From: Clostridiaceae bacterium
GTDB lineage: Bacteria; Bacillota; Clostridia; DSM-8532
Assembly (NCBI GenBank): GCA_012728015.1
Contig: JAAYFY010000046.1
Span: 1-64,000 of the forward strand
Reading direction: 5' to 3'
Length of the DNA stretch: 64,000 nt
Shown here: positions 1-64,000 of the stretch, piece by piece
Layout of the letters: every line of letters begins with the position of its first letter
How positions within the stretch are numbered: position 1 is the stretch's first letter
Translations under genes and position numbers: made by a program
Notes under the pieces: model-generated
What the model saw: only the letters and a program-made list of their open reading frames with translations
The model's database searches: none
What the model was told of the DNA's origin: nothing

Positions 1-1601
1 ACAGGGAAAAAGAGATCGAGGAATTCGTGCCCAAGGAGTATTGGAGCATTGATTCCAGATTTTCTAAAGAAGACGGCAGCGTATTTTCTTCGCGCTTTTA
101 CGGCAAGAATGGCAAGAAGCTTGAAATAAAGTTAAAGGAAGAATCCGATGCCATTACGGCGCTGATGAAGACAGCGTTCTGGACAGTATCGGGCGTTAAA
201 AAAGGCACAAAAAAGAGGTCACCGGCGCCTCCTTTCATCACCAGCACACTGCAGCAGGAGGCCTCACGCAAGCTGGGATTCAGTGCCCAAAAGACAATGA
301 TGGTAGCCCAGCAGCTCTACGAGGGTGTGGAGCTGGGAAGTGAAGGATCGGTCGGTTTGATTACATACATGAGAACCGATTCGGTCAGGTTGTCCGATGA
401 CGCCATAAAACAGGCGCGGACCTATATACAGGAAAGGTTCGGGAAGGATTACCTTCCGGCAAAGCCAAGGGTTTTTAAGACCAAATCGGCGGCCCAGGAT
501 GCCCATGAGGCCATACGACCCACCTATGCGGAGAAGGAGCCGGAATCATTGAAGGGCATGCTGACATCCGATCAGTATAAGCTCTACAAACTGATATGGG
601 AACGGTTTATTGCCTGCCAGATGGAGAACGCCGTCTTTGATACCATTTCGGTTGAAATAGAAGGAACCCAGGAGGGTTCCTTAGCTAAGGACAATAGTCC
701 GGTTCTGAACTTCAGGGCCAGCGGATCAAGGCTTATATTTCCCGGTTTCATGGCGCTCTATGTGGAAGGCAGGGATGATGAAGAAAAAGAAGAATCACAG
801 CAACTGCCGCCCCTCCAGGAGGGTGAGGCTCTCGGTTTGAAGGAGATAAAACCGGAACAGCACTTTACCGAGCCTCCGCCGCGCTACACCGAAGCCACGC
901 TGGTCAAGGCCCTTGAAGAAAAGGGGATAGGCCGGCCCAGCACATATGCCCCTACCATCAGCACCATAATAAGCCGCGGATATGTTGTAAGGAACAAGAA
1001 GCAGCTGAAGCCCACAGAACTTGGCAAAATGGTAAACAGGTTAATGGTGGAGAACTTCCCCGGTATAGTCAACGTGAATTTTACCGCCGAAATGGAAAGC
1101 AAGCTTGACAGTGTGGAAGAAGGCAAGGTTTCCTGGAAGGAGATATTGCGGGAATTCTATCCTGGCTTTATGAAAACCATCAAAAAGGCCGAACAGGTGA
1201 TCGAAAAGGTGGAGATGCCTGTTGAGGAGTCCAATGTGGTCTGTGAAAAATGCGGCAGGACCATGGTGATCAGGACAGGAAGATATGGAAAATTCCTGGC
1301 ATGCCCGGGTTATCCGTCCTGCAGGAATGCAAAACCGATCTTTGAGGATGCAGGCGTAAAGTGCCCCAAGTGCGGCGGAAAGGCCATCATCCTCAGGACA
1401 AAGAGGGGCAGGAAATACCTGGGATGCGGGAACTATCCCAAATGCGATTTCCTTTCATGGGACATGCCCTCTGATAAAAAATGCCCCAAATGCGGCACAT
1501 TCATGACGCAAAAGACCAAAGGCGGCATCATAACCCTTAAATGCGCCAATCCGGAGTGCGATCACTCGGAAGAGCATGTGAAGAATAAAAGCGAGAAGTA
1601 A
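1..1601 (+). CDS. topA: DNA topoisomerase I (5' end outside window)
   Basis: Type IA topoisomerase, which relaxes negative supercoils through a transient 5'-phosphotyrosine bond. The reading frame is open from base 3, so the N-terminal Toprim region lies upstream of the window. The active-site block GLITYMRTDS is present, with the catalytic Tyr codon at 366-368, followed by the conserved GIGRPSTYAP motif. The C-terminus carries three four-cysteine zinc ribbons (CEKCG...CPGYPSC, CPKCG...CGNYPKC, CPKCG...CANPEC), the usual Bacillota arrangement. The gene ends 17 bp from the convergent capA-like gene. Co-location with trmFO matches the topA-trmFO order of many Bacillota, here interrupted by the inverted capA-like gene. 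Confidence 0.97.
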   Translation, partial: REKEIEEFVPKEYWSIDSRFSKEDGSVFSSRFYGKNGKKLEIKLKEESDAITALMKTAFWTVSGVKKGTKKRSPAPPFITSTLQQEASRKLGFSAQKTMMVAQQLYEGVELGSEGSVGLITYMRTDSVRLSDDAIKQARTYIQERFGKDYLPAKPRVFKTKSAAQDAHEAIRPTYAEKEPESLKGMLTSDQYKLYKLIWERFIACQMENAVFDTISVEIEGTQEGSLAKDNSPVLNFRASGSRLIFPGFMALYVEGRDDEEKEESQQLPPLQEGEALGLKEIKPEQHFTEPPPRYTEATLVKALEEKGIGRPSTYAPTISTIISRGYVVRNKKQLKPTELGKMVNRLMVENFPGIVNVNFTAEMESKLDSVEEGKVSWKEILREFYPGFMKTIKKAEQVIEKVEMPVEESNVVCEKCGRTMVIRTGRYGKFLACPGYPSCRNAKPIFEDAGVKCPKCGGKAIILRTKRGRKYLGCGNYPKCDFLSWDMPSDKKCPKCGTFMTQKTKGGIITLKCANPECDHSEEHVKNKSEK

Positions 1602-1618
1602 GAGGTCAGGTGTTGGTT

Positions 1619-2863
1619 TTATGGCTCATGCCTGAAGTCCTTAACCAGGCTCATGGTCCTGTCATATGACTGGTAGGCTTCGTAAAGCACGTCCTCACTG
1701 TATTCGTTGTTCTGATAAAAGTCCTTGTATGGAACGGGTATGATCCTGAACCTGAAAACGCCGTTCTCACTATATCGCCAAAGCCAGGTCGGGATATGGG
1801 TTACTTCCTTAATGATGGTATTACCGGTTTCAGGGTTCTTCTCAAATACTATCTTAACCAGCATGCTGTCCTCGGCGCGCTCCTTGTGGGTGAGGGGATA
1901 GCCCCCGGCACCGCGCCTCTGGTTGGATACGAAATTACCCATGGAATAGATGACATACTTCTGTTCGCCTTCGTGTTCTATCATCTCGCTGGGTTCCACC
2001 ACATGGGGATGGGAACCCAGGATCACATCGGCTCCCCAACTCACCATATCCATGGCAAGCTGTTTCTGCTCCTCGGTGGGCTGCTGGCGGTATTCTACGC
2101 CCCAGTGCATGCAGACTACCGAAACATCCACGTTTTCCTCCATATCGGTCAGCTCGGCTTTGATCCTTTCCCTGTCGATCAGCGCAAGGTGCCTGTATCG
2201 CTGTTCTTCGGAAAGCGCCAGTTCGTTCATGTTGCAGCTGTAGGTATAGGCCATGATGCCTATTTTGATGCCATTTACCTCTTTTATAAGGTACCGGGGT
2301 TCCTCACCGTCGTATACGCCCAGGACATCAAGACCCCTGCTTTTTATATTGTCACGGGTTTCAAACATGCCGGATAACTTCCTGTCCAGTTGGTGGTTGT
2401 TGGAGTTATTGACGATGTCAAAGCCAACAGCCTTAAAGGTGTCGAAAATCTCGGGCGGACAGTTGAACAGGGGATACCCGGTATAATCATTTCTTTTGTT
2501 GGTGGCAGCGCTTTCAAAGCTTATGATGGATACATCGCTTTCGGCCAGATACTCCTCAATGGGCGAGAATATACTGTAAAAATCGTAACGGTCCTCTCCG
2601 GGGATATATGCCGAATCCTGGAAAAGCTTATGGAGCACGCAGTCGCCTGCCGACATGAGTACGGCAGTCTTCGGCGGCTCGGGAGTGGGCTCAGGGGTTG
2701 GTTCGGGAGATGGCAATGGCATGATCTCAGGAGAGACCTGTTTTGATACGGGCGTGTCTTTTGGAAGGTCGGGCCCTGTATTGGATGAAATCATCCCATT
2801 CTGGCCGCATGACGGCATAAATAACACAAATATTAGAACAAAAATAACAATGTTATGTTTCAT
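1619..2863 (-). CDS. CapA-family (poly-gamma-glutamate synthesis-like) lipoprotein
   Basis: Metallophosphatase-like CapA/PgsA-family protein, about 414 aa. The start at 2863 is chosen because AGGAGG lies 9 nt upstream; an upstream in-frame start would precede this site and the signal peptide. The N-terminus is a signal peptide with a possible lipobox (MPSC), then a Pro/Glu/Thr-rich linker of PTPEP-type repeats, then the CapA domain: AGDCVLH, SFESA, NSNNHQLD, HWGVEY and GSHPHVVEP. These conserved D/N/H positions fit the calcineurin-like fold. The protein is probably anchored outside the membrane. Family members act in polyglutamate or capsule export, but no capBC partners lie here, so the substrate is unknown. 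It is transcribed towards topA. Confidence 0.88.
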   Translation of the reverse strand: MKHNIVIFVLIFVLFMPSCGQNGMISSNTGPDLPKDTPVSKQVSPEIMPLPSPEPTPEPTPEPPKTAVLMSAGDCVLHKLFQDSAYIPGEDRYDFYSIFSPIEEYLAESDVSIISFESAATNKRNDYTGYPLFNCPPEIFDTFKAVGFDIVNNSNNHQLDRKLSGMFETRDNIKSRGLDVLGVYDGEEPRYLIKEVNGIKIGIMAYTYSCNMNELALSEEQRYRHLALIDRERIKAELTDMEENVDVSVVCMHWGVEYRQQPTEEQKQLAMDMVSWGADVILGSHPHVVEPSEMIEHEGEQKYVIYSMGNFVSNQRRGAGGYPLTHKERAEDSMLVKIVFEKNPETGNTIIKEVTHIPTWLWRYSENGVFRFRIIPVPYKDFYQNNEYSEDVLYEAYQSYDRTMSLVKDFRHEP

Positions 2864-2929
2864 TTGAGGTTTCCTCCTGGCCCGGCCCGGGCGAAAATCT
2901 GCATGAGGTATGTCCAAAGCCGCATAGGT

Positions 2930-2942
2930 AAAATATATTATA
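2930..2942 (-). promoter_or_regulatory. Extended -10 promoter for the capA-like gene
   Basis: On the minus strand the sequence reads TGCTATAAT (TATAAT at 2942-2937, preceded by TGC), an extended -10 element. No good -35 is present. It lies about 70 bp upstream of the chosen start at 2863. Confidence 0.45.
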
Positions 2943-2981
2943 GCATAATCATATTGGTCTGGAACTCAAAGAATAACGAGA

Positions 2982-3057
2982 ATACCATGAATAAACCGGA
3001 AGTGGTATAAGCCTGCCTGAAATACCATGATAATTTATGGTATGATGGAGAATACCA
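2982..3057. repeat. ATACCA repeat cluster in the divergent capA/trmFO intergenic region
   Basis: Three direct copies of AATACCA-like sequence (starting near 2982, 3022 and 3052) alternate with inverted TGGTAT copies (3003-3008 and 3038-3043). ATACCAT at 3022-3028 and ATGGTAT at 3037-3043 form a perfect 7-bp dyad with an 8-nt spacer. It lies inside the spacer of the likely trmFO promoter, so it could be an operator or an mRNA/DNA hairpin. Confidence 0.55.
3017..3046 (+). promoter_or_regulatory. Likely trmFO promoter
   Basis: CTGAAA (3017-3022), an 18-nt spacer, then TATGAT (3041-3046). The ATACCAT/ATGGTAT dyad occupies the spacer. A start site near 3053 would give a leader of about 45 nt to the ATG at 3098. 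Confidence 0.42.
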
Positions 3058-3097
3058 GGACAGAACAAATTGGCAGGTTGATATAGAGGTGCGGCAG

Positions 3098-4417
3098 ATG
3101 AAGGATGGAAAGATAAACGTCATAGGCGCCGGGCTTGCCGGCTGCGAGGCTGCCTGGCAAATCGCGCGGCAGGGAATAAGGGTAAGGCTTTACGAGATGA
3201 AACCTGATAAGAAGACACCGGCCCATCACAACGATAGTTTTGCTGAACTGGTCTGCAGCAATTCTTTCAGGTCGGACAGGCTGGAGAACGCGGTTGGCCT
3301 TCTAAAGGAAGAGATGAGGCTTCTTAATTCCCTTATCATCGGCTGTGCCGACAAAACAAGGGTGCCTGCCGGCGGGGCGCTTGCCGTGGACAGGCAAGGT
3401 TTTTCCCGGATGGTGACCGAAGCCATCCTGCAGCATCCACTAATAGAGGTGATAAACGAAGAGGTTACAAAACTATGTCATGACGACATAACAATAATTG
3501 CCACAGGGCCGCTGACCACCGATGCCCTGGCAAATGCCATCTCTGACATGCTGGGCCTGGACAGCCTGTACTTCTTTGACGCTGCCGCGCCTATTATAAG
3601 AGCCGATTTCATCAATTACGATATCGTGTTCAGGGCATCCCGCTACCGAAGAGGGGATGACGACTATATAAACTGTCCCATGAACCAGGAGGAGTACCTT
3701 GCCTTTTATGAAGCGCTGATAAACGCAGAAACCGCAGAATTGAATGATTTTGAGGATCACAGGATATTCGAGGGCTGCATGCCCATCGAGAGCATGGCGA
3801 AAAGAGGGGCTGACACCATGAGGTTTGGGCCGTTGAAACCTGTGGGCCTTATTGATCCCAGGACAGGACGTGAGCCATGGGCGGTTGTACAGCTCAGGCA
3901 GGATAACGCCGCGGGATCCCTATACAATATGGTGGGGTTCCAGACTCGGTTGAAGTGGGGGGAGCAGAAACGTATCTTCAGGATGATACCCGGGCTTGAA
4001 AACGCCGAATTCGAACGTTATGGAGTAATGCACAGGAACACCTTTATCAACTCGCCTCAGCTTTTGGACGCCGCGTACAGGCTCAGGAAAAGGAAGAACA
4101 TCTTCTTTGCCGGTCAGATAACCGGGGTGGAAGGCTATGTTGAGTCGGCGTCTTCCGGGCTGATGGCAGGCATCAATGCCGCAAGGCAGCTTTTGGGAGC
4201 GGATGATCTTATCTTCCCGGCAAGCACCGCCATCGGGGCCCTGGCCAGGTATATATCCAACCCGGCCAACACCGGCTTTCAGCCAATGAATATCAATTTC
4301 GGAATTATGGAACCATTGGATAAACGCATCAGGAATAAAAAGGAGAAGTACGGCAAAATGGCCGAAAGGGCCCTCGGAGTTATCAGGGAAGCAATCAGTC
4401 CGCCTCGGCCCGAATGA
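3098..4417 (+). CDS. trmFO: tRNA (uracil-54-C5)-methyltransferase, folate/FAD-dependent
   Basis: TrmFO makes m5U54 in the T-loop of tRNA using 5,10-methylene-THF and FADH2. About 439 aa, the normal length. The FAD-binding [11 protein letters not shown] motif is near the N-terminus, followed by the family-specific [10 protein letters not shown] and, towards the C-terminus, [19 protein letters not shown]. The ATG at 3098 is preferred over an in-frame GTG 9 nt upstream because AGAGGTG lies 7 nt before it. Its own promoter region carries the ATACCA repeats. No partner gene follows directly; hflK starts 142 bp downstream. Confidence 0.97.
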
Positions 4418-4559
4418 ACATTAATAAACGCCCTCAGACATTTACAGGCGGTTTTATGTATTATTTATATAGCGTTAATGCGTTTTATAAGAGGGATTCT
4501 GTCAGCAGGTAGATTATTGGCAGAATATCATAAAAATTATTTACAGAAAGGAGAATGGT

Positions 4560-5564
4560 ATGAAAAAGCTTGGTCTTAAGCTGTTCGTTCCGGCATTGCT
4601 TCTTATCATAGGCATCTGGTGCCTGACAGGCTTTTACACACTCAGGTCAGACGGCGGCGAACAGGCAGTCATTATGCGCTTTGGCAGGCACATCCGCACC
4701 GAGGATGAAGCAGGCCTGAAATGGCATTTACCATACCCGATCGAGACCGCGGAGATTGTAAAGTGTGATGTGATCAGGAGTCTTGAACTGGGCTACAGGA
4801 CGCAGCAAACGGGAGGAATAGATCAGCAGCCTGTTTATGCGGCAGTTCAGGAGGAATCCCTGATGATCACGGGTGACGAAAACCTGGTACATACTGAAAC
4901 CGTTATCCAGTATAGGATTAAGAATGTGGCCGACTACCTCTTCAACGTCCGCCAGGCTCCGGAAGCACTGAAGATGGCAACCGAAGCCTCTGTCAGGCGC
5001 GTAGTTGCCAACCATAACCTGGACGATGTCCTAACCGACCAGAAGGATGCCATCCAAACCGAGATACTCAGCGATCTGCAAACCATCTGCGATGAGTACG
5101 GCCTGGGAGTAGAGATTATAAAGGTTGCCCTGCAGGATGTCTATGCACCGGAAGAGGTAGCCGATGCCTTCACCGATGTCATAAAGGCGCGTGAGGATAT
5201 GAACCGCTATATCAATGAAGCGCAGAAGAAGGCCAACGAAATCGTGCCGGCCGCCGAGGCCAAACAGCAGGAGATCCTAAACGAGGCTAACGCATACAAG
5301 GAGAAGAGGATAGCCGAAGCCAAGGGAGACGTGGAAAACTTCAGGCAGGTACTGGCAAAATACTCCCTGGGTCCCGAGGTTACCAGGACCAGGATGTACC
5401 TGGAAACCATGCGTGAGGTTCTCCCCAAGGCAAAGATATACATCATGAAGGATGGGGGAGAAACACTGAGGCTGTTGCCTCTGGGCCAGGAAGCCGCGGT
5501 TTCTGCCGCCTCCGGCCGATACGACAGCACGGAACCGGCAAGCGTGAATAATGACCAGGAGTAA
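4560..5564 (+). CDS. hflK: SPFH-domain protein HflK (FtsH modulator)
   Basis: 334-aa membrane protein with one N-terminal transmembrane segment (about residues 7-27) followed by an SPFH/Band 7 domain and a charged, Ala/Glu-rich helical region (about 210-270), the usual HflK layout. HflK and HflC form a large membrane assembly around FtsH and restrict its access to substrates. The glycine-rich N-terminal cytosolic arm seen in many proteobacterial HflK proteins is absent. Start: GAAAGGAG upstream of the ATG. hflC begins 13 bp downstream, so the two are surely cotranscribed. No ftsH gene is in the window. Confidence 0.9.
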   Translation: MKKLGLKLFVPALLLIIGIWCLTGFYTLRSDGGEQAVIMRFGRHIRTEDEAGLKWHLPYPIETAEIVKCDVIRSLELGYRTQQTGGIDQQPVYAAVQEESLMITGDENLVHTETVIQYRIKNVADYLFNVRQAPEALKMATEASVRRVVANHNLDDVLTDQKDAIQTEILSDLQTICDEYGLGVEIIKVALQDVYAPEEVADAFTDVIKAREDMNRYINEAQKKANEIVPAAEAKQQEILNEANAYKEKRIAEAKGDVENFRQVLAKYSLGPEVTRTRMYLETMREVLPKAKIYIMKDGGETLRLLPLGQEAAVSAASGRYDSTEPASVNNDQE

Positions 5565-5577
5565 AGGGGGTAGTCGC

Positions 5578-6594
5578 ATGAATCCGTTCCATGATTTCAA
5601 ACAAGCATATAACGAGCAGAAGAAGCAAAAACACCAGATCCCCGATAAACTTACCGGCTTTCTGAAATCTGTGGGTGTTATCATAGGCGCCGCGATCATC
5701 CTTATTCTTATATTAAGGTCTTTTATGTTTACTGTGGGTGAAAGGGAGCAGGTGGTTATAACCCGGTTCGAGGAAATCGTAAGGGTTATTGTGGACGAAG
5801 ACTCATATGACGCTGTAAGCGCTGAGCTTAAGAGCAATCCGCGGTTTGCAAATGTCAGGATACAGAAGGGCAGGGGGCTGTTCTTCAAGGTACCGCTGAT
5901 CCAGCAGGTAAAGCGCTTTCCCAACCAGCTTCTTACCTATGACACCCAGACCGAGGAAGTCTTTACGCTGGATAAGAAGACCATCATGCTGGACAACTAT
6001 GCCCAGTGGCGTATCAGCAATCCCGCCCTGTTCATGGTGAGCATCGGGAATATATCCCAGGCCAACCAGAGGATAGATGAATTCATCTATTCTAAGATGA
6101 GGGAGGAGATAGGAAAGATAGACGCCTATACGCTGGTGGCCGACAAGGATTATGTATACGGTATGCTCCAGAATGTTGAGGGTTACCTGAACAGCCAGAT
6201 GGGATCCATGGGAATCAGGATAATGGATATCAGGATCAAGAGGACCGAATACCCGGATTCCACCAAGCCCAGTATATACGAGCAGATGAGATCCGAAAGG
6301 CAGGCTGTTGCCACCCAATACCGGGCCGACGGCCAGAAACGGGCGAGGACCATTACCGCTGAAGCCCAGAGGAAGGCCACCGTCATAGAAGCCCAGGCTT
6401 ATGAGGAGGCCCAGAAGATCAGGGGCGAGGGGGATGCCGAAGCCCTGCGGATTTACGCCGAGGCTTACAACACCGACCCCGAGTTCTACAGCTTCTGGGA
6501 AACATTAAAGACCTACAACAGCGTCATCGACGAAGACACGACCATAATCATTGATTCCGCCTCGCCATTCGCTAAATACCTGTTTGGGGAATAG
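5578..6594 (+). CDS. hflC: SPFH-domain protein HflC
   Basis: 338-aa partner of HflK. A single N-terminal membrane helix (about residues 30-50) is followed by an SPFH domain starting GEREQVVITRF and an extended helical segment containing QAVATQYRADGQ and AEAQRKATVIEAQAYEEAQK. The C-terminus ends in the hydrophobic stretch IIIDSASPFAKYLFGE, similar to HflC C-termini. The ATG at 5578 is preferred because AAAGGGGGT lies 7 nt upstream, whereas an earlier in-frame ATG overlaps hflK and has no such site. It converges on the trkH-type gene with only an 11-bp gap. Confidence 0.92.
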   Translation: MNPFHDFKQAYNEQKKQKHQIPDKLTGFLKSVGVIIGAAIILILILRSFMFTVGEREQVVITRFEEIVRVIVDEDSYDAVSAELKSNPRFANVRIQKGRGLFFKVPLIQQVKRFPNQLLTYDTQTEEVFTLDKKTIMLDNYAQWRISNPALFMVSIGNISQANQRIDEFIYSKMREEIGKIDAYTLVADKDYVYGMLQNVEGYLNSQMGSMGIRIMDIRIKRTEYPDSTKPSIYEQMRSERQAVATQYRADGQKRARTITAEAQRKATVIEAQAYEEAQKIRGEGDAEALRIYAEAYNTDPEFYSFWETLKTYNSVIDEDTTIIIDSASPFAKYLFGE

Positions 6595-6605
6595 CATACA
6601 TACAT

Positions 6606-7985
6606 TCAGCCCACGACGAACTTGCCCTCGGGATATATGGTATGGTCGGTATGCTTTATTCTCGGCGTCAGCGCAAGAGCGAAGGAAATGGGGCCGATTC
6701 GTCCTGTAAACATGCACAGGATCACCAGGACTTTGCCAAAACCGCCGAGATTATTGACAACCCCTGTGGTAAGGCCTACGGTTCCGAGGGTCGACACCGA
6801 GTCGAAAAAGGCGTTTATCAGGGTGGCGCCGGGTTGCAGGATCTGGACCAGGAAGGTCAACAGGAAGACCAGGACAAGGGCGAGCAAAACGATTGAGAAT
6901 GCCTTCAGAACCGTACGGTTGGGTATTCTCCTTTTAAACAGTATGGTTTCTTCTTTCCCCCGGATAACGCATACGATGGCCGCCAGCATGATACCGAGGG
7001 TATTGATCTTAATGCCTCCAGCGGCCGAACCCGACGCGCCGCCTATGAACATCATAAGGGAGATGAATACCTTGGAGAGTCCGTGGAGCGAGTCGGCGTC
7101 AAGGGTTGAAAAACCGGCAGAGCGGGTGTTGACAGATAAAAACAATGATGTGTTGATTTTCTGTCCCAGGGTCATGCCCTCAAGGGCGCGGCCGCTTTCC
7201 ATAAGGAAAATGAACAATGCGGTTCCAAAAAGAAGGATGGGTGTAAGGATGAGTACAATCCTGGTATGGGCCGTCAGCTTTTTTCTTTTGCGGTAGTCCA
7301 GCAGGTCCTTCCAAACCATGAAACCCAGGCCGCCGATAATGACCAGAAATGATATGGTATAGAGGACCAGCGGGCTTCCTGCGAAACCCGCCATACTGGA
7401 GAATTCTCCGCCCATAAGGTCAAATCCGGCATTGCAAAAGGCGGAAACAGAATGGAAAATCCCGTAGTAAAAACCGACGGGGCCAAAGCGAGGTACGAAA
7501 TCAACAGACAGTACCAGGGCTCCTGCCAGTTCAACAATGAATATTATGACCAGCATCTGCCTGATCAGTGGGATAGTATCATGTATGCTGACGGTGTTCA
7601 GGGATTCCTGCGCCAGCTTCATATTCTTCAGGCCGGCTTTCCTTCCGGCGATGGAGAGAAAGAAGGTGGCAAATGTTATGAAACCGAGGCCGCCCAGCTG
7701 CATGAGGATAAGTATCACGATTTCACCGAAGGCCGACCAGTAGGGAGCCGTGTCATACAGCGCAAACCCGGTGATACAGGTTGCTGATACCGATGTAAAG
7801 AGGCTGTCAAGAAACGGCGTGGGGTTTCCTGACTCCGAGGCTGCGGGAAGCATCAGAAGAACGCTGCCAATCAGGCTTGCTGTAAGATATGTGAGAGCGA
7901 TGATGGCGGGCGGACTGTGATAAACACCCATGCTCACTGCTTTTTTTATTGCGGCACTTATTTTAGCCAAGCTATTCTTTACCAT
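6606..7985 (-). CDS. TrkH/KtrB-family potassium uptake channel subunit
   Basis: 459-aa integral membrane protein with the four-fold M1-P-M2 repeat of the SKT family. The four selectivity-filter loops are visible in order: TCITGF, FCNAGF, TRSAGF and GTVGLT. The third repeat carries the Gly/Ala/Ser-rich gate loop GGASGSAAGGIK typical of KtrB. The protein moves K+ (or Na+-coupled K+) across the membrane. The cytosolic RCK subunit (KtrA/TrkA) is not adjacent, so it must be encoded elsewhere. It has its own promoter in the divergent region shared with mltG. No strong ribosome site precedes the ATG at 7985, so the exact start is uncertain. Confidence 0.93.
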   Translation of the reverse strand: MVKNSLAKISAAIKKAVSMGVYHSPPAIIALTYLTASLIGSVLLMLPAASESGNPTPFLDSLFTSVSATCITGFALYDTAPYWSAFGEIVILILMQLGGLGFITFATFFLSIAGRKAGLKNMKLAQESLNTVSIHDTIPLIRQMLVIIFIVELAGALVLSVDFVPRFGPVGFYYGIFHSVSAFCNAGFDLMGGEFSSMAGFAGSPLVLYTISFLVIIGGLGFMVWKDLLDYRKRKKLTAHTRIVLILTPILLFGTALFIFLMESGRALEGMTLGQKINTSLFLSVNTRSAGFSTLDADSLHGLSKVFISLMMFIGGASGSAAGGIKINTLGIMLAAIVCVIRGKEETILFKRRIPNRTVLKAFSIVLLALVLVFLLTFLVQILQPGATLINAFFDSVSTLGTVGLTTGVVNNLGGFGKVLVILCMFTGRIGPISFALALTPRIKHTDHTIYPEGKFVVG

Positions 7986-8053
7986 GAAGATCCAGCCCCG
8001 TACAGGCCGTTCACCTGCCTGACCAAGAAATTGGAAATAGATCCGTTTTTGAA

Positions 8054-8082
8054 ATTATAACACTACCGATTGAAGTAAACAA
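8054..8082 (-). promoter_or_regulatory. Sigma-A-type promoter for the trkH/ktrB gene
   Basis: On the minus strand TTGTTT (8082-8077), a 17-nt spacer and TATAAT (8059-8054), about 70 bp upstream of the start at 7985. Confidence 0.65.
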
Positions 8083-8109
8083 ATATAAAAAAAATCCACC
8101 TGTTGTTTT

Positions 8110-8138
8110 TTGACTGATAACAGGGGAAATGATATAAT
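8110..8138 (+). promoter_or_regulatory. Sigma-A promoter for mltG
   Basis: TTGACT (8110-8115), a 17-nt spacer, TATAAT (8133-8138): close to consensus. It gives a leader of about 73 nt before the GTG start at 8218. Confidence 0.75.
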
Positions 8139-8217
8139 GAATCATGCTTTTTTGAGTGCTCACAAACCATTGAAAGGCCGTATCAGTGCCTGACAGAGAG
8201 AGCTAAGGTGAGAAACA

Positions 8218-9372
8218 GTGCAAACAGGCAGAACCGTCCACAAGACCATCGAACCTGACGCAAAGCCGGTTATAAGGAAAAAGAAGAAACCCAGGAAAAA
8301 GCGCTATATTTTCCTGAAAACGCTCCTTTTCATCCTTATATGCATGATTATATTCATGATCAACGCCCTCTATGGATACCGCTATATCATGGAGGGTTAT
8401 CAGCAGGCAGAAATGCCCCTGGCCGAAGGGGAAGGCATTGTCTTTAAGGTGGCTTACGGATCCAGCACGGCAGAAATTGCCGATGCCCTGAAGGAACAGG
8501 GCTTTATCAGCAATACATGGCTTTACAGGGTCATCTCCAAGATCATGGGTTTTGACAGTGTATATAAAGCAGGCAGGTACGTCCTGACAGAGGATATGAA
8601 CTATTATGCCCTGATGCTGGCGCTCACAGGGGAACCGTTGAAGAATCCTACCCAGGATATAATGATCCCTGAAGGAAAGACCATCCTGGAAACTGCCCAG
8701 ATCCTTTCCGAGCAGGGGTATATCGATAGCGACCATTTCCTGGCGCTGTGCGAGAGAATACCGACCCAATACCTGTTCATGAACGAACTGGCAGTATCCC
8801 CCGATCGCAAGTACCCCTTGGAGGGTTACCTCTATCCCGATACTTACAAAATGGACGAGGGATGGACCGAGCAAGAACTCATCGACCGTATGCTGTTACA
8901 GTTCGACAAGGTATTTACCTATGAATACTATGAACGGGCCAAGGAACTGGGTATGACCATAGATGAGGTTGTAACGCTGGCGTCCCTCATAGAGATGGAG
9001 GCAAAATACCCTGCCGATTTCAAGAAGATCTCCAGTGTCTTCCATAACAGGCTTAAAAAAGATCCGCCCATGATGTTGCAATGCGACGCCACCATACAAT
9101 ACGCCAGGATATACCAGGGCCTGGGAAGGACAACGGCTGTTCTTCACAAGGATCTTGAAATTGAAAGCCCGTACAACACATATAAGCATTTAGGGCTTCC
9201 GCCGGGTCCCATATGCTCGCCCAGGGCGGATGCCATCGTGGCGGCGTTGTATCCCGAGGAAACCAATTACTATTACTTCTTCGCCACACCTGATGGCATA
9301 AATATATACAACGAAACATTCGAAGGGCATATGAGAGACCAGCAAATATACGGCGTAAGCGGATATGAGTGA
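8218..9372 (+). CDS. mltG: Endolytic murein transglycosylase MltG
   Basis: Cleaves nascent glycan strands at the outer face of the membrane and helps set glycan length. 384 aa: a basic cytosolic N-terminus rich in K/R, one transmembrane helix (about residues 33-53), then the YceG/MltG domain. Recognisable blocks are IPEGKT, LEGYLYPDTY, the catalytic-Glu region TLASLIEMEA, SVFHNRL and SPYNTYKHLGLPPGPI. The GTG start has AAGGTGAG 7 nt upstream. It is followed by trmR and trhP, the same order as yrrL-yrrM-yrrN/O in Bacillus subtilis. Confidence 0.96.
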   Translation: MQTGRTVHKTIEPDAKPVIRKKKKPRKKRYIFLKTLLFILICMIIFMINALYGYRYIMEGYQQAEMPLAEGEGIVFKVAYGSSTAEIADALKEQGFISNTWLYRVISKIMGFDSVYKAGRYVLTEDMNYYALMLALTGEPLKNPTQDIMIPEGKTILETAQILSEQGYIDSDHFLALCERIPTQYLFMNELAVSPDRKYPLEGYLYPDTYKMDEGWTEQELIDRMLLQFDKVFTYEYYERAKELGMTIDEVVTLASLIEMEAKYPADFKKISSVFHNRLKKDPPMMLQCDATIQYARIYQGLGRTTAVLHKDLEIESPYNTYKHLGLPPGPICSPRADAIVAALYPEETNYYYFFATPDGINIYNETFEGHMRDQQIYGVSGYE

Positions 9373-9377
9373 GATTG

Positions 9378-9399
9378 AGGCGGCAAAAAACAGCCGCCT
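9378..9399 (+). terminator. Stem-loop between mltG and trmR
   Basis: Perfect 7-bp stem AGGCGGC/GCCGCCT around an A-rich 8-nt loop, directly after the mltG stop. No clear T-tract follows, so it may be a weak terminator or an mRNA-processing element. Its position argues that trmR starts at 9453 and not inside it. Confidence 0.5.
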
Positions 9400-9452
9400 T
9401 AAGTCACTGGGCGCCTGTTTTGGCTTTTGTGCCGCGGAAAGGTGAGAAGGGT

Positions 9453-10106
9453 TTGGAGGACAGGATCAGGTATCCCGAGATCGATGAATTCATAAGGAAT
9501 ACCATGGCCCGGGAAGATGGTGTTCTTAAGGAGATGGAGGAATACGCATGCCTTAACCATATACCCATCATCGCCCCGGAAACAGCTGCCCTGCTTAGAA
9601 TACTGGTGAAGATACACAAGCCGGCAAGGATCCTGGAGGTGGGTACGGCCATAGGGTATTCTGCCCTGGTCATGGCCGCCGCGTCAGGGGGATGCGCCAG
9701 TATTGACACCATTGAAATAGATGAAGAGATGGCAATCCTCGCTGAAAGGAATATCGAAAAGATGGGCTTTAAAAGCCGCATCCGCGTACTGAGGGGCGAC
9801 GCCCTTGAGGTTCTGCAGTGCCTGACAACGCCCTATGATATGATATTCCTGGACGCCTCCAAGGGCCACTACCCGGAATTTCTGCCCGAGTGCATGAGGC
9901 TGGCCAGGGAAGGCGGGATCATCCTTTCGGACAATGTCCTCTACAGGGGACTGGTGGCCAGCAAAGGCCATGTGGAGCATAAGCACAGGACCATTGCCGT
10001 AAGGCTGAGAGAATACCTTGAAAGCCTTTGCAAAAATACCTTGCTGGATACGGCCATAATACCCATCGGCGATGGACTGGCGCTGAGTTATAAACGTCGG
10101 CAATAA
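9453..10106 (+). CDS. trmR: tRNA 5-hydroxyuridine methyltransferase (TrmR/YrrM-type)
   Basis: SAM-dependent O-methyltransferase of the family-3 type. TrmR methylates 5-hydroxyuridine at tRNA wobble position 34. The SAM-binding motif ILEVGTAIGYSAL is followed by IDTIEIDEE and the metal-proximal FLDASKGHY and LSDNVLYRG motifs. The TTG at 9453 is chosen: it gives 217 aa, matching the family, and has AAAGGTGAGAAGG just upstream. A longer in-frame GTG at 9369 would overlap mltG and read through the 9378-9399 hairpin with an unrelated N-terminus. It is adjacent to trhP, whose enzyme prepares the 5-hydroxyuridine substrate. Confidence 0.88.
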   Translation: MEDRIRYPEIDEFIRNTMAREDGVLKEMEEYACLNHIPIIAPETAALLRILVKIHKPARILEVGTAIGYSALVMAAASGGCASIDTIEIDEEMAILAERNIEKMGFKSRIRVLRGDALEVLQCLTTPYDMIFLDASKGHYPEFLPECMRLAREGGIILSDNVLYRGLVASKGHVEHKHRTIAVRLREYLESLCKNTLLDTAIIPIGDGLALSYKRRQ

Positions 10107-10118
10107 CAGTACGGGTAT

Positions 10119-10202
10119 GTCATGGCGAGGAGGCGAAGCCGACGAAGCAATCTCAGGTAGCGAAGAGATTGCCACGCCCAGCGAAGCTGGGCTCGCAATG
10201 AC
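10119..10202. repeat. Dispersed palindromic repeat, copy 1
   Basis: 84-bp non-coding element with inverted ends (GTCATGGCGAGG ... CTCGCAATGAC) and internal hairpins such as CCCAGCGAAGCTGGG. It fills the trmR-trhP gap. It shares GTCATTGCGA and GCGAAGC / CAATCTC words with copies at 32767-32835 and 35065-35109. Confidence 0.75.
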
Positions 10203-10244
10203 ATGATAGGAATTCGTTTCACCTCAATTATGGGAGGTTGTGCC

Positions 10245-11477
10245 TTGGAGAAGAAAGTGGAGCTTCTCGCTCCGGCAGGCGATCTGGAAAAGCTGAAGAT
10301 GGCAGTATTATACGGGGCCGACGCTGTTTACCTTGCGGGGAAACAATTCGGCCTTCGCACCGCTTCGGGCAATTTTTGCATTGAGGATATGAAGAAAGGC
10401 GTTTCCTATGCTCATGAACACGGGAAGAGGGCTTATCTCGCCATGAATATCATCGCCCATAATGACAGCATAGGCCAGGCCGCGTCCTTCCTTGAGGAAG
10501 CCGTTGAAACCGGTATTGACGGGGTCATCGTATCCGATCCAGGAATATTCCAGACCATAAGGGAGATTCGGCCTGATATTCCCATCCATATAAGCACCCA
10601 GGCCAGCACGGCCAACTACAGGACCGTGGAGTTCTGGCACAGGCTGGGAGCAAAGAGGATTATCATGGCCCGGGAGCTCTCCCTTGAAGAAATCCGGGAG
10701 ATAAGGAAAAAGGTGCCCGGCGCCGAGTTGGAGATCTTTGTCCACGGCGCCATGTGTATATCATATTCGGGAAGATGCCTCTTAAGTAATTACATGGCCG
10801 GCCGTGATGCCAACCAGGGGGACTGTGCCCATCCCTGCAGGTGGAGATATTACCTGATGGAGGAGAAACGCCCCGGGCAATATTACCCAATTGAGGAGGA
10901 TGCATCCGGAACCTTTGTTTTCAATTCAAAGGACCTCTGTCTGCTGCCGCACCTGCCTGAGCTCATCCAAAGCGGGGTGAACAGCCTTAAGATCGAGGGA
11001 AGGGTTAAAAGCTCCTACTACGTGGCAACTGTGGTGAAAGCATACAGGGAAGCCATCGACGCCTGTTATGAAGGCCATAAGTGGGATGCCGGGCCATGGA
11101 TGGAGGAAGTGGGTAAAGTCAGCAACAGGGATTTCACAACAGGTTTTCTCTTTGGAAAGCCAGGTCCCGGGTCACATAACTACGAAACCTCCTCGTATAT
11201 CCGCCGCTATGATTTCATAGGCCTTGTCACGGGTTATGATGAGACGAGAAGAAGGCTCATCATAGAGCAGAGGAATCATTTTAAAGCTGGCGAAACAGTG
11301 GAGATACTTCCGCCCAAAGGCCCTTTCAGAGAATTGACGCTGCAGGAATTATATGATGAGGAAGGGAACAGAATAGAATCGGCGCCCCATCCGCAGATGA
11401 AGGTATTTTTGGGGGGCATACTGCCATTTCCCGTAAACAGCATATTAAGGAGGAGGTCGGCAAAGACGGACGGATAG
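10245..11477 (+). CDS. trhP: U32-family tRNA hydroxylation protein TrhP (peptidase-U32 fold)
   Basis: About 410-aa U32 protein. Family members of the YrrO/TrhP group are needed for prephenate-dependent formation of 5-hydroxyuridine at tRNA position 34. Visible blocks: VELLAPAGDLEKLKMAVLYG, GADAVYLAG, the U32 signature region EIFVHGAMCISYSGRCLLS and the Cys pair in QGDCAHPCRW. These four cysteines are compatible with the Fe-S cluster proposed for the family. The TTG at 10245 is chosen because GGGAGGT lies 6 nt upstream; the upstream ATG at 10203 sits in the end of the dispersed repeat. B. subtilis has two such genes (yrrN, yrrO); only one is present here. Confidence 0.9.
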   Translation: MEKKVELLAPAGDLEKLKMAVLYGADAVYLAGKQFGLRTASGNFCIEDMKKGVSYAHEHGKRAYLAMNIIAHNDSIGQAASFLEEAVETGIDGVIVSDPGIFQTIREIRPDIPIHISTQASTANYRTVEFWHRLGAKRIIMARELSLEEIREIRKKVPGAELEIFVHGAMCISYSGRCLLSNYMAGRDANQGDCAHPCRWRYYLMEEKRPGQYYPIEEDASGTFVFNSKDLCLLPHLPELIQSGVNSLKIEGRVKSSYYVATVVKAYREAIDACYEGHKWDAGPWMEEVGKVSNRDFTTGFLFGKPGPGSHNYETSSYIRRYDFIGLVTGYDETRRRLIIEQRNHFKAGETVEILPPKGPFRELTLQELYDEEGNRIESAPHPQMKVFLGGILPFPVNSILRRRSAKTDG

Positions 11478-11521
11478 CCAGGCGCTAAGCGTGTTATAAT
11501 CCAAACATTAGAAATTTTTAA

Positions 11522-11550
11522 TGTTATCATGAAATAACCTGTGGTATGAT
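11522..11550 (+). promoter_or_regulatory. Likely promoter of the zinc-ribbon gene
   Basis: TGTTAT (11522-11527), 17 nt, TATGAT (11545-11550) with an extended TG at 11542-11543. Confidence 0.42.
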
Positions 11551-11624
11551 AGTAATGTGAATAAAGCTGTTGCGGCAGCAGGATTATAAATCCCAATAAC
11601 AAACCCATTAAGGAGGTCTTGATT

Positions 11625-11972
11625 ATGTCATTCTTTGACGATGTAAAAAAGTTTGGAAGAAACCTGACTGATAAGGGCAAAGACATTGTAGAAATTACCA
11701 AGCTAAATTCCCAGATCAACTCTGAAAAGGAAAACATCAAGGAGTTGTACCGCAAGATAGGCGAACAGGTTTACGAGGATTATAAAAACAGCGGTGAAAG
11801 CACCTATGGCGAGTTGTGCGGCCAGATAGCCGAAATCGAGGCCAAGATCAAGGAACTCAGCGACAAGGTTCTTGAGCTTAAAAACGCTTCCAAGTGCCCC
11901 AGCTGTGGAACAGAGGTGAACAAGCAGAATGCGTTCTGCCCCAAATGCGGTACAAAGATTGCCCAGGAATAA
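11625..11972 (+). CDS. Coiled-coil zinc-ribbon protein, function unknown
   Basis: 115-aa soluble protein. The first 85 residues are helical and charged, with heptad-like spacing (KLNSQINSEKENIKELYRKI and QIAEIEAKIKELSDKVLEL), suggesting a coiled coil. The C-terminus is a zinc ribbon, CPSCGTEVNK...CPKCGTKI. Start: AGGAGGT is 7 nt before the ATG at 11625; an in-frame TTG two codons earlier is too close to that site. Monocistronic: its own likely promoter and a strong terminator (11990-12015) bracket it. Similar coiled-coil/zinc-ribbon proteins are common in Clostridia, without a defined role. Confidence 0.85.
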   Translation: MSFFDDVKKFGRNLTDKGKDIVEITKLNSQINSEKENIKELYRKIGEQVYEDYKNSGESTYGELCGQIAEIEAKIKELSDKVLELKNASKCPSCGTEVNKQNAFCPKCGTKIAQE

Positions 11973-11989
11973 CCGGGAAGACTTAACCT

Positions 11990-12015
11990 GCGGCCTTTGG
12001 CCGCTTTATTTTTTG
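11990..12015 (+). terminator. Rho-independent terminator
   Basis: Stem GCGGCC/GGCCGC with a TTT loop (11990-12004), followed by TTTATTTTTT. Confidence 0.85.
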
Positions 12016-12059
12016 CTGAGAAATAAGACCCAATTATTTGCTTACCCGGGTGAGATAAG

Positions 12060-12653
12060 ATGCAAGACCGTAAAAAAGAGATGCGCAAAGCCTTGCTTGA
12101 GCGAAGAAAACAATTGGACCATAATTCGGTTTTGGAGCTGTCCGGCGCCATCCAGCGAAAGATCCTGGATAGCCGGTTTTTTAAGGAATGCCCCGTCATT
12201 ATGGCCTATATGCCCATACAAAACGAGGTAAGGACAGGGTTTATCATCAGTGAAGGCCTTGCCATGGGAAAAACAATACTCCTGCCGCGGGTGGCTGATT
12301 CGGAAAGGATGGAGGCCGTTCCCGTCGTGAATCCCGATTCGGAACTTATAAAGGGAGCATTGGGCATCATGGAGCCCCATCCATCCATGCCCGCCGCTGA
12401 TCCCCGGACCATCGACCTTGTAATCCTGCCTGGAATCGCATTCGACAGGAAAGGGCATCGTTTGGGCTTTGGCGCGGGCTATTATGACCGGTTCATAACA
12501 CATCTGAAAAAGGACTGTATCCTGCTGGCCCCAGCCTATGATTTCCAGGTGCTGGACCAAATCCCCGCCGACGATTTTGATAAGCCGGCGGATTTGATAA
12601 TTACAGAGAAGCAAATCATTCATGTATCTCAAAAGGGCCGGTTCATATGGTAG
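12060..12653 (+). CDS. 5-formyltetrahydrofolate cyclo-ligase
   Basis: ATP-dependent conversion of 5-formyl-THF to 5,10-methenyl-THF, returning folate to the active pool. 197 aa, family-typical. N-terminal basic helix KKEMRKALLERRKQL, the mid-domain strand ILLPRV, and the C-terminal signature GIAFDRKGHRLGFGAGYYDRF, which carries the nucleotide/Mg2+ site. The gene lies 34 bp upstream of dnaE and may be cotranscribed with it. Confidence 0.95.
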   Translation: MQDRKKEMRKALLERRKQLDHNSVLELSGAIQRKILDSRFFKECPVIMAYMPIQNEVRTGFIISEGLAMGKTILLPRVADSERMEAVPVVNPDSELIKGALGIMEPHPSMPAADPRTIDLVILPGIAFDRKGHRLGFGAGYYDRFITHLKKDCILLAPAYDFQVLDQIPADDFDKPADLIITEKQIIHVSQKGRFIW

Positions 12654-12687
12654 AATAGAGTAAAGTCAGCTATAAGGGGTATGAGGG

Positions 12688-15600
12688 TTGAAAGAATTTG
12701 TCCATCTGCATCTCCACAGTGAATACAGCCTTCTGGACGGCGCCTGCAGGATCCCCCAGCTTGTAGAACGGGCTGCGGAGCTGGGGATGAAAAGCCTGGC
12801 CATTACCGACCACGGCGTCATGTATGGTGTTATAGACTTTTACAAAGCCTGCAAAAAAGCTGGCATCAAGCCTGTTATAGGCTGTGAGATCTACACGGCC
12901 AGAAGGTCCCATAAGGATAAAGACCCGCGTCTTGATGCGGACCAGGGACATCTGATCCTCCTGGCCGAAAACAACAGGGGTTACCGAAATCTCATAAAGC
13001 TTGTGTCCTTAGGCTTTACCGATGGTTTCTACTATAAACCGCGCATCGACTATGACCAGCTGGCCGAGCACTCGGAGGGACTGATAGCCTTAAGCTCGTG
13101 CTTGGCAGGAGACATTCCCCAGCTTATACTCGATCATCAATATGAAAAAGCAAAAGAGCTTGCCCTGCGCCTTGAGGAGATCATGGGCAAGGGTAGTTTC
13201 TTCCTGGAACTTCAGCAAAACGGCCTTCGGGAACAGCAGACCGTAAACGCCCAGCTTGCCAGGATGTCGCAGGAAACGGGAATTCCCCTCGTGGCTACCA
13301 ATGACGTGCATTATATCAACAGGGAAGACGCGAAAACCCAGGAGATCCTGATGTGCATCCAGACGGGGAAAACCATAGAGGATCCGGACCGCATGAGGTT
13401 TGAAACCGATGCCTTTTATCTCAAGTCAGCCGATGAGATGTGGGATCATTTCGCCGCGTTTCCCGAAGCCCTTGAAAACACCGTACGGATAGCCGAGCGT
13501 TGCAATGTGGAGATTACCTTCGGGGAACTGCATTTTCCAAGCTTTGATGTACCTGAAGGATATACGTCCTTTGAGTATCTCAAGCACCAGTGCGACCTGG
13601 GCTACAGGCGCCGCTACGGCGACAGCGACGAGCATTACAGCCGGCTTGAATACGAGTTGTCGGTGATAAGCCAGATGGGGTACGTGGATTATTTCCTCAT
13701 TGTATGGGACTTTATCAGATATGCCAGGGACAACGGCATTATGGTGGGGCCCGGGAGGGGATCGGCTGCCGGAAGCCTTGTGGCATACTGCCTGGGGATC
13801 ACCAATGTGGACCCCATAAAGTACGATCTTATATTTGAACGTTTCCTCAACCCGGAACGCATCAGCATGCCCGATATAGATATCGACTTCTGCTATGAAA
13901 GGCGGCAGGAGGTTATCGATTATGTGGTAAGGAAGTACGGCGAGGACAGGGTTGCCCAGATAATCACATTCGGGACCATGGCTGCCCGGGCTGCCGTACG
14001 GGATGTGGGAAGAGCCCTGGCCATACCCTACAATGAAGTGGACAAGGTGGCCAAGATGATACCCATGATGCCCGGCAGGCATATAACCATAGAAAACGCA
14101 ATAGAAACCAACCCCGAACTTAGGAACCTTTACAACCAGGACGGCGTGGTAAAGGAGATGCTGGATATGGCAAAAAGCCTTGAGGGCATGCCCCGCCACG
14201 CGTCCACCCATGCGGCTGGTGTGGTTATCTCAAGCCGTCCCATCACAGACATAGTCCCGCTCTACCGCAACGAAGACCTTATATCCACCCAGTTTCCCAT
14301 GAACACCCTGGAGGAGCTGGGGCTTGTGAAGATGGATTTCCTGGGTCTTCGCACCATAACGGTAATCAGGGATAGCCTTGATCTCATAAGGACCCACAGG
14401 GGAGCAGACATAGATATGGATGAAATTGACTATGAGAACCAGGCCGTTTACGAAATGATAAGCAGGGGAGAAACCGCCGGGGTTTTCCAGCTTGAAAGCC
14501 AGGGAATGACCCAGTTCTTCCGGGAGCTCCAGCCATCCTCCATGGAGGATATAATCGCCGGCATTTCCCTATACAGGCCGGGTCCCATGGACCAGATACC
14601 CAGGTATATCAGGAATAAAAGGAATCCTGAACTGGTTTCATACCCTACTGAGAAGCTAAAACCCATCCTTGACGTAACATACGGATGCATGATCTACCAG
14701 GAGCAGGTCATGCGTGTCTGCCGGGATCTGGCGGGGTACTCCCTGGGGCGTTCAGACCTGGTGAGAAGGGCCATGTCCAAGAAGAAGAAGGATGTGATGG
14801 ACGCCGAAAGGATGAACTTCGTCTACGGCTCCATCGACCAGGAGGGGAACGTCCTAATTCCCGGGGCAATACGCAATGGCGTGGATGAAAGAATAGCCCA
14901 CATGATCTTCGACGAAATGATGGATTTTGCAAGCTATGCCTTCAACAAATCCCATGCCGCCGCCTATGCCTATGTGGGATACCAGACCGCATGGCTGAAA
15001 TGCCACTATCCCGTGGAATTCATGGCAGCGCTGCTGAACAGCTTTGTCGGGAACCTGAGCAAGGTTTCCCAGTATGTGCACGAATGCAAAAGGATGAAGA
15101 TAGAGGTCCTGGCGCCGGATATCAATGAAAGCATGGGCGGGTTCTCAGTTTCAAAGGGCAAAATACGCTTTGGCCTCACCGCTGTCAAGCATGTGGGCGA
15201 AAGCCTGGTGAGAAACGTAATAGAAGAAAGGGGCAGAAACGGCCCATTTAAGAATTTCATCGACTTCTGCGAAAGGATGGAGGGCAGGGATCTGAACAGG
15301 CGGGCTGTTGAGAGCCTGATCAAATGCGGCGCCTTCGATAGTTTCGGCATCTACCGGTCGCGGCTTATGGCCTCATATGAGAAGATCCTCGAGCGCGTGT
15401 CCATAAAGAGAAAAAACATGATGGCAGGCCAATTCTCGCTCTTTGATGTCATGCCTGAAGAAGACAGGGCAGCCGAAATAGAGTGGCCGCAGATGGAGGA
15501 GTACGACAAAAGGCTCTTACTTGCCATGGAGAAGGATATGCTGGGGCTGTACCTGACAGGTCATCCACTGGATGTTTTTGAAGACCAGATCAGGGAGCAT

Positions 15601-16245
15601 GTAACGCATTTTTCTTATGAATTCGAGATGTCGGAGGAAGGGCAGCCCAATGAGAACAAGCTTTCGGACAACCAGTTCGTGCGCATAGCGGGGATCGTGG
15701 CCGATATTAAGACCATCAGCACCAGGAACAACAGGCTTATGGCCTTTATCACCGTTGAAGACCTTTACGGCCAGGTGGAGGTGGTGGTGTTTCCCAATGT
15801 CTACGAGGAATGCTCAAGGTTTCTTGATTCGGATTCCCAGGTTTGGGTGGAAGGCCGCATAAACCTGAAGGAGGATGAACAGGCCAAGATCCTGGCCAAC
15901 CAGATAAAGCCCATGGTCCCAGGCCAGGACTTTGCTGATCAAAAGGGCGGACAGGTTGCAAGAGAAGACTACATGCCTTACCGGGCCGGTTGCCAGGACA
16001 ATATTGCCGATATGGACCAAACCCGCCGCGCCAGAATAATAAAGGTCATGCTCACCGAAGACGTGCCTGAAAAAAAGCGCAATGCAGTGCTTTCCCTGCT
16101 GAAGTATTTTGAGGGTCCGGATAAGGCCTATATCTATATCCAGGATACGTCAAAACCTGCCCTGAAGATGAATACCCGGGCAAACGCGGAAGTTTTGTCA
16201 GAGCTAACCGAGATACTTGGGAATAACCTCGTAAAACTATGTTAG
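12688..16245 (+). CDS. dnaE: DNA polymerase III alpha subunit (DnaE type)
   Basis: 1185-aa C-family replicative polymerase of the DnaE class (no PolC-type embedded exonuclease). Domains in order: PHP domain from residue 2 (VHLHLHSEYSLLDG, ITDHGVMYG), palm with catalytic aspartates in PDIDIDF (about residues 395-401) and a further palm Asp in KMDFLGLRT. The GRGSAAGSLVAYCLGIT block precedes PDIDIDF. A helix-hairpin-helix region and a C-terminal OB-fold (VRIAGIVADIKTI...) follow. The TTG start has AAGGGG and GAGGG upstream. In Bacillota DnaE usually works beside PolC; PolC is not in this window. Confidence 0.98.
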   Translation: MKEFVHLHLHSEYSLLDGACRIPQLVERAAELGMKSLAITDHGVMYGVIDFYKACKKAGIKPVIGCEIYTARRSHKDKDPRLDADQGHLILLAENNRGYRNLIKLVSLGFTDGFYYKPRIDYDQLAEHSEGLIALSSCLAGDIPQLILDHQYEKAKELALRLEEIMGKGSFFLELQQNGLREQQTVNAQLARMSQETGIPLVATNDVHYINREDAKTQEILMCIQTGKTIEDPDRMRFETDAFYLKSADEMWDHFAAFPEALENTVRIAERCNVEITFGELHFPSFDVPEGYTSFEYLKHQCDLGYRRRYGDSDEHYSRLEYELSVISQMGYVDYFLIVWDFIRYARDNGIMVGPGRGSAAGSLVAYCLGITNVDPIKYDLIFERFLNPERISMPDIDIDFCYERRQEVIDYVVRKYGEDRVAQIITFGTMAARAAVRDVGRALAIPYNEVDKVAKMIPMMPGRHITIENAIETNPELRNLYNQDGVVKEMLDMAKSLEGMPRHASTHAAGVVISSRPITDIVPLYRNEDLISTQFPMNTLEELGLVKMDFLGLRTITVIRDSLDLIRTHRGADIDMDEIDYENQAVYEMISRGETAGVFQLESQGMTQFFRELQPSSMEDIIAGISLYRPGPMDQIPRYIRNKRNPELVSYPTEKLKPILDVTYGCMIYQEQVMRVCRDLAGYSLGRSDLVRRAMSKKKKDVMDAERMNFVYGSIDQEGNVLIPGAIRNGVDERIAHMIFDEMMDFASYAFNKSHAAAYAYVGYQTAWLKCHYPVEFMAALLNSFVGNLSKVSQYVHECKRMKIEVLAPDINESMGGFSVSKGKIRFGLTAVKHVGESLVRNVIEERGRNGPFKNFIDFCERMEGRDLNRRAVESLIKCGAFDSFGIYRSRLMASYEKILERVSIKRKNMMAGQFSLFDVMPEEDRAAEIEWPQMEEYDKRLLLAMEKDMLGLYLTGHPLDVFEDQIREHVTHFSYEFEMSEEGQPNENKLSDNQFVRIAGIVADIKTISTRNNRLMAFITVEDLYGQVEVVVFPNVYEECSRFLDSDSQVWVEGRINLKEDEQAKILANQIKPMVPGQDFADQKGGQVAREDYMPYRAGCQDNIADMDQTRRARIIKVMLTEDVPEKKRNAVLSLLKYFEGPDKAYIYIQDTSKPALKMNTRANAEVLSELTEILGNNLVKLC

Positions 16246-16270
16246 GACAATTTCCGGGGAATTGTTCTAC

Positions 16271-16299
16271 TTGCACTTTTAGCTAAAATAATATATATT
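16271..16299 (+). promoter_or_regulatory. Possible promoter for mtrB
   Basis: TTGCAC (16271-16276), 17 nt, TATATT (16294-16299). Transcription would begin only about 10 nt before the TTG start at 16316, which is short but retains most of the GGGGTGA site. Confidence 0.4.
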
Positions 16300-16315
16300 A
16301 ATCTGGGGTGATTGG

Positions 16316-16570
16316 TTGGAAAAGTTTGAATGTGAAAGGTCTCATTCCGATTATATAGCCATTGTCGCCGAGGAAAACGGGATCAATGTTATTGGACTTA
16401 CAAGAGGCAGGGATACCAGGCTTCACCATACCGAGATCCTGGATAAAGGTGAGGTTTTGATCGCCCAGTTTACCGAGAATACTTCAGCTATTAAGGTAAG
16501 AGGCAAGGCAAAGATCTATTGCAGTCATGGCGTAATTGAGTCCGGAAGCAAACAGGGAGGGCATCCATAA
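16316..16570 (+). CDS. mtrB: TRAP-family RNA-binding attenuation protein with an altered RNA-contact residue
   Basis: 84-aa homologue of the trp RNA-binding attenuation protein, which in Bacillus forms an 11-mer ring that binds tryptophan and wraps (G/U)AG-repeat RNA. The core [40 protein letters not shown] and C-terminal HGVIES align readily with the Bacillus proteins. Tryptophan-pocket equivalents T29, Q51, T53 and S57 are present; B. subtilis His51 is Asn55 here. Of the RNA-contact KKR triad, Lys60 and Arg62 are kept, but the Lys37 position is Ile41. TTG start with GGGGTGA upstream. Translationally coupled to the next ORF (TAATG). No trp operon is in the window, so its targets are unseen. 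Confidence 0.92.
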
Positions 16571-16764
16571 TGTGGACGGTCGTTTACATGGCACAAAACA
16601 AGGAGATGGCTGAAAAGCTGAAATCTATCCTTGAAGAGAGTGGTATACTGGTCAGGATAAACCCCATCAGCCGTAAAGAAAAGGCAGACGATTATTTTGA
16701 GGTTTCGGTTCCTGAGGCCGAGGTGGAAGAAGCGCATGGCATTATTATAGAAAAAGGCTTCTGA
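16570..16764 (+). CDS. Small conserved protein coupled to mtrB (DUF2007-like fold suspected)
   Basis: 64 aa, starting in a TAATG overlap with the mtrB stop, so translation is coupled. The pattern ([10 protein letters not shown], helix AEKLKSILEESGI, strand LVRINPIS, then VSVPEAEVEEAHGIIIEKG) suggests a compact alpha/beta domain of the kind that senses or binds small ligands (DUF2007-like). It has no cysteines, so it is not anti-TRAP (RtpA), a zinc protein. Its role is unknown; coupling suggests it acts with TRAP or shares its signal. Confidence 0.8.
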   Translation: MWTVVYMAQNKEMAEKLKSILEESGILVRINPISRKEKADDYFEVSVPEAEVEEAHGIIIEKGF

Positions 16765-16893
16765 CGCCTCTTTCGGCCTGTCATTCGGTTTCAGCGCGAA
16801 GCTGTGCCAAAATTACGGACAGGCCTGGTCAATACTGGATGCAGACGTGGTTTATAACAGAAAGATCAAAACGATGTATTAAAACAGCAGTCG

Positions 16894-16918
16894 GCCCGTG
16901 TTCCAAACACGGGCTTTT
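16894..16918 (+). terminator. Terminator hairpin immediately upstream of pfkA
   Basis: Perfect 9-bp stem GCCCGTGTT/AACACGGGC with a 3-nt loop (16894-16914), then TTTT. It lies only about 46 nt before the pfkA start. It ends the mtrB transcript or acts as an attenuator in a pfkA leader. Confidence 0.7.
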
Positions 16919-16928
16919 GCAAAATTAG

Positions 16929-16963
16929 ATGTGAGCTGTGGGATGTGAGAGGTTGGAGGTTGG
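16929..16963 (+). repeat. Degenerate 7-bp tandem repeat in the pfkA ribosome-binding region
   Basis: Five 7-mers in a row: TGTGAGC, TGTGGGA, TGTGAGA, GGTTGGA, GGTTGGA, running into the pfkA start codon and supplying its GGAGGT site. Similar 7-bp periodic purine-rich tracts occur at 25790-25848 and 35366-35416. Confidence 0.6.
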
Positions 16964-16964
16964 A

Positions 16965-17942
16965 ATGAAAGAAAGCAATGTGGGCACCATTGGCGTTCTC
17001 ACAAGCGGCGGGGATGCCCCGGGCATGAATGCCGCCATCAGGGCTGTTACAAGGGCCGGGATATACCACGGGCTCATGGTGTATGGCATACATAAGGGGT
17101 ATGACGGTCTTCTTAATGGAAACATGAAGGAAATGACCCTTCGTTCTGTGGGAGATATAATCCAGCGCGGAGGGACGGTTCTACAAACGGCGCGTTCTGC
17201 CGAATTCGCCACCGAAGAAGGCGTTAACAGGGGCATATCCATGGCCGGGGTTTTCGGGATTGACGCACTGGTGGTTATTGGCGGAGACGGTTCCTTCCGG
17301 GGCGCAAGGGACCTGGCCAGGCAGGGGATGAAGGTGGTATGCATACCAGGAACCATAGACAATGATATCGCCTGCACCGATTATACCATCGGATACGATA
17401 CGGCCATGAATACTGTACTTGATGCCATAGACAAGATCCGTGACACAGCTTATTCCCACGAACGATGCAGCGTTATGGAGGTAATGGGCAGGAACGCCGG
17501 CTGGATTGCTGTCAACTGCGGCATTGCTGGCGGTGCCGAGGCCGTTATCATACCCGAGCATGAATTTGACATAGACAAGGATATAATACTGCCCATCATT
17601 GAGGGAAGAAACCGCGGCAAGAAGAACTACCTGGTCATTGTAGCCGAAGGGATCGGCCGCGTAGAGGAAATTGCCCGGTACATCGAGGATAAAACCGATA
17701 TTATTACAAGAGAAACAATCCTGGGACATATACAAAGGGGAGGATCGCCCACCATGACAGACCGGGTAATGGCCAGCAGGATGGGCGTTTATGCGGTGGA
17801 ACTTCTGAAAAACGGGAAGTACAACCGCGTTGTGGCGTCCAGGGGCGGGAAAATAACCGATTACGACATTGATGAAGCTCTCAATATGAAGAAAACCATT
17901 GATGAGGAACTCATAAATATAGGTAAAATACTGGCGTTATAA
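16965..17942 (+). CDS. pfkA: ATP-dependent 6-phosphofructokinase
   Basis: Commits fructose-6-phosphate to glycolysis. 325 aa. Motifs in order: GVLTSGGDAPGMNAAIR (nucleotide loop), VVIGGDGSFRGA, where GGDG with Gly marks an ATP-type rather than a PPi-type enzyme, PGTIDNDI (catalytic Asp region), GYDTAMNT, MEVMGRNAGW and ILGHIQRGGSPT. The ATG at 16965 is chosen with GGAGGT 4 nt upstream; an in-frame GTG at 16938 would extend into the repeat. It is directly preceded by a terminator hairpin and followed at 13 bp by the thioesterase gene. Confidence 0.96.
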   Translation: MKESNVGTIGVLTSGGDAPGMNAAIRAVTRAGIYHGLMVYGIHKGYDGLLNGNMKEMTLRSVGDIIQRGGTVLQTARSAEFATEEGVNRGISMAGVFGIDALVVIGGDGSFRGARDLARQGMKVVCIPGTIDNDIACTDYTIGYDTAMNTVLDAIDKIRDTAYSHERCSVMEVMGRNAGWIAVNCGIAGGAEAVIIPEHEFDIDKDIILPIIEGRNRGKKNYLVIVAEGIGRVEEIARYIEDKTDIITRETILGHIQRGGSPTMTDRVMASRMGVYAVELLKNGKYNRVVASRGGKITDYDIDEALNMKKTIDEELINIGKILAL

Positions 17943-17955
17943 GGTGAGTTTGATT

Positions 17956-18396
17956 ATGGCTACAGAAACCAGGTTTCCCGTAAGGTATGCCGAAACCGAC
18001 CAGATGGGAATAGTGCACCATTCGGTCTATCCCGTATGGTTTGAATGCGGAAGGACAGAGCATATAAAAGCTTTCGGACTTCCCTACCATGAGCTTGAGA
18101 AGGCGGGAATCATGCTGCCTCTTATAAGGATGGGAGTGGAATACAAAAAACCTGTCCATTACGGGGACATGGTGGTGATCCGCACCAGCGTATCCGAAGC
18201 CACAAGGGTCAGGCTTGTTGTCTCTTACGAAGTGTATGCGGAGGGAGATCCTCAGCTTTGTGCCAGGGGTTTTACCGAGCATGCCTGGACTTCTTCTGAC
18301 CTTAAACCTGTTAATCTTTCAAAATATAATCCCGATATTTATGAAAGATTAAAGCCGATGTTTTGCGAAGCAACAGGAGTTAAACCCGAAGTATGA
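17956..18396 (+). CDS. YbgC/FadM-type acyl-CoA thioesterase
   Basis: 146-aa hot-dog-fold thioesterase of the 4-hydroxybenzoyl-CoA thioesterase group. The catalytic segment RYAETDQMGIVHHSVYPVWFE carries the conserved Asp. The substrate is probably a short or medium acyl-CoA; with pgsA next to it, a link to lipid metabolism is reasonable but inferred. Start: AAGGTGAG is 7 nt before the ATG at 17956; the in-frame GTG at 17944 lies inside that site. It overlaps the next gene by ATGA. Confidence 0.88.
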   Translation: MATETRFPVRYAETDQMGIVHHSVYPVWFECGRTEHIKAFGLPYHELEKAGIMLPLIRMGVEYKKPVHYGDMVVIRTSVSEATRVRLVVSYEVYAEGDPQLCARGFTEHAWTSSDLKPVNLSKYNPDIYERLKPMFCEATGVKPEV

Positions 18397-18929
18397 AAAC
18401 GTTATTCAGACATGTCCCGAATTTTCTTACGGTATTGAGACTGGCAGCGGTTCCGGTTTTCTACGTGCTGATGATGGACGACAAAAGGACTGCCGCGATA
18501 TGGGTATTTCTTTTTGCTGAATTCACCGATGTTCTCGACGGTATTATCGCAAGGAAATTCAATTTTATAACGCCTTTCGGCAAAATTGCCGATCCTGTCG
18601 CCGACAAGATGATGCAGCTTACGGCGCTGTTCGTTTTAGGCCGAAAGGATATGATTCCCCGCATCATACCTTACCTGGTCCTGTTCAAAGAGCTGTTCCT
18701 GCTGATTTCCGGGCTTTTCCTTATAAGAAAGAATATAGATATGTCATCCAAATGGTTTGGCAAGCTGACATCGGTTTTGTTCTTCATAGCGATCATGATG
18801 GCTTTCCTGGGCGTTCCCAGGAAGATTACCGATGTGATGCTGTGGATATGCGTAGGCATGGCTGTATTCGCATCCATCATGTATATCAGGAATTATTTTA
18901 TGCAGGTTGGGGAAAAGACTGAATCATAA
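18393..18929 (+). CDS. pgsA: CDP-alcohol phosphatidyltransferase, PgsA-like
   Basis: 178-aa membrane enzyme expected to transfer phosphatidyl groups from CDP-diacylglycerol to glycerol-3-phosphate. The full catalytic motif D-x2-DG-x2-AR-x8-G-x3-D-x3-D is visible in DVLDGIIARKFNFITPFG and KIADPVAD. About four to five hydrophobic helices follow. The start overlaps the thioesterase stop (ATGA). Bacillota often have more than one such enzyme, so phosphatidylglycerophosphate as product is likely rather than certain. Confidence 0.85.
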   Translation: MKTLFRHVPNFLTVLRLAAVPVFYVLMMDDKRTAAIWVFLFAEFTDVLDGIIARKFNFITPFGKIADPVADKMMQLTALFVLGRKDMIPRIIPYLVLFKELFLLISGLFLIRKNIDMSSKWFGKLTSVLFFIAIMMAFLGVPRKITDVMLWICVGMAVFASIMYIRNYFMQVGEKTES

Positions 18930-18963
18930 AGCTATATAGCGGTTTAATATGCATAATAATAAG

Positions 18964-18986
18964 AAAGCGGGATTACATCCCGCTTT
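18964..18986. terminator. Bidirectional terminator between pgsA and the small-protein genes
   Basis: Inverted repeat AAGCGGGAT/ATCCCGCTT with a 3-nt TAC loop. T-rich sequence follows on the plus strand (TTTT) and on the minus strand (TCTTATTATTA). It serves both convergent transcripts. Confidence 0.8.
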
Positions 18987-18993
18987 TGGCTTA

Positions 18994-19116
18994 TTAATTG
19001 CAGCATCCGCCGCCAAACAGACCCCTGTCCCAGAACAGACAAAGGAATATAAGAATAAAGAACAGTACGGTGCAATCGCTTCCAAAACCGGTCTTTGCTC
19101 CCAAGACGTTATCCAT
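18994..19116 (-). CDS. 40-aa WDRG small membrane protein (copy 1)
   Basis: Tiny protein starting MDNVLGAKTGFGSDC, followed by one hydrophobic helix (VLFFILIFLCLF), then WDRG and a Gly/Cys-rich tail ending GGGCCN. AAGGAGGT lies 6 nt before the ATG, a perfect ribosome site that makes this a convincing gene despite its length. It is a clear paralogue of the neighbouring 36-aa ORF: both have a polar N-terminus with GFG/GLG, an acidic-Cys pair, an FxILFL-type helix and LFWDRG. Short hydrophobic peptides of this layout are common in spore-formers, so a spore-associated role is likely but inferred. Confidence 0.82.
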   Translation of the reverse strand: MDNVLGAKTGFGSDCTVLFFILIFLCLFWDRGLFGGGCCN

Positions 19117-19157
19117 AACGGCACCTCCTTCCGGGAAAAGTCAATTCACCAACCTCG

Positions 19158-19268
19158 TCAGCAGGGTGATATGTTGGAGCAGCCGCCCCTGTCCCAGAAA
19201 AGCAGCAGGAAAAGGATGATGAACATAAGGACTTCGCAATTGTCACCCAAACCTTTGAAGAATCCCAT
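19158..19268 (-). CDS. 36-aa WDRG small membrane protein (copy 2)
   Basis: Starts MGFFKGLGDNCEVL, continues as a single hydrophobic helix (MFIILFLLLF), then WDRGGC and a short tail ending SPC. GGGAGGT is 7 nt before the ATG. It lies 41 bp upstream of copy 1 in the same orientation, so the two probably form a two-gene unit ending at the 18964-18986 terminator. The shared LFWDRG motif and gene order indicate tandem duplication. No sporulation-sigma promoter could be assigned with confidence upstream. Confidence 0.82.
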   Translation of the reverse strand: MGFFKGLGDNCEVLMFIILFLLLFWDRGGCSNISPC

Positions 19269-19458
19269 ATAATTACCTCCCATGCCTTTTTGAACTCAAT
19301 ACATACTATTCCAATCCATACGAATGGGTTACAAGACAGGCCATGGATTAAGGGGCCTGGAAGCCCTAAAAACCCGATTGGTCCATACTTCCTGTTCTAT
19401 GTCCCGGGGCTGCTGAATAGGAATAGACTGTGGATCGGACATAATGGGGGAATTGTTT

Positions 19459-19941
19459 GTGAAAGACGGGTCATACAATTCGGGCAGCAACGCGAGGCAG
19501 TTCTTGAAAAGCCTGCTAAGATGTGTTGCCGTTTCATTCATCCTCACCTTTGTGATCCTTGTAATAGCGGCTGTTCTTCTTTGCTTTACCGATTTTCCCG
19601 AAAAATACACGCTGCCTTCGGCCATCGCGGCAACGGTGCTGGGTGTTCTTGCCGGAAGCAGCAAGTTTGCCGGGAGGAACCCGGAAAAGCGCATCATATC
19701 AGCATTGATACTGGCTGTCATCTATGCTGTTTTGGCCTATTTGACAGGATGCCTTATCCAGGGGAAGGTTATGATCAGCGGCAATACGGCGCTATTTACG
19801 GCTATCGTGCTGGTAACGGGGGCAATCGGAGGAATCCTGGCAGGCAGGGCAGGAAAGCCAGCCGGTAAATACAAGGGCGGTTCAGGCATGCTATCCCGCC
19901 GGTTCAAAAAGGGCGGATACAAACTTGGGAAAACCGGCTGA
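19459..19941 (+). CDS. TIGR04086-like four-helix membrane protein
   Basis: About 160-aa membrane protein with four predicted helices and a basic C-terminal tail (RRFKKGGYKLGKTG). The layout and the glycine-rich helices (AIAATVLGVLAGSSKFAG, GAIGGILAGRAG) resemble the TIGR04086 family, widespread in Clostridia and of unknown function. GTG at 19459 is preferred with GGGGGAA 6 nt upstream; an ATG five codons earlier (19444) is possible but lies inside that site. Confidence 0.72.
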   Translation: MKDGSYNSGSNARQFLKSLLRCVAVSFILTFVILVIAAVLLCFTDFPEKYTLPSAIAATVLGVLAGSSKFAGRNPEKRIISALILAVIYAVLAYLTGCLIQGKVMISGNTALFTAIVLVTGAIGGILAGRAGKPAGKYKGGSGMLSRRFKKGGYKLGKTG

Positions 19942-19975
19942 CCTGTATAATATGGGTCAATGTAAGATAATGTCA

Positions 19976-20004
19976 TTGAATACGGCCTTACGATAAGCTA
20001 TAAT
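19976..20004 (+). promoter_or_regulatory. Sigma-A promoter for the cobO-type gene
   Basis: TTGAAT (19976-19981), 17 nt, TATAAT (19999-20004). The leader to 20093 is about 82 nt, too short for a cobalamin riboswitch. Confidence 0.7.
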
Positions 20005-20092
20005 ATGGATGACAGGGGATGTTTGTCTCTTGTCGTTTTATATATGGACAAAACTTGCTCTGTGCGTTTGGCGGGCGAGAGCCGGGTAAGAT

Positions 20093-20626
20093 ATGGTAAA
20101 CAGGCAGGGTTTCTTACATCTGTATATTGGAGAGGGGAAAGGGAAGACCACATCGGCTGTCGGAATGGCCGTAAGAGCCGCAGGCTGGAACTGGCCGGTG
20201 CTGTTCTGCCAGTTCCTGAAGTCTGCTGACACCGGGGAACTGAAGGTCCTGGACGAACTGAAGGACAGGATCACACTGTTCCGTCCCTCCATGAGACATA
20301 AAGGCTTTTTCTGGGAGCAGACTCCGCGGCAGCGCGAGGAAACCAGGGATGATCTTAAGCAGGGCTGGAGCCAGATCGAGAAGATGGTAGCTGACCAGTC
20401 CTTCAGCATGATCGTGTTGGATGAAATACTGGATGCGCTGTATTTGGAGCTCATCCATGAGAGCCAGGTATTAAGCCTGATCCGGGAACATCGTTCCGAA
20501 TGGATCCTTACAGGCAGAAAAGCCTCCGAGACCTTAATTGACCAAGCCGACTATATCACCCGGATGGAACCTGTCAGACACCCTTTCCAAAAGGGAGTGA
20601 AGGCAAGACGGGGGATTGAGTACTGA
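20093..20626 (+). CDS. cobO: Corrinoid adenosyltransferase (CobO/BtuR type)
   Basis: Transfers the adenosyl group of ATP to reduced corrinoids to form the adenosylcobalamin series. 177 aa. The P-loop GEGKGKTTSAVGMAVRA is at the N-terminus, then CQFLKS, the Walker-B-like MIVLDEILDALYLELI, and the C-terminal signature KGVKARRGIEY. It stands alone here, without cobalamin synthesis genes, so salvage is the likely use. The ATG follows a stop codon in frame two codons upstream; the ribosome site is weak. Confidence 0.92.
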   Translation: MVNRQGFLHLYIGEGKGKTTSAVGMAVRAAGWNWPVLFCQFLKSADTGELKVLDELKDRITLFRPSMRHKGFFWEQTPRQREETRDDLKQGWSQIEKMVADQSFSMIVLDEILDALYLELIHESQVLSLIREHRSEWILTGRKASETLIDQADYITRMEPVRHPFQKGVKARRGIEY

Positions 20627-20674
20627 TCCAGCTGGAGCAAAAACAACCGATTAATGCATGAAAGGAAGCACGCA

Positions 20675-21865
20675 ATGGACAAAAGAAACAAGTCTGCCCT
20701 GTTGGTATTGGTCATATGCATGGTTATTACCGGCGTTTTATATACCGCTTGCAATACCGGGCCGGGAAGCGAAATCTCCAAGAATACTCCTGCCGCTGAT
20801 AACACGCCTTCGGCCGAGACGCCCGGGGCGCCTGATGAAACGCCTGCCACTGCCGTGCCACATCCGACACCCGGGGAAACACCTGATACGACCGAACCTG
20901 CCCAGGAGCAGAGGCCGGGACATTTGATACGGACCGATTATGAAAACTTCCAGCCCAATGAATCAGGGGAGATCCCCATAATCATGTTCCACAATTTTGT
21001 GGAGGCCTTTGAGCCGGGGATGGACAAAGAGTTCACAACTACTTTCAGTGAATTTGAGGCCATGCTGGAAACACTGTACGAGCAAGGCTTCCGCCTGATC
21101 AGCATGCGCGATTTCATTGAATGCAGCATAGACGTGCCTGCGGGCACCATGCCCATGGTGTTTACATTTGATGACGGCACATCCGGACAATTCAGCCTGA
21201 TCGAGGAGGACGGTACCCTCAAGGTTAACCCCAGGTCGGCGTTGGGCATCATGATGGCATTTAATGAAAAGCATCCGGATTTCGGACTTAAAGGCATTTT
21301 CTATGTGAATATGGATTATGGCAGCAAGACCTTTGATGGAGCCGGCGAACTGAAGGACAGGTTCAGGTTCCTTCTGGAACATGGACTGGAACTGGGCACC
21401 CACACCTGGGGGCATGTAAACTTCACTACAGGGGTAAAAACCGCGGATCAGGTTTTGGAAAGCATCGGCAGGAACCAGGAGGCGGCATATTCCATTATCC
21501 CCGATCTTGAGTTTTACTCGATGGCGCTTCCCTACGGCAGTCTTCCCAAGTCCGACGAATTGAAGGCCCTTTTGAGGGAAGGGACATACAACGGTATACA
21601 CTATGAACACAAAAGCATCATGGCGGTAGGCGCAAACCCTTCAAAGCCGCCTATCTCCCCGGATTACAACCCGGAATATGTTCCAAGGATCAGGATGCAG
21701 GGAATGGAGCCGGTCATCCAGGACCTGACCTGGTGGCTTCCCAAGATGACCCCCGAAAGGATGTTTGTCAGCGACGGCGACCCGGATACCATAGTAGTTC
21801 CTGAAGACAGGAAGGACCGGGTGAATGAATCAAGCCTCAACGGCAAAACCCTTATACTATACTGA
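20675..21865 (+). CDS. Polysaccharide deacetylase-family lipoprotein
   Basis: About 396 aa. Signal peptide ending in lipobox YTAC, a Pro/Thr-rich linker (about residues 30-85), then a NodB-like carbohydrate esterase 4 domain. The metal/catalytic motifs are FTFDDGT and GTHTWGHVNF, the second corresponding to the H-(S/T)-x-x-H motif. The domain likely deacetylates a cell-wall or surface polysaccharide outside the membrane. ATG 20675 is chosen with AAAGGAAG upstream and because the signal peptide starts there; an ATG at 20654 has no site. Followed by a promoter for the next gene. Confidence 0.87.
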   Translation: MDKRNKSALLVLVICMVITGVLYTACNTGPGSEISKNTPAADNTPSAETPGAPDETPATAVPHPTPGETPDTTEPAQEQRPGHLIRTDYENFQPNESGEIPIIMFHNFVEAFEPGMDKEFTTTFSEFEAMLETLYEQGFRLISMRDFIECSIDVPAGTMPMVFTFDDGTSGQFSLIEEDGTLKVNPRSALGIMMAFNEKHPDFGLKGIFYVNMDYGSKTFDGAGELKDRFRFLLEHGLELGTHTWGHVNFTTGVKTADQVLESIGRNQEAAYSIIPDLEFYSMALPYGSLPKSDELKALLREGTYNGIHYEHKSIMAVGANPSKPPISPDYNPEYVPRIRMQGMEPVIQDLTWWLPKMTPERMFVSDGDPDTIVVPEDRKDRVNESSLNGKTLILY

Positions 21866-21886
21866 TTCTGTGGCGACTGGGAAACA

Positions 21887-21915
21887 TTGATTATTTTTAA
21901 TAATTGATGTACAAT
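21887..21915 (+). promoter_or_regulatory. Promoter for the orphan 106-aa gene
   Basis: TTGATT (21887-21892), 17 nt, TACAAT (21910-21915). The leader is about 90 nt. Confidence 0.6.
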
Positions 21916-22010
21916 ATGATATAAGGATGGTATTTGTTTTTCCCTGATCCTCTGCCATTTTTTGTGTTCAGAGTTCCTTTATCATGCTTATTTAAAGGAG
22001 GTCTTTATAA

Positions 22011-22331
22011 ATGTCACTTAACGAATCCAAAAACCTGGAGAAACAAATGGAAGACAACGAAGTTAAAAAGAAAGCTATAAAGCTGGTTATCGCTCACCTT
22101 AAGAGAAAGGTATCAAAGGAGTATATGGGAATCGAATACCTGGCTGCGTGGCTTGAAGAAATGGATGAATTGCTCAAGGCAGAGGAGTTCGATATCAGGG
22201 AATACCATCGCATGAGAAGGCAGCTGAACAGCGTTATTGAGAGCACTCTGGATGAAGAAATGCGCACCAAGCTCAGGAACTCATGGTATAGCTTCGGAAG
22301 AGCCCTTGAGAAGAAAGCAGGGCCTTATTAA
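22011..22331 (+). CDS. Hypothetical 106-aa helical protein
   Basis: Not recognised. Highly charged and predicted almost entirely helical, without signal peptide, membrane segment, cysteines or known motif. Distinctive stretches are KLVIAHLKRKVSKEYMGIEYLAAWLEEMDELL and STLDEEMRTKLRNSW. It is undoubtedly expressed: a good promoter (21887-21915), AAAGGAGGTC 7 nt before the ATG, and a very strong terminator that includes its own stop codon. The monocistronic layout and small size resemble regulatory or structural proteins of spore-formers, but no function can be assigned. Confidence 0.85.
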   Translation: MSLNESKNLEKQMEDNEVKKKAIKLVIAHLKRKVSKEYMGIEYLAAWLEEMDELLKAEEFDIREYHRMRRQLNSVIESTLDEEMRTKLRNSWYSFGRALEKKAGPY

Positions 22332-22368
22332 AAACCCCGATTGAAACAATCGGGGTTTTTAATAAGGC
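22322..22368. terminator. Bidirectional terminator, 22-bp perfect inverted repeat
   Basis: Perfect 22-bp inverted repeat (22322-22343 and 22347-22368) with a 3-nt AAA loop; the GC core is CCCCGATTG/CAATCGGGG, flanked by A5 and T5 runs. The left arm contains the stop codon of the 106-aa gene. It terminates transcripts from both directions (106-aa gene and argH). Confidence 0.92.
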
Positions 22369-22370
22369 TA

Positions 22371-22400
22371 CGACGCATCGAGTAACCGATGCAGTCGTGG
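22371..22400. other. Second stem-loop downstream of argH
   Basis: ACGAC-GCATCG ... CGATGC-A-GTCGT forms an 11-bp stem with a single bulged A and a 6-nt loop. It sits between the argH stop and the bidirectional terminator and may protect the argH mRNA 3' end. Confidence 0.5.
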
Positions 22401-22431
22401 AGGGAGAAGCAAATCGGCAATGGTTTGAAGA

Positions 22432-23814
22432 TCACCTCATCTGCTCATCAATAAAGGCTTTTCCGCTATCAATCGAAGCCAGCACGCTTTCCGCGGCAGG
22501 CCCGCCCGGAACCTTTCTACCGTTTACACATGATTCAAGGCTGATAGAGTCATATACATCCTGTGATATATGACCGGAGAAACTGCGCATCTCTTCCAGT
22601 GTCATATCCTCCAGGGCTATATCTTTGTCGATGCAATAGGCCACCATTCTGCCTGCAATCTCGTGGCTGTCACGGAAGGGAACCCCTTTCCTTACCAGGT
22701 AGTCGGCCAGGTCGGTGGCGTTGGTAAAGCCTCCCCTGGCGGCACTCAGCATGCGGGACTTGCTTATTCTCATGGTATCCAGCATCCTGGAAAATACGGC
22801 AAGGCAGCCCTTTACGGTATCCAAAGCGTCAAACAGGGCTTCCTTGTCTTCCTGCATATCCTTGTTGTAGGCCAGTGGCAGTCCTTTCATGACGGTAAGG
22901 AGGGACATGAGGCTTCCGAAGACCCGTCCGCTCTTTCCGCGCACCAGTTCTGCCGCGTCGGGGTTCTTTTTTTGTGGCATGATGCTGGAACCTGTACTGT
23001 AGGCATCATCCAGCTCGATGAAGCCGAACTCGGCTGAGCTCCAGAGAATGATCTCCTCACTTAACCGGCTCAGGTGGACCATAACAATTGACAGGCAGGA
23101 GGCAAGCTCAATGGCGAAGTCCCGGTCGCTTACACCATCCAGGCTGTTTTCGGTGATCCCGTCAAAACCAAGCTCTTCGGCTACCATCATCCGGTCGATG
23201 GGGTAGGTGGTCGAGGCAAGGGCCCCCGAGCCCAGGGGCATGATGTTTACCCTCTTATAGCAATCATCAAGCCTTTCTATGTCACGCCTGAACATCTGGA
23301 AGTAGGCCATCAGATGATGGGCGAGGGTGATTGGCTGTGCCCTCTGAAGATGTGTATAGCCTGGCATTATGGTGTCAAGGTTATTCTCAGACAGTTTTAT
23401 CAGTATGCTTTCCAGGCCGAGAAGCATAGCCTTGATGGCTTTTATATCATCCCGCAGATACATGCGGAAATCAAGGGCCACCTGGTCATTGCGGCTTCTG
23501 CCGGTATGCAGCTTTTTGCCAGTCTGGCCGATCCTGTCAATAAGTATGCTTTCAATATTCATATGTATATCTTCAGCCGACACGTCGAACTCGACCCTGC
23601 CCTGTTCGATGTCATCAAGGATTTCAAACAGGGTCTTCCTTATGAGCTCGGCTTCGTCCAGGGGTATTATCCCGCACTTTCCAAGCATTCTCACATGGGC
23701 GGCGCTGCCCAGGATATCCTGGCGGTACATCCTGCTGTCAAACCTTATGGATGCGTTAAAATCATCCATAAGGGAATCAGTATCCTTTTTAAACCTACCG
23801 GCCCAAAGCTTCAT
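22432..23814 (-). CDS. argH: Argininosuccinate lyase
   Basis: Final step of arginine synthesis: argininosuccinate to arginine plus fumarate. 460 aa, normal length. N-terminal KLWAGRF, the [13 protein letters not shown] block, [12 protein letters not shown] and the superfamily signature [12 protein letters not shown] are present. The ATG has AGGAGAGG 6 nt upstream. It lies downstream of argG on the same strand, separated by a 116-bp spacer with competing hairpins. The transcript ends at the 22322-22368 terminator. Confidence 0.98.
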
Positions 23815-23841
23815 GTGTTTCCTCTCCTAATGCATTAAACT

Positions 23842-23912
23842 TTCCGGCACGCCATGCCGCTGCCGGAAGACAAATCGGACCAAAGGGGGGGCATCCGTGT
23901 TGTCTTCCGGCA
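23842..23912 (-). promoter_or_regulatory. Competing hairpins in the argG-argH intergenic region
   Basis: Three related segments on the transcribed (minus) strand: A = TGCCGGAAGACAA (23912-23900 region), B = TTGTCTTCCGGCA (23873-23861) and C = TGCCGGAA (23849-23842). A pairs with B over 13 bp (perfect), or B pairs with C over 8 bp; the two structures exclude each other. A run of seven C residues (minus strand) lies between A and B. This fits an attenuator, or a processing/stability element setting argH relative to argG. Confidence 0.6.
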
Positions 23913-23930
23913 ACACAGGCGAGTAAAGGT

Positions 23931-25151
23931 TTAATCCATTATCTTATTGGCCTTCTTCATGTTTGCCTGGACCTTCATGGGAAGTCCAAACAGGTTGATA
24001 AAGCCTTCAGCGTCCTTCTGGTTATATACCTGGTCCTCTTCGAATGTGCAGAGTTCTTCGCTGAAAAGGGAATAGGGGGACTCAATCCCAGCGGGAATGA
24101 TATTTCCCTTGTACAGCTTAAGACGGACTTTTCCGGTGACATACCTCTGGGTGGCATCCACAAAGGCCGAAAGGGCTTCACGCAGCGGTGAGAACCATTG
24201 TCCATAGTAAACAAGCTCAGCAAACCTCTGGGCGACCAAATCCTTATAATGCAGGGTGTCACGGTCGATGCAGATGCTCTCCAGTTCCCTGTGGGCTGCG
24301 TAGAGGATGGTTCCTCCAGGCGTTTCATAAACTCCGCGTGATTTTATGCCCACCAGGCGGTTTTCCACAATGTCCGCGATACCGATCCCATTCTTCCCGC
24401 CTATACTGTTGAGCTCCTGCATCAGTTCGACTGGCCCCAGCCTCTCACCATTAAGGGAGACAGGGATACCCTGTTCAAAGCCCAGTTCTATATAGGTTGG
24501 CTGATCAGGCGCCTTCTCAGGTGTTACCGAAAGCTGAAGCAGCCTGTCGTACAAAGGTTCGTTGGCCGGGTTTTCAAGCTCCGAGCCCTCATGGCTAAGG
24601 TGCCAAATATTCCTGTCACGGCTGTAGTTATATTCCTTTGTAACCGGAATGGGTATGTTCCTGGCGGCCGCATATTCTATGGCATCCTCCCTGGAACGGA
24701 TATTCCATATCCTCCAGGGGGCGATAATCTTGAGTTCGGGGGCCAGGGCCTTTACAGTCAGCTCAAAGCGGACCTGGTCGTTGCCCTTTCCGGTGGCGCC
24801 GTGGGCTATGGCAACGGCGCCTTCCTTTTTTGCGATTTCCACAAGGCGTTTGGCTATAATAGGGCGGGCGAAGGAGGTCCCGAGCAAATACTTGCCCTCG
24901 TATACAGCACCTGCCTTCAGGGTGGGGAAAACATAATCGGTTATGAACTCCTCTGTCAGGTCTTCTATGTAAATCTTCGAAGCACCGCTTTTAATGGCTT
25001 TTTCGCGCAATGGTTCCAGTTCCTCGCCCTGTCCCACATTGGCTGCCATTGCGATCACTTCATAATCGTAGTTTTCCTTCAGCCAGGGGATGATTATGGA
25101 TGTATCCAGACCACCCGAATAGGCTAGTACAACTTTTTCCCTGCTGCTCAT
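23931..25151 (-). CDS. argG: Argininosuccinate synthase
   Basis: ATP-dependent condensation of citrulline and aspartate. 406 aa. The PP-loop [11 protein letters not shown] is at the N-terminus, followed by [15 protein letters not shown]-type residues ([13 protein letters not shown]), NIWHLSHEG and GIESPYSL. The ATG at 25151 has GGAGAG 6 nt upstream. It has its own promoter with an overlapping ARG-box-like sequence, so repression by ArgR/AhrC with arginine is expected. argH follows on the same strand. Confidence 0.98.
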
Positions 25152-25243
25152 GAAAATCTCTCCAATCTGTGCTAATATTAATGAAAAAGAATTAACTAAA
25201 ATGTCGGTTGTACTAAATGGCTGACGACCATTAGGATATTATA

Positions 25244-25273
25244 ATTATACACATATATGAATATTTATGCAAC
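25244..25273 (-). promoter_or_regulatory. argG promoter with overlapping ARG box
   Basis: Minus strand: TTGCAT (25272-25267), 17 nt, TATAAT (25249-25244). TGCATAAATATTCA (25271-25258) matches the ArgR half-site arrangement TGAAT-N4-ATTCA with one mismatch and covers the -35 element, the usual position for repression. Confidence 0.65.
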
Positions 25274-25319
25274 TATTAATTCTGTTTTCCTTAAGGAACG
25301 AGAGGATGAAGAAGCCGAG

Positions 25320-25814
25320 ATGATCATTTTTGGAGTGGATCCGGGATTTGCCATCACAGGATATGGCGTAATTGAGTACAAAGGCAACAGGTTCAGGACC
25401 ATCGATTACGGTATTATCACAACAGACGCGAAAACCGAACTGTCCCGGAGGCTGTTAATATTGAGCGACAGGCTCCAGGCGTTATTGGAACAGCATAAGC
25501 CTGATGTAATGTCAGTTGAGGAATTGTTTTTCAATACCAATTTGAAAACCGCCATAGCAGTTGGGCACGGCAGGGGAGTGGTGCTTCTGACAGCGGCAAG
25601 GGCCGGTATACCTGTTTTTGAATATACGCCGCTCCAGGTTAAACAGGCTGTTGTCGGATATGGAAGGGCCAAAAAGGAACAGGTTCAGTACATGGTAAAG
25701 GTACTGCTGTCGCTGGACAGCATACCAAAGCCCGATGACGCGGCCGACGCGCTTGCTGCAGCCATATGCCATGCCCATAGTTATAGAGGTGAGAAATTGG
25801 AGGTTAGAGATTAA
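25320..25814 (+). CDS. ruvC: Holliday junction resolvase RuvC
   Basis: Resolves four-way junctions together with RuvAB. 164 aa from the ATG at 25320, the normal length. Catalytic acidic residues: Asp in GVDPG near the N-terminus, Glu in SVEELFF, and the C-terminal [15 protein letters not shown] carrying the last two. A longer in-frame start at 25257 would add 21 residues absent from the family and would run into the argG promoter, so it is rejected. ruvAB are not adjacent. Confidence 0.95.
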
Positions 25815-25848
25815 GTAAGAAATCAGAAGTCGGAAATCAGATAACGTC
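25790..25848 (+). repeat. Degenerate 7-bp periodic purine-rich tract at the ruvC 3' end
   Basis: Successive 7-mers such as AGAAATC, AGAAGTC, GGAAATC and AGATAAC follow and overlap the ruvC stop codon. Same periodicity as the tracts at 16929-16963 and 35366-35416. Confidence 0.5.
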
Positions 25849-25877
25849 CCACCTCACATTTCTAAAATGACATAATA

Positions 25878-25904
25878 AAAGCCGGTTCTCTGGAAACCGG
25901 CTTT
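25878..25904. terminator. Terminator between ruvC and tRNA-Gln
   Basis: 10-bp stem AAAGCCGGTT/AACCGGCTTT with a 7-nt loop. It is suitable for ruvC on the plus strand and for the tRNA transcript on the minus strand. Confidence 0.7.
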
Positions 25905-25909
25905 CAATA

Positions 25910-25983
25910 TGGCTGCGGATCAAGGATTTGAACCCTGACAAACTGATCCAGAGTCAGTCGTGCTACCATTACACCAATCCGCA
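25910..25983 (-). tRNA. tRNA-Gln (anticodon CUG)
   Basis: 74-nt cloverleaf: acceptor TGCGGAT/ATCCGCA, D-arm with GGTAG, anticodon stem ACTGA/TCAGT with loop CTCTGGA giving anticodon CTG, T-arm CAGGG TTCAAAT CCTTG, and an encoded 3' G-CCA. It reads CAG codons. Confidence 0.95.
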
Positions 25984-26008
25984 ACATATTCTTTTGTGAC
26001 CGATGATT

Positions 26009-26037
26009 ATTATAATATGATTATGCCCGCATTTCAA
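26009..26037 (-). promoter_or_regulatory. Promoter for tRNA-Gln
   Basis: Minus strand TTGAAA (26037-26032), 17 nt, TATAAT (26014-26009), about 20 nt before the mature 5' end. Confidence 0.75.
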
Positions 26038-26077
26038 GTCCATTTTATTACTTTGCGACGTAAAAAACAGCTGAGAT

Positions 26078-26114
26078 AAATAAAACAGGGCGAGGCAAAA
26101 CATGCGCCGCCCTG
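26078..26114 (-). terminator. Terminator of ilvE
   Basis: Minus strand stem CAGGGCG/CGCCCTG (26114-26108 and 26092-26086) followed by TTTTATTT (26085-26078). Confidence 0.75.
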
Positions 26115-26138
26115 AGTCTTATTAATAAGCGTTTCAAA

Positions 26139-27200
26139 TTACACCGGGAAGACCCAGCCAAAGGGATCGGGTCTTTCGCAGTATTGTAAGCCGGTCAGTT
26201 CGTCATAGAGCCTTTGGGAGATCTCGCCGATCCGTCCGCCGCTCAATGTCATGAGCTGATTATTCCAATAGAGCTCGCCGATGGGCGAAATAACAGCGGC
26301 GGTTCCTGTGCCGAAGGCTTCCTTCAATAATCCCTTTTCATTTGCATCACAGATTTCCTGGATGGATATCCTTCTTTCCGATACCTTGAGTCCCCAGGAC
26401 TTCAGCAGCTCAACACAGGACTTTCTCGTGATGCCGGGGAGAATGCTTCCGTTCAACTGGGGAGTAATTATCTCGTCGCCGATAACAAAGAAGACATTCA
26501 TGGTACCCACTTCTTCGATATATTTCCTTTCAACACCGTCCAACCAAAGCACCTGGGTGTATCCCAGTTCCTTGGCATCCTGCTGAGCCTTCAGGCTGGC
26601 AGCATAGTTACCTGCGGTCTTTGCTGCCCCGATACCGCCGGGAACCGCACGGACGTAATTCTGTTCCACATAGATCCTGACAGGATTAAGCCCCTCCTTG
26701 TAATAGGCTCCAACCGGCCCTGTTATGATCAGGAAATGATAAGTATTGGACGGACGGACTCCGAGGAATGGATCGGTGGCATAGATAAATGGCCTGATAT
26801 ACAGTGAGGTGCCCGGCGCGTCCGGTACCCAGTCCCTGTCGATGTCAACAAGCTTTTTCATGGCCTGGAGGGTTAATTCCTCATCCACTCTTGGTATACA
26901 GAGCCTGTCGCAGGACTGGTTGAGACGTTTTATGTTTTCATCCGGGCGGAACATGACAATCCTGTTGTCCCTGGTCCTGTACGCCTTTAAACCTTCAAAT
27001 ACGGTCTGCCCATAATGGACCACCATGATGGAAGGGTCATAGGACAACGGACCATAGGGGATGATCCGCGGGTCGTGCCAGCCTCTGCCTTCGGTGTAAT
27101 CCATAATAAACATGTGGTCGGAAAACACCTGACCAAACCCGAGGTTTTCAGATGATGGTTTTGTTTTTGGGTTTTGGGTTAACTCGATCTTTATTTCCAT
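26139..27200 (-). CDS. ilvE: Branched-chain amino acid aminotransferase
   Basis: PLP fold-type IV transaminase interconverting Leu/Ile/Val and their 2-oxo acids. 353 aa of the longer (eukaryote/Bacillus-like) class II type: VVHYGQTVFEGLKAYR, LYIRPF, the PLP-lysine segment GGIGAAKTAGNYA, YIEEVGTMN and GTGTAAVISPIG. GAAGGAGAG lies upstream of the ATG. Monocistronic, with its own terminator. No T-box leader motif could be recognised in the 270-bp upstream region. Confidence 0.96.
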   Translation of the reverse strand: MEIKIELTQNPKTKPSSENLGFGQVFSDHMFIMDYTEGRGWHDPRIIPYGPLSYDPSIMVVHYGQTVFEGLKAYRTRDNRIVMFRPDENIKRLNQSCDRLCIPRVDEELTLQAMKKLVDIDRDWVPDAPGTSLYIRPFIYATDPFLGVRPSNTYHFLIITGPVGAYYKEGLNPVRIYVEQNYVRAVPGGIGAAKTAGNYAASLKAQQDAKELGYTQVLWLDGVERKYIEEVGTMNVFFVIGDEIITPQLNGSILPGITRKSCVELLKSWGLKVSERRISIQEICDANEKGLLKEAFGTGTAAVISPIGELYWNNQLMTLSGGRIGEISQRLYDELTGLQYCERPDPFGWVFPV

Positions 27201-27425
27201 AACTGGTCACTCTCCTTCGAAAATATCTTACACCTTTATATTCAAAAAATCTACTTTTTGTTTATATAGTATTCTGTCGCTGAGTTTTCTCCTGTACTGG
27301 CGCCGCGGGATACCATGTCATCTTTCATCGCCAGGAGCATGTTTTTGGTATCATTGCGATGGCGCGGCAAGTGCGGCGTTGCGGCCGCCCTATCATGGTG
27401 TTTTTGTTAGCATAAGAAAAGAAAA
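27201..27425. other. ilvE upstream intergenic region
   Basis: Contains a CTGGCG ... CGCCAG inverted repeat (about 27296-27335) and a short stretch TATCATTGCGATGGCGCGGCAA that may be a decayed fragment of the dispersed GTCATTGCGA repeat. No ORF or T-box consensus was seen. Confidence 0.35.
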
Positions 27426-27453
27426 TAAGGCAGTACACACATGTACTGCCTTA
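27426..27453 (-). terminator. Terminator of the 313-aa membrane protein gene
   Basis: Perfect 12-bp stem TAAGGCAGTACA/TGTACTGCCTTA with a 4-nt loop. On the minus strand it is followed by TTTTCTTTTCTT. Confidence 0.85.
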
Positions 27454-27474
27454 AGTATAAGCAATGTTTCGGGT

Positions 27475-28416
27475 TTAAGCCGGGTTTTCTCCGGCAGCGG
27501 GCGCTTCTTTTGCCTTGCCCAGCATTTCCTTGAACTTCTTGCTCATGCCTTCAAGCTTGCCGTAGAGGTCATAACTGGGCTGAACGCCATAGGCCACCTT
27601 CAGGTATCCGCACATCATATAGGTCATGATGATGGGATCAACTATGCTCCACTTAAGCACGGTGATAAAGAGGAAGGTAAGGATATACGCGATAAATGCC
27701 ATTCCCACATCTTCATAGGCTATACTGATAATCATATTGGTGAATAAGCCCTGGAAAAGGAAGAAGAACAAGACATAGAACGCGATAAGGAAAACCAAGA
27801 TCTTGGCGCCAGTCTTCAACACTGTCTTCCAGTTCTGTACGTAAAGCACCACGCCGTCACATGCGCTCCTCCAGGCGCCCTGGCCCTCATGGAGGAATAT
27901 GTAGGCCAGAATGCACTCGTCGACATAGTTGAGTATGATATCAACAAATTTGTTAAGAGCTTTTACGACGCCTTTGATACCTGGAATAAAGCTCAACAAT
28001 GAACCAATTCCGCCCAGTACCCTTTGAATCTGCCTGACAGCCGCTGACATCAGCCTGTCCAGAACGAAGAGGGCATTGGATGCTACGAAGAATTTTTTAA
28101 CCTTTTGCACACCATACTGGTACATACTGAAGCCTTCGGGAACGCTGCCATGAATGGCCATATCTGCAATTACGGCCACATGGGCAGCTTTGATCATATA
28201 GGTGATATACTCCCGAATAAACCTATAGATTGCCCAGCCGCCGCCGCTGAACGCTATTACCAGGAGGACGGCAAAGAACCCTTGCGGATTAATCGCGCCG
28301 ATGATCTTAACTACAATGAATGCATAAATGCACATACCGATAAAAAATACGAGGTATGCGGCAAGTCGGATCAACATGAAAGGTATGGTTTTCAGTATAA
28401 TAGCGGATGGTTTCAT
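27475..28416 (-). CDS. Polytopic membrane protein, function unknown
   Basis: 313 aa with five or six predicted membrane helices (about residues 15-37, 45-65, 205-228 and 238-262 are the clearest), an amphipathic middle region rich in FIPGIKGVVKALNKFVD, and a soluble charged C-terminus ending KAKEAPAAGENPA. Amphipathic segments and basic patches suggest a channel-like or membrane-shaping protein such as a CTL/choline-transporter-like fold, but I cannot assign it. AAGGAGG is 7 nt before the ATG. Monocistronic, with clear promoter and terminator. Confidence 0.8.
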   Translation of the reverse strand: MKPSAIILKTIPFMLIRLAAYLVFFIGMCIYAFIVVKIIGAINPQGFFAVLLVIAFSGGGWAIYRFIREYITYMIKAAHVAVIADMAIHGSVPEGFSMYQYGVQKVKKFFVASNALFVLDRLMSAAVRQIQRVLGGIGSLLSFIPGIKGVVKALNKFVDIILNYVDECILAYIFLHEGQGAWRSACDGVVLYVQNWKTVLKTGAKILVFLIAFYVLFFFLFQGLFTNMIISIAYEDVGMAFIAYILTFLFITVLKWSIVDPIIMTYMMCGYLKVAYGVQPSYDLYGKLEGMSKKFKEMLGKAKEAPAAGENPA

Positions 28417-28448
28417 GAAGAGGCCTCCTTATTACATCGTTTGGAAAA

Positions 28449-28477
28449 ACTATATCATATATTGGTAAGCTGAACAA
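28449..28477 (-). promoter_or_regulatory. Promoter for the 313-aa membrane protein gene
   Basis: Minus strand TTGTTC (28477-28472), 17 nt, TATAGT (28454-28449). Confidence 0.6.
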
Positions 28478-28608
28478 TAAATAAATAAAAAAAGTAATTA
28501 AATTATTATAAATAAAGATACTTCGTAACCTGTGTTGCGCGGCCGCCACAGGCATGATAATCTAATAAAGTGCCGGAGTTAATATATGTATTTAGGGAGA
28601 GCAAGTAA

Positions 28609-29112
28609 ATGGGACGATTTGTAACCCCTGACGCCTATATAGAATCAATTTATTCCATAAGCCCTGAGGGCCTTATTAAAATGGGCATAAAGGGGCTGAT
28701 CCTGGATATTGACAATACCCTTGTGCCAACCTATACGAAGAATGCAGATATAAAGGTGAAGGCTTTCCTGGATAACATGAAGAAAAACGGCATCAAGACA
28801 GCCATTGTTTCAAACGCGAAGCAGGGGAGGGTGGAGCAGTTCTGCCGCCATCTCGATGTTGATTATTTTTACAATGCGTTAAAACCTTTAAAAAAGGGCT
28901 ATCGCCAGGCTATCGAAAACATGGGCCTTAGGCCGTGCGATGTGGCCATTGCGGGAGACCAGCTCTTTACCGATATTCTTGGCGGAAACCTCCTGGGAAT
29001 GAAAACGCTTCTGATCAAGCCCATTGACCGAAACGAACCATTCATGATCAGATTAAAGCGCCTGTTTGAAAAGCCTTTCCTCAGGGGGAAGCAATATCTT
29101 GACAAATTTTAA
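28609..29112 (+). CDS. yqeG: YqeG-family HAD phosphatase
   Basis: 167-aa HAD superfamily (subfamily IIIA) phosphatase. Motif I is LDIDNTLVP, motif II IVSNA, then a conserved Lys in NALKPLKKG, and motif III/IV GDQLFTDILGGN. The substrate is not established; in B. subtilis yqeG precedes the ribosome-assembly GTPase gene yqeH, which is not here. AGGGAGAG lies upstream of the ATG. The ComFB-like gene follows. Confidence 0.92.
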   Translation: MGRFVTPDAYIESIYSISPEGLIKMGIKGLILDIDNTLVPTYTKNADIKVKAFLDNMKKNGIKTAIVSNAKQGRVEQFCRHLDVDYFYNALKPLKKGYRQAIENMGLRPCDVAIAGDQLFTDILGGNLLGMKTLLIKPIDRNEPFMIRLKRLFEKPFLRGKQYLDKF

Positions 29113-29131
29113 TGATTTGTTACGGTGGTTG

Positions 29132-29140
29132 TGCTATAAT
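29132..29140 (+). promoter_or_regulatory. Extended -10 promoter for the ComFB-like gene
   Basis: TGCTATAAT (TG at 29132-29133, TATAAT at 29135-29140), 32 bp before the chosen start; -35 poor. Confidence 0.42.
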
Positions 29141-29171
29141 CCAAATAACAAGCAGTATGGAGGGAAGCCCG

Positions 29172-29453
29172 ATGCTGTCGATGAAGAATTATATGGAAGT
29201 TATCGTTATGAATACCATGGACGATATACTGAAGGATATAAATATGTGCAGATGCGATAAATGCAGGCTGGACATAGCCGCCAAGGCCCTTAACGATCTT
29301 CCTCCCCAATACATAGTATCTGAGAAGGGCGAGGTCTATTCAAAGATCAAGAGCTTGAAGACCCAGTTTGAAGTGGATGTTATCTCGGCCATAACCAAGG
29401 CGGCAATACTGGTTAAAAGAAACCCCATGCATGGCCCACAAATCAGCCAGTAG
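29172..29453 (+). CDS. ComFB-family protein
   Basis: 93-aa protein of the late-competence ComFB family. Characteristic elements: N-terminal NYMEVIVMNTMDDIL, the cysteine cluster CRCDKC, DIAAKALNDLPPQYIVSEKGEV and a C-terminal helix. The Cys cluster suggests metal binding. ComFB itself has no defined biochemical role, and related ComFB domains bind cyclic dinucleotides in cyanobacteria. The ATG at 29172 is chosen because GGAGGG lies 7 nt upstream; the longer in-frame ORF from 29112 overlaps yqeG and has unrelated sequence. Confidence 0.82.
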   Translation: MLSMKNYMEVIVMNTMDDILKDINMCRCDKCRLDIAAKALNDLPPQYIVSEKGEVYSKIKSLKTQFEVDVISAITKAAILVKRNPMHGPQISQ

Positions 29454-29511
29454 CCTGATTTATTAAATAAAACCTTTTAGTATTGCGCTACTTAGCCAAC
29501 ATATATTATTG

Positions 29512-29540
29512 TTGTCACTGTTGAAACCCTGTGTTATAAT
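29512..29540 (+). promoter_or_regulatory. rpsB operon promoter
   Basis: TTGTCA (29512-29517), 17 nt, TATAAT (29535-29540): near-consensus, giving a leader of about 105 nt. Confidence 0.8.
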
Positions 29541-29563
29541 GTTACAGGTGTTTTTATCACACA

Positions 29564-29622
29564 CGTTGTCCGATTTGCGGTTTGTGCTTTTTAAAAAGTG
29601 TGCCGCAAAGGCGAAGACAACG
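29564..29622 (+). promoter_or_regulatory. Structured rpsB leader RNA
   Basis: Nested stems: outer CGTTGTC/GACAACG (29564-29570 with 29616-29622), middle TTTGCGG/CCGCAAA (29574-29580 with 29603-29609) and an inner CTTTTTAAAAAG element (29587-29598). The position just upstream of rpsB suggests autoregulation by S2, as known for other S2 leaders. No terminator is evident. Confidence 0.65.
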
Positions 29623-29651
29623 GAGGAATAACAAAAAGGAGGACCAATATC

Positions 29652-30536
29652 ATGTCAGTTATTTCTATGAAGCAGCTGCTTGAGGCAGGTGTGCATTTCG
29701 GCCACCAGACCAGAAGATGGAATCCCAAGATGGCGGAATACATCTTCACAGAGAGAAACGGTATCTACATTATCGATCTTCAGAAAACAGTCAGGAAAAT
29801 TGAAGAGGCTTATTCATTTATCCGTGATGTGGTCATGGAAGGCGGAAGCATTCTCTTTGTGGGTACAAAGAAGCAGGCCCAGGATGCCATCAAGGAAGAG
29901 GCTGAGCGCTGCGACCAGTTCTATGTGAACAACAGGTGGCTTGGCGGTATGCTGACCAATTTCAAAACCATAAGGAAGAGCATCGACCGCCTGAACGAAC
30001 TTAAGAAGCTGGAAGAGGAAGGCGTTTTTGAGGTGCTTCCCAAGAAAGAGGTCACCAAGCTCAGACTGGAAATGGAGAAGCTTGAGAAGAACCTGGGCGG
30101 CATAGTCGAAATGAAAAAGCTACCCGCAGCCCTGTTCATAGTAGACCCCAAGAAGGAAAGAAACGCCATCCTTGAATCAAGAAAGCTGGGAATTCCTATT
30201 GTAGCTATAGTAGACACCAACTGCGATCCTGATGAAGTTGATTATGTAATTCCCGGAAACGATGATGCCATCAGGGCAATTAAGCTGATTTCATCTAAGA
30301 TCGCTGAGGCCGTTATCGAGGCAAAGCAGGGCGAGATGGGCTCTGCCGCTATTGAGGAAACAGCCGAAGAGGAAGAGGCGCCTGCTGAAGAGGCAGCTGT
30401 TAAGGAAGCCGAAGAAGCACCTGCCGATGAGGCTGCTGAAACTTCGAATGAGGAGCCTGCCTCTGCCGAAGTGTCCGACGAAAATGTTGTTGAAAAAGAA
30501 AATACTGCAGAAGATACAGTAAAGGAAGATGCATAA
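29652..30536 (+). CDS. rpsB: 30S ribosomal protein S2
   Basis: About 294 aa. Start at ATG 29652 ([19 protein letters not shown]), with AGGAGG 9 nt upstream. The S2 core is clear: [38 protein letters not shown] and [13 protein letters not shown]. The C-terminal extension of about 60 residues is composed of Glu/Ala-rich repeats ([16 protein letters not shown]), longer than a standard S2 tail and likely unstructured. First gene of the rpsB-tsf-pyrH-frr unit. Confidence 0.99.
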
Positions 30537-30572
30537 TATGCGAAAAAGAACAAGTTTCAGGAGGATGATTAA

Positions 30573-31220
30573 ATGGAAATCAGTGCGGCAATGGTAAAGG
30601 ATTTGCGTGACCGTACCGGGGCGGGTATGATGGATTGCAAAAACGCTCTGGTTGAAGCTCAGGGAGATATTGAAAAGGCTTTTGAGATTTTGAGGGAAAG
30701 GGGTCTCTCAAAGGCTGCGAAAAAGTCCGGAAGGCTGGCTTCCGAGGGTATAGTAGATGCCTACATCCATGGCGGCGGGCGTATCGGCGTCCTGGTTGAA
30801 GTAAACATTGAAACCGATTTCGCCGCCAAGAACGAGGAATTCCGGGCATTTGTAAAAGATATAGCCATGCAGATCGCTGCAATGAATCCTCTCTATATCA
30901 AAAGAGAAGATATTCCTGCAGAAGTGATCGACAGGGAGAAGGAAATCCTAAAGACACAGGCCATCAATGAAGGAAAACCCGAGCATATCGCTGAAAAGAT
31001 GGTAAATGGCAGAATCGAGAAGTACTTTAACGAGGTCTGCCTGCTGAAGCAGTCCTTCATTAAGGACAATGACAAGACCGTTGAGGACGTGCTCAAGGAA
31101 AAGATCGCGCTTATCGGCGAGAATATCAGCATTCGCAGGTTTGCCCGTTTTGAGATGGGCGAGGGCCTGGAGAAGAAGAATAAGGACTTTGCGGAAGAGG
31201 TCGCCAAGCAGATCAAGTAA
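30573..31220 (+). CDS. tsf: Elongation factor Ts
   Basis: Nucleotide-exchange factor for EF-Tu. 215 aa, the short form. Signature [16 protein letters not shown] at the N-terminus and the [10 protein letters not shown] block contacting EF-Tu. The dimerisation/C-terminal module seen in longer EF-Ts proteins is reduced. AGGAGGATG precedes the ATG. A hairpin (31228-31259) separates it from pyrH. Confidence 0.99.
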
Positions 31221-31227
31221 GTGGCTG

Positions 31228-31260
31228 AAAGGGTATTTTGATTTTTCAAAATACCCTTTT
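31228..31260 (+). terminator. Hairpin between tsf and pyrH
   Basis: 13-bp stem AAAGGGTATTTTG/CAAAATACCCTTT with a 6-nt ATTTTT loop, then TTGATTG. It may partially terminate and lower pyrH-frr expression relative to rpsB-tsf. Confidence 0.7.
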
Positions 31261-31297
31261 GATTGCGCATAAACCATATTGTTTCCGGGAGGCGGTT

Positions 31298-32011
31298 ATG
31301 GCTCTGAAGTACAGTCGTATTATGCTGAAGATCAGCGGAGAAGCCCTTGCAGGCGAAAAGGGTTTTGGTATTGACCAGGAAATACTCAATAATATCAGTT
31401 CAAAAATCAAAGAAGCCCATGATATGGGTGTTGATATCGGCATAGTGGTAGGAGGAGGCAACTTCTGGCGGGGAAAAGGCAGCATGATAATGGACCGTAC
31501 AACCGCCGACCATATGGGAATGCTGGCAACCGTTATCAACGCCTTGGCCCTTCAGGATGCCCTGGAAGGCAAGGGAGTACCTACAAGGGTCCAGACAGCC
31601 CTGGAGATGCCCAGGGTGGCCGAAATCTATATCCGGCGAAGAGCCATCCGCCATATTGAGAAAAGGCGGGTCGTTATATTTGCCTGCGGCACAGGAAATC
31701 CTTATTTCTCAACAGATACCGCCGCGGTTTTGCGCGCGGCTGAGATCGAAGCAGAAATAATCCTTTTGGCCAAAAATGTTGACGCTGTTTACGACAGTGA
31801 TCCCAAACTGAATCCCAACGCCGCCAAGTACGACATGATCAGCTTCATGGATGTTCTTAACAAGCAGTTGGGAGTCATGGACTCAACCGCTACATCGCTG
31901 TGTATGGACAATAACATTCCCTTAGTTGTGTTCAGCATAAGAGAGCCTGAGAACATCATAAAGGTTTTGAATGGCGATAATGTTGGTACATTTGTAGCAA
32001 GGGAGGTCTAG
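31298..32011 (+). CDS. pyrH: UMP kinase
   Basis: ATP-dependent phosphorylation of UMP to UDP. 237 aa from ATG 31298 ([17 protein letters not shown]) with GGGAGGC upstream; the longer in-frame ORF from 31238 lies over the intergenic hairpin. Motifs: [51 protein letters not shown]-type segment ([16 protein letters not shown]) and [11 protein letters not shown]. Cotranscribed with frr (2-bp gap). Confidence 0.98.
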
Positions 32012-32013
32012 TT

Positions 32014-32571
32014 ATGACAAAGGATAGTTACAAGCAATATGAGAACAGAATGGAAAAGAGCCTGCAGGTATTAAGGGATGAGCTTGCGGGGATACGTGCG
32101 GGGAGGGCAAACCCTCGCCTGCTCGACAAGATATCCGTGAATTATTACGGAACGCCGACGCCCATCAACCAGCTGGCCAATATTGCTGTGCCTGAAGCAC
32201 GACAGATCACCATCCAGCCGTGGGATGAAAAGATCGTCAATGATGTCATTAAGGCCATACAAGTGTCGGATCTTGGAATTAACCCCAACAGCGACGGCAA
32301 GATTATACGCCTGATATTCCCGCCCCTCACCGAGGAAAGAAGGCGTGAGCTTACAAAGGAAGTCAAAAAGATAGGGGAGAAGGACAAGGTTGCCATCCGA
32401 CAGATCAGGCGTGACGCCATGGAAGACTTCAGAAAGATGGAGAAAAACAAGGAGATCACCGAGGATGACCTGAAGGTTGCGGAAAAGGACATCCAGAAGA
32501 TAACCGACGAATATATCGATAAAGTGGACCAGATAGTTGAAACTAAAATAAAAGAGATTATGGAAGTCTGA
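32014..32571 (+). CDS. frr: Ribosome recycling factor
   Basis: Splits post-termination ribosomes with EF-G. 185 aa. Recognisable blocks: LRAGRANPxLLD-type motif (IRAGRANPRLLDKISVNYYG), QPWD, NPNSDGKIIRLIFPPLTEERR and a long C-terminal helix. Two base pairs from the pyrH stop. A terminator follows, so the usual downstream uppS-cdsA-dxr genes are not part of this unit. Confidence 0.98.
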   Translation: MTKDSYKQYENRMEKSLQVLRDELAGIRAGRANPRLLDKISVNYYGTPTPINQLANIAVPEARQITIQPWDEKIVNDVIKAIQVSDLGINPNSDGKIIRLIFPPLTEERRRELTKEVKKIGEKDKVAIRQIRRDAMEDFRKMEKNKEITEDDLKVAEKDIQKITDEYIDKVDQIVETKIKEIMEV

Positions 32572-32602
32572 CGAATTACCAGGCTGCATATAAAAACTAC
32601 AG

Positions 32603-32643
32603 ATGACTAAGTGAAGCAAAATGCGCTCACTTAGTCATTTTAG
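32603..32643 (+). terminator. Terminator after frr
   Basis: 12-bp stem ATGACTAAGTGA/TCACTTAGTCAT (32603-32614 and 32627-32638), then TTTTAG. Confidence 0.8.
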
Positions 32644-32663
32644 TATGAAGATGGAAGCTTATC

Positions 32664-32685
32664 ATGGCATAATATGCCATATAAT
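32664..32685 (+). promoter_or_regulatory. Palindrome abutting a -10 element upstream of the SRAP gene
   Basis: ATGGCAT-AAT-ATGCCAT (32664-32680) abuts TATAAT (32680-32685). The -35 is poor. It could be an operator at a weak promoter for the SRAP gene; the leader would then contain the dispersed repeat. Confidence 0.4.
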
Positions 32686-32766
32686 AGGGTAAAGCAAACA
32701 ATGTTATGTTACATTATTGCCCAGGAGAGGCTTTATTGCATGTGATTTGATGAGCAAAGCGTGTGC

Positions 32767-32835
32767 GTCATTGCGAAAAGGCAATACCGGCGAAGCAATT
32801 AATAGCCGTATTCCACGGTGTCTTCCCGCAATGAC
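32767..32835. repeat. Dispersed palindromic repeat, copy 2
   Basis: About 69 bp bounded by GTCATTGCGA and its inverted form GCAATGAC, with internal GGCGAAGCAATTAA similarity to copy 1. It lies between the frr terminator and the SRAP gene. Confidence 0.7.
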
Positions 32836-32868
32836 ATGAATGAAGCGTAAAATTGCAGGTGACAGGTG

Positions 32869-33495
32869 ATGTGCGGAAGGTTTTATGTGGCCGAGAAGGA
32901 TCTGGATGACTTCGCGGCTCTGGTTAACCAGGTGGAAAAGCATTTATTGAAGAAAGCGGGAGAGATCTATCCCGGCGATTACGCGCCGGCAATTACCCCT
33001 GGAAGCACTGGAACGGGTCCTGAAACAGGAGAAAGGAAGGATCAGGTCCATGCTTTGAAATGGGGATTTCCCACCAGCAAGGGAAAGCTCATCATAAACG
33101 CCCGTTCTGAAACCATTGCGGAAAAGCCCATGTTCCGGAATCCTTTTAGAACCCGCAGATGCCTGATACCCGCAAGGGGGTTCTACGAATGGAAGGACGC
33201 GGAAACCGGCAGGGAAAAAGTAAAATTCTACATCGCGCCCCCTGATTCAAGCCTGATATACCTTGCGGGTATATACTGGTTCTTCTCCGACAGGGAGGGG
33301 AATATGATTCCCTGTTTTACCATTGTAACCACAAGTGCCAATGAGGATATAAGCCCGCTGCACCACAGGATGCCCGTGGTGATCGAGAGGGAGAACAAAG
33401 GTATTTGGCTCTATGAAGACCATCTGTCAGAGGCAGTAAGGCAATTGATGCTTCCTGCCAGGGCCGGGCTCCTGCTGCCGGTTCGGGCAGAATAG
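32869..33495 (+). CDS. SRAP-domain protein (HMCES/YedK family)
   Basis: 208 aa. Shields abasic sites in single-stranded DNA by forming a covalent link through Cys2. Start must be ATG 32869, giving Met-Cys-Gly-Arg-Phe, because Cys2 becomes the N-terminal nucleophile; the in-frame GTG one codon earlier is rejected. Other motifs: INARSETIAEKPMFR, CLIPARGFYEWK, FTIVTTSAN and HHRMPVVI, with the conserved Asn, Glu and His of the active site. The AGGTGACAGGTG stretch supplies the ribosome site. Confidence 0.95.
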   Translation: MCGRFYVAEKDLDDFAALVNQVEKHLLKKAGEIYPGDYAPAITPGSTGTGPETGERKDQVHALKWGFPTSKGKLIINARSETIAEKPMFRNPFRTRRCLIPARGFYEWKDAETGREKVKFYIAPPDSSLIYLAGIYWFFSDREGNMIPCFTIVTTSANEDISPLHHRMPVVIERENKGIWLYEDHLSEAVRQLMLPARAGLLLPVRAE

Positions 33496-34035
33496 ACCAG
33501 ATATGATGCCATTAAATCAGCATAAAGATAAGCTGTCATTACGTCGTCTGGAAATAACAGTGAACCTTGGTGAAGCCGGAATCACACTTGCGGTTAAGAT
33601 GTAAAGATGTATTCACATCATATTCCTGGCTATTTTTTGTCTTATATATATTAAAGCTAAACCCAAATCTATCCCCGGATTATGCCTTTGGTAGGGAACA
33701 TATCAGGCCTGGAATGCTTATAAATTAAGGCGTTAATAAAAATGAAGACTGACTAATGGGTATTATAAGCTGTTTATGAATCCAGGTAGCTTCAGTTTAA
33801 AGATCCGATTCCGATATAAATGATGTCAGGGATGATTCAGGATGACAAAAATAAATCGATTACCATTATGGAGTAGGGGTGTGATCCTTTATAAAAGAAA
33901 ACACCGCCAAAAAATATTTTTACATTATACAAAATAATAATTTTGTTTAATAAGGAAGGGTAAGTGGTATAATATAAGTGAAGAATTGGATGCAACCAGG
34001 GCCTTTTCCCAATCGCCCGCTGAAAGGATGTTTTT
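33496..34035. other. 540-bp AT-rich gap without a gene
   Basis: No convincing ORF on either strand, no tRNA-like fold and no strong terminator. The right end holds the likely promoter of the Xer gene. The rest is AT-rich with short runs; it may be decayed sequence. Confidence 0.5.
33943..33973 (+). promoter_or_regulatory. Likely promoter of the Xer recombinase gene
   Basis: Extended -10 TGGTATAAT (TATAAT at 33968-33973) with a weak TTGTTT 19 nt upstream. Confidence 0.5.
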
Positions 34036-35052
34036 ATGCCTGCGGTTTCTTTTGATGATTTGCCTGATATTGCAGTTGAGTTTCTCAATTATATGCTTAC
34101 TATCCGTAACAAATCTGAAAAAACTGTTCAGGAATATTATTATGATCTACGTACCTTCTTTCGCTATATCAAGCTGACAAAACATTCCGGTTTTAAGGAC
34201 GCGGATTTTGACACAATTGATCCCAGGGATATTACACTGGATGACATAAAAAAAATCGATCTTGCCGATCTATACAGCTTTATGTCGTATACCAGCCGCA
34301 TGCGCGATAATACGGCCGTAACCCGCGCCAGGAAGGTCGCTTCCTTAAGATCCTTCTATAAATACCTGTTTTCCAAGGTCAAGCTGATAGATTATAATCC
34401 TGCCGCAGAGTTGGATTCACCGAAGGTTGTACATCGGTTGCCGAAGTATCTCAACATTGACGAGAGTATCCAATTATTGGAAAGCGTTGAGGGAAACAAT
34501 AGGGAAAGGGATTATGCCATCCTTGTCCTCTTCCTCAACTGCGGCCTCCGGTTATCGGAACTGGTGGGCATAAACCTTTCAAATATCCGCAACGGTAAGC
34601 TTACCGTTATTGGTAAAGGCAACAAGGAGCGAACCATATACCTGAACCAGGCATGCCTGGATGCAATAGACGCATATCTTCGCGTCAGGCCTGTTGAAGG
34701 AGTAAAGGATAAAAACGCGCTGTTTTTAAGCGAGAGAAAACAGAGAATAAGCCCCAAAACTGTCCAGTACCTGGTTAAGAAATACATAGGAAAAGCAGGT
34801 CTCGATACGCGGAAATATTCAACCCACAAGCTCAGGCACACGGCAGCCACCCTCATGTACAAGCACGGGAATGTGGATATCCGCGCGCTGCAGTCCATAC
34901 TGGGACATCAAAGCATATCCACCACTGAAATCTACACCCACGTGGATGACGAGCAGCTTCGCAGGGCCGTTGACAGCAATCCGCTTTCACGTTACACAGG
35001 TCCTTCACAGAAGAAGGCCAGAATACCCAAAGCTGATGACAATAATAAATGA
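34036..35052 (+). CDS. Tyrosine recombinase of the XerC/XerD type
   Basis: 338-aa site-specific recombinase. N-terminal SAM-like core-binding domain (about residues 1-130), then the catalytic domain with Arg in NCGLRLSEL, Lys in GKGNKER, H-x-x-R in STHKLRHTAATL, and His...Tyr in LGHQSISTTEIYTHV. Length and domain order fit chromosome-dimer resolution Xer proteins rather than phage integrases, and no mobile element or att site is visible nearby. GAAAGGATG is 5 nt before the ATG. Confidence 0.92.
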   Translation: MPAVSFDDLPDIAVEFLNYMLTIRNKSEKTVQEYYYDLRTFFRYIKLTKHSGFKDADFDTIDPRDITLDDIKKIDLADLYSFMSYTSRMRDNTAVTRARKVASLRSFYKYLFSKVKLIDYNPAAELDSPKVVHRLPKYLNIDESIQLLESVEGNNRERDYAILVLFLNCGLRLSELVGINLSNIRNGKLTVIGKGNKERTIYLNQACLDAIDAYLRVRPVEGVKDKNALFLSERKQRISPKTVQYLVKKYIGKAGLDTRKYSTHKLRHTAATLMYKHGNVDIRALQSILGHQSISTTEIYTHVDDEQLRRAVDSNPLSRYTGPSQKKARIPKADDNNK

Positions 35053-35064
35053 TATTATAAGAGT

Positions 35065-35109
35065 GTCATTGCGAGCAAAGCGAAGCTGAGCGCGGTAATC
35101 TCAGGGCTT
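35065..35109. repeat. Dispersed palindromic repeat, copy 3 (one end)
   Basis: GTCATTGCGAGC-AAAGCGAAGC-TGAGCGCGGTAATCTC: a partial copy of the element at 10119-10202 (reverse orientation). Its inner end overlaps the last codons and stop of the YkgJ-type gene. Confidence 0.7.
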
Positions 35110-35355
35110 CGTGGCATGTTCCAGCGTGTTCAGGTATCTCCAGGCATGGTCATCATTGTCTCCGCACATTTCATGGGTCGGCTCAAGGGAAACACACACG
35201 GCCGGCCTTTCAGGCTTTCCGAACAAACGGCAGAGGTTGTCCTCGGTAAGGTTTACACACCTTTCCCCTGCCCTCTTCCCTTCCGGCATTCCGGGAATGG
35301 GAGATGATATGGATATAACAACGCAGCATGCGCCGCATCCGGGTCTGCATTCCAT
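35101..35355 (-). CDS. YkgJ-type cysteine-cluster protein
   Basis: 84 aa. N-terminal CRPGCGACCVV followed by further cysteines (ERCVNL, NLCRLF, AVCVSLEP, MCGD) matching the YkgJ family, which is thought to bind an Fe-S or zinc cluster. Function unknown. ATG at 35355 is preferred with AAGTGAG upstream; an in-frame GTG at 35367 is also possible. The 3' end is overlapped by the dispersed repeat, and the region upstream is a 7-bp tandem tract. Confidence 0.82.
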   Translation of the reverse strand: MECRPGCGACCVVISISSPIPGMPEGKRAGERCVNLTEDNLCRLFGKPERPAVCVSLEPTHEMCGDNDDHAWRYLNTLEHATKP

Positions 35356-35365
35356 CGATTTTCTC

Positions 35366-35416
35366 ACTTTCTCTGCTCTCTGTTCTCTGTTTTCTGTTCT
35401 CTGATCTCTGTTCTCT
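35366..35416. repeat. 7-bp tandem repeat (TTCTCTG-like, about seven copies)
   Basis: Consecutive units TTCTCTG, CTCTCTG, TTCTCTG, TTTTCTG, TTCTCTG, ATCTCTG, TTCTCTA. It occupies the gap between the YkgJ-type gene and the stop of the M18 gene. Confidence 0.75.
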
Positions 35417-36938
35417 ATTTAACAAACCCATAGTAACCTTTGTAAGCCGCGTATACATCTGCCTTGCTGACCACTTCAAAGGGCGCGTGCATGGATAATA
35501 CCGGAACGCCAACGTCTATTACATCCACGCCCAGGTTGGCAATCATCATGGCTATGGTGCCGCCGCCGCCTTTGTCGACCGCCCCCAACTCGGTGATATG
35601 CCAGGGGACCTGGTTTTCATTGAAAAGCCTGCGTATCTCTCCTACAAACTCGGCATGCGCGTCGCTGGCGCCTGATTTTCCCTTCGATCCGCCGAATTTC
35701 ATAATGGCGATACCTTTTCCGAGGTAGGCGGCGTTCAGCTTATCATGGGTGCCTTCAAAATTAGGATCAACGGCCGCATTAACATCCGCCGACAGCATCT
35801 TTGAGCTATACAGGCAGGAACGCAGCAGGCGGTCGCTGTACTCGCCCCCGGTTGTGAGCGCGCAGAGATCTGCAAGGAAGTTTTCCAGGGCACGGGACTG
35901 GGCGCCGGTGTTTCCTACACTGCCGATTTCCTCCTTGTCGGTAAGGACGCAGACAGCTGTATACTCTGGTTTAACGGTATCGAGAATGGCCATCAGGGCC
36001 GGATATGCGCATACCCTGTCATCATGACCGTAGGCGCCTATCATACTCCTGTCGAACCCGATATCCTGGGCCTTGAAGGCTGGTACCATCTGAAGTTCAG
36101 AAGATACAAAATCCTCTTCGGTAATGCCGTATTTCTCGTTGAGGATCTTAAGTATATTGAGTTTGAATCTGTCCTTGGCTTCCTTATCAGGATCCGGGCG
36201 CGATCCGACGAGAACGTTCATATCCTCGCCCTTGAAGGCTTCATTCAGTTTTTTCTCCATCTGTTCCTTCGCAAGATGCGGCAGCAGGTCAGTAATGGTA
36301 AATACGGGATCGCCCGGGTCTTCACCAATGCTGATATCTATGATGGAACCATCGGCCTTCACGATGGTACCATGGAGCGCAAGGGGAATTGTTAGCCACT
36401 GGTATTTCTTGATACCTCCATAATAATGGGTTTTCAGAAATACCATATCAGTTGATTCATAAAGCGGATTCTGCTTGATATCCACCCTTGGCGAGTCAAT
36501 ATGGGCGCCGATCATTCGCGTGCCTTCTTCACATGGTTTTTCGCCAATGACGGCCAGTAACATCAGCTTCTTCCTGACAATACGGTAAACTTTATCACCG
36601 GGATTCAGCGGTGTTTTTTCACTCAGGATCTTCTCTATGTCAACAAAACCATTGCGGATGGCCAGATCTTCGGCTTCCCGCACAAACTCCCTTTCGGTCT
36701 TGGCCTTGTCCAGAAAAGCCTTATAGCCTTTGCTGAACTTCTCGATCTTGCTTTCGGTCATGGTTTTATTATCCCAGGCATTGACTGGTTTATAAACAAG
36801 GTTCTTCGCGCTTACTGCAGTTTCATTAGCCTTATTCTTTGGGGGTCTTCCTCTTCTTTTAGCCGGTTTTTCGTGAGGTTCTGCAACAGCTTCCGGGTTT
36901 TTTCTTGGTCTTCCGCGTTTTCTTTTCTCTTCAGCCAT
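35415..36938 (-). CDS. M18-family aminopeptidase with N-terminal AT-hooks
   Basis: About 507 aa. The catalytic domain is a dinuclear-metal M18 aminopeptidase: GAHIDSPRVD (His and Asp ligands), YGHDDRVCAY, TDKEEIGSVGNTGAQS (catalytic Glu and ligand), and a C-terminal His in LSMHAPFE. The first 45 residues are unusual: two AT-hook cores, KRKRGRPRK and KRRGRPPKNK, joined by a Pro/Glu-rich linker. Start at ATG 36938, with AGGAG 8 nt upstream; the in-frame TTG at 36944 is too close to that site. It releases N-terminal residues from peptides; the AT-hooks suggest nucleoid association (inference). Confidence 0.92.
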   Translation of the reverse strand: MAEEKRKRGRPRKNPEAVAEPHEKPAKRRGRPPKNKANETAVSAKNLVYKPVNAWDNKTMTESKIEKFSKGYKAFLDKAKTEREFVREAEDLAIRNGFVDIEKILSEKTPLNPGDKVYRIVRKKLMLLAVIGEKPCEEGTRMIGAHIDSPRVDIKQNPLYESTDMVFLKTHYYGGIKKYQWLTIPLALHGTIVKADGSIIDISIGEDPGDPVFTITDLLPHLAKEQMEKKLNEAFKGEDMNVLVGSRPDPDKEAKDRFKLNILKILNEKYGITEEDFVSSELQMVPAFKAQDIGFDRSMIGAYGHDDRVCAYPALMAILDTVKPEYTAVCVLTDKEEIGSVGNTGAQSRALENFLADLCALTTGGEYSDRLLRSCLYSSKMLSADVNAAVDPNFEGTHDKLNAAYLGKGIAIMKFGGSKGKSGASDAHAEFVGEIRRLFNENQVPWHITELGAVDKGGGGTIAMMIANLGVDVIDVGVPVLSMHAPFEVVSKADVYAAYKGYYGFVK

Positions 36939-37096
36939 ATTCAATTCTCCTTTCTGCCATCCGGAATCCTTTTACTATGACATTTATGCTGTGACATTTG
37001 TATTATCGGATGCTGAAAATTACATTTTATATTATACCATTATATTCCCTGTGATAATATTTCCAATGCAAAATAAGGTAATTTAATAAAGAAGCG

Positions 37097-37125
37097 GTCA
37101 CAGCCCATCGAACTGTGGCTGTGAC
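37097..37125 (-). terminator. Terminator of spoIVA
   Basis: 9-bp stem GTCACAGCC/GGCTGTGAC; on the minus strand it is followed by CGCTTCTTTATT. Confidence 0.6.
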
Positions 37126-37170
37126 ACGCCCGGAATCAGAAATGCGAAAGGCCTTATCCTTGGTGTCGGT

Positions 37171-38652
37171 TCAGAGTATTATACATATCAATCCACCGCT
37201 GCCTTCATTGATGATCTTCTGCAGCGTTTCCTGAAGCTTCAGCTGGGCATCTTCCGGCATCCTGAAAAGCTTGTTCTGGAGGCCCTCTGAAATCAGCTCA
37301 TGGAGAGATTTTCCGAATATATTGGATTCCCAGAGTTTTTCCGGAGCACCCTCGAATTCCTTCAGGAGATAATTGACCAATTCCTCGGATTGCTTTTCTG
37401 AACCTACCAGAGGAGCGATTTCAGTTTCGATATCGGCCCGGATCATATGGATGGAAGGCGCGCTTCCCCTGAGTTTGATACCGAATCTGCTTCCCTGTCT
37501 TATGATTTCCGGGGGCTCCAGGGTCAGTTCATCGATACTGGGTGTTACAACGCCGTAACCCTTTGTTCTGACTTCAGAAAGGGCATTTGCTATTTTTGAG
37601 TATTCCGCCCTTATAGCCGACAATTCTTTCAGGACTGAGAACAGGCGCTGCTCACCATCGATTTCAAGGCCGGTTTCCTCTTTGACTACCTTAAAGAAAA
37701 GCCCGTCAGATGGCTTCATTTCCAGGCTGACCTCGCCTGTACCCATCTTGACATCCTGGATGGAAGTCTTGCTTAAAAAATCATATATGCCGAATCTTTC
37801 CGCCGCATCATATACATTCTGTACCGTTGACCTGTCCTGGAACGAATCCATGATTGCGTTGACCAAGTCTTTCCTGAGCCAGTGTTCGTTATCCAGGGAA
37901 AGGATCCAGCCGGGAAGATTGAAGCTGATTTCACGCACCGGGAAGTCAAGAAGAATACCGTTCATAACCCTGTTTATGGATTGTATGCCCAGATTGAGGC
38001 AGTCGACGGGGATGACCGGCTTGCTGTATTTTTTGCTTAATTCTTCGGCCATCGTTTTGACTTCGGCGCTTTCGGGGGATGTTGAGTTAAGCAGTACCAC
38101 AAAGGGCTTTCCTGAAGCCTTAAGCTCGTTGATTACCTGCTCTTCTGCTTCTTCATACTCTTCCCTGGGGATATTGGTAAAGGAACCGTCAGCTGTAACA
38201 AGTACTCCAATGGTGGAATGGTCGCTGATGACCTTTCTTGTACCAATGGCGGCCGCCTCCTCAAAGGGTATGTCATAATCATACCAGGGCGTCTTTACCA
38301 TTCTGGGCACTTCGCCTTCCATATGGCCGACGGCGCTCTTGACCATATAGCCAACGCAGTCCACGAGCCTGACCCGCATGTTTACGTTATCGTCCATGGT
38401 TACGGTAACCGCTTCATTGGGGACGAATTTTGGCTCGGTGGTCATAATCATCCGTCCTGATGCGCTCTGGGGTGTCTCATCCACGGCCCTTTCCCTGTCA
38501 TACGGGTTCTGAATATTCGGCAAGACCAGGGAATCCATAAAACGCTTGATAAAAGTTGATTTGCCGGTCCGGACCGGACCCACTACTCCTATGTATATAT
38601 CGCCCTTTGTCCTTTCCGCAATGTCGCTGTATATGCTGTACAAAGCTTCCAC
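37171..38652 (-). CDS. spoIVA: Stage IV sporulation protein A
   Basis: ATPase that polymerises into the basement layer of the spore coat. 493 aa from GTG 38652, matching the family length; AGGGGG is 7 nt upstream. The Walker A motif GPVRTGKSTF near the N-terminus, IMTTEPKFVPN, VRLVDCVGYMV and the C-terminus GGLICIIL are all characteristic. The upstream in-frame ATG at 38706 would add 18 residues not found in the family. Presence of this gene is good evidence that the organism forms endospores. Confidence 0.97.
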   Translation of the reverse strand: MEALYSIYSDIAERTKGDIYIGVVGPVRTGKSTFIKRFMDSLVLPNIQNPYDRERAVDETPQSASGRMIMTTEPKFVPNEAVTVTMDDNVNMRVRLVDCVGYMVKSAVGHMEGEVPRMVKTPWYDYDIPFEEAAAIGTRKVISDHSTIGVLVTADGSFTNIPREEYEEAEEQVINELKASGKPFVVLLNSTSPESAEVKTMAEELSKKYSKPVIPVDCLNLGIQSINRVMNGILLDFPVREISFNLPGWILSLDNEHWLRKDLVNAIMDSFQDRSTVQNVYDAAERFGIYDFLSKTSIQDVKMGTGEVSLEMKPSDGLFFKVVKEETGLEIDGEQRLFSVLKELSAIRAEYSKIANALSEVRTKGYGVVTPSIDELTLEPPEIIRQGSRFGIKLRGSAPSIHMIRADIETEIAPLVGSEKQSEELVNYLLKEFEGAPEKLWESNIFGKSLHELISEGLQNKLFRMPEDAQLKLQETLQKIINEGSGGLICIIL

Positions 38653-38761
38653 GGCCAATCCCCCTCTGTTAAAGCCTGGGGCACATGCAACAATAGCATG
38701 GCCCATGGGTCAGTATAAGTATATTGGCCGTCAAGACGATATATGAAAGATTTTATTTAAA

Positions 38762-38835
38762 AAACCATGGGGACAGTCCCCATGGTTTGTCATGGTTTGC
38801 CATGGTTTTGAAAGATCACGGGGACCGCCCCCGTG
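38762..38835. terminator. Double hairpin and CATGGTTT repeats between gntR and spoIVA
   Basis: Hairpin 1: AAACCATGGGGA/TCCCCATGGTTT with a CAG loop (38762-38788); on the minus strand TTTAAAT follows, so it terminates gntR. Hairpin 2: CACGGGG/CCCCGTG (38817-38835). Between them are three direct CATGGTTT copies. Confidence 0.7.
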
Positions 38836-38839
38836 GTTT

Positions 38840-39583
38840 CTATTTATGGTTTTCGAAAGACAACAGGCATTTGTCAGCCCTGTACTTAGTGATGATATAC
38901 TCAACGGGCTGGCCGTTTTTGGCAAACAGTATGTTGTTCACCTTGATCAGGGGCTGCCCTGGCTGTACCTTGAGATAGCCAGCATCCCTTTGGTCGGTAT
39001 AGACTATTTCAAGCATACTCTTAGATGTGTTGGGAATCAGCGGATATTTTCCTCGAAGAATATCGTGGGAAGGCTTTTTCATCTTGATATCCTCGCAGAT
39101 ATCCGGAAAATGGTACAGCGGTATATATGAGATATTCAGCGAGATCACTTCTTCGCCATGATTGTTTATGTAGGTAATAGCCGCAAACTCGGCCGGCATA
39201 TCGTGTTTGAGCCCGAACAATTCGGACAGATTCTTATCCTTATCGCTCGAGATGATCTCCATATACACGATATTCTTATCAGACGGGTTCTTGCTGTCCA
39301 GTATGGAACCGGTGAAACCTGTATAGTCCTTGATATGGATATGGGTTTTCCGTGTTGAAACGAAGGTCCCTTTTCCCTTTTGTTTATATAAATGGCCACT
39401 GGCCGTCAGTTCATTTATTGCCTGACGTACCGTTGGCCTGCTTATATCGTACATTTCACAGAATTCCTGCTCTGAAGGGATTTTGGAGTTTTCTTTAAAC
39501 TCACCTTTTTCAATCTTTTCAAGTATGAGATTCTTCAGCTGGTAATATAGCGGTACATTACTATACTTGTTTATGTCTACCAT
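38840..39583 (-). CDS. GntR-family transcriptional regulator (HutC/UTRA type)
   Basis: About 247 aa. N-terminal winged helix (LYYQLKNLILEKI, SEQEFCEMYDISRPTVRQAINELTASGHLYKQKGKGTFV) and a C-terminal UTRA ligand-binding domain. ATG 39583 is preferred with GGAGGG 7 nt upstream. It follows purB on the same strand but has its own promoter, with a TTAC-N8-GTAA dyad near the start of transcription; a related dyad lies upstream of purB. It probably represses itself and purB; the ligand is unknown. Confidence 0.92.
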   Translation of the reverse strand: MVDINKYSNVPLYYQLKNLILEKIEKGEFKENSKIPSEQEFCEMYDISRPTVRQAINELTASGHLYKQKGKGTFVSTRKTHIHIKDYTGFTGSILDSKNPSDKNIVYMEIISSDKDKNLSELFGLKHDMPAEFAAITYINNHGEEVISLNISYIPLYHFPDICEDIKMKKPSHDILRGKYPLIPNTSKSMLEIVYTDQRDAGYLKVQPGQPLIKVNNILFAKNGQPVEYIITKYRADKCLLSFENHK

Positions 39584-39599
39584 ACCAAAACCCTCCATC

Positions 39600-39651
39600 G
39601 CATTACATAATGACGTAAAGACAATATAACATTAATCGGAAAGATATTCAA
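39600..39651 (-). promoter_or_regulatory. gntR promoter and dyad operator
   Basis: Minus strand TTGAAT (39651-39646), 17 nt, TATATT (39628-39623). Immediately downstream, plus-strand GCATTACATAATGACGTAA (39600-39618) contains TTAC-N8-GTAA; it covers the expected start site. Confidence 0.65.
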
Positions 39652-39690
39652 TAGATGTTAATGTATTTTTTTGAAGACATTTGTACATTC

Positions 39691-41121
39691 TTATAAATTG
39701 AGGTCCACGTGTACATCTGTGACTTGGTTGGCTTCCAGCAAGGGATAGACATGCTCTTCAAGAAACTCGTCCACCTGCTGCGGGCAGCGCCCTATGTAAT
39801 TTTCCGGCTTCAGAACTTCCTTAATATCCTCCAGTGACAGGCCAAATGCCGGGTCACCGGCTATGCGCTCAATCAGGTCATTGGGCTGTCCGTCATTCTT
39901 CACCCTGCCGGCTGAGGCCAAGGAGTGCTGTCTGATTCTTTCGTGAAGTTCCTGCCTGTCTCCGCCTTTCTTAACTGCCTCCATAAGGATGTTTTCTGTG
40001 GCCATAAAGGGGAGCTCTTCCATGACATGCTTTTCAATGACCCTTGGATAGACCACGATACCATCGGCTATGTTTTGGTAAATGTTAAGGATGGAATCCA
40101 GGGCCAGGTATGCTTCAGGAATGCTTATGCGGCGGTTGGCCGAATCATCCAGGGTCCTCTCAAGCCATTGGGTGGATGCGGTAATGGCAGGATTTAACGC
40201 GTTCACGATCACGTATCTTGCCAGCGCTGAAATCCTCTCGCTGCGCATGGGGTTTCTCTTGTACGCCATGGCCGAAGAGCCGATCTGTTTTCTTTCAAAT
40301 GGCTCCTCAAGCTCTTTCAGGTTTGCCAGCAGGCGCATATCATTGCTGAATTTATATGCGCTTTGGGCAACCGCGCTCAGGACGTTGAGTATCCTCGAAT
40401 CCTGCTTCCTTGAGTATGTCTGGCCTGAAACCGGCATTATCTCATGGTAACCTATCTTTTCGGCTATCAGTTTCTCCAGCTCTTTGACCTTTTCGTGATC
40501 TCCATCGAAAAGGGCAAGAAAGCTTGCCTGGGTTCCTGTTGTGCCCTTGTTTCCCAAAAGCCGCAGGTGCGAAATAACAAAATCCAGTTCCTCAATATCA
40601 AGCATCAAATCCTGAATCCAAAGGCATGCCCTTTTACCCACGGTTACAAGTTGTGCCGGCTGAAAATGGGTATAGCCCAGCGTGGGCACATCCTTGTAAG
40701 ACTTGGCGAAACGGCTGAGTTTAAGAATCACTGAGAGGACCTTTTCCCTGATAATTCTCAGAGCCTTGTGAAAGATGATTATGTCGGTGTTGTCACAAAC
40801 AAAGCATGAAGTAGCACCCAAATGAATTATCCCTTTCGCCTTTTTGCACTGGGCACCGTAAGCGCGGATATGGGACATGACATCATGACGTGTCTCTCTT
40901 TCTATCTCTTCAGCCAACTCGTAGTTTATATCATCGCGAAAGGCCTTCAATTCATCGATCTGTTCCTGGGTAATATCAAGCCCAAGCTCCTTCTGGGCTT
41001 CGGCAAGGGCAATCCACAGCGTGCGCCAGGTTTTGAACTTGGTGTCGGGCGAAAAAAGCTCCAGCATCTCTCTACTGGCATATCTTGAACTGAACGGACT
41101 TTCGTAAGAGCTCCTGGACAA
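39691..41121 (-). CDS. purB: Adenylosuccinate lyase
   Basis: Acts twice in purine synthesis (SAICAR to AICAR; adenylosuccinate to AMP). About 476 aa, the longer form that begins SSYESPFSSRYAS. The signature GSSAMAYKRNPMRSERI and the GTTGTQASFLALF and YTHFQPAQ motifs are clear. TTG 41121 is chosen with GGAGGT 7 nt upstream; the longer ORF from 41172 reads through the ribosome site and the putative operator. Its upstream region carries a GntR-type dyad (41164-41182). Confidence 0.95.
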   Translation of the reverse strand: MSRSSYESPFSSRYASREMLELFSPDTKFKTWRTLWIALAEAQKELGLDITQEQIDELKAFRDDINYELAEEIERETRHDVMSHIRAYGAQCKKAKGIIHLGATSCFVCDNTDIIIFHKALRIIREKVLSVILKLSRFAKSYKDVPTLGYTHFQPAQLVTVGKRACLWIQDLMLDIEELDFVISHLRLLGNKGTTGTQASFLALFDGDHEKVKELEKLIAEKIGYHEIMPVSGQTYSRKQDSRILNVLSAVAQSAYKFSNDMRLLANLKELEEPFERKQIGSSAMAYKRNPMRSERISALARYVIVNALNPAITASTQWLERTLDDSANRRISIPEAYLALDSILNIYQNIADGIVVYPRVIEKHVMEELPFMATENILMEAVKKGGDRQELHERIRQHSLASAGRVKNDGQPNDLIERIAGDPAFGLSLEDIKEVLKPENYIGRCPQQVDEFLEEHVYPLLEANQVTDVHVDLNL

Positions 41122-41163
41122 AGTGCGTACCTCCGAAAAAAACAGCAAAATACCACCACGTAA

Positions 41164-41190
41164 GCATGACATTACTACGTCACTACGTTA
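41164..41190 (-). promoter_or_regulatory. Putative GntR operator upstream of purB
   Basis: GCATGACATTACTACGTCA (41164-41182) contains TGAC-N8-GTCA and matches 14 of 19 positions of the box at the gntR promoter. A direct ACTACGT repeat (41174-41180 and 41182-41188) overlaps it. Confidence 0.55.
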
Positions 41191-41261
41191 ATACATAAAT
41201 ATATCATGTTAATGTTATGGCTGTGGTAGTAATTATATCTCTATTCATGAGAAAAATCCAG

Positions 41262-41296
41262 TAAAAAAAGAGTGAATTTTTAAGTTTATTCACTCT
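41262..41296 (-). terminator. Terminator of the aspartate aminotransferase gene
   Basis: 9-bp stem AGAGTGAAT/ATTCACTCT (41269-41277 and 41288-41296); on the minus strand followed by TTTTTTT. Confidence 0.85.
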
Positions 41297-41332
41297 GTAC
41301 AAAAATAATCGGGCTATTAAGGAAAAGGATAC

Positions 41333-42655
41333 TTATTGCAGTCGTTCCAGCGCGGCTATTTCAACGCAGACACATAGTATTTCAATGGCTTTTTCCAGTT
41401 CGTCTATGGGCGGATATGACGGCGCAAGCCGTATGTTTGTATCATCCGGATCATTTCCGTAAGGGAACGTGGCTCCCGCCGGGGTCAGGGTCACCCCTGC
41501 CTCTTTTGCCAGTTCCACAACCCGACGGGCACATCCCTTCATCACGTTAAAGCTTATGAAGTATCCCCCTCGCGGTTTGTGCCAATAGGCGATATTCTTG
41601 CCCCCCAGGTTTTTTTCCAGGATGTTGAATACGGTTTCAAATTTAGGTCTTAGAAACCCGGCTTGCTTTTTCATATGTTCCTTCAAGTTTTCCGGGTCCT
41701 TCAGAAAACGGACATGCAGCATCTGGTTGATCTTGTCAAAGCCGATTGTCTGAATGGCGATCTGCTTCTTAAGGTATGCGATATTCTCCGGGCTCGATGC
41801 CACCACGGCTATCCCCGCCCCCGGGAAAGTTATCTTCGAGGTAGACGAAAACATGTAAGCCCTGTGGGGATGGCCTGCCCTGCGGCACTCTTCTATCAGG
41901 TCCAGGAGCGTATCCTGGGTTTCATAGAGATGGTGGAACTGATATGCGTTATCCCACATGATGATGAAATCATCAGCGGCGGTTTTCATGGCCGCAAGGC
42001 GTCTTACCACACGGTCCGATAAGGTTATGCCTGTAGGGTTGCTATACATGGGGATACTCCACATTCCCTTGACAGAAGGATCTTTTGACACCAGTTCTTC
42101 CACCATGTCCATATCGGGCCCTTCCGATGTCATGGGAATTGTTATCAGATCAAACCCGAATTGCTCTGTAATGGCAAAATGGCGGTCATATCCCGGGCTG
42201 GGGCATAAAAACTTGAGTTTTCCCTGTTTGCCCCATGGTTGCTTAAAGCCGTTGAGACCAAGGAGTAGGGCCTTGCTTATAAGGTCATACATCAGGTTCA
42301 GGCTTGAGTTCCCGCCTACGATAATCTGGTCAACCGAGAGATTGAACAGCGAGGCGAATAATCTTTTCGCCTCAATGATCCCGTCCATGGCTCCATAATT
42401 ACGGCAATCGATTCCATCTTCGGAAACAAGGTTCTTTGCGTATTTGAAAAGGTCCATGGAAAGATCCAATTGGTCGCTGCCGGGCTTTCCCCTGGACATG
42501 TCCAGTTTCAGGCCTTGTTTCTTATATTCTTCATATTGCTTTAGGAGTTCATCTTTTCTTTCAGTCAGGCTTAAAGGGGCTATCTTTTTCTCATATGCCC
42601 TCCGGACATCTATATCCGGCTTCCTTCCTGGCGGCATTTCCATGACTTCATCCAT
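41333..42655 (-). CDS. Class I/II aminotransferase, Asp_aminotransf (PF12897-like)
   Basis: About 440-aa PLP enzyme resembling the aspartate aminotransferase subgroup 1c. Motifs: GGNSSLNLMYD, CPSPGYDRHF, PMYSNPTGITLS, the Asp-Asn-Ala-Tyr pair in MWDNAYQFHHL, the PLP lysine in FSSTSKITFPGAG, and the substrate-carboxylate Arg in NIRLAPSYP. It probably transfers amino groups between aspartate and 2-oxoglutarate, but other amino donors are possible. ATG 42655 is chosen with AGGAGG 7 nt upstream. Monocistronic with a terminator. Confidence 0.88.
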   Translation of the reverse strand: MDEVMEMPPGRKPDIDVRRAYEKKIAPLSLTERKDELLKQYEEYKKQGLKLDMSRGKPGSDQLDLSMDLFKYAKNLVSEDGIDCRNYGAMDGIIEAKRLFASLFNLSVDQIIVGGNSSLNLMYDLISKALLLGLNGFKQPWGKQGKLKFLCPSPGYDRHFAITEQFGFDLITIPMTSEGPDMDMVEELVSKDPSVKGMWSIPMYSNPTGITLSDRVVRRLAAMKTAADDFIIMWDNAYQFHHLYETQDTLLDLIEECRRAGHPHRAYMFSSTSKITFPGAGIAVVASSPENIAYLKKQIAIQTIGFDKINQMLHVRFLKDPENLKEHMKKQAGFLRPKFETVFNILEKNLGGKNIAYWHKPRGGYFISFNVMKGCARRVVELAKEAGVTLTPAGATFPYGNDPDDTNIRLAPSYPPIDELEKAIEILCVCVEIAALERLQ

Positions 42656-42947
42656 CGTTATTCCTCCTGGGCGCATTCATTATAAACTTATGTTATATTC
42701 TATAAGAGCGATACGCATTATGCAAGTTTATTCTTCTGATATTGCAAACTCTTTTGACATGCTTCATACAGAGAGCCCGCCCAATCTGGTACCCAGGTCA
42801 AACGTGCTTTAAATTTCCCCGTTTGCCGCTTGAAAGGGCCTGTTTTTAAATCTTGCATGTTGAAAAGCCGCGCGATTCATTATCAATGATCAGCGTTGCC
42901 GGGTTTTTAAGCCAGCAATCGACCGGAATGAAGCAGGTAATAAGGCT
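42656..42947. other. 292-bp gap between aspAT and dacF-type genes
   Basis: No ORF with a ribosome site on either strand. It must hold the aspartate aminotransferase promoter; only weak TTGCAA/TATA-like elements are visible. No terminator could be assigned to the dacF-type gene. Confidence 0.4.
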
Positions 42948-44204
42948 TCAATTTATAATATGCACCCACTTTTCTATAACCTGGCTGAGGTAATCGGCAA
43001 ATACCTTTCTTTCTGCGCTTCCCATGGCTATCAGCGGGCTTTCCGCGATAATCTCTTCGCCCTTGTAGACAGATACCGTTCCAAGAATTGTTCCTTTTCG
43101 TATTGGGGCCTGCAATTCCGCGGGAAGTGAAACCCTTGTTGAGAGCATGTCTATTTCCTGATTCTTTATGACAGCCTTTACATCAGCGGCAACTCCCGCC
43201 GGGATGGCTTCCGCGGCACGGGCGCGCGTTACCGGAACATGTCCCATTATACTTCCCATGTCAAGAAGCTTTACATATCTGTAGCTCTCAAACGCATAAT
43301 CCAGGACCCTCATACTGCTTTGCGATCTCAGGCTTTTTGAGTCGCAGAAAAGCACCGTTGATATCAGGCGCATATTGTTCCTGGTGGCCGAGGTGACCAG
43401 GCATCTTCCGGCCTGCCCGGTATACCCCGTTTTAACACCGTCGGCGCCTTCATACAGACCAAGCATCTCATTGGTATTGGTAAGCGTCCTGCCCTCGAAA
43501 TAATACTCCCTGGTCTTCACGATCCTGTTAAATACCGGGTTGCTCAATGCATAACGGGTTATTTTTGCCAGATCATAAGCCGTGGTATAATGTCCTTCGG
43601 CATCTAAACCGTGGGGATTGGAAAAACTGGTCTCATAAGCGCCTATCTCCCTTGCTTTCTCGTTCATCATCCTTGCGAACTCCTGGACGCTTCCCGCGCA
43701 ATACTCCGCAATCGCGACAGCTGCATCGTTTCCGGAGCACATCATGAGTCCGTACAGAAGATCCTCCATCCGGATATTGGAGCCTGCCCTGAGCCCCATT
43801 TCAGAGCCACCCATACCGGCCGCGCGGCCGCTGATTGGTACACGCGCGTCCAGGGAACAGTTCTCGATCGCTATAATCGCTGTCATTATCTTTGTGGTGC
43901 TGGCCATGGGTCTTTTTACAAAGGCATTTTTTTCATAGAGAACGGTTCCGGTTTTAAAATCCATCACGCAGGCTGACCGTGCGTTAATGACCGGGGCTGA
44001 TACAGCCAACGCTTGCTCCCTGTCAAACGTATCGGGATAGATTATACCTGTATGTACGGTCATGTCCCGGGAAATGTCCGGTAACGAAGTCAATAGGGCC
44101 GGGTCTTCCGGCGGGGACCGGCGCGGCGGTATGAAAAGACATACGAAAGCCAGATTAAGAATGAGTATGAAGGCCAGGAAGTATAACAGGTCCCTTGCTT
44201 TCAA
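42948..44204 (-). CDS. D-alanyl-D-alanine carboxypeptidase (S11/DacF type)
   Basis: About 418 aa. N-terminal signal/anchor helix (residues 6-26), then a penicillin-binding S11 domain: SxxK in MASTTKIM, SxN in CSGNDAA and KTG in GVKTGYTG, plus a C-terminal beta domain and a short amphipathic tail. It trims the pentapeptide side chain of peptidoglycan; DacF-type enzymes often act in the spore cortex. TTG start with GGAG upstream. It lies 46 bp downstream of aroK in the aromatic operon and may be cotranscribed. Confidence 0.93.
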   Translation of the reverse strand: MKARDLLYFLAFILILNLAFVCLFIPPRRSPPEDPALLTSLPDISRDMTVHTGIIYPDTFDREQALAVSAPVINARSACVMDFKTGTVLYEKNAFVKRPMASTTKIMTAIIAIENCSLDARVPISGRAAGMGGSEMGLRAGSNIRMEDLLYGLMMCSGNDAAVAIAEYCAGSVQEFARMMNEKAREIGAYETSFSNPHGLDAEGHYTTAYDLAKITRYALSNPVFNRIVKTREYYFEGRTLTNTNEMLGLYEGADGVKTGYTGQAGRCLVTSATRNNMRLISTVLFCDSKSLRSQSSMRVLDYAFESYRYVKLLDMGSIMGHVPVTRARAAEAIPAGVAADVKAVIKNQEIDMLSTRVSLPAELQAPIRKGTILGTVSVYKGEEIIAESPLIAMGSAERKVFADYLSQVIEKWVHIIN

Positions 44205-44250
44205 GACTGTATCTCCGTATATTGTTCTGCCAGTGTCATTTATATGTCTT

Positions 44251-44760
44251 TCAGGGACTTATTACACCATCATTCTTCAAGATTTCAATAATGGTCCTGA
44301 CTGTACGGGATATATCATTGTCAGAAACAACATGGTAATCGCAGTAGGCCTTGTATAGGGGATAACGCTTTTCCATGAGTTCATGGAGGATTTCAGGTCC
44401 ATTGCTCAGAAGAGGACGGCCTTTAAAATCTATACTTTCCGCGATGAGATGGACAGGCCTGTCGATAAATATGAGGAAGCCTTTTTCCTTCAAGGCCTTA
44501 ACATTCTCTTCCCTCAGCACAACTCCTCCACCGGTGGAAATGACGGCGCCCTCAAAGGATGCGATCTCGGATATAATCTTGCTTTCAGCATCCCGAAAAT
44601 AGTCCTCTCCCCTCTCAAACAGCTTCGGGATAGGGCCATAGGTTTCTTCTATGAGAACATCGGTGTCTATGAAAGGCATATTGAGTTGCTCACTCAAACG
44701 CTTTCCCACTGTCGTTTTCCCGCATCCCATCATACCTATTAAAACAATATTTTGTTTCAT
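44251..44760 (-). CDS. aroK: Shikimate kinase
   Basis: ATP-dependent phosphorylation of shikimate at position 3. 169 aa. P-loop GMMGCGKTTVGKRL, the shikimate-binding IDTD pair, FRDAESKI, GGGVVLR and the lid GRPLLS. The start overlaps the stop of the upstream aroE fusion (TAATG), so translation is coupled. Confidence 0.97.
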   Translation of the reverse strand: MKQNIVLIGMMGCGKTTVGKRLSEQLNMPFIDTDVLIEETYGPIPKLFERGEDYFRDAESKIISEIASFEGAVISTGGGVVLREENVKALKEKGFLIFIDRPVHLIAESIDFKGRPLLSNGPEILHELMEKRYPLYKAYCDYHVVSDNDISRTVRTIIEILKNDGVISP

Positions 44761-45854
44761 TAGCCCCTCCTTATCTCCTCTATCGCTTTGTTTATAAGGG
44801 CCTTATCCAGGGTTCTTCTCTGCCAGATCTCTTCGGAGCGCAAGGCTTGAGCCACCAGCATGTAAATGCCGTTGGCGCATGGGATGCAAAGTTCTTCCGC
44901 ATATCTTAAAAGGACAGTTTTTTCGGGATTATATATCAGATCCATAACAAACTTCACACCTGTAATCTGCTCTTTCTGAAGCGGGCTTTCGGATATGCGG
45001 GGGTGCATGCCCACCGGTGTGGTGTTGATCAAAATGTCATAGCCCGCGGCCCTGAAAGTGGATATGTCGGCGCAGTTAAGCCCGGGGAATTTCATTATGG
45101 CACTATCCGGATCGCGGGATACTATGGTTATGCCCGAAGCTCCATGATCCTCCAGGTATGCCACGACGGCCCTCGCAGCGCCGCCGCTGCCCAGCACGGC
45201 GCATCTCGCTCCCGCTGTTTTAACACCGTATTCCTCAAGGGCCATGCCAAACCCGTGGTAATCGGTGTTATATCCCTTGTATCCACCCGAAAGGCAAACA
45301 GTGTTTACCGCGCCTATATGGAGGGCTTCATCCGACAGGGAATCAAGATAAGCCAGGATCTCTTTTTTATATGGGATGGTAACATTGACCCCCAGGTAGC
45401 CGCGGGATTTCAGGCTGTCCAACAGGTTGGGCAGCTTTTCCGGCTTAACCTCAATCAGGTCATATTCAGCGTTCATTCCCGATTCTTTGAAAAACAGCGA
45501 ATGTATCCTGTGGGATAGGCTGTGGGAAAGCTTTTCGCCCACCAGGCCATACCTTGCCGGACCCGATCCTGCGGCGCTGGATATGATCCTTGACTGGAAT
45601 TGCCGTGAAACCTCCAGGATCCCGGAATAGACAGATTTGATGGATTCCCTGTATTCCGGGTTTTTTACCTGTGAAAGTATCCGGTCCAGGACCTGCCGCT
45701 CCCGTGACGAATCCAGTATGGCCATGCCGGTCTTCTTTTTGTATTCCGCCACATCCCGTACATGGTCCATCCTCTTTTCAAGAAGCTGGGTTATGGCTTC
45801 GTCAACCTCATCTATTCCTTTTCTTATGGTATCCAAAAAATCTTTTGGAGGCAT
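44760..45854 (-). CDS. aroE: Chorismate mutase-shikimate dehydrogenase fusion
   Basis: About 364 aa in two domains. Residues 1-90 form an all-helical AroQ-type chorismate mutase (IRKGIDEVDEAITQLLEKR, EYKKKTGMAILDSSRE), which turns chorismate into prephenate. Residues 100-364 form shikimate dehydrogenase (YGLVGEKLSHSLSHRIH, NVTIPYKKE, NTDYHGF, GSGGAARAV, NTTPVGMHP), which reduces 3-dehydroshikimate with NADPH. The two reactions are not adjacent in the pathway. ATG 45854 is preferred with GGGAGGG upstream; an ATG at 45878 lies before that site. Overlaps aroK. Confidence 0.93.
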   Translation of the reverse strand: MPPKDFLDTIRKGIDEVDEAITQLLEKRMDHVRDVAEYKKKTGMAILDSSRERQVLDRILSQVKNPEYRESIKSVYSGILEVSRQFQSRIISSAAGSGPARYGLVGEKLSHSLSHRIHSLFFKESGMNAEYDLIEVKPEKLPNLLDSLKSRGYLGVNVTIPYKKEILAYLDSLSDEALHIGAVNTVCLSGGYKGYNTDYHGFGMALEEYGVKTAGARCAVLGSGGAARAVVAYLEDHGASGITIVSRDPDSAIMKFPGLNCADISTFRAAGYDILINTTPVGMHPRISESPLQKEQITGVKFVMDLIYNPEKTVLLRYAEELCIPCANGIYMLVAQALRSEEIWQRRTLDKALINKAIEEIRRG

Positions 45855-45936
45855 ATTCCAGGATCCCTCCCCGTTCATGCAATAAATGCGGGACCGCTAA
45901 AAAAGCTGCCCGGCTTTTGAATTGGTTCAGGGCGCC

Positions 45937-47034
45937 TTACAGGCACTGGTATCCAAACTGCGTCAGATAAAGGTCGCACAGTGCAATGGCGCAGGCAGCC
46001 TCCACAACCGGCACCGCCCTTGGGACGATGCATGTATCATGCCTGCCCTCTATTTCAAGTACAGCGTCCTCCATCTTCTTCATGTCAATGGTGTCCTGGG
46101 CTTTCGCGATTGAGGGAACGGGCTTTAAGGCCACCCGGAAAACAACCGGCATTCCGTTGGTAATTCCCCCGTTTATGCCGCCGTTATTGTTGGTTTTGGT
46201 CCGGACCTGCTCCCCGTCCATATAGAAGCTGTCGTTAGCTTTACTGCCCCTCATTCTTGTTATGGTAAAGCCAGCGCCGAACTCCACACCCTTAACCGCG
46301 GGTATGGAAAACAGGATGGAAGAAAGTTTGCCCTCAACATTGCAGAAGTATGGAGTGCCGATTCCGGCCGGAAGGCCGATGACGGCCGTTTCAATTATGC
46401 CCCCCACCGAATCCAGATCCCTTCGGGCCTCGTCAATCAGCTGGGAATACAATTCGGCACAGGAAGCGTCATTTACAGGAAGCTCCATGCTCCTCAAATT
46501 TTCAAGCTGTTTCCTGGTAATGTCGGCCATATCGAAAGCCACGTCGGTAATATCACCAATACTCCAAATATGGCTCCCTATATGTATTCCCTTAACCTCG
46601 AGGAACTGGCGGGTAAGGGCGCCCGCGAAAACCAAAGGCGCGGTAAGCCTGGCCGAGAAATGACCACCGCCCCTGAAATCGTTGTATCCGCCAAAGCGGA
46701 CAGACGCGGTATAATCGGCATGACCGGGCCTTGCCAGGTGGCTGGTTTCTTCGTAATCCCGTGATCTGGTGTCGGTATTCCTGACAAGGCCGCATATGGG
46801 AGCGCCCGTGGTCCTGCCCCGGTACAGGCCGCTCAGTATTTCCACTTCATCGGCTTCCTTCCTCTTTGTAGAATATACCGTGGCCTTTGGCCTTCTTCTC
46901 TCCATCTCAGTATTTATTCTCTCAAGATCCACGGTCATCCCGGCCGGAAAGCCGTCCACCACAACCCCAACGGCGGGGCCGTGGGATTCGCCGAACAGCG
47001 AAATTCTTAATCTTTCACCCCATATGCTGCTCAT
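45937..47034 (-). CDS. aroC: Chorismate synthase
   Basis: FMN-dependent anti-elimination of EPSP to chorismate. About 365 aa from ATG 47034 (SSIWGERLRISLFGESHG) with GGGAGGT 7 nt upstream. Conserved blocks: GESHGPAVGVVVDGFP, RRRP, RPGHADYTASVRFGGYNDFRGGGHFSARLTA and NGGINGGITNGMP. The start overlaps the end of aroA by 20 bp. An 82-bp gap follows before the aroE fusion. Confidence 0.97.
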   Translation of the reverse strand: MSSIWGERLRISLFGESHGPAVGVVVDGFPAGMTVDLERINTEMERRRPKATVYSTKRKEADEVEILSGLYRGRTTGAPICGLVRNTDTRSRDYEETSHLARPGHADYTASVRFGGYNDFRGGGHFSARLTAPLVFAGALTRQFLEVKGIHIGSHIWSIGDITDVAFDMADITRKQLENLRSMELPVNDASCAELYSQLIDEARRDLDSVGGIIETAVIGLPAGIGTPYFCNVEGKLSSILFSIPAVKGVEFGAGFTITRMRGSKANDSFYMDGEQVRTKTNNNGGINGGITNGMPVVFRVALKPVPSIAKAQDTIDMKKMEDAVLEIEGRHDTCIVPRAVPVVEAACAIALCDLYLTQFGYQCL

Positions 47035-48316
47035 CAACCTTACCTCCCAGCAGCTTAAAATCTTGCCAGAACTCCGGATAGGACTTGGAAACGGCTTCAA
47101 ACCCGCTGATTTCCACAGGACCCATCGTACGGGACGATGCTATGGCCAGGGCCATGACTATCCTGTGGTCGTTCCAGCCATCAACGCTGGCACCTGTAAA
47201 GTGGTTCACCCCATGTATCACAAGCCCGTCCTGCCTTTCCACTATGCGGGCTCCCAGCTTGTTAAGCTCGCTGCAAACTGCCCGCAGCCGGTCCGATTCC
47301 TTGAGCCTCAGCCTTTTTGCGTTGGTGATGGCTGATACTCCGGGACAAAGAGCCGCGGCCACAGCCACAGCCGGAACAAGGTCGGGACACTGGGAGGCGT
47401 CCACCTGGACGCTTTTAAGGGTGCCAGGGTTTACCAATAGTGTACCCTGTCCCCACACCGTTCGGGCGCCCATGTCCCGTACAATGTCGAGTATTATTCG
47501 GTCACCCTGCAAAGAAGCCTCATTCAGGCCTTCTATGGCTACTTCGCCGCTGATGGCTCCCAGGACGCAGAAGAAAGCCGCCTGGGACCAATCCCCTTCC
47601 ACAGCGAGCGAGCAGGCAGCGGCTTTCTGTTTCCCTTGTATTTTAAACAGCCTGAAGTCATGGGAATGCCCGATTGATATACCGAACCTTTCCAGGGCGT
47701 CAATGGTCATGCCAACATATGGACGGGACTCCAGGGGACCCGAAATCCTGATTTCTGAATCACCATCAAGAAAAGGCAGGGCCATCAAAAGCCCGGATAT
47801 GAACTGGGAGCTCACATCGCCTCTTAAGTCATACTCACCTGGTCTTAGCCTTCCTTCCAGCCTGATGGGCATTTTGCCGTTTTCATCAGTGAAGTTTACA
47901 CCTTTTCCGGGCAGGAGCCTTTTATATATATCAAAAGGCCGCGTTACAAGCCTGCCCTTGCCCGTGAGGGTAACGGGATCTGCACACAGTCTGCTGATGG
48001 GTATAACCAACCGGGCTGTGGTACCGGACTCTATGCAGTCAATCACAGGCCGGACTACCCTGATATCACCCGGAGACGAAATAACAACCCGCTTCCTGCA
48101 GTCAAAAACCGGGCTGTCCTCAATCATCACGCTGGCTCCCAGGGCTTCGCAGGCCTGCATGGTGGCCTTAATGTCGTCAGATAAGACCACATTGTCTATT
48201 TCGCTTGTGCCTTTTGCCAACAGGGCACAGAGCATCAGGCGGTGGGCCATGCTTTTTGACGGCTGGATGAATATCCTTCCCGTAAGTTTTGCGGGTTCAA
48301 TTCTCAAGCTGCGCAA
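47015..48316 (-). CDS. aroA: 5-enolpyruvylshikimate-3-phosphate synthase
   Basis: Transfers enolpyruvate from PEP to shikimate-3-phosphate. About 433 aa. Motifs: PSKSMAHRLMLCALLA, ESGTTARLV, GDVSSQFISGLLMALP, LKESDRLRAV and DHRIVMALAIA. TTG 48316 is chosen with GGAGGAG 7 nt upstream; it lies inside the end of aroB (20-bp overlap), so the genes are translationally coupled. A longer in-frame ORF (48376) would read deeply into aroB. Confidence 0.95.
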   Translation of the reverse strand: MRSLRIEPAKLTGRIFIQPSKSMAHRLMLCALLAKGTSEIDNVVLSDDIKATMQACEALGASVMIEDSPVFDCRKRVVISSPGDIRVVRPVIDCIESGTTARLVIPISRLCADPVTLTGKGRLVTRPFDIYKRLLPGKGVNFTDENGKMPIRLEGRLRPGEYDLRGDVSSQFISGLLMALPFLDGDSEIRISGPLESRPYVGMTIDALERFGISIGHSHDFRLFKIQGKQKAAACSLAVEGDWSQAAFFCVLGAISGEVAIEGLNEASLQGDRIILDIVRDMGARTVWGQGTLLVNPGTLKSVQVDASQCPDLVPAVAVAAALCPGVSAITNAKRLRLKESDRLRAVCSELNKLGARIVERQDGLVIHGVNHFTGASVDGWNDHRIVMALAIASSRTMGPVEISGFEAVSKSYPEFWQDFKLLGGKVDEQHMG

Positions 48317-49379
48317 ACAGATGCTCCTCCAATTCCTCAAAACTCCATTTGGCCAATCCGCACTTACCTGTCTCACGCAGGTATGCGATGGTAATAAGCC
48401 CGGAGCGTGATTTCTTGTCTATCCTTATGGCACCGACCAGGTCCTTCATGTTCACATCGGGTAAGGCCACGGGAAGGTTAAAGGATTCCAGTAGCCCGGT
48501 AAGCCTCTTTAATGTTCCTGGTTTTGTCAATCCGAGCCTTTCGGTGATACGGGTAATATACACCATCCCAACCGATACGGCTTCGCCATGGGTCAGCCCC
48601 TGGTACTGTTGGACCTTCTCGATGGCGTGGCCTATGGTATGGCCAAAGTTGAGAATCTGCCTTAAACCTGTATCATGCTCGTCCTGTTCGACTATGGCCG
48701 ATTTGATCCGGCAGCTTGCGGCGATGATTTCGTCAAATATTACTCCTGCCCCTGTGTCGCTTGCCATTATTTCAAGTTTATCGCATAAGTCCCTGTCGCA
48801 TATCAGACCATGCTTGATCAGCTCAGCCATGCCGTCCAATAATTGCCTGTCGTCCAGGGTGGCTAAAAAGCCCGGGTCGGTGTAAACCGCATCGGGCTGG
48901 TAAAAGGCGCCTACCAGGTTCTTACCCTGTTCCATGTCAACGGCCGCCTTGCCGCCGATGCTACTGTCAACCATGGCCAGGAGCGTCGTGGGTATCTGGA
49001 TAAAACCGAGCCCCCGTAAAAAAGTTGCCGCCGCAAGCCCGGCAATATCCCCGGTTACGCCTCCTCCCAGGGCCACAACATAATCGCTGCGTGTAAAGGC
49101 TGCGTCGGCCAGGGCATTGTATATACCTTCAAGGGTCCTGAGATTCTTACTCGGTTCACCCTCGGGAAAAGTGACCGAAATAGTTTCAAAGCCCTTTATC
49201 CTGAGTTTCCTTACAAACTCTTCCCCGTACAGGGAGAATACCCGGTTGTCGCTGACAATGGCCATTCGCCTTCCATGGTAACGCCTTTCGAACAATTGGG
49301 GAAGATAACCAAGCATTCCTGTTTCTATTTCGATATTGTATGGTTTTGATGGGGTATTGACCCGGACCTGAATAACCAT
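48297..49379 (-). CDS. aroB: 3-dehydroquinate synthase
   Basis: NAD- and divalent-metal-dependent cyclisation of DAHP to 3-dehydroquinate. About 360 aa. Motifs: PEGEPSKNLRTLE, ALGGGVTGDIAGLAAATFLRG, IPTTLLAMVDSSIGGKAAVD, metal ligand Glu in GMAELIKHG, and NFGHTIGHAIE plus LTHGEAVSVGM for the metal histidines. ATG 49379 with GGGAGGT upstream. Confidence 0.97.
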   Translation of the reverse strand: MVIQVRVNTPSKPYNIEIETGMLGYLPQLFERRYHGRRMAIVSDNRVFSLYGEEFVRKLRIKGFETISVTFPEGEPSKNLRTLEGIYNALADAAFTRSDYVVALGGGVTGDIAGLAAATFLRGLGFIQIPTTLLAMVDSSIGGKAAVDMEQGKNLVGAFYQPDAVYTDPGFLATLDDRQLLDGMAELIKHGLICDRDLCDKLEIMASDTGAGVIFDEIIAASCRIKSAIVEQDEHDTGLRQILNFGHTIGHAIEKVQQYQGLTHGEAVSVGMVYITRITERLGLTKPGTLKRLTGLLESFNLPVALPDVNMKDLVGAIRIDKKSRSGLITIAYLRETGKCGLAKWSFEELEEHLFAQLEN

Positions 49380-49409
49380 GGACAACCTCCCGCCTCATTT
49401 CTTTTCCGG

Positions 49410-50429
49410 CTAAAACTGGATATTTCGTCCCTCAATTTCTGCAAGTTTCCGTAATTCGGGAATAAGGCTGGCGTAATCTGCGGGAGTTAGTGACTGTTCC
49501 CCGTCGCTGAGCGCGCACCTGGGGTTGTTATGGACCTCGATGATCAGCCCGTCCGCGCCCGAAACCACAGCCCCCTTGGACATGGGCAGAACCATCCAGG
49601 ATTTGCCGGTGCCGTGGCTCGGATCCACTATGATGGGAAGGTGGCTGAGCCTTTTTATAGCGGGCACCGCGCTAAGGTCAAGGGTGTTTCTCGTATAGGT
49701 TTCAAAGGTGCGTATTCCGCGCTCGCAAAGGATTACATTTTCATTGCCTTCGCTCATTATATATTCCGCGGACATCAGCCATTCCTCCAGGGTGGCCGAA
49801 AGACCGCGCTTTAGCAGTATGGGCTTCTTCGTCCTGCCCAGTTCACGCAGCATTACAAAATTCTGCATGTTCCTGGCTCCCACCTGGATAATATCCACGT
49901 CCTCGAGGAAACGCTCCAGGACCTCGGTGGACATAATCTCGGACACGATGGGAAGGCTGGTTTCCCTGCCTGCTGTTTTAAGAAGCTCAAGCCCTTCCAG
50001 GCCGAGTCCCTGGAAGCTGTAGGGAGAAGTCCGCGGTTTATAGGCGCCGCCCCTTAAAAAAGAGGCCCCCGCCTTTTTCAGTTCATGGGCGATGTTTACG
50101 ATCTGCTCCTCGCTTTCCACTGAGCACGGACCTGAAATCAGTACGAAATGGCCAGCGCCGATCTTTCTTCCCCGGACCTCTATCACCGTATCCACGGGCT
50201 TGAACATGCGGTTGGCCTTTTTGAAGGGTTCGCTGACCCTCATGGTATTGGCCACTATCTCATGTGAAGAAAGGGCGTAGGTGTTGATTCTTGAGACATC
50301 GCCAATAAGGCCGATGATAGTGGTTTCTACACCGACTGAAACATGCACCTTCAGTCCAAGGTTCTCAATCTCTCTGATCAGTTCTCTTCTCTGCTCTTCA
50401 GTAGATCCGGGTTTCAGTACCAGAATCAT
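49410..50429 (-). CDS. aroF: DAHP synthase, type I-beta with N-terminal regulatory domain
   Basis: First step of the shikimate pathway (PEP plus erythrose-4-phosphate). 339 aa. The N-terminal 70 residues form a ferredoxin/ACT-like domain (MILVLKPGSTEEQ...), as in Thermotoga-type enzymes where it mediates inhibition by Tyr/Phe. The barrel carries ISGPCSVES, LRGGAYKPRTSPYSFQG, QVGARNMQNF, LLKRGLSAT, CERGIRTFE and DPSHGTG. GAGGAGATG precedes the ATG. Second gene of the aromatic cluster. Confidence 0.96.
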   Translation of the reverse strand: MILVLKPGSTEEQRRELIREIENLGLKVHVSVGVETTIIGLIGDVSRINTYALSSHEIVANTMRVSEPFKKANRMFKPVDTVIEVRGRKIGAGHFVLISGPCSVESEEQIVNIAHELKKAGASFLRGGAYKPRTSPYSFQGLGLEGLELLKTAGRETSLPIVSEIMSTEVLERFLEDVDIIQVGARNMQNFVMLRELGRTKKPILLKRGLSATLEEWLMSAEYIMSEGNENVILCERGIRTFETYTRNTLDLSAVPAIKRLSHLPIIVDPSHGTGKSWMVLPMSKGAVVSGADGLIIEVHNNPRCALSDGEQSLTPADYASLIPELRKLAEIEGRNIQF

Positions 50430-50513
50430 GATCTCATCTCCTCACTGGCAGCCTTGCGGCCCCTGTATTTGCATCAGGCGCACAACAGCTTATGTCCAGG
50501 TTCAGCGGCTGAA

Positions 50514-51863
50514 TTATCCGTAGAACTCGTCGTAAATGCTTACTATTGCCTTGTCAACATCGTCCTCTGATACTCCGAACATGATGCTGACCTCAGAAGA
50601 TCCCTGGTTGATCATCCTTATATTGATGCCGCTTCGGGCCAGGGCCTTTGTAACCCTCGCGGCGATGCCCACGGTATGCATCATGCCCTCGCCCACTACC
50701 ATAACAAGCCCCAGGTCATATTCGATATCCACGCTGTCAACCCGGAGGTCCTTGGCGATCCTTTCCATGATGCGGCTTTTTCTCTCGTCGTCCATGTACT
50801 GTTTTCTGATGATGATGGATATATCGTCAATACCCGAAGGCATATGTTCAAACGGAACAAACTCTTCCTCGAGGATCTGGAGCACCTTGCGGCCAAACCC
50901 TACTTCACGGTTCATCATGTACTTGTGGATATTTATACTGCAAAAACCTTTTCCGCCTGCTATTCCGGCAACGGGACATTCAGATTCCGATCTTGCCGGG
51001 GTGATCAATGTACCGGGAGCGTCGGGATTATTGGTGTTCCTTATATGCACCGGTATCCTCTTCTGGTATACGGGCTCCAGCGTTTCCTCGTGGAGCACCG
51101 AAAACCCGGCATAGGCAAGCTCGCGCATCTCCCTATATGTAAGAACGCGGATGGGCTTGGGATCCTCAATCAGTTTCGGGCTTGCGGCGAATACCGAGTT
51201 GACATCAGTGAAGTTTTCATAGACATCCACTTCCAGCGCAGCGGCCAGGATGGAGCCCGTGATATCCGAGCCTCCCCTTGGGAATGTGACCACATCGCCT
51301 GACAGAGAATACCCGAAAAAGCCCGGGAATATGATAATGCCCGGCAAAGACCTGATCTTCTGCAGGTTCTTGAATGACTGGGGAAGCACCCGCGCGTTAC
51401 CGTATTCGTCACTGAGGAACAGGCCAGCATCCTTGGGGTTCAGATACTGCGCCTGGTACCCGGTTGATTTTAAGTAGTAAGCCACGAGCCTTGCCGCGTT
51501 ATCCTCACCGGCAGCCTTCATCCTGTCCATGAATTTCTCATCGGAGTCATAATCCATTGAAAGCCGTGTTCTCAGGTTGTTTTCGATATCAACAACAATC
51601 TGGTTTCCAAGGCCGAGATCCGCCGAGATCTCCCTGAACCGGGATACGATGTTTTGGAGAACCTCTTCATAATCTTCGCCTTTTAAAAACCTTTCGGCGC
51701 ACTGGATTAATAGATCAGTGATCTTGGTATCGGAATCAAAACGCTTGCCCGGAGCTGAAACTACAATTAAACGCCTTTCCGGGTCGGAGGTTATGATGGA
51801 ACAAATCTTCCTGATCTGTTCTGCATTTGCCATTGATGTTCCGCCAAACTTGCAAACCTTCAT
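50514..51863 (-). CDS. Aspartokinase with C-terminal ACT domains
   Basis: Phosphorylates aspartate, entering lysine/threonine/methionine and diaminopimelate synthesis. About 449 aa from ATG 51863 (MKVCKFGGTSMANAEQ). Kinase motifs KFGGTS, GEDNAARL and FPRGGSDITGSILA; the last 150 residues form two ACT domains (ISIIIRKQYMDDE, LVMVVGEGMMHTVGIAARVTKALA), so end-product inhibition is likely. It heads the aromatic cluster 84 bp from aroF, an unusual partner that would link aspartate-family and aromatic supply. No lysine riboswitch or T-box is recognisable upstream. Confidence 0.93.
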   Translation of the reverse strand: MKVCKFGGTSMANAEQIRKICSIITSDPERRLIVVSAPGKRFDSDTKITDLLIQCAERFLKGEDYEEVLQNIVSRFREISADLGLGNQIVVDIENNLRTRLSMDYDSDEKFMDRMKAAGEDNAARLVAYYLKSTGYQAQYLNPKDAGLFLSDEYGNARVLPQSFKNLQKIRSLPGIIIFPGFFGYSLSGDVVTFPRGGSDITGSILAAALEVDVYENFTDVNSVFAASPKLIEDPKPIRVLTYREMRELAYAGFSVLHEETLEPVYQKRIPVHIRNTNNPDAPGTLITPARSESECPVAGIAGGKGFCSINIHKYMMNREVGFGRKVLQILEEEFVPFEHMPSGIDDISIIIRKQYMDDERKSRIMERIAKDLRVDSVDIEYDLGLVMVVGEGMMHTVGIAARVTKALARSGINIRMINQGSSEVSIMFGVSEDDVDKAIVSIYDEFYG

Positions 51864-52030
51864 ATATAATACCTTGCCTTTCATTATCGGATTATCCCGT
51901 TTCCCAGCCAATTCCCATTAAGATAAGGAATCCAATGGAAACCGAAGCAAAGTTAAAGCCTATATGATAAAAACATGACGACATGCTGATCCGTGATGGC
52001 AATCGAGCAGCTGAACATTGTTGCTTCGTA

Positions 52031-52060
52031 AATAAAAAGATAAAGGGTTTCCCCTTTATC
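52031..52060 (-). terminator. Terminator of ackA
   Basis: 9-bp stem GATAAAGGG/CCCTTTATC; on the minus strand followed by TTTTTATT. Confidence 0.85.
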
Positions 52061-52119
52061 CTTAGATTTTAATATCAAGCCTATCCTTTGTCAATCATTA
52101 TATGCTATTTACAGGCTTG

Positions 52120-53319
52120 TCAGGCCCCTCCGATCAGGCGTATGGTTTCCTTGGCTATGGCAAGTTCCTCATTGGTAGGTATGATCAATGTGCGGACCTT
52201 CGCGTCATCAGTACTGATATCTATCTCGATCCCCTTGCTCCTGTTCTTTTCGGGGTCTATCTTTATGCCCAGGAATTCCATGTTTGTACAGACCCGCTGG
52301 CGGATGTCGGGATTGTTCTCACCGATTCCCGCGGTGAACACCACGGCATCCAGGCCGCCCATTGCGCAGGCATAAGCGCCGATAAACTTCTTGACCTGGT
52401 ATGAAAATATCTGCAGGGCAAGCTCCGCGCGCTCATTTCCTTCATTCACGGCCTTCTCCAGGTCCCTGAAATCGCTGGACACACCGGATATTCCATAAAC
52501 CCCCGACTTCTTGTTCATGATACAGTCCATTTCGTCGGTGGACAGTTTCTCCTTGTTCATCAGGAAGGTTACTGCCGCAGGGTCTATAGTGCCGCAACGA
52601 GTTCCCATGGCCAGCCCGTCAAGGGGAGTAAATCCCATGGAGGTTTCCACGCTTTTGCCGCAATCCACGGCAGTGATACTTGAACCATTACCAAGATGGC
52701 ATGTGACGATTTTCAGCTGGTCGTATGGCCTTTTTAGCAAAACTTCAGCCCGTTCTGAAACATATTTGTGGGATGTGCCGTGGAAGCCGTATTTACGCAG
52801 CCTGTACTTCTCATAATACTCATATGGCAGCGCGTAAATGTAGACCTTTTTCGGCATGGTCTGATGGAAGGCTGTATCAAACACCGCAACCTGGGGCACC
52901 CCTTCAAGAATCTTGCTGCAGGCCTTGATGCCTGTTATATTCGGCGGGTTATGGAGGGGAGCCAGTTCCTCGCATTCCTCTATTGTTTTAATGACCTCAT
53001 CATCGATGATTACCGAACTGAAGAATTTCTCTCCTCCGTGGACAACCCTATGGCCTACTGCGTTGATCTCATCCAAGGATTTGATGACACCGGTCTCTTC
53101 ATCGGTCAGTACGGCTATCAGCTGTTTTATAGCCTCCAGATGGCTTTCCATGACGATTTCCTTGATAATCGACCTGCCATCACAGGTCTTATGCCTGATA
53201 AATGAACCGTTTATTCCTATCCTGTCGCAAACGCCCCTGGCCAGCACAGTTTCTCCTTCCACATTTATCAGCTGATACTTCAAGGATGAGCTTCCCGCAT
53301 TGATAACAAGTATATTCAT
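52120..53319 (-). CDS. ackA: Acetate kinase
   Basis: Acetyl-phosphate plus ADP to acetate plus ATP: the main ATP-yielding step of acetate fermentation. About 399 aa. Motifs: [67 protein letters not shown] and [13 protein letters not shown] 53319 matches the family N-terminus (MNILVINAG); the in-frame ATG two codons earlier is also near the AAAGGGG site. Downstream partner of pta. Confidence 0.98.
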
Positions 53320-53389
53320 GATCATCTATCCCCTTTTTTGCTTTATGTTCCCTTTATATTAAAAAACTCACTTTACCCTATGCCATGGC

Positions 53390-54553
<1,164 letters not shown>

Positions 54554-54560
54554 TTACCGG

Positions 54561-57011
54561 TCAGATCCTGTAGATTATCCGCCTCAAAGGCACCCAGCGC
54601 TTTATGCCGAAATCTTTGAGCAGTATTTTCCTCAGTTGCCTTGCTATGGTCTGTATGACCTCCAGGTCGTCCCCTGTTATCTCCTTGTCACCGTACCTGA
54701 CCCTGCAGAAGATCTCTGAAGCGTCGGCAAAGGAATACCGAGCCAGGACGATATGCTTGTCGATACGCCGTCCGAATTCCAGAACCGTTTCACCAGGCTT
54801 GATGCCGCAGCCCGAATGTTCCAGCCAGATGAGCATTGTCTGGAATATGCTTATGATTTTCCTTTTGTTGTTTTTCCCCAAGAGCGCCAGATTGTCCACG
54901 AGAATTGCCAGAAGGTTAATTATGACCATGGCAAGGATCAGTCCTGCCAAGGCATGCGGTACGTATTCCAGGTAGGAAGTAAGTTCTACGGCAACCGGCG
55001 TTCCGGCGGGAGCACTGGGAAGATCGGAGGAATACTTGCCGTACATTTCAGCGTAACGCCTCATCAGATCTTCAATACTTTGGGCATCGCCGACCCTCCG
55101 GACATTCTCCTCTGAAGGAAGGTATTGCATGACATCGGCATAAATGGGTGTGGGTTCAAATATAAGCCATCCGAAACCCTGGAAATAAACCTCGACCCAT
55201 GCATGGGCATGTCGGCTGGTGATGGTATAGATAGTATCATTATGGTTTTCGGGCATTACAAACCCTTCCACATACCTGGCCGGTATTCCCAGTGATCTGA
55301 GCATAACAGTCATTGAAGTGGCATAATAAGTGCAGTATCCCCTTCTGTCCTCGTTCAGAAACCATTCCACAAAATCCCGGCCCTCGGGTACACGGCTTGG
55401 GCTCAGGGTGTATTGATAGTTATTCCTCAAATAGTCCTGGATGGCGACAACCTTCTCATAATCGTTTTCGCAATCATGGGTTATGGCCCTGGCAAGCTTT
55501 ATGACGCTTTCCGGGGTATTCTCGCTGATCCATGTGTATTCTTCCGCAATCTGTTTTGAGCGGATAAGAAGTGACTCCAGCACCTCTATGCCCTGCCCAA
55601 GCTCCTCCAGATGCGGGTTTTTGGGAGATGGATCCTTTTCAACCAGGGCGTCCCGCTGTCTTACGAGTTCGTCCAGCGCATCCTGGTACAGGTTGTCGTA
55701 ACAGAATGTCAGCGCTCTTTTCAGAACGGGCGCGCCATACATTGGCTGCAGGTAATACACGGTATACCCGGATCCCATGGGCAATTTTCTTTGAGCATAG
55801 GCAATACCATGCATGTCCTGGCCCGCATCCAGGTTTCCTCCTTCGGTACTGGTTATGGGCATTATGGTAAGAAGCGGGGTGAATACTGTTTTCGTAGTCA
55901 GATTGCGGTACCGGATATCAAGTGAAAACGTGGGAAACAGGAAAGGATTGGACCTTCCGGAAGCCAGGTTTTCCAGGATCTCCTTATCGTTTCCCTCCAC
56001 ATCCGGAAACAGCTTATCGACAGGTATGTAAAGCCATCCCGCCCTGTTTTCCAGCAGCATGTTTTCTATCTCGGCGACGCTTTCACTGTCATCCTGGTTC
56101 TTGTGCCACATATTATTCTCATACCGGGAAAAGGCGGCACCGCGAAGATACGTTCTTTTATCACCCCTGACATCCATCATGACAGTATGGTTCGGTCTTA
56201 TAGGCCCGCCAAGCCTGTTGGCAGAACCTCTGAATCCAGTCGCAGCCAGGCTGAAAAACTCCACATCGGTGTGTCCGAATCTTTGCTCCAGGTATTGAAA
56301 AACCTGGAATACCTTCCTGTCAAGCCACGGCCATCGGATGGGATGATCGCTCTTCGGTATGGATATGACGATAAGAACCGGAATGATGACCGCAGGCAGG
56401 GTAAACAGCATAAGGCTGCCCGATGCGGTTTTTCCGGTGATCAAACCTTTTTTGGCTTTTTTCTCGAAGACATGCCTGAAATAGGATATGGCTGTCAGCA
56501 TGCAAGTAAAAGCCAGCACTGTTTTATTCTCGTTTCCCGTAAGTGTCCATATTCCGATATACATGGCTATTATGGCTCCGGTAAGCAGATACATCCTGAA
56601 ATAGCGGATAAAAAGGAAGTAGATCACTATGGACAGAAGGATCGCGGCAAGGATGACGAGGATAATCGCGGCGGCTGCCAATTGCCCGGTAATGATGGTG
56701 TTCTGGTAATATATGATCCTTTCAATAATTTCGGCCATATAGGACATCTGGACCAGAACAATACCGCCGGTTCCTGTAAGGTACAGGACAACCGAAGTGA
56801 CGGCCGCAACGCCCAAAACCAGTATTGAAACCATTCGGCTTACCCTGAACGCAAACAGCAGGCTGATGATGGGATACACCGCCGCAGATGCCAGGAAAAC
56901 CACCGAAAAAGGCATTTGTCCCTTTAATACGGCAGAAGCGAGGGAGAGCATGACCAGTACGTACAGATAGCCGATGAAATAGATGAAAATTTTATCAAGC
57001 TTTGGTTTCAT
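54561..57011 (-). CDS. Transglutaminase-like membrane protein (TgpA/DUF3488 type)
   Basis: 816 aa. N-terminal half-dozen membrane helices (about residues 8-205), an extracellular domain, a transglutaminase core with Cys in RRGYCTYYATSM (about residue 560), His in SRHAHAWVEV and an acidic residue in FEPTP, then another membrane helix and a cytosolic C-terminal domain of the DUF4129 kind. It could act as a protease or crosslinking enzyme on the cell surface. AAAGGTG precedes the ATG. It overlaps the DUF58 gene by 17 bp in a moxR-DUF58-transglutaminase unit. Confidence 0.9.
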   Translation of the reverse strand: MKPKLDKIFIYFIGYLYVLVMLSLASAVLKGQMPFSVVFLASAAVYPIISLLFAFRVSRMVSILVLGVAAVTSVVLYLTGTGGIVLVQMSYMAEIIERIIYYQNTIITGQLAAAAIILVILAAILLSIVIYFLFIRYFRMYLLTGAIIAMYIGIWTLTGNENKTVLAFTCMLTAISYFRHVFEKKAKKGLITGKTASGSLMLFTLPAVIIPVLIVISIPKSDHPIRWPWLDRKVFQVFQYLEQRFGHTDVEFFSLAATGFRGSANRLGGPIRPNHTVMMDVRGDKRTYLRGAAFSRYENNMWHKNQDDSESVAEIENMLLENRAGWLYIPVDKLFPDVEGNDKEILENLASGRSNPFLFPTFSLDIRYRNLTTKTVFTPLLTIMPITSTEGGNLDAGQDMHGIAYAQRKLPMGSGYTVYYLQPMYGAPVLKRALTFCYDNLYQDALDELVRQRDALVEKDPSPKNPHLEELGQGIEVLESLLIRSKQIAEEYTWISENTPESVIKLARAITHDCENDYEKVVAIQDYLRNNYQYTLSPSRVPEGRDFVEWFLNEDRRGYCTYYATSMTVMLRSLGIPARYVEGFVMPENHNDTIYTITSRHAHAWVEVYFQGFGWLIFEPTPIYADVMQYLPSEENVRRVGDAQSIEDLMRRYAEMYGKYSSDLPSAPAGTPVAVELTSYLEYVPHALAGLILAMVIINLLAILVDNLALLGKNNKRKIISIFQTMLIWLEHSGCGIKPGETVLEFGRRIDKHIVLARYSFADASEIFCRVRYGDKEITGDDLEVIQTIARQLRKILLKDFGIKRWVPLRRIIYRI

Positions 57012-58332
57012 ATGCTTTCACCTTTTCCTTTTCCCTGGCTTCGGTCCTTGCCCTGATCACTTCCAGTTCCGCGAAATCCTCCGCCTCTTCCCTCTGTTCC
57101 CCGATCTCCACAGCCCTGGGCGTCAGAAGATACCCTTTAATATTATTTTTCATCAAAAGGTCCGCAAGATCGTTTTTCGCCTGTACATCCTCCTGGTCAA
57201 TACCAGCAATATCCACATAGTTCAGTTCAATATCAAATCCCTTGTTCCTAATCTTGAGTGATTCTTCCACCATCTTTCCGTCAAGGGTGACGGTATAGAC
57301 ATATATCAGCTTGCTGTTTCGCCCGGTATCGGTGAAATGATGGTAGATGTTTTCAAAATCATCTTCTTCGGAAAACTTGATTTCGGACAGGATCTGGTAA
57401 AGACCTTCAAATTCATTGAGGGACGCGGCACGGAAGGTATAGGGTTTTTCTTTGAAAAAGCAGAGGTTTACGGGAATGCTTCGCCTTAGCAGATAATAAA
57501 TTGTTGAAACAATTTCCTCTATGACGCAGTCTTCCTTTATCAGGGTTTCTTCATTCATTGGTCCTGACTTGTTCAGGTTCAGGATCATCATGATATCATT
57601 GTCCAACTCGTTCCTGGTTTCCTTGACCATGGTTTTTGAGAGTTTGGACGTGAGCTTCCAGTGTATCTTTCTGAAACTGTCGCCATAGACATACTCCCTT
57701 ATGTCCTTTATTACGTCATTGCCTGTTTCGTCATATCCCGATGCTGCCTCGCCCTCGGAAAGCCTTGCTACCTCTATATCTTTATTTATCTGTTCTATAA
57801 CCCTGGGCTTGACAAGGATGCTCTTCTTTTCAAATGGGCTCAGCCTGATGCTGACCATACCAAGAAGGTCCTGGATCTCGATATAGTTTACTCCGATATC
57901 ATATCGGCCCCTGAAATAAAGGGGCATGCTGTATTTGAACTCACGGCGGCTGAAGGGGGCCAGGGACAGGTGTACCCTCCTGAGGCTTTTTAATATGAAC
58001 CTGCCCTCCATTTGCATATGTATGGTGATGTAGGGCATGTAAAGGAAAGACGCGTTCTGAAGGATCAGATGGTAGGTGGCGCATTCACCCTTGACAAAGG
58101 TACGCTCTCCCACGCGCTCGCTCATCCTGGAAAAGACGCAGATTATAACCATGTGTATTGCCGAAATAAACGGCAGGGCCAGCATCAGGTAAAGCAGGGT
58201 ATATGGCAAAACGCCCCCGTAGAAATATGCATATACAAGGCTTGCGAAAAGAAGCAGAAGATAGCGTACGATGTTGCGTTTCCGGTACCTTGATTCCCTG
58301 GGAAGGTAATCCGGACCAGTGATTTTTTTCAT
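56995..58332 (-). CDS. DUF58-domain protein
   Basis: 445 aa. Two N-terminal membrane helices (about residues 22-62), a beta-rich middle region, then the DUF58 signature around GNDVIKDIREYVYGDSFRKI and HWKLTSKLSKTMVKE. A vWA-like C-terminal part follows. DUF58 proteins occur next to MoxR ATPases and are proposed adaptors for their substrates; no biochemical activity is established. It lies between moxR and the transglutaminase gene. Confidence 0.92.
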   Translation of the reverse strand: MKKITGPDYLPRESRYRKRNIVRYLLLLFASLVYAYFYGGVLPYTLLYLMLALPFISAIHMVIICVFSRMSERVGERTFVKGECATYHLILQNASFLYMPYITIHMQMEGRFILKSLRRVHLSLAPFSRREFKYSMPLYFRGRYDIGVNYIEIQDLLGMVSIRLSPFEKKSILVKPRVIEQINKDIEVARLSEGEAASGYDETGNDVIKDIREYVYGDSFRKIHWKLTSKLSKTMVKETRNELDNDIMMILNLNKSGPMNEETLIKEDCVIEEIVSTIYYLLRRSIPVNLCFFKEKPYTFRAASLNEFEGLYQILSEIKFSEEDDFENIYHHFTDTGRNSKLIYVYTVTLDGKMVEESLKIRNKGFDIELNYVDIAGIDQEDVQAKNDLADLLMKNNIKGYLLTPRAVEIGEQREEAEDFAELEVIRARTEAREKEKVKAYETKA

Positions 58333-58349
58333 AGCATGCCGTCCCCCGT

Positions 58350-59294
58350 CTATTTTATTCCCACAGGTATTCTCTGGCGCTCCACGATATCAAGGATGAT
58401 GCTTTCATTGGTTATGCGCTTTATTTTGGCTTCCTGTTTCAGTACAAGCCTGTGGCTGAGTACGGGCACGGCCAAATCCCTTATGTCTTCCGGAAGCACA
58501 TAATCCCTGCCATCATACAGGGCGGCTGCCTGTGATGCCCTGAATAGACTGAGGGAAGCCCTTGGGCTGCAGCCCAGCATGACGTGCCCATGCCTCCTGG
58601 TGGCAGTAATTAAATCCACTATGTATCCTGCAAGGCTTTTGTCCACCCTTACCTTTCTAACCTGCTGCTGCAGTTCTAACAGTTCCTCCCTTGTAACCAC
58701 CGGGGTCAGGTCATTCAAGGGGTTGGATTCCTGGAACCTGTAGAGGATATCCACCTCCTCGGAATGTGACGGGTAACCGGCCGAGATCCTCATCATGAAC
58801 CTGTCCATCTGGGCTTCGGGCAATGGATAGGTGCCCATGTATTCAACGGGGTTTTGAGTTGCTATGACCATGAATGGATCGGGTACTCTGTAGGTTTTTC
58901 CATCCACCGTAACCTGTCTTTCCTCCATGACTTCCAGCATGCTGGCCTGGGTTTTGGGCGAGGTTCTGTTGATCTCATCCGCCAGGATGACATTACTCAT
59001 GACATTACCGGTTCTGTATTCAAACTCCCCTGTCTTTTGGTTGAATATGGTAAATCCTGTAATATCAGAAGGCAGTATATCTGGTGTGAACTGGATCCTG
59101 TTGAAGGACAGGCCAACCGACTTTGCCATGGAGTTGGCCATGGTCGTCTTCCCAATTCCGGGAACATCTTCAATAAGGATATGCCCGGAAGAAGCAAGGG
59201 CTATGACCATCAGTCTCGACGGTCCCTCCTTGCCAATAATGACCCGGGACATGTTTTTCACTATTTTTCTCATGATGGAATTCTTCTCTTTCAT
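58350..59294 (-). CDS. MoxR-family AAA+ ATPase
   Basis: 314 aa. Walker A in DVPGIGKTTMANS, Walker B/sensor region LADEINRTSPKTQASMLEVM, ATQNPVEYMGTYPLPEAQMDRF, and a lid domain with SPRASLSL. MoxR ATPases act as chaperones that mature neighbouring complexes, here presumably the DUF58/transglutaminase pair. ATG 59294 with GAGAGGGTG upstream; an in-frame TTG one codon earlier is less likely. Confidence 0.95.
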   Translation of the reverse strand: MKEKNSIMRKIVKNMSRVIIGKEGPSRLMVIALASSGHILIEDVPGIGKTTMANSMAKSVGLSFNRIQFTPDILPSDITGFTIFNQKTGEFEYRTGNVMSNVILADEINRTSPKTQASMLEVMEERQVTVDGKTYRVPDPFMVIATQNPVEYMGTYPLPEAQMDRFMMRISAGYPSHSEEVDILYRFQESNPLNDLTPVVTREELLELQQQVRKVRVDKSLAGYIVDLITATRRHGHVMLGCSPRASLSLFRASQAAALYDGRDYVLPEDIRDLAVPVLSHRLVLKQEAKIKRITNESIILDIVERQRIPVGIK

Positions 59295-59451
59295 CAAGAC
59301 ACCCTCTCTTTGTTTATTTTGGGCGAAAAGAAGAAAATCGTTATTCCTCCCTATAATATACTAACAGACTGACAAGAATGAGCAATGGGCTTATTGCTGT
59401 ATTTTCCCATAATCTAACACCATTAGCACAGTTGATGTTTTTTGGGGAAGT

Positions 59452-59478
59452 AAAAACGGGCCGTTGTATACAGCCCGT
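59452..59478 (-). terminator. Terminator of the macAB-type operon
   Basis: Minus strand 6-bp stem ACGGGC/GCCCGT around an 11-nt loop, then TTTT. Confidence 0.6.
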
Positions 59479-59506
59479 CGTTAATACAGTTTCCAGCTTC
59501 GGTGTA

Positions 59507-60721
59507 TCATTCATACCGCAGCGCCTCGATGGGATCAAGCATCGCGGCCTTCCTGGCGGGATAAATTCCGAAGAATATTCCCACAGCCGACGAGAAAAGA
59601 ATCGCGAGAATGACCGTACCGGGAGAAAGATGGGGAGTGATTCCCGCAAGTCTGCCGAGGCCATAGGCCCCGAATATGCCGAAAATCAGCCCAAGTATGC
59701 CTCCAATGCAGGAGATGATCACCGATTCGGTGAGAAACTGGAACAAAATATGGCCGGTCCTGGCGCCAATGGCCTTTCTTATGCCAATCTCACGGGTTCG
59801 CTCGGTGACTGAAACCAGCATTATGTTCATGACCCCAACACCGCCCACCACCAGGGATATGGCAGCCACAACGGCGACAAAGGTTGTGAAGATACCCACC
59901 ACTGTATTGATCTGGTCTAGCTGCTTCATCAGGTTTTCCGCCTTGTACGCGTCCCTGCCACGGTTCCCGTGCCTGTTTTCCAGCAGGTTCACGGCCAGGT
60001 TCCCTGCCGATTCGACGTTTTCCTTGTTGTCGGCCATGATGAACACCTGGGAAGCTGTTTCGTCCAGTGAAAAGACATGGCTGACAGTTGTGGCGGGCAT
60101 ATGCACAACCACAGGAATATAGTCATTATCTGTCATTTCGGCAAACATATCGTATGCGCTCTTAATAACACCTACGATGGTGACGCTTTTCTGCGCGGTC
60201 TTGGGTCCCACGTCCATTGTCATCCCCACCGCATCTTCCATCCTGAATAGCTTTTTTGCGGTTGTACTGTCGATTACGGCCACGGCCTTGCCTTCTTCAT
60301 ACTCAATGTCGGTAAAGATCCGGCCGTACAGGATCTCATTGTTTTCAATGCGGAACATATCTCCAGATCCGCCTACAACAATAGCCATCTTGGTGTTGGT
60401 ACCGTAACTTGCCCAGCCCTGAACCCGGACGATCTGGGTGGCATAACGGATATACGGGATTTTTTCCTTAAGCTGCCTGACGTCTTCGAAGGTTATATAA
60501 TCGCTCTGTTCAGCGTTGTTCTCATTCACATTGATGGCTACCGTGTTTGTTCCGATTTTCTCAAATTCACCGGTAATAGTATGCTGCCCGCCCTGCCCAA
60601 GGGAAACCACGGCAATGACTGAGCTTATCCCGATGATTATGCCCAACATGGTGAGGAATGAACGCATCTTATTGGCCCAAATGCTTGAAAGTGCCATTTT
60701 TACATTCTCAAGTATATTCAC
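59507..60721 (-). CDS. ABC transporter permease, MacB/FtsX type
   Basis: About 404 aa. One N-terminal helix (about 25-45), a large extracellular MacB-type domain, then three C-terminal helices of the FtsX domain with the conserved GVMNIMLVSVTERTREIGIRKAIGA segment, ending YPARKAAMLDPIEALRYE. Transmits ATP hydrolysis to extracytoplasmic substrate movement. GTG 60721 is chosen with GGAGGT 6 nt upstream; 13 bp from the ATPase gene. Confidence 0.93.
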   Translation of the reverse strand: MNILENVKMALSSIWANKMRSFLTMLGIIIGISSVIAVVSLGQGGQHTITGEFEKIGTNTVAINVNENNAEQSDYITFEDVRQLKEKIPYIRYATQIVRVQGWASYGTNTKMAIVVGGSGDMFRIENNEILYGRIFTDIEYEEGKAVAVIDSTTAKKLFRMEDAVGMTMDVGPKTAQKSVTIVGVIKSAYDMFAEMTDNDYIPVVVHMPATTVSHVFSLDETASQVFIMADNKENVESAGNLAVNLLENRHGNRGRDAYKAENLMKQLDQINTVVGIFTTFVAVVAAISLVVGGVGVMNIMLVSVTERTREIGIRKAIGARTGHILFQFLTESVIISCIGGILGLIFGIFGAYGLGRLAGITPHLSPGTVILAILFSSAVGIFFGIYPARKAAMLDPIEALRYE

Positions 60722-60734
60722 TTCCCCACCTCCC

Positions 60735-61427
60735 CTATAAGATAATACGATTCTGGACCGGGCTGTCATCAATGATACGACCGTCCCTCATCCGGACTAT
60801 TCTTTCAGAGTAATTTGCCACATCAGGCTCATGGGTCACCATAAGAATGGTAGTGCCCTCATCATTGAGTTTCTGGATTATCTTCATGATCTCTTCGGTG
60901 ACCCTGGAATCCAGGTTGCCGGTCGGTTCATCCGCCAGAATGATGGAAGGGCTGTTGACTATTGCCCTGGCAATAGCCACCCTTTGCATTTGACCCCCTG
61001 ATATTTCAGTGGGACGGTGCCTTATCCTTTCAGCCAGGTCAACCCTCGACAGGGCCTCGATAGCTTTCTCCCGCCTCTCCCTTGCCGGCACCCCGGCATA
61101 GATCATGGGTAGTTCAACGTTCTCCAGTACTGTCATCCGCGGGAGAAGGTTGAAGGACTGAAAGATAAAGCCGATCTCCCTGTTTCGGATGCTGGCAAGC
61201 TCGTTCCCGCCAAGGGTTGAAACGTCCTTGCTGTTAAGGATGTAACGTCCTGATGTAACCCTGTCAAGACAACCTAATATGTTCAGCAGGGTAGATTTTC
61301 CGCAGCCTGATGGGCCCATTACTGCTACAAACTCTCCGGGTCTTATATGAAGGGAAATACCGTTTAAAGCTGTAAGCGTGATAGCTCCGGTTTTATATAC
61401 CTTGGTGACATTCTCAATGCGGATCAT
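60735..61427 (-). CDS. ABC transporter ATP-binding protein, MacB/LolD type
   Basis: 230 aa. Walker A GPSGCGKST, Q-loop FIFQSFNLLPRMTVLENVELP, signature SGGQMQRVAIARA, Walker B IILADEPTGNLD and H-loop in MVTHEPD. Stops overlap by 4 bp with the upstream adaptor gene. Drives the neighbouring permease in an antibiotic/peptide efflux or lipoprotein-handling system; the substrate is unknown. Confidence 0.96.
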   Translation of the reverse strand: MIRIENVTKVYKTGAITLTALNGISLHIRPGEFVAVMGPSGCGKSTLLNILGCLDRVTSGRYILNSKDVSTLGGNELASIRNREIGFIFQSFNLLPRMTVLENVELPMIYAGVPARERREKAIEALSRVDLAERIRHRPTEISGGQMQRVAIARAIVNSPSIILADEPTGNLDSRVTEEIMKIIQKLNDEGTTILMVTHEPDVANYSERIVRMRDGRIIDDSPVQNRIIL

Positions 61428-62578
61428 TGGCCAGCTCCTTCCACCACGACAGGAACGCCGTCGCCAAGATCTACCGAAGGATTTAGAACCACCTTATCCC
61501 CAGGCTTTAAGCCTTCCAGGACCTCAACATCAGAATCCGACTGAAGGCCTAGGCTGACCTGAGTAAGCCTTGCGACGCCGTTTTCAACAACAAAGACCGA
61601 TGTATTGTTTTTCTTGTCGTACTTGATGCATTCCACGGGGATCTTGAGCAAATTCTTCGCCTCTCCCACCAGGATATCAGCGTTCACGTCAAAATCCACC
61701 TTAAGCAATGCGTCTGGGTTGGCTATATCGATCTCTGCCATGAGGAAAGCGCTCTGCGCAGCCAGGTTTATTTCCGCGGCCGGGCTTATGAAGGATACTA
61801 CCCCATCGTAATAATGCCCGGAATACTCCAGGACAGCCTTCTGTCCGGTACTGATCTTGGCGGCGTCGTATTTTCCCAGGTAAATAACACCCTTAAGGTT
61901 ATTTAGATCCTGAACCACAACCGCAGGCTGTGTCATGCCAAGAGGCGCTCCTTCCACGGCGTTCAAGGCGGTAACCGTGCCTTCCATATCTGAAATTAGC
62001 CCGTCCTTAACATCATCAAGCCTGGACCTGGCCGTATCAAGCCCGATTTTGGCCAGCGCCGCCGAGTTTTCCAGCATCTTGATCTTTTCCTCGGAAATGG
62101 TCTGCATGACATCCCTTTTCTGGATCAAAGCCTGCAGGTTGGCCAGATCCTGTGGGTCTTTGCTTCCGTCAAGCCTTAAGATTTCAGCTTCAATATCAGC
62201 CATGTCTTCTTCAACCTGTTCCTTCTGTTTTATAAGGTCAGTCAAGTTGAGAAGCGCGTTTTCATATTGTATTTCAGCCTGATCCACGGCGGCTTTAAGG
62301 TCGGAGATATCATACTCCAGTATGACATCGCCCTTCCTTACGGTATCCCCCACCTCCACATGTATCTTTGTTACTTTAAGACCGGAGGTTCCATAATAAC
62401 TTTTTGCGTCGCTGGACTGGACCAGCGCATTGGTGGAAAGCCAGGATTGGATGTCCCCAATTTCCGCTTCTGTTATCCTCACTGTCAGGGCATCAGTCCT
62501 GTCCCTGCCCAGAAGTCTCACTGCCACGATAACCGCAAGTATGGCGAAGACTATAATGATTATGCTTTTCTTCTTCAT
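61424..62578 (-). CDS. HlyD/MacA-family periplasmic-adaptor-like protein
   Basis: 384 aa. N-terminal membrane anchor (residues 4-22), a lipoyl/barrel region (VTKIHVEVGDTVRKGDVILEY), a long coiled coil (about 85-190) and C-terminal beta domains. In Bacillota such proteins work on the outer surface with MacB-type transporters. First gene of the three-gene unit; a CTGATTAATCAG palindrome lies about 100 bp upstream. Confidence 0.93.
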   Translation of the reverse strand: MKKKSIIIIVFAILAVIVAVRLLGRDRTDALTVRITEAEIGDIQSWLSTNALVQSSDAKSYYGTSGLKVTKIHVEVGDTVRKGDVILEYDISDLKAAVDQAEIQYENALLNLTDLIKQKEQVEEDMADIEAEILRLDGSKDPQDLANLQALIQKRDVMQTISEEKIKMLENSAALAKIGLDTARSRLDDVKDGLISDMEGTVTALNAVEGAPLGMTQPAVVVQDLNNLKGVIYLGKYDAAKISTGQKAVLEYSGHYYDGVVSFISPAAEINLAAQSAFLMAEIDIANPDALLKVDFDVNADILVGEAKNLLKIPVECIKYDKKNNTSVFVVENGVARLTQVSLGLQSDSDVEVLEGLKPGDKVVLNPSVDLGDGVPVVVEGAGQ

Positions 62579-62676
62579 CTCGTTCTCCCTTGCATCATTC
62601 TGTCCGATATCGTTTTCATATGCGGCCTATGCCAGCGCCTGCCCCATTTATAATTACAATCTGTATTTAACCTTGT

Positions 62677-62688
62677 CTGATTAATCAG
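62677..62688. promoter_or_regulatory. CTGATTAATCAG palindrome upstream of the macA-type gene
   Basis: Perfect 12-bp palindrome flanked by TGT and GGACA, extending the dyad with one indel. A plausible operator for a TetR/MarR-type regulator of the efflux operon. Confidence 0.4.
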
Positions 62689-62739
62689 GACATAAAAGGT
62701 TTCCTGTTTATTACCTCATATCCTATTTTCCTTATATTT

Positions 62740-62781
62740 TTGATCCAGGTCAAATTAATCTTTCACAAACAATGATATATT
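62740..62781 (+). promoter_or_regulatory. Class II CRP/FNR-type promoter
   Basis: TTGATCCAGGTCAA (62740-62753), extended by T/A on each side to a 16-bp dyad with 14 matching positions. The -10 is TATATT (62776-62781). With a start at 62788 the box centre is exactly -41.5, the class II activator position. No -35 hexamer is present, as expected. Confidence 0.7.
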
Positions 62782-62826
62782 GGACGCAGAAAAACAAGAA
62801 TAGAACATGAAGGGAAGTGTGACAAA

Positions 62827-63147
62827 ATGGCAGATAAACTTAGCTTTAACGAGGTTAAAACCAGGCATTTAAAGACTCTTGGCCAATATGTGCCCATTGT
62901 GGCAAGGGTTCATGGAAATAGCCATCCCGAGTTCCATGATGTCCATGCCCTGTTTGACGCGCTTGCCGGGAAAATAAAGGAATCGGGTTCCGGCATACCC
63001 GATTTGGATGGGGAGTTTGCAAGGCTTCGTGAGATTACAAACTCATACACCGTTCCGGATGATGTATGCGAAAGCTATGAGGCTGTGTACAGGATGCTGG
63101 TCGAGCTGGATCAGGCTTACCAGGCCCGGATAAAAAACACTGAATAA
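62827..63147 (+). CDS. Small RIC/ScdA-like (hemerythrin-related) protein
   Basis: 106 aa. The segment RHLKTLGQYVPIVARVHGNSHPEFHDVH resembles the (V)HG-x-x-HPE block of RIC-type di-iron proteins that repair Fe-S clusters after nitric oxide or oxidative damage. Several conserved His/Glu could bind iron, but the protein is only half the size of full-length RIC. The C-terminal part (TVPDDVCESYEAVYRMLVELDQAYQA) is helical. Start: GAAGGGAAGTG upstream of the ATG. Driven by the FNR-type promoter and followed at 45 bp by a P-type ATPase. Confidence 0.62.
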   Translation: MADKLSFNEVKTRHLKTLGQYVPIVARVHGNSHPEFHDVHALFDALAGKIKESGSGIPDLDGEFARLREITNSYTVPDDVCESYEAVYRMLVELDQAYQARIKNTE

Positions 63148-63192
63148 GCTGGATAAGCTGCCAGGTAAGCCGGAAGGCAGAGAGGTGATTTG

Positions 63193-64000
63193 ATGCAAAG
63201 ATTCATTCTTGGAAGGAAAAACCATATAGCGTTTATAAGTGCCATATTGATAGTTATTGGCTTTACAGGCAGACTTGTCTTTGGAAGCGAATCTATAGCC
63301 GTACTGGCCCTGGCTGCCGCATCGGTCCTGGGTGTCCTTCCTATATCGATACAGGCTTACCAGGCACTGAAGGTCAGGGTGGTAAGCATCGACGTGCTTG
63401 TTACCATCGCTGTCATCGGCGCGTTTTTTATAAGGAACTATGAAGAATCCGCCATTGTAACATTCCTTTTCCTGTTTGGAGCATATTTGGAGCAGCGTAC
63501 GCTGAACAAGACGCGTTCAGCCATTAAGGAGCTCACAGAGATGGCGCCGGAGAGCGCCCTGAAGCAAATGCCCAACCAGGAATTTGAAGAGGTTGAAGTG
63601 GATGAAGTGGATGTTGGCGACATCCTGCTGGTGAAAACCGGCGCGAAAATACCTGTGGATGGAACCGTAATATTGGGCGAAGGCAGCGTTAATGAAGCAA
63701 GCATCACGGGAGAATCTCTGCCCGTTTTGAAGGAAAAGGGCGACAGTGTGTTCGCGGGTACAATCCTGGACAATGGAACCATTCAAATCGTGGCAGACCG
63801 AGTGGGTGAAGACACCACATTCGGCAAAATAATCGAACTTGTGGAGGAAGCACAGGACTCAAAATCGGAGGCCGAACGCTTTATAGACCGGTTTTCCAGG
63901 TACTATACTCCCGCTGTCCTCCTTTTGGGCATACTGGTATGGATCATATCGCGCAACCTTGAACTTGCCATCACCATTCTTGTCCTTGGCTGCCCCGGCG
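63193..64000 (+). CDS. P1B-type heavy-metal ATPase (3' end outside window)
   Basis: 269 codons visible. No N-terminal HMA metal-binding domain: the protein enters the membrane within about 12 residues. Four helices precede the actuator domain with the phosphatase loop SITGESLPV. Two further helices follow, ending LVLGCPG at the window edge. That is the CPx metal-transport motif, with Gly where Cys is usual. AGAGGTG lies 7 nt before the ATG. The metal cannot be named from this part. The link with a RIC-like protein suggests iron or another redox-related metal (inference). Confidence 0.9.
   Translation, partial: MQRFILGRKNHIAFISAILIVIGFTGRLVFGSESIAVLALAAASVLGVLPISIQAYQALKVRVVSIDVLVTIAVIGAFFIRNYEESAIVTFLFLFGAYLEQRTLNKTRSAIKELTEMAPESALKQMPNQEFEEVEVDEVDVGDILLVKTGAKIPVDGTVILGEGSVNEASITGESLPVLKEKGDSVFAGTILDNGTIQIVADRVGEDTTFGKIIELVEEAQDSKSEAERFIDRFSRYYTPAVLLLGILVWIISRNLELAITILVLGCPG

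Follow-up and report, generated by a model that had tools for sequence, protein, structure and literature searches.

Very short genes elude both annotation and proteomics, and the outer layers of Clostridia spores are poorly known. In a Clostridiaceae bacterium, a first-pass annotation pointed to two tandem ORFs of 40 and 36 aa beside a pgsA-like gene and guessed that they might be spore-associated. The question is therefore whether these ORFs are genes, when they would be expressed, and what their products would do. We analyzed them in a 64,000-nucleotide stretch of contig JAAYFY010000046.1 (the window) and in related genomes.

Two conserved short genes beside pgsA

Both ORFs were found in tandem on the minus strand, 41 bases apart, with the following features.

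19268-19158, minus strand: gene A, 36 aa (MGFFKGLGDNCEVLMFIILFLLLFWDRGGCSNISPC), FIILFLLLF-type microprotein
19281-19275, minus strand: Shine-Dalgarno sequence of A (GGGAGGT), strong
19116-18994, minus strand: gene B, 40 aa (MDNVLGAKTGFGSDCTVLFFILIFLCLFWDRGLFGGGCCN), FILIFLCLF-type microprotein
19130-19122, minus strand: Shine-Dalgarno sequence of B (AAGGAGGTG), perfect
18986-18964, minus strand: 10-bp terminator-like hairpin that separates B from the pgsA-like gene
18393-18929, plus strand: pgsA-like gene, convergent to B

A perfect Shine-Dalgarno sequence had been claimed for both genes; this description fits B, and that of A is merely strong. The site of A was kept as GCATGGGAGGT in the g1 and g2 genomes and that of B as GGAAGGAGGTGCC, and the ribosome-binding sites were conserved across the f1 pairs. 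The hairpin that the two genes were said to share with pgsA was confirmed (-17.9 kcal/mol for 47 nt, z = -5.1) and is plausibly bidirectional.

In the window's GTDB family, 29 of 32 genomes gave a match, with A and B together in nearly all, and other families of Clostridia matched as well. Searches of the window's own genome detected no further copy of A or B. Codon analysis of three genome groups in the annotated frame gave dN/dS values of 0.16, 0.10, and 0.07 for A and 0.06, 0.11, and 0.13 for B, none of them near 1, whereas the values in the other two frames were mostly about 1 or above. Because the ORFs recurred in 29 of 32 genomes and synonymous changes were dominant only in the annotated frame, chance ORFs are ruled out, and it is practically certain that A and B are conserved, real genes.

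A sporulation-type promoter upstream of gene A

Alignment of the upstream regions revealed a conserved block, TGTAACCCAT-N-TGAATAGTATATATTGAG, whose spacing to A is constant. The promoter-like elements of the window are as follows.

19328..19334, minus strand: -35-like element TTGTAAC, AC type, sigma-K-like, conserved upstream of A
19300..19311, minus strand: -10-like element GAATAGTATGTA, seen in the same upstream alignment, with 17 nt from GTAAC to AATA

The reported sigma-K consensus is KCACM/GCATANNNTA (PMC3416734). In Clostridium difficile, sigma-E and sigma-K have the -10 box in common and differ in the -35 element, which is ATA for sigma-E and AC for sigma-K (PMC3789822). A conserved promoter of the sporulation-sigma type, which the first-pass annotation had proposed to look for, was indeed present: the motif GTAAC-N16-18-[CA]ATA occurred at 28 of 38 homologous loci from many families and at 2 of 178 neighboring control genes, with a mean of 0.24 per set in shuffled sequences (Fisher p = 1.5e-24, a value in which relatives are not independent). 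The 28 loci agree with the motif of the sigma-K regulon (AC-type -35, 16-17 nt, CATAnnnTA-like -10), and the stricter GTAAC-N-ATA motif was absent from the other 10. Some members carry textbook sigma-K -10 boxes (GCATACTATA), one example being TGTAAC-N17-CATACTATA. The window copy is off-consensus; its -10 element reads GAATAGTATG, with A replacing the C of CATA and G replacing the final A. In two distant loci, L057 and L058, the second gene has its own copy of the motif. A consensus scan found no sigma-A promoter. Of the intended yardsticks, YabG (for sigma-K) was absent from the whole family, and an upstream alignment of SASP genes (for sigma-G), in which different paralogues were mixed, showed no promoter like that of A.

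The exact element GTAAC-N16-GAATAGTATGTA occurs only twice in the 2.19 Mb genome, once before A and once before the following gene.

L151:1589-2236: CsxC/SipL-domain coat-like gene, 215 aa, SipL/SPOCS domain PF12673 (E 9e-8)

The 215-aa protein matched the CsxC model NF045794 with an E-value of 1e-13, under the curated cut-off. CsxC is an exosporium protein of Clostridium sporogenes (PMC4942563). The promoter of the CsxC-like gene was conserved in 18 aligned genomes, the window's own included.

From these sequence features, the promoter of A and B would be used by sigma-K. It is also conceivable that it is read by sigma-E or another regulator and that A and B work in stress or at an earlier sporulation stage, and the GAATA start of the -10 element, a departure from CATA, fits such a reading. 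However, the spoIVA promoter of the same lineage has a -35 element of the ATA type (GAATATAT), distinguishing two promoter classes within the family, and A and the CsxC-like gene have the AC-type -35 and the spacing in common. We therefore regard reading by a factor other than sigma-K as unlikely.

Several further observations were made around these promoters. In other genera of the family (L064, L065, L069, L071, and L030), the -35 region is an invariant TGTAACATCATTACG with the look of an inverted repeat (GTAA-N5-TTAC), perhaps an activator site. Divergent from A lies a TIGR04086/DUF3792 membrane protein gene (19444-19941, plus strand), upstream of which GTTCTATG-N-TGAATAG.. is also conserved; its -10 element resembles sigma-E/K boxes. 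At L151, CTTGTTCGAC, which belongs to a near-palindrome, comes after the long conserved promoter, and the gene product has a Lys/Cys/Asp repeat tail. A 146-aa protein of unassigned family (L156:1500-2009) lies behind a near match, with two mismatches, to the promoter of A. A relaxed match upstream of a murD-like gene (L150/L155) is probably fortuitous.

A family of single-helix microproteins in paired subtypes

The family is defined by a nearly invariant core of 12 residues, [IV]L[FMW]FI[IL][ILV]FL[LC]LF, with Cys, Gly, and Asn/Asp on its flanks. A broader core, [VILT][LV][FMW]FI[IL][LIV]FL[LCIF][LI]F, fitted 89 of 90 distinct members, among which six positions (L, F, I, F, L, F) were fixed; the 90th, outside the pattern, is a fragment with a misplaced start near a contig end. 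The 90 members have a median length of 37 residues and contain 9.7% Cys, 13.7% Gly, and 14.6% Asn plus Asp. The LFWDRG motif that had been called invariant is so only within the window's genus; outside it, the residues after the core are WD, FN, CN, YN, TN, and others. WDRG, present in 9 of the 90 members, was accordingly rejected as a family signature in favor of the core with its Cys/Gly-rich tails. AlphaFold2 predicted one helix (residues 7-29; mean pLDDT 69, the core being more confident).

When the class was searched with a profile, 62 of the 291 genomes sampled contained members, at most 9 each, and about 384 genomes from other classes of the phylum gave no match at E<=1e-4, the GTDB phylum in question not necessarily including Bacilli. 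Across genera, the genes keep a fixed chromosomal place beside TIGR04086 and near pgsA or pfk. Lachnospiraceae-like genomes have one gene at the locus, with an extended Cys/Gly-rich N-terminus; pairing is thus not universal.

That annotation misses such a small family was borne out, as no Pfam, NCBIfam, or PHROGs model covers it and these libraries and the PDB gave no convincing match. In NCBIfam, A and B matched 0 families at E<=10, and 34 members searched at E<=0.1 gave no family of the TIGR01732 type. A Pfam match to EPV_E5 (E 0.02, below the cut-off) was judged a composition artefact. PHROGs gave only scattered single-member matches to unnamed entries (best E 0.0085), and tblastn against phage and plasmid collections gave none, so a mobile or phage origin was rejected; an RNA element was also rejected, as Rfam gave no match in the region. 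No printed occurrence of the core peptides was found in the literature searched. Tandem short hydrophobic peptides are typical of type I toxins and bacteriocin-like peptides, and A and B might be such products, with no relation to sporulation. The Rfam and tblastn results, the fixed chromosomal position across genera, and the conserved sigma-K-type promoter all argue against this reading, which we consider extremely improbable.

Among good genomes, the family was present in 48 of 177 with spoIVA and in 3 of 60 without it, two of the three exceptions being weak matches; at E<=1e-5, the numbers with the family were 37 and 1, respectively, and kinship confounds both sets of counts. Many spore formers do without the family, which therefore is not a general requirement for sporulation. 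In the window itself, spoIVA lies about 19 kb away (37939-38640, minus strand). As regards regulation, the early guess of a spore association is well supported, by the sigma-K-type promoter in many families and by the same element before the coat-like gene; the near-restriction to spoIVA carriers points the same way, though phylogeny confounds it.

The two genes of a pair differ in subtype. Among the tandem pairs of separate genes, 36 were scored; many of these come from the window's family and hence are not independent. In 35 of the 36, a FIILFLLLF-type gene stood with a FIL[IV]FLxLF-type gene, in either order; the exception was L058, with two FIILFLLLF-type genes. Mixed pairs recurred in L057, L059, L061, L062, L067, L068, L076, L077, L079, and L085. 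Two cores were fused in one ORF in L057 (1090-1299) and L060 (1474-1668); these double-core ORFs, left out of the pair count, represent either natural fusions of the microprotein or duplications within it. Because distinct subtypes are kept together as a pair, a hetero-oligomer of the two is suggested, with the A-B contact as a putative one.

Two small hydrophobic proteins co-expressed from a late mother-cell-type promoter could also be a pore or holin-like pair that permeabilizes or lyses the mother cell late in sporulation. However, the hydrophobic stretch of 12-13 residues, which is probably short for a normal membrane span, is also short for a pore, no convincing match was found in PHROGs, and no endolysin lies near. 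These points make a lytic role very unlikely.

Proposed role and comparison with known systems

A and B are likely to be late mother-cell sporulation genes. Sigma-K RNA polymerase would transcribe the two as one unit in the mother cell during late sporulation. They belong to an uncatalogued microprotein family of Clostridia, whose members have a single, short, invariant hydrophobic helix and tails rich in Cys, Gly, Asn, and Asp. The FIILFLLLF and FIL[IV]FLxLF subtypes may pack through a conserved helix face into hetero-oligomers, which would sit at a membrane or hydrophobic layer of the spore envelope (outer forespore membrane, coat, or exosporium), and the tail cysteines may form cross-links between A and B or with Cys-rich coat proteins. 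We give this overall reading, of structural spore-envelope parts assembling as A-B heteromers, a probability of about 0.6.

The size, the invariant helix, and the mother-cell-type promoter fit equally well with regulatory or morphogenetic micro-peptides like CmpA or SpoVM, which at the outer forespore or mother-cell membrane would tune a partner (a protease, a channel, or a coat anchor) rather than form bulk structure, and a helix so nearly invariant points to a particular partner. Tails high in Cys and Gly, expansion to nine copies, and divergence of the tails look structural instead, and we hold such a tuning role to be somewhat unlikely. A larger version of the structural reading, in which a Clostridia-wide two-subunit microprotein system with a near-invariant sigma-K promoter, lineage expansion, and subunit fusion builds a disulfide-linked hydrophobic lattice in the spore envelope, is tentative and, in our judgment, possible rather than probable.

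The combination of an invariant core, a matched pair, and a late-sporulation promoter provides a testable list of new spore parts for many anaerobes, and the promoter of A may help to find more late mother-cell genes.

Among known systems, the YjcZ/tiny transmembrane sporulation proteins of Bacillus (TIGR01732) are tiny, Gly-rich, sporulation-linked, and often multicopy, with one hydrophobic helix, and resemble the A/B family in all these respects. The A/B family differs in having no NCBIfam or Pfam match, a core of the form FFI..FL.LF with acid/Cys flanks, and paired subtypes, and it was found here only in Clostridia. SpoVM and CmpA of Bacillus subtilis are mother-cell peptides of 26-37 aa that act at the forespore surface; they belong to the sigma-E class, have no Cys-rich tails, are unpaired, and gave no sequence match. 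Clostridial exosporium proteins of the CdeC/CsxA type, candidates for a structural array (PMC4942563), are cysteine-rich late spore-surface products, as A and B would be, but they are much larger and are not single-helix membrane proteins. The CsxC/SipL-domain proteins (NF045794, PF12673), of about 215 aa here, have no sequence relation to the microproteins; CsxC of C. sporogenes is Cys-rich (PMC4942563), and in the window's lineage the coat-like gene and A have a rare promoter element in common.
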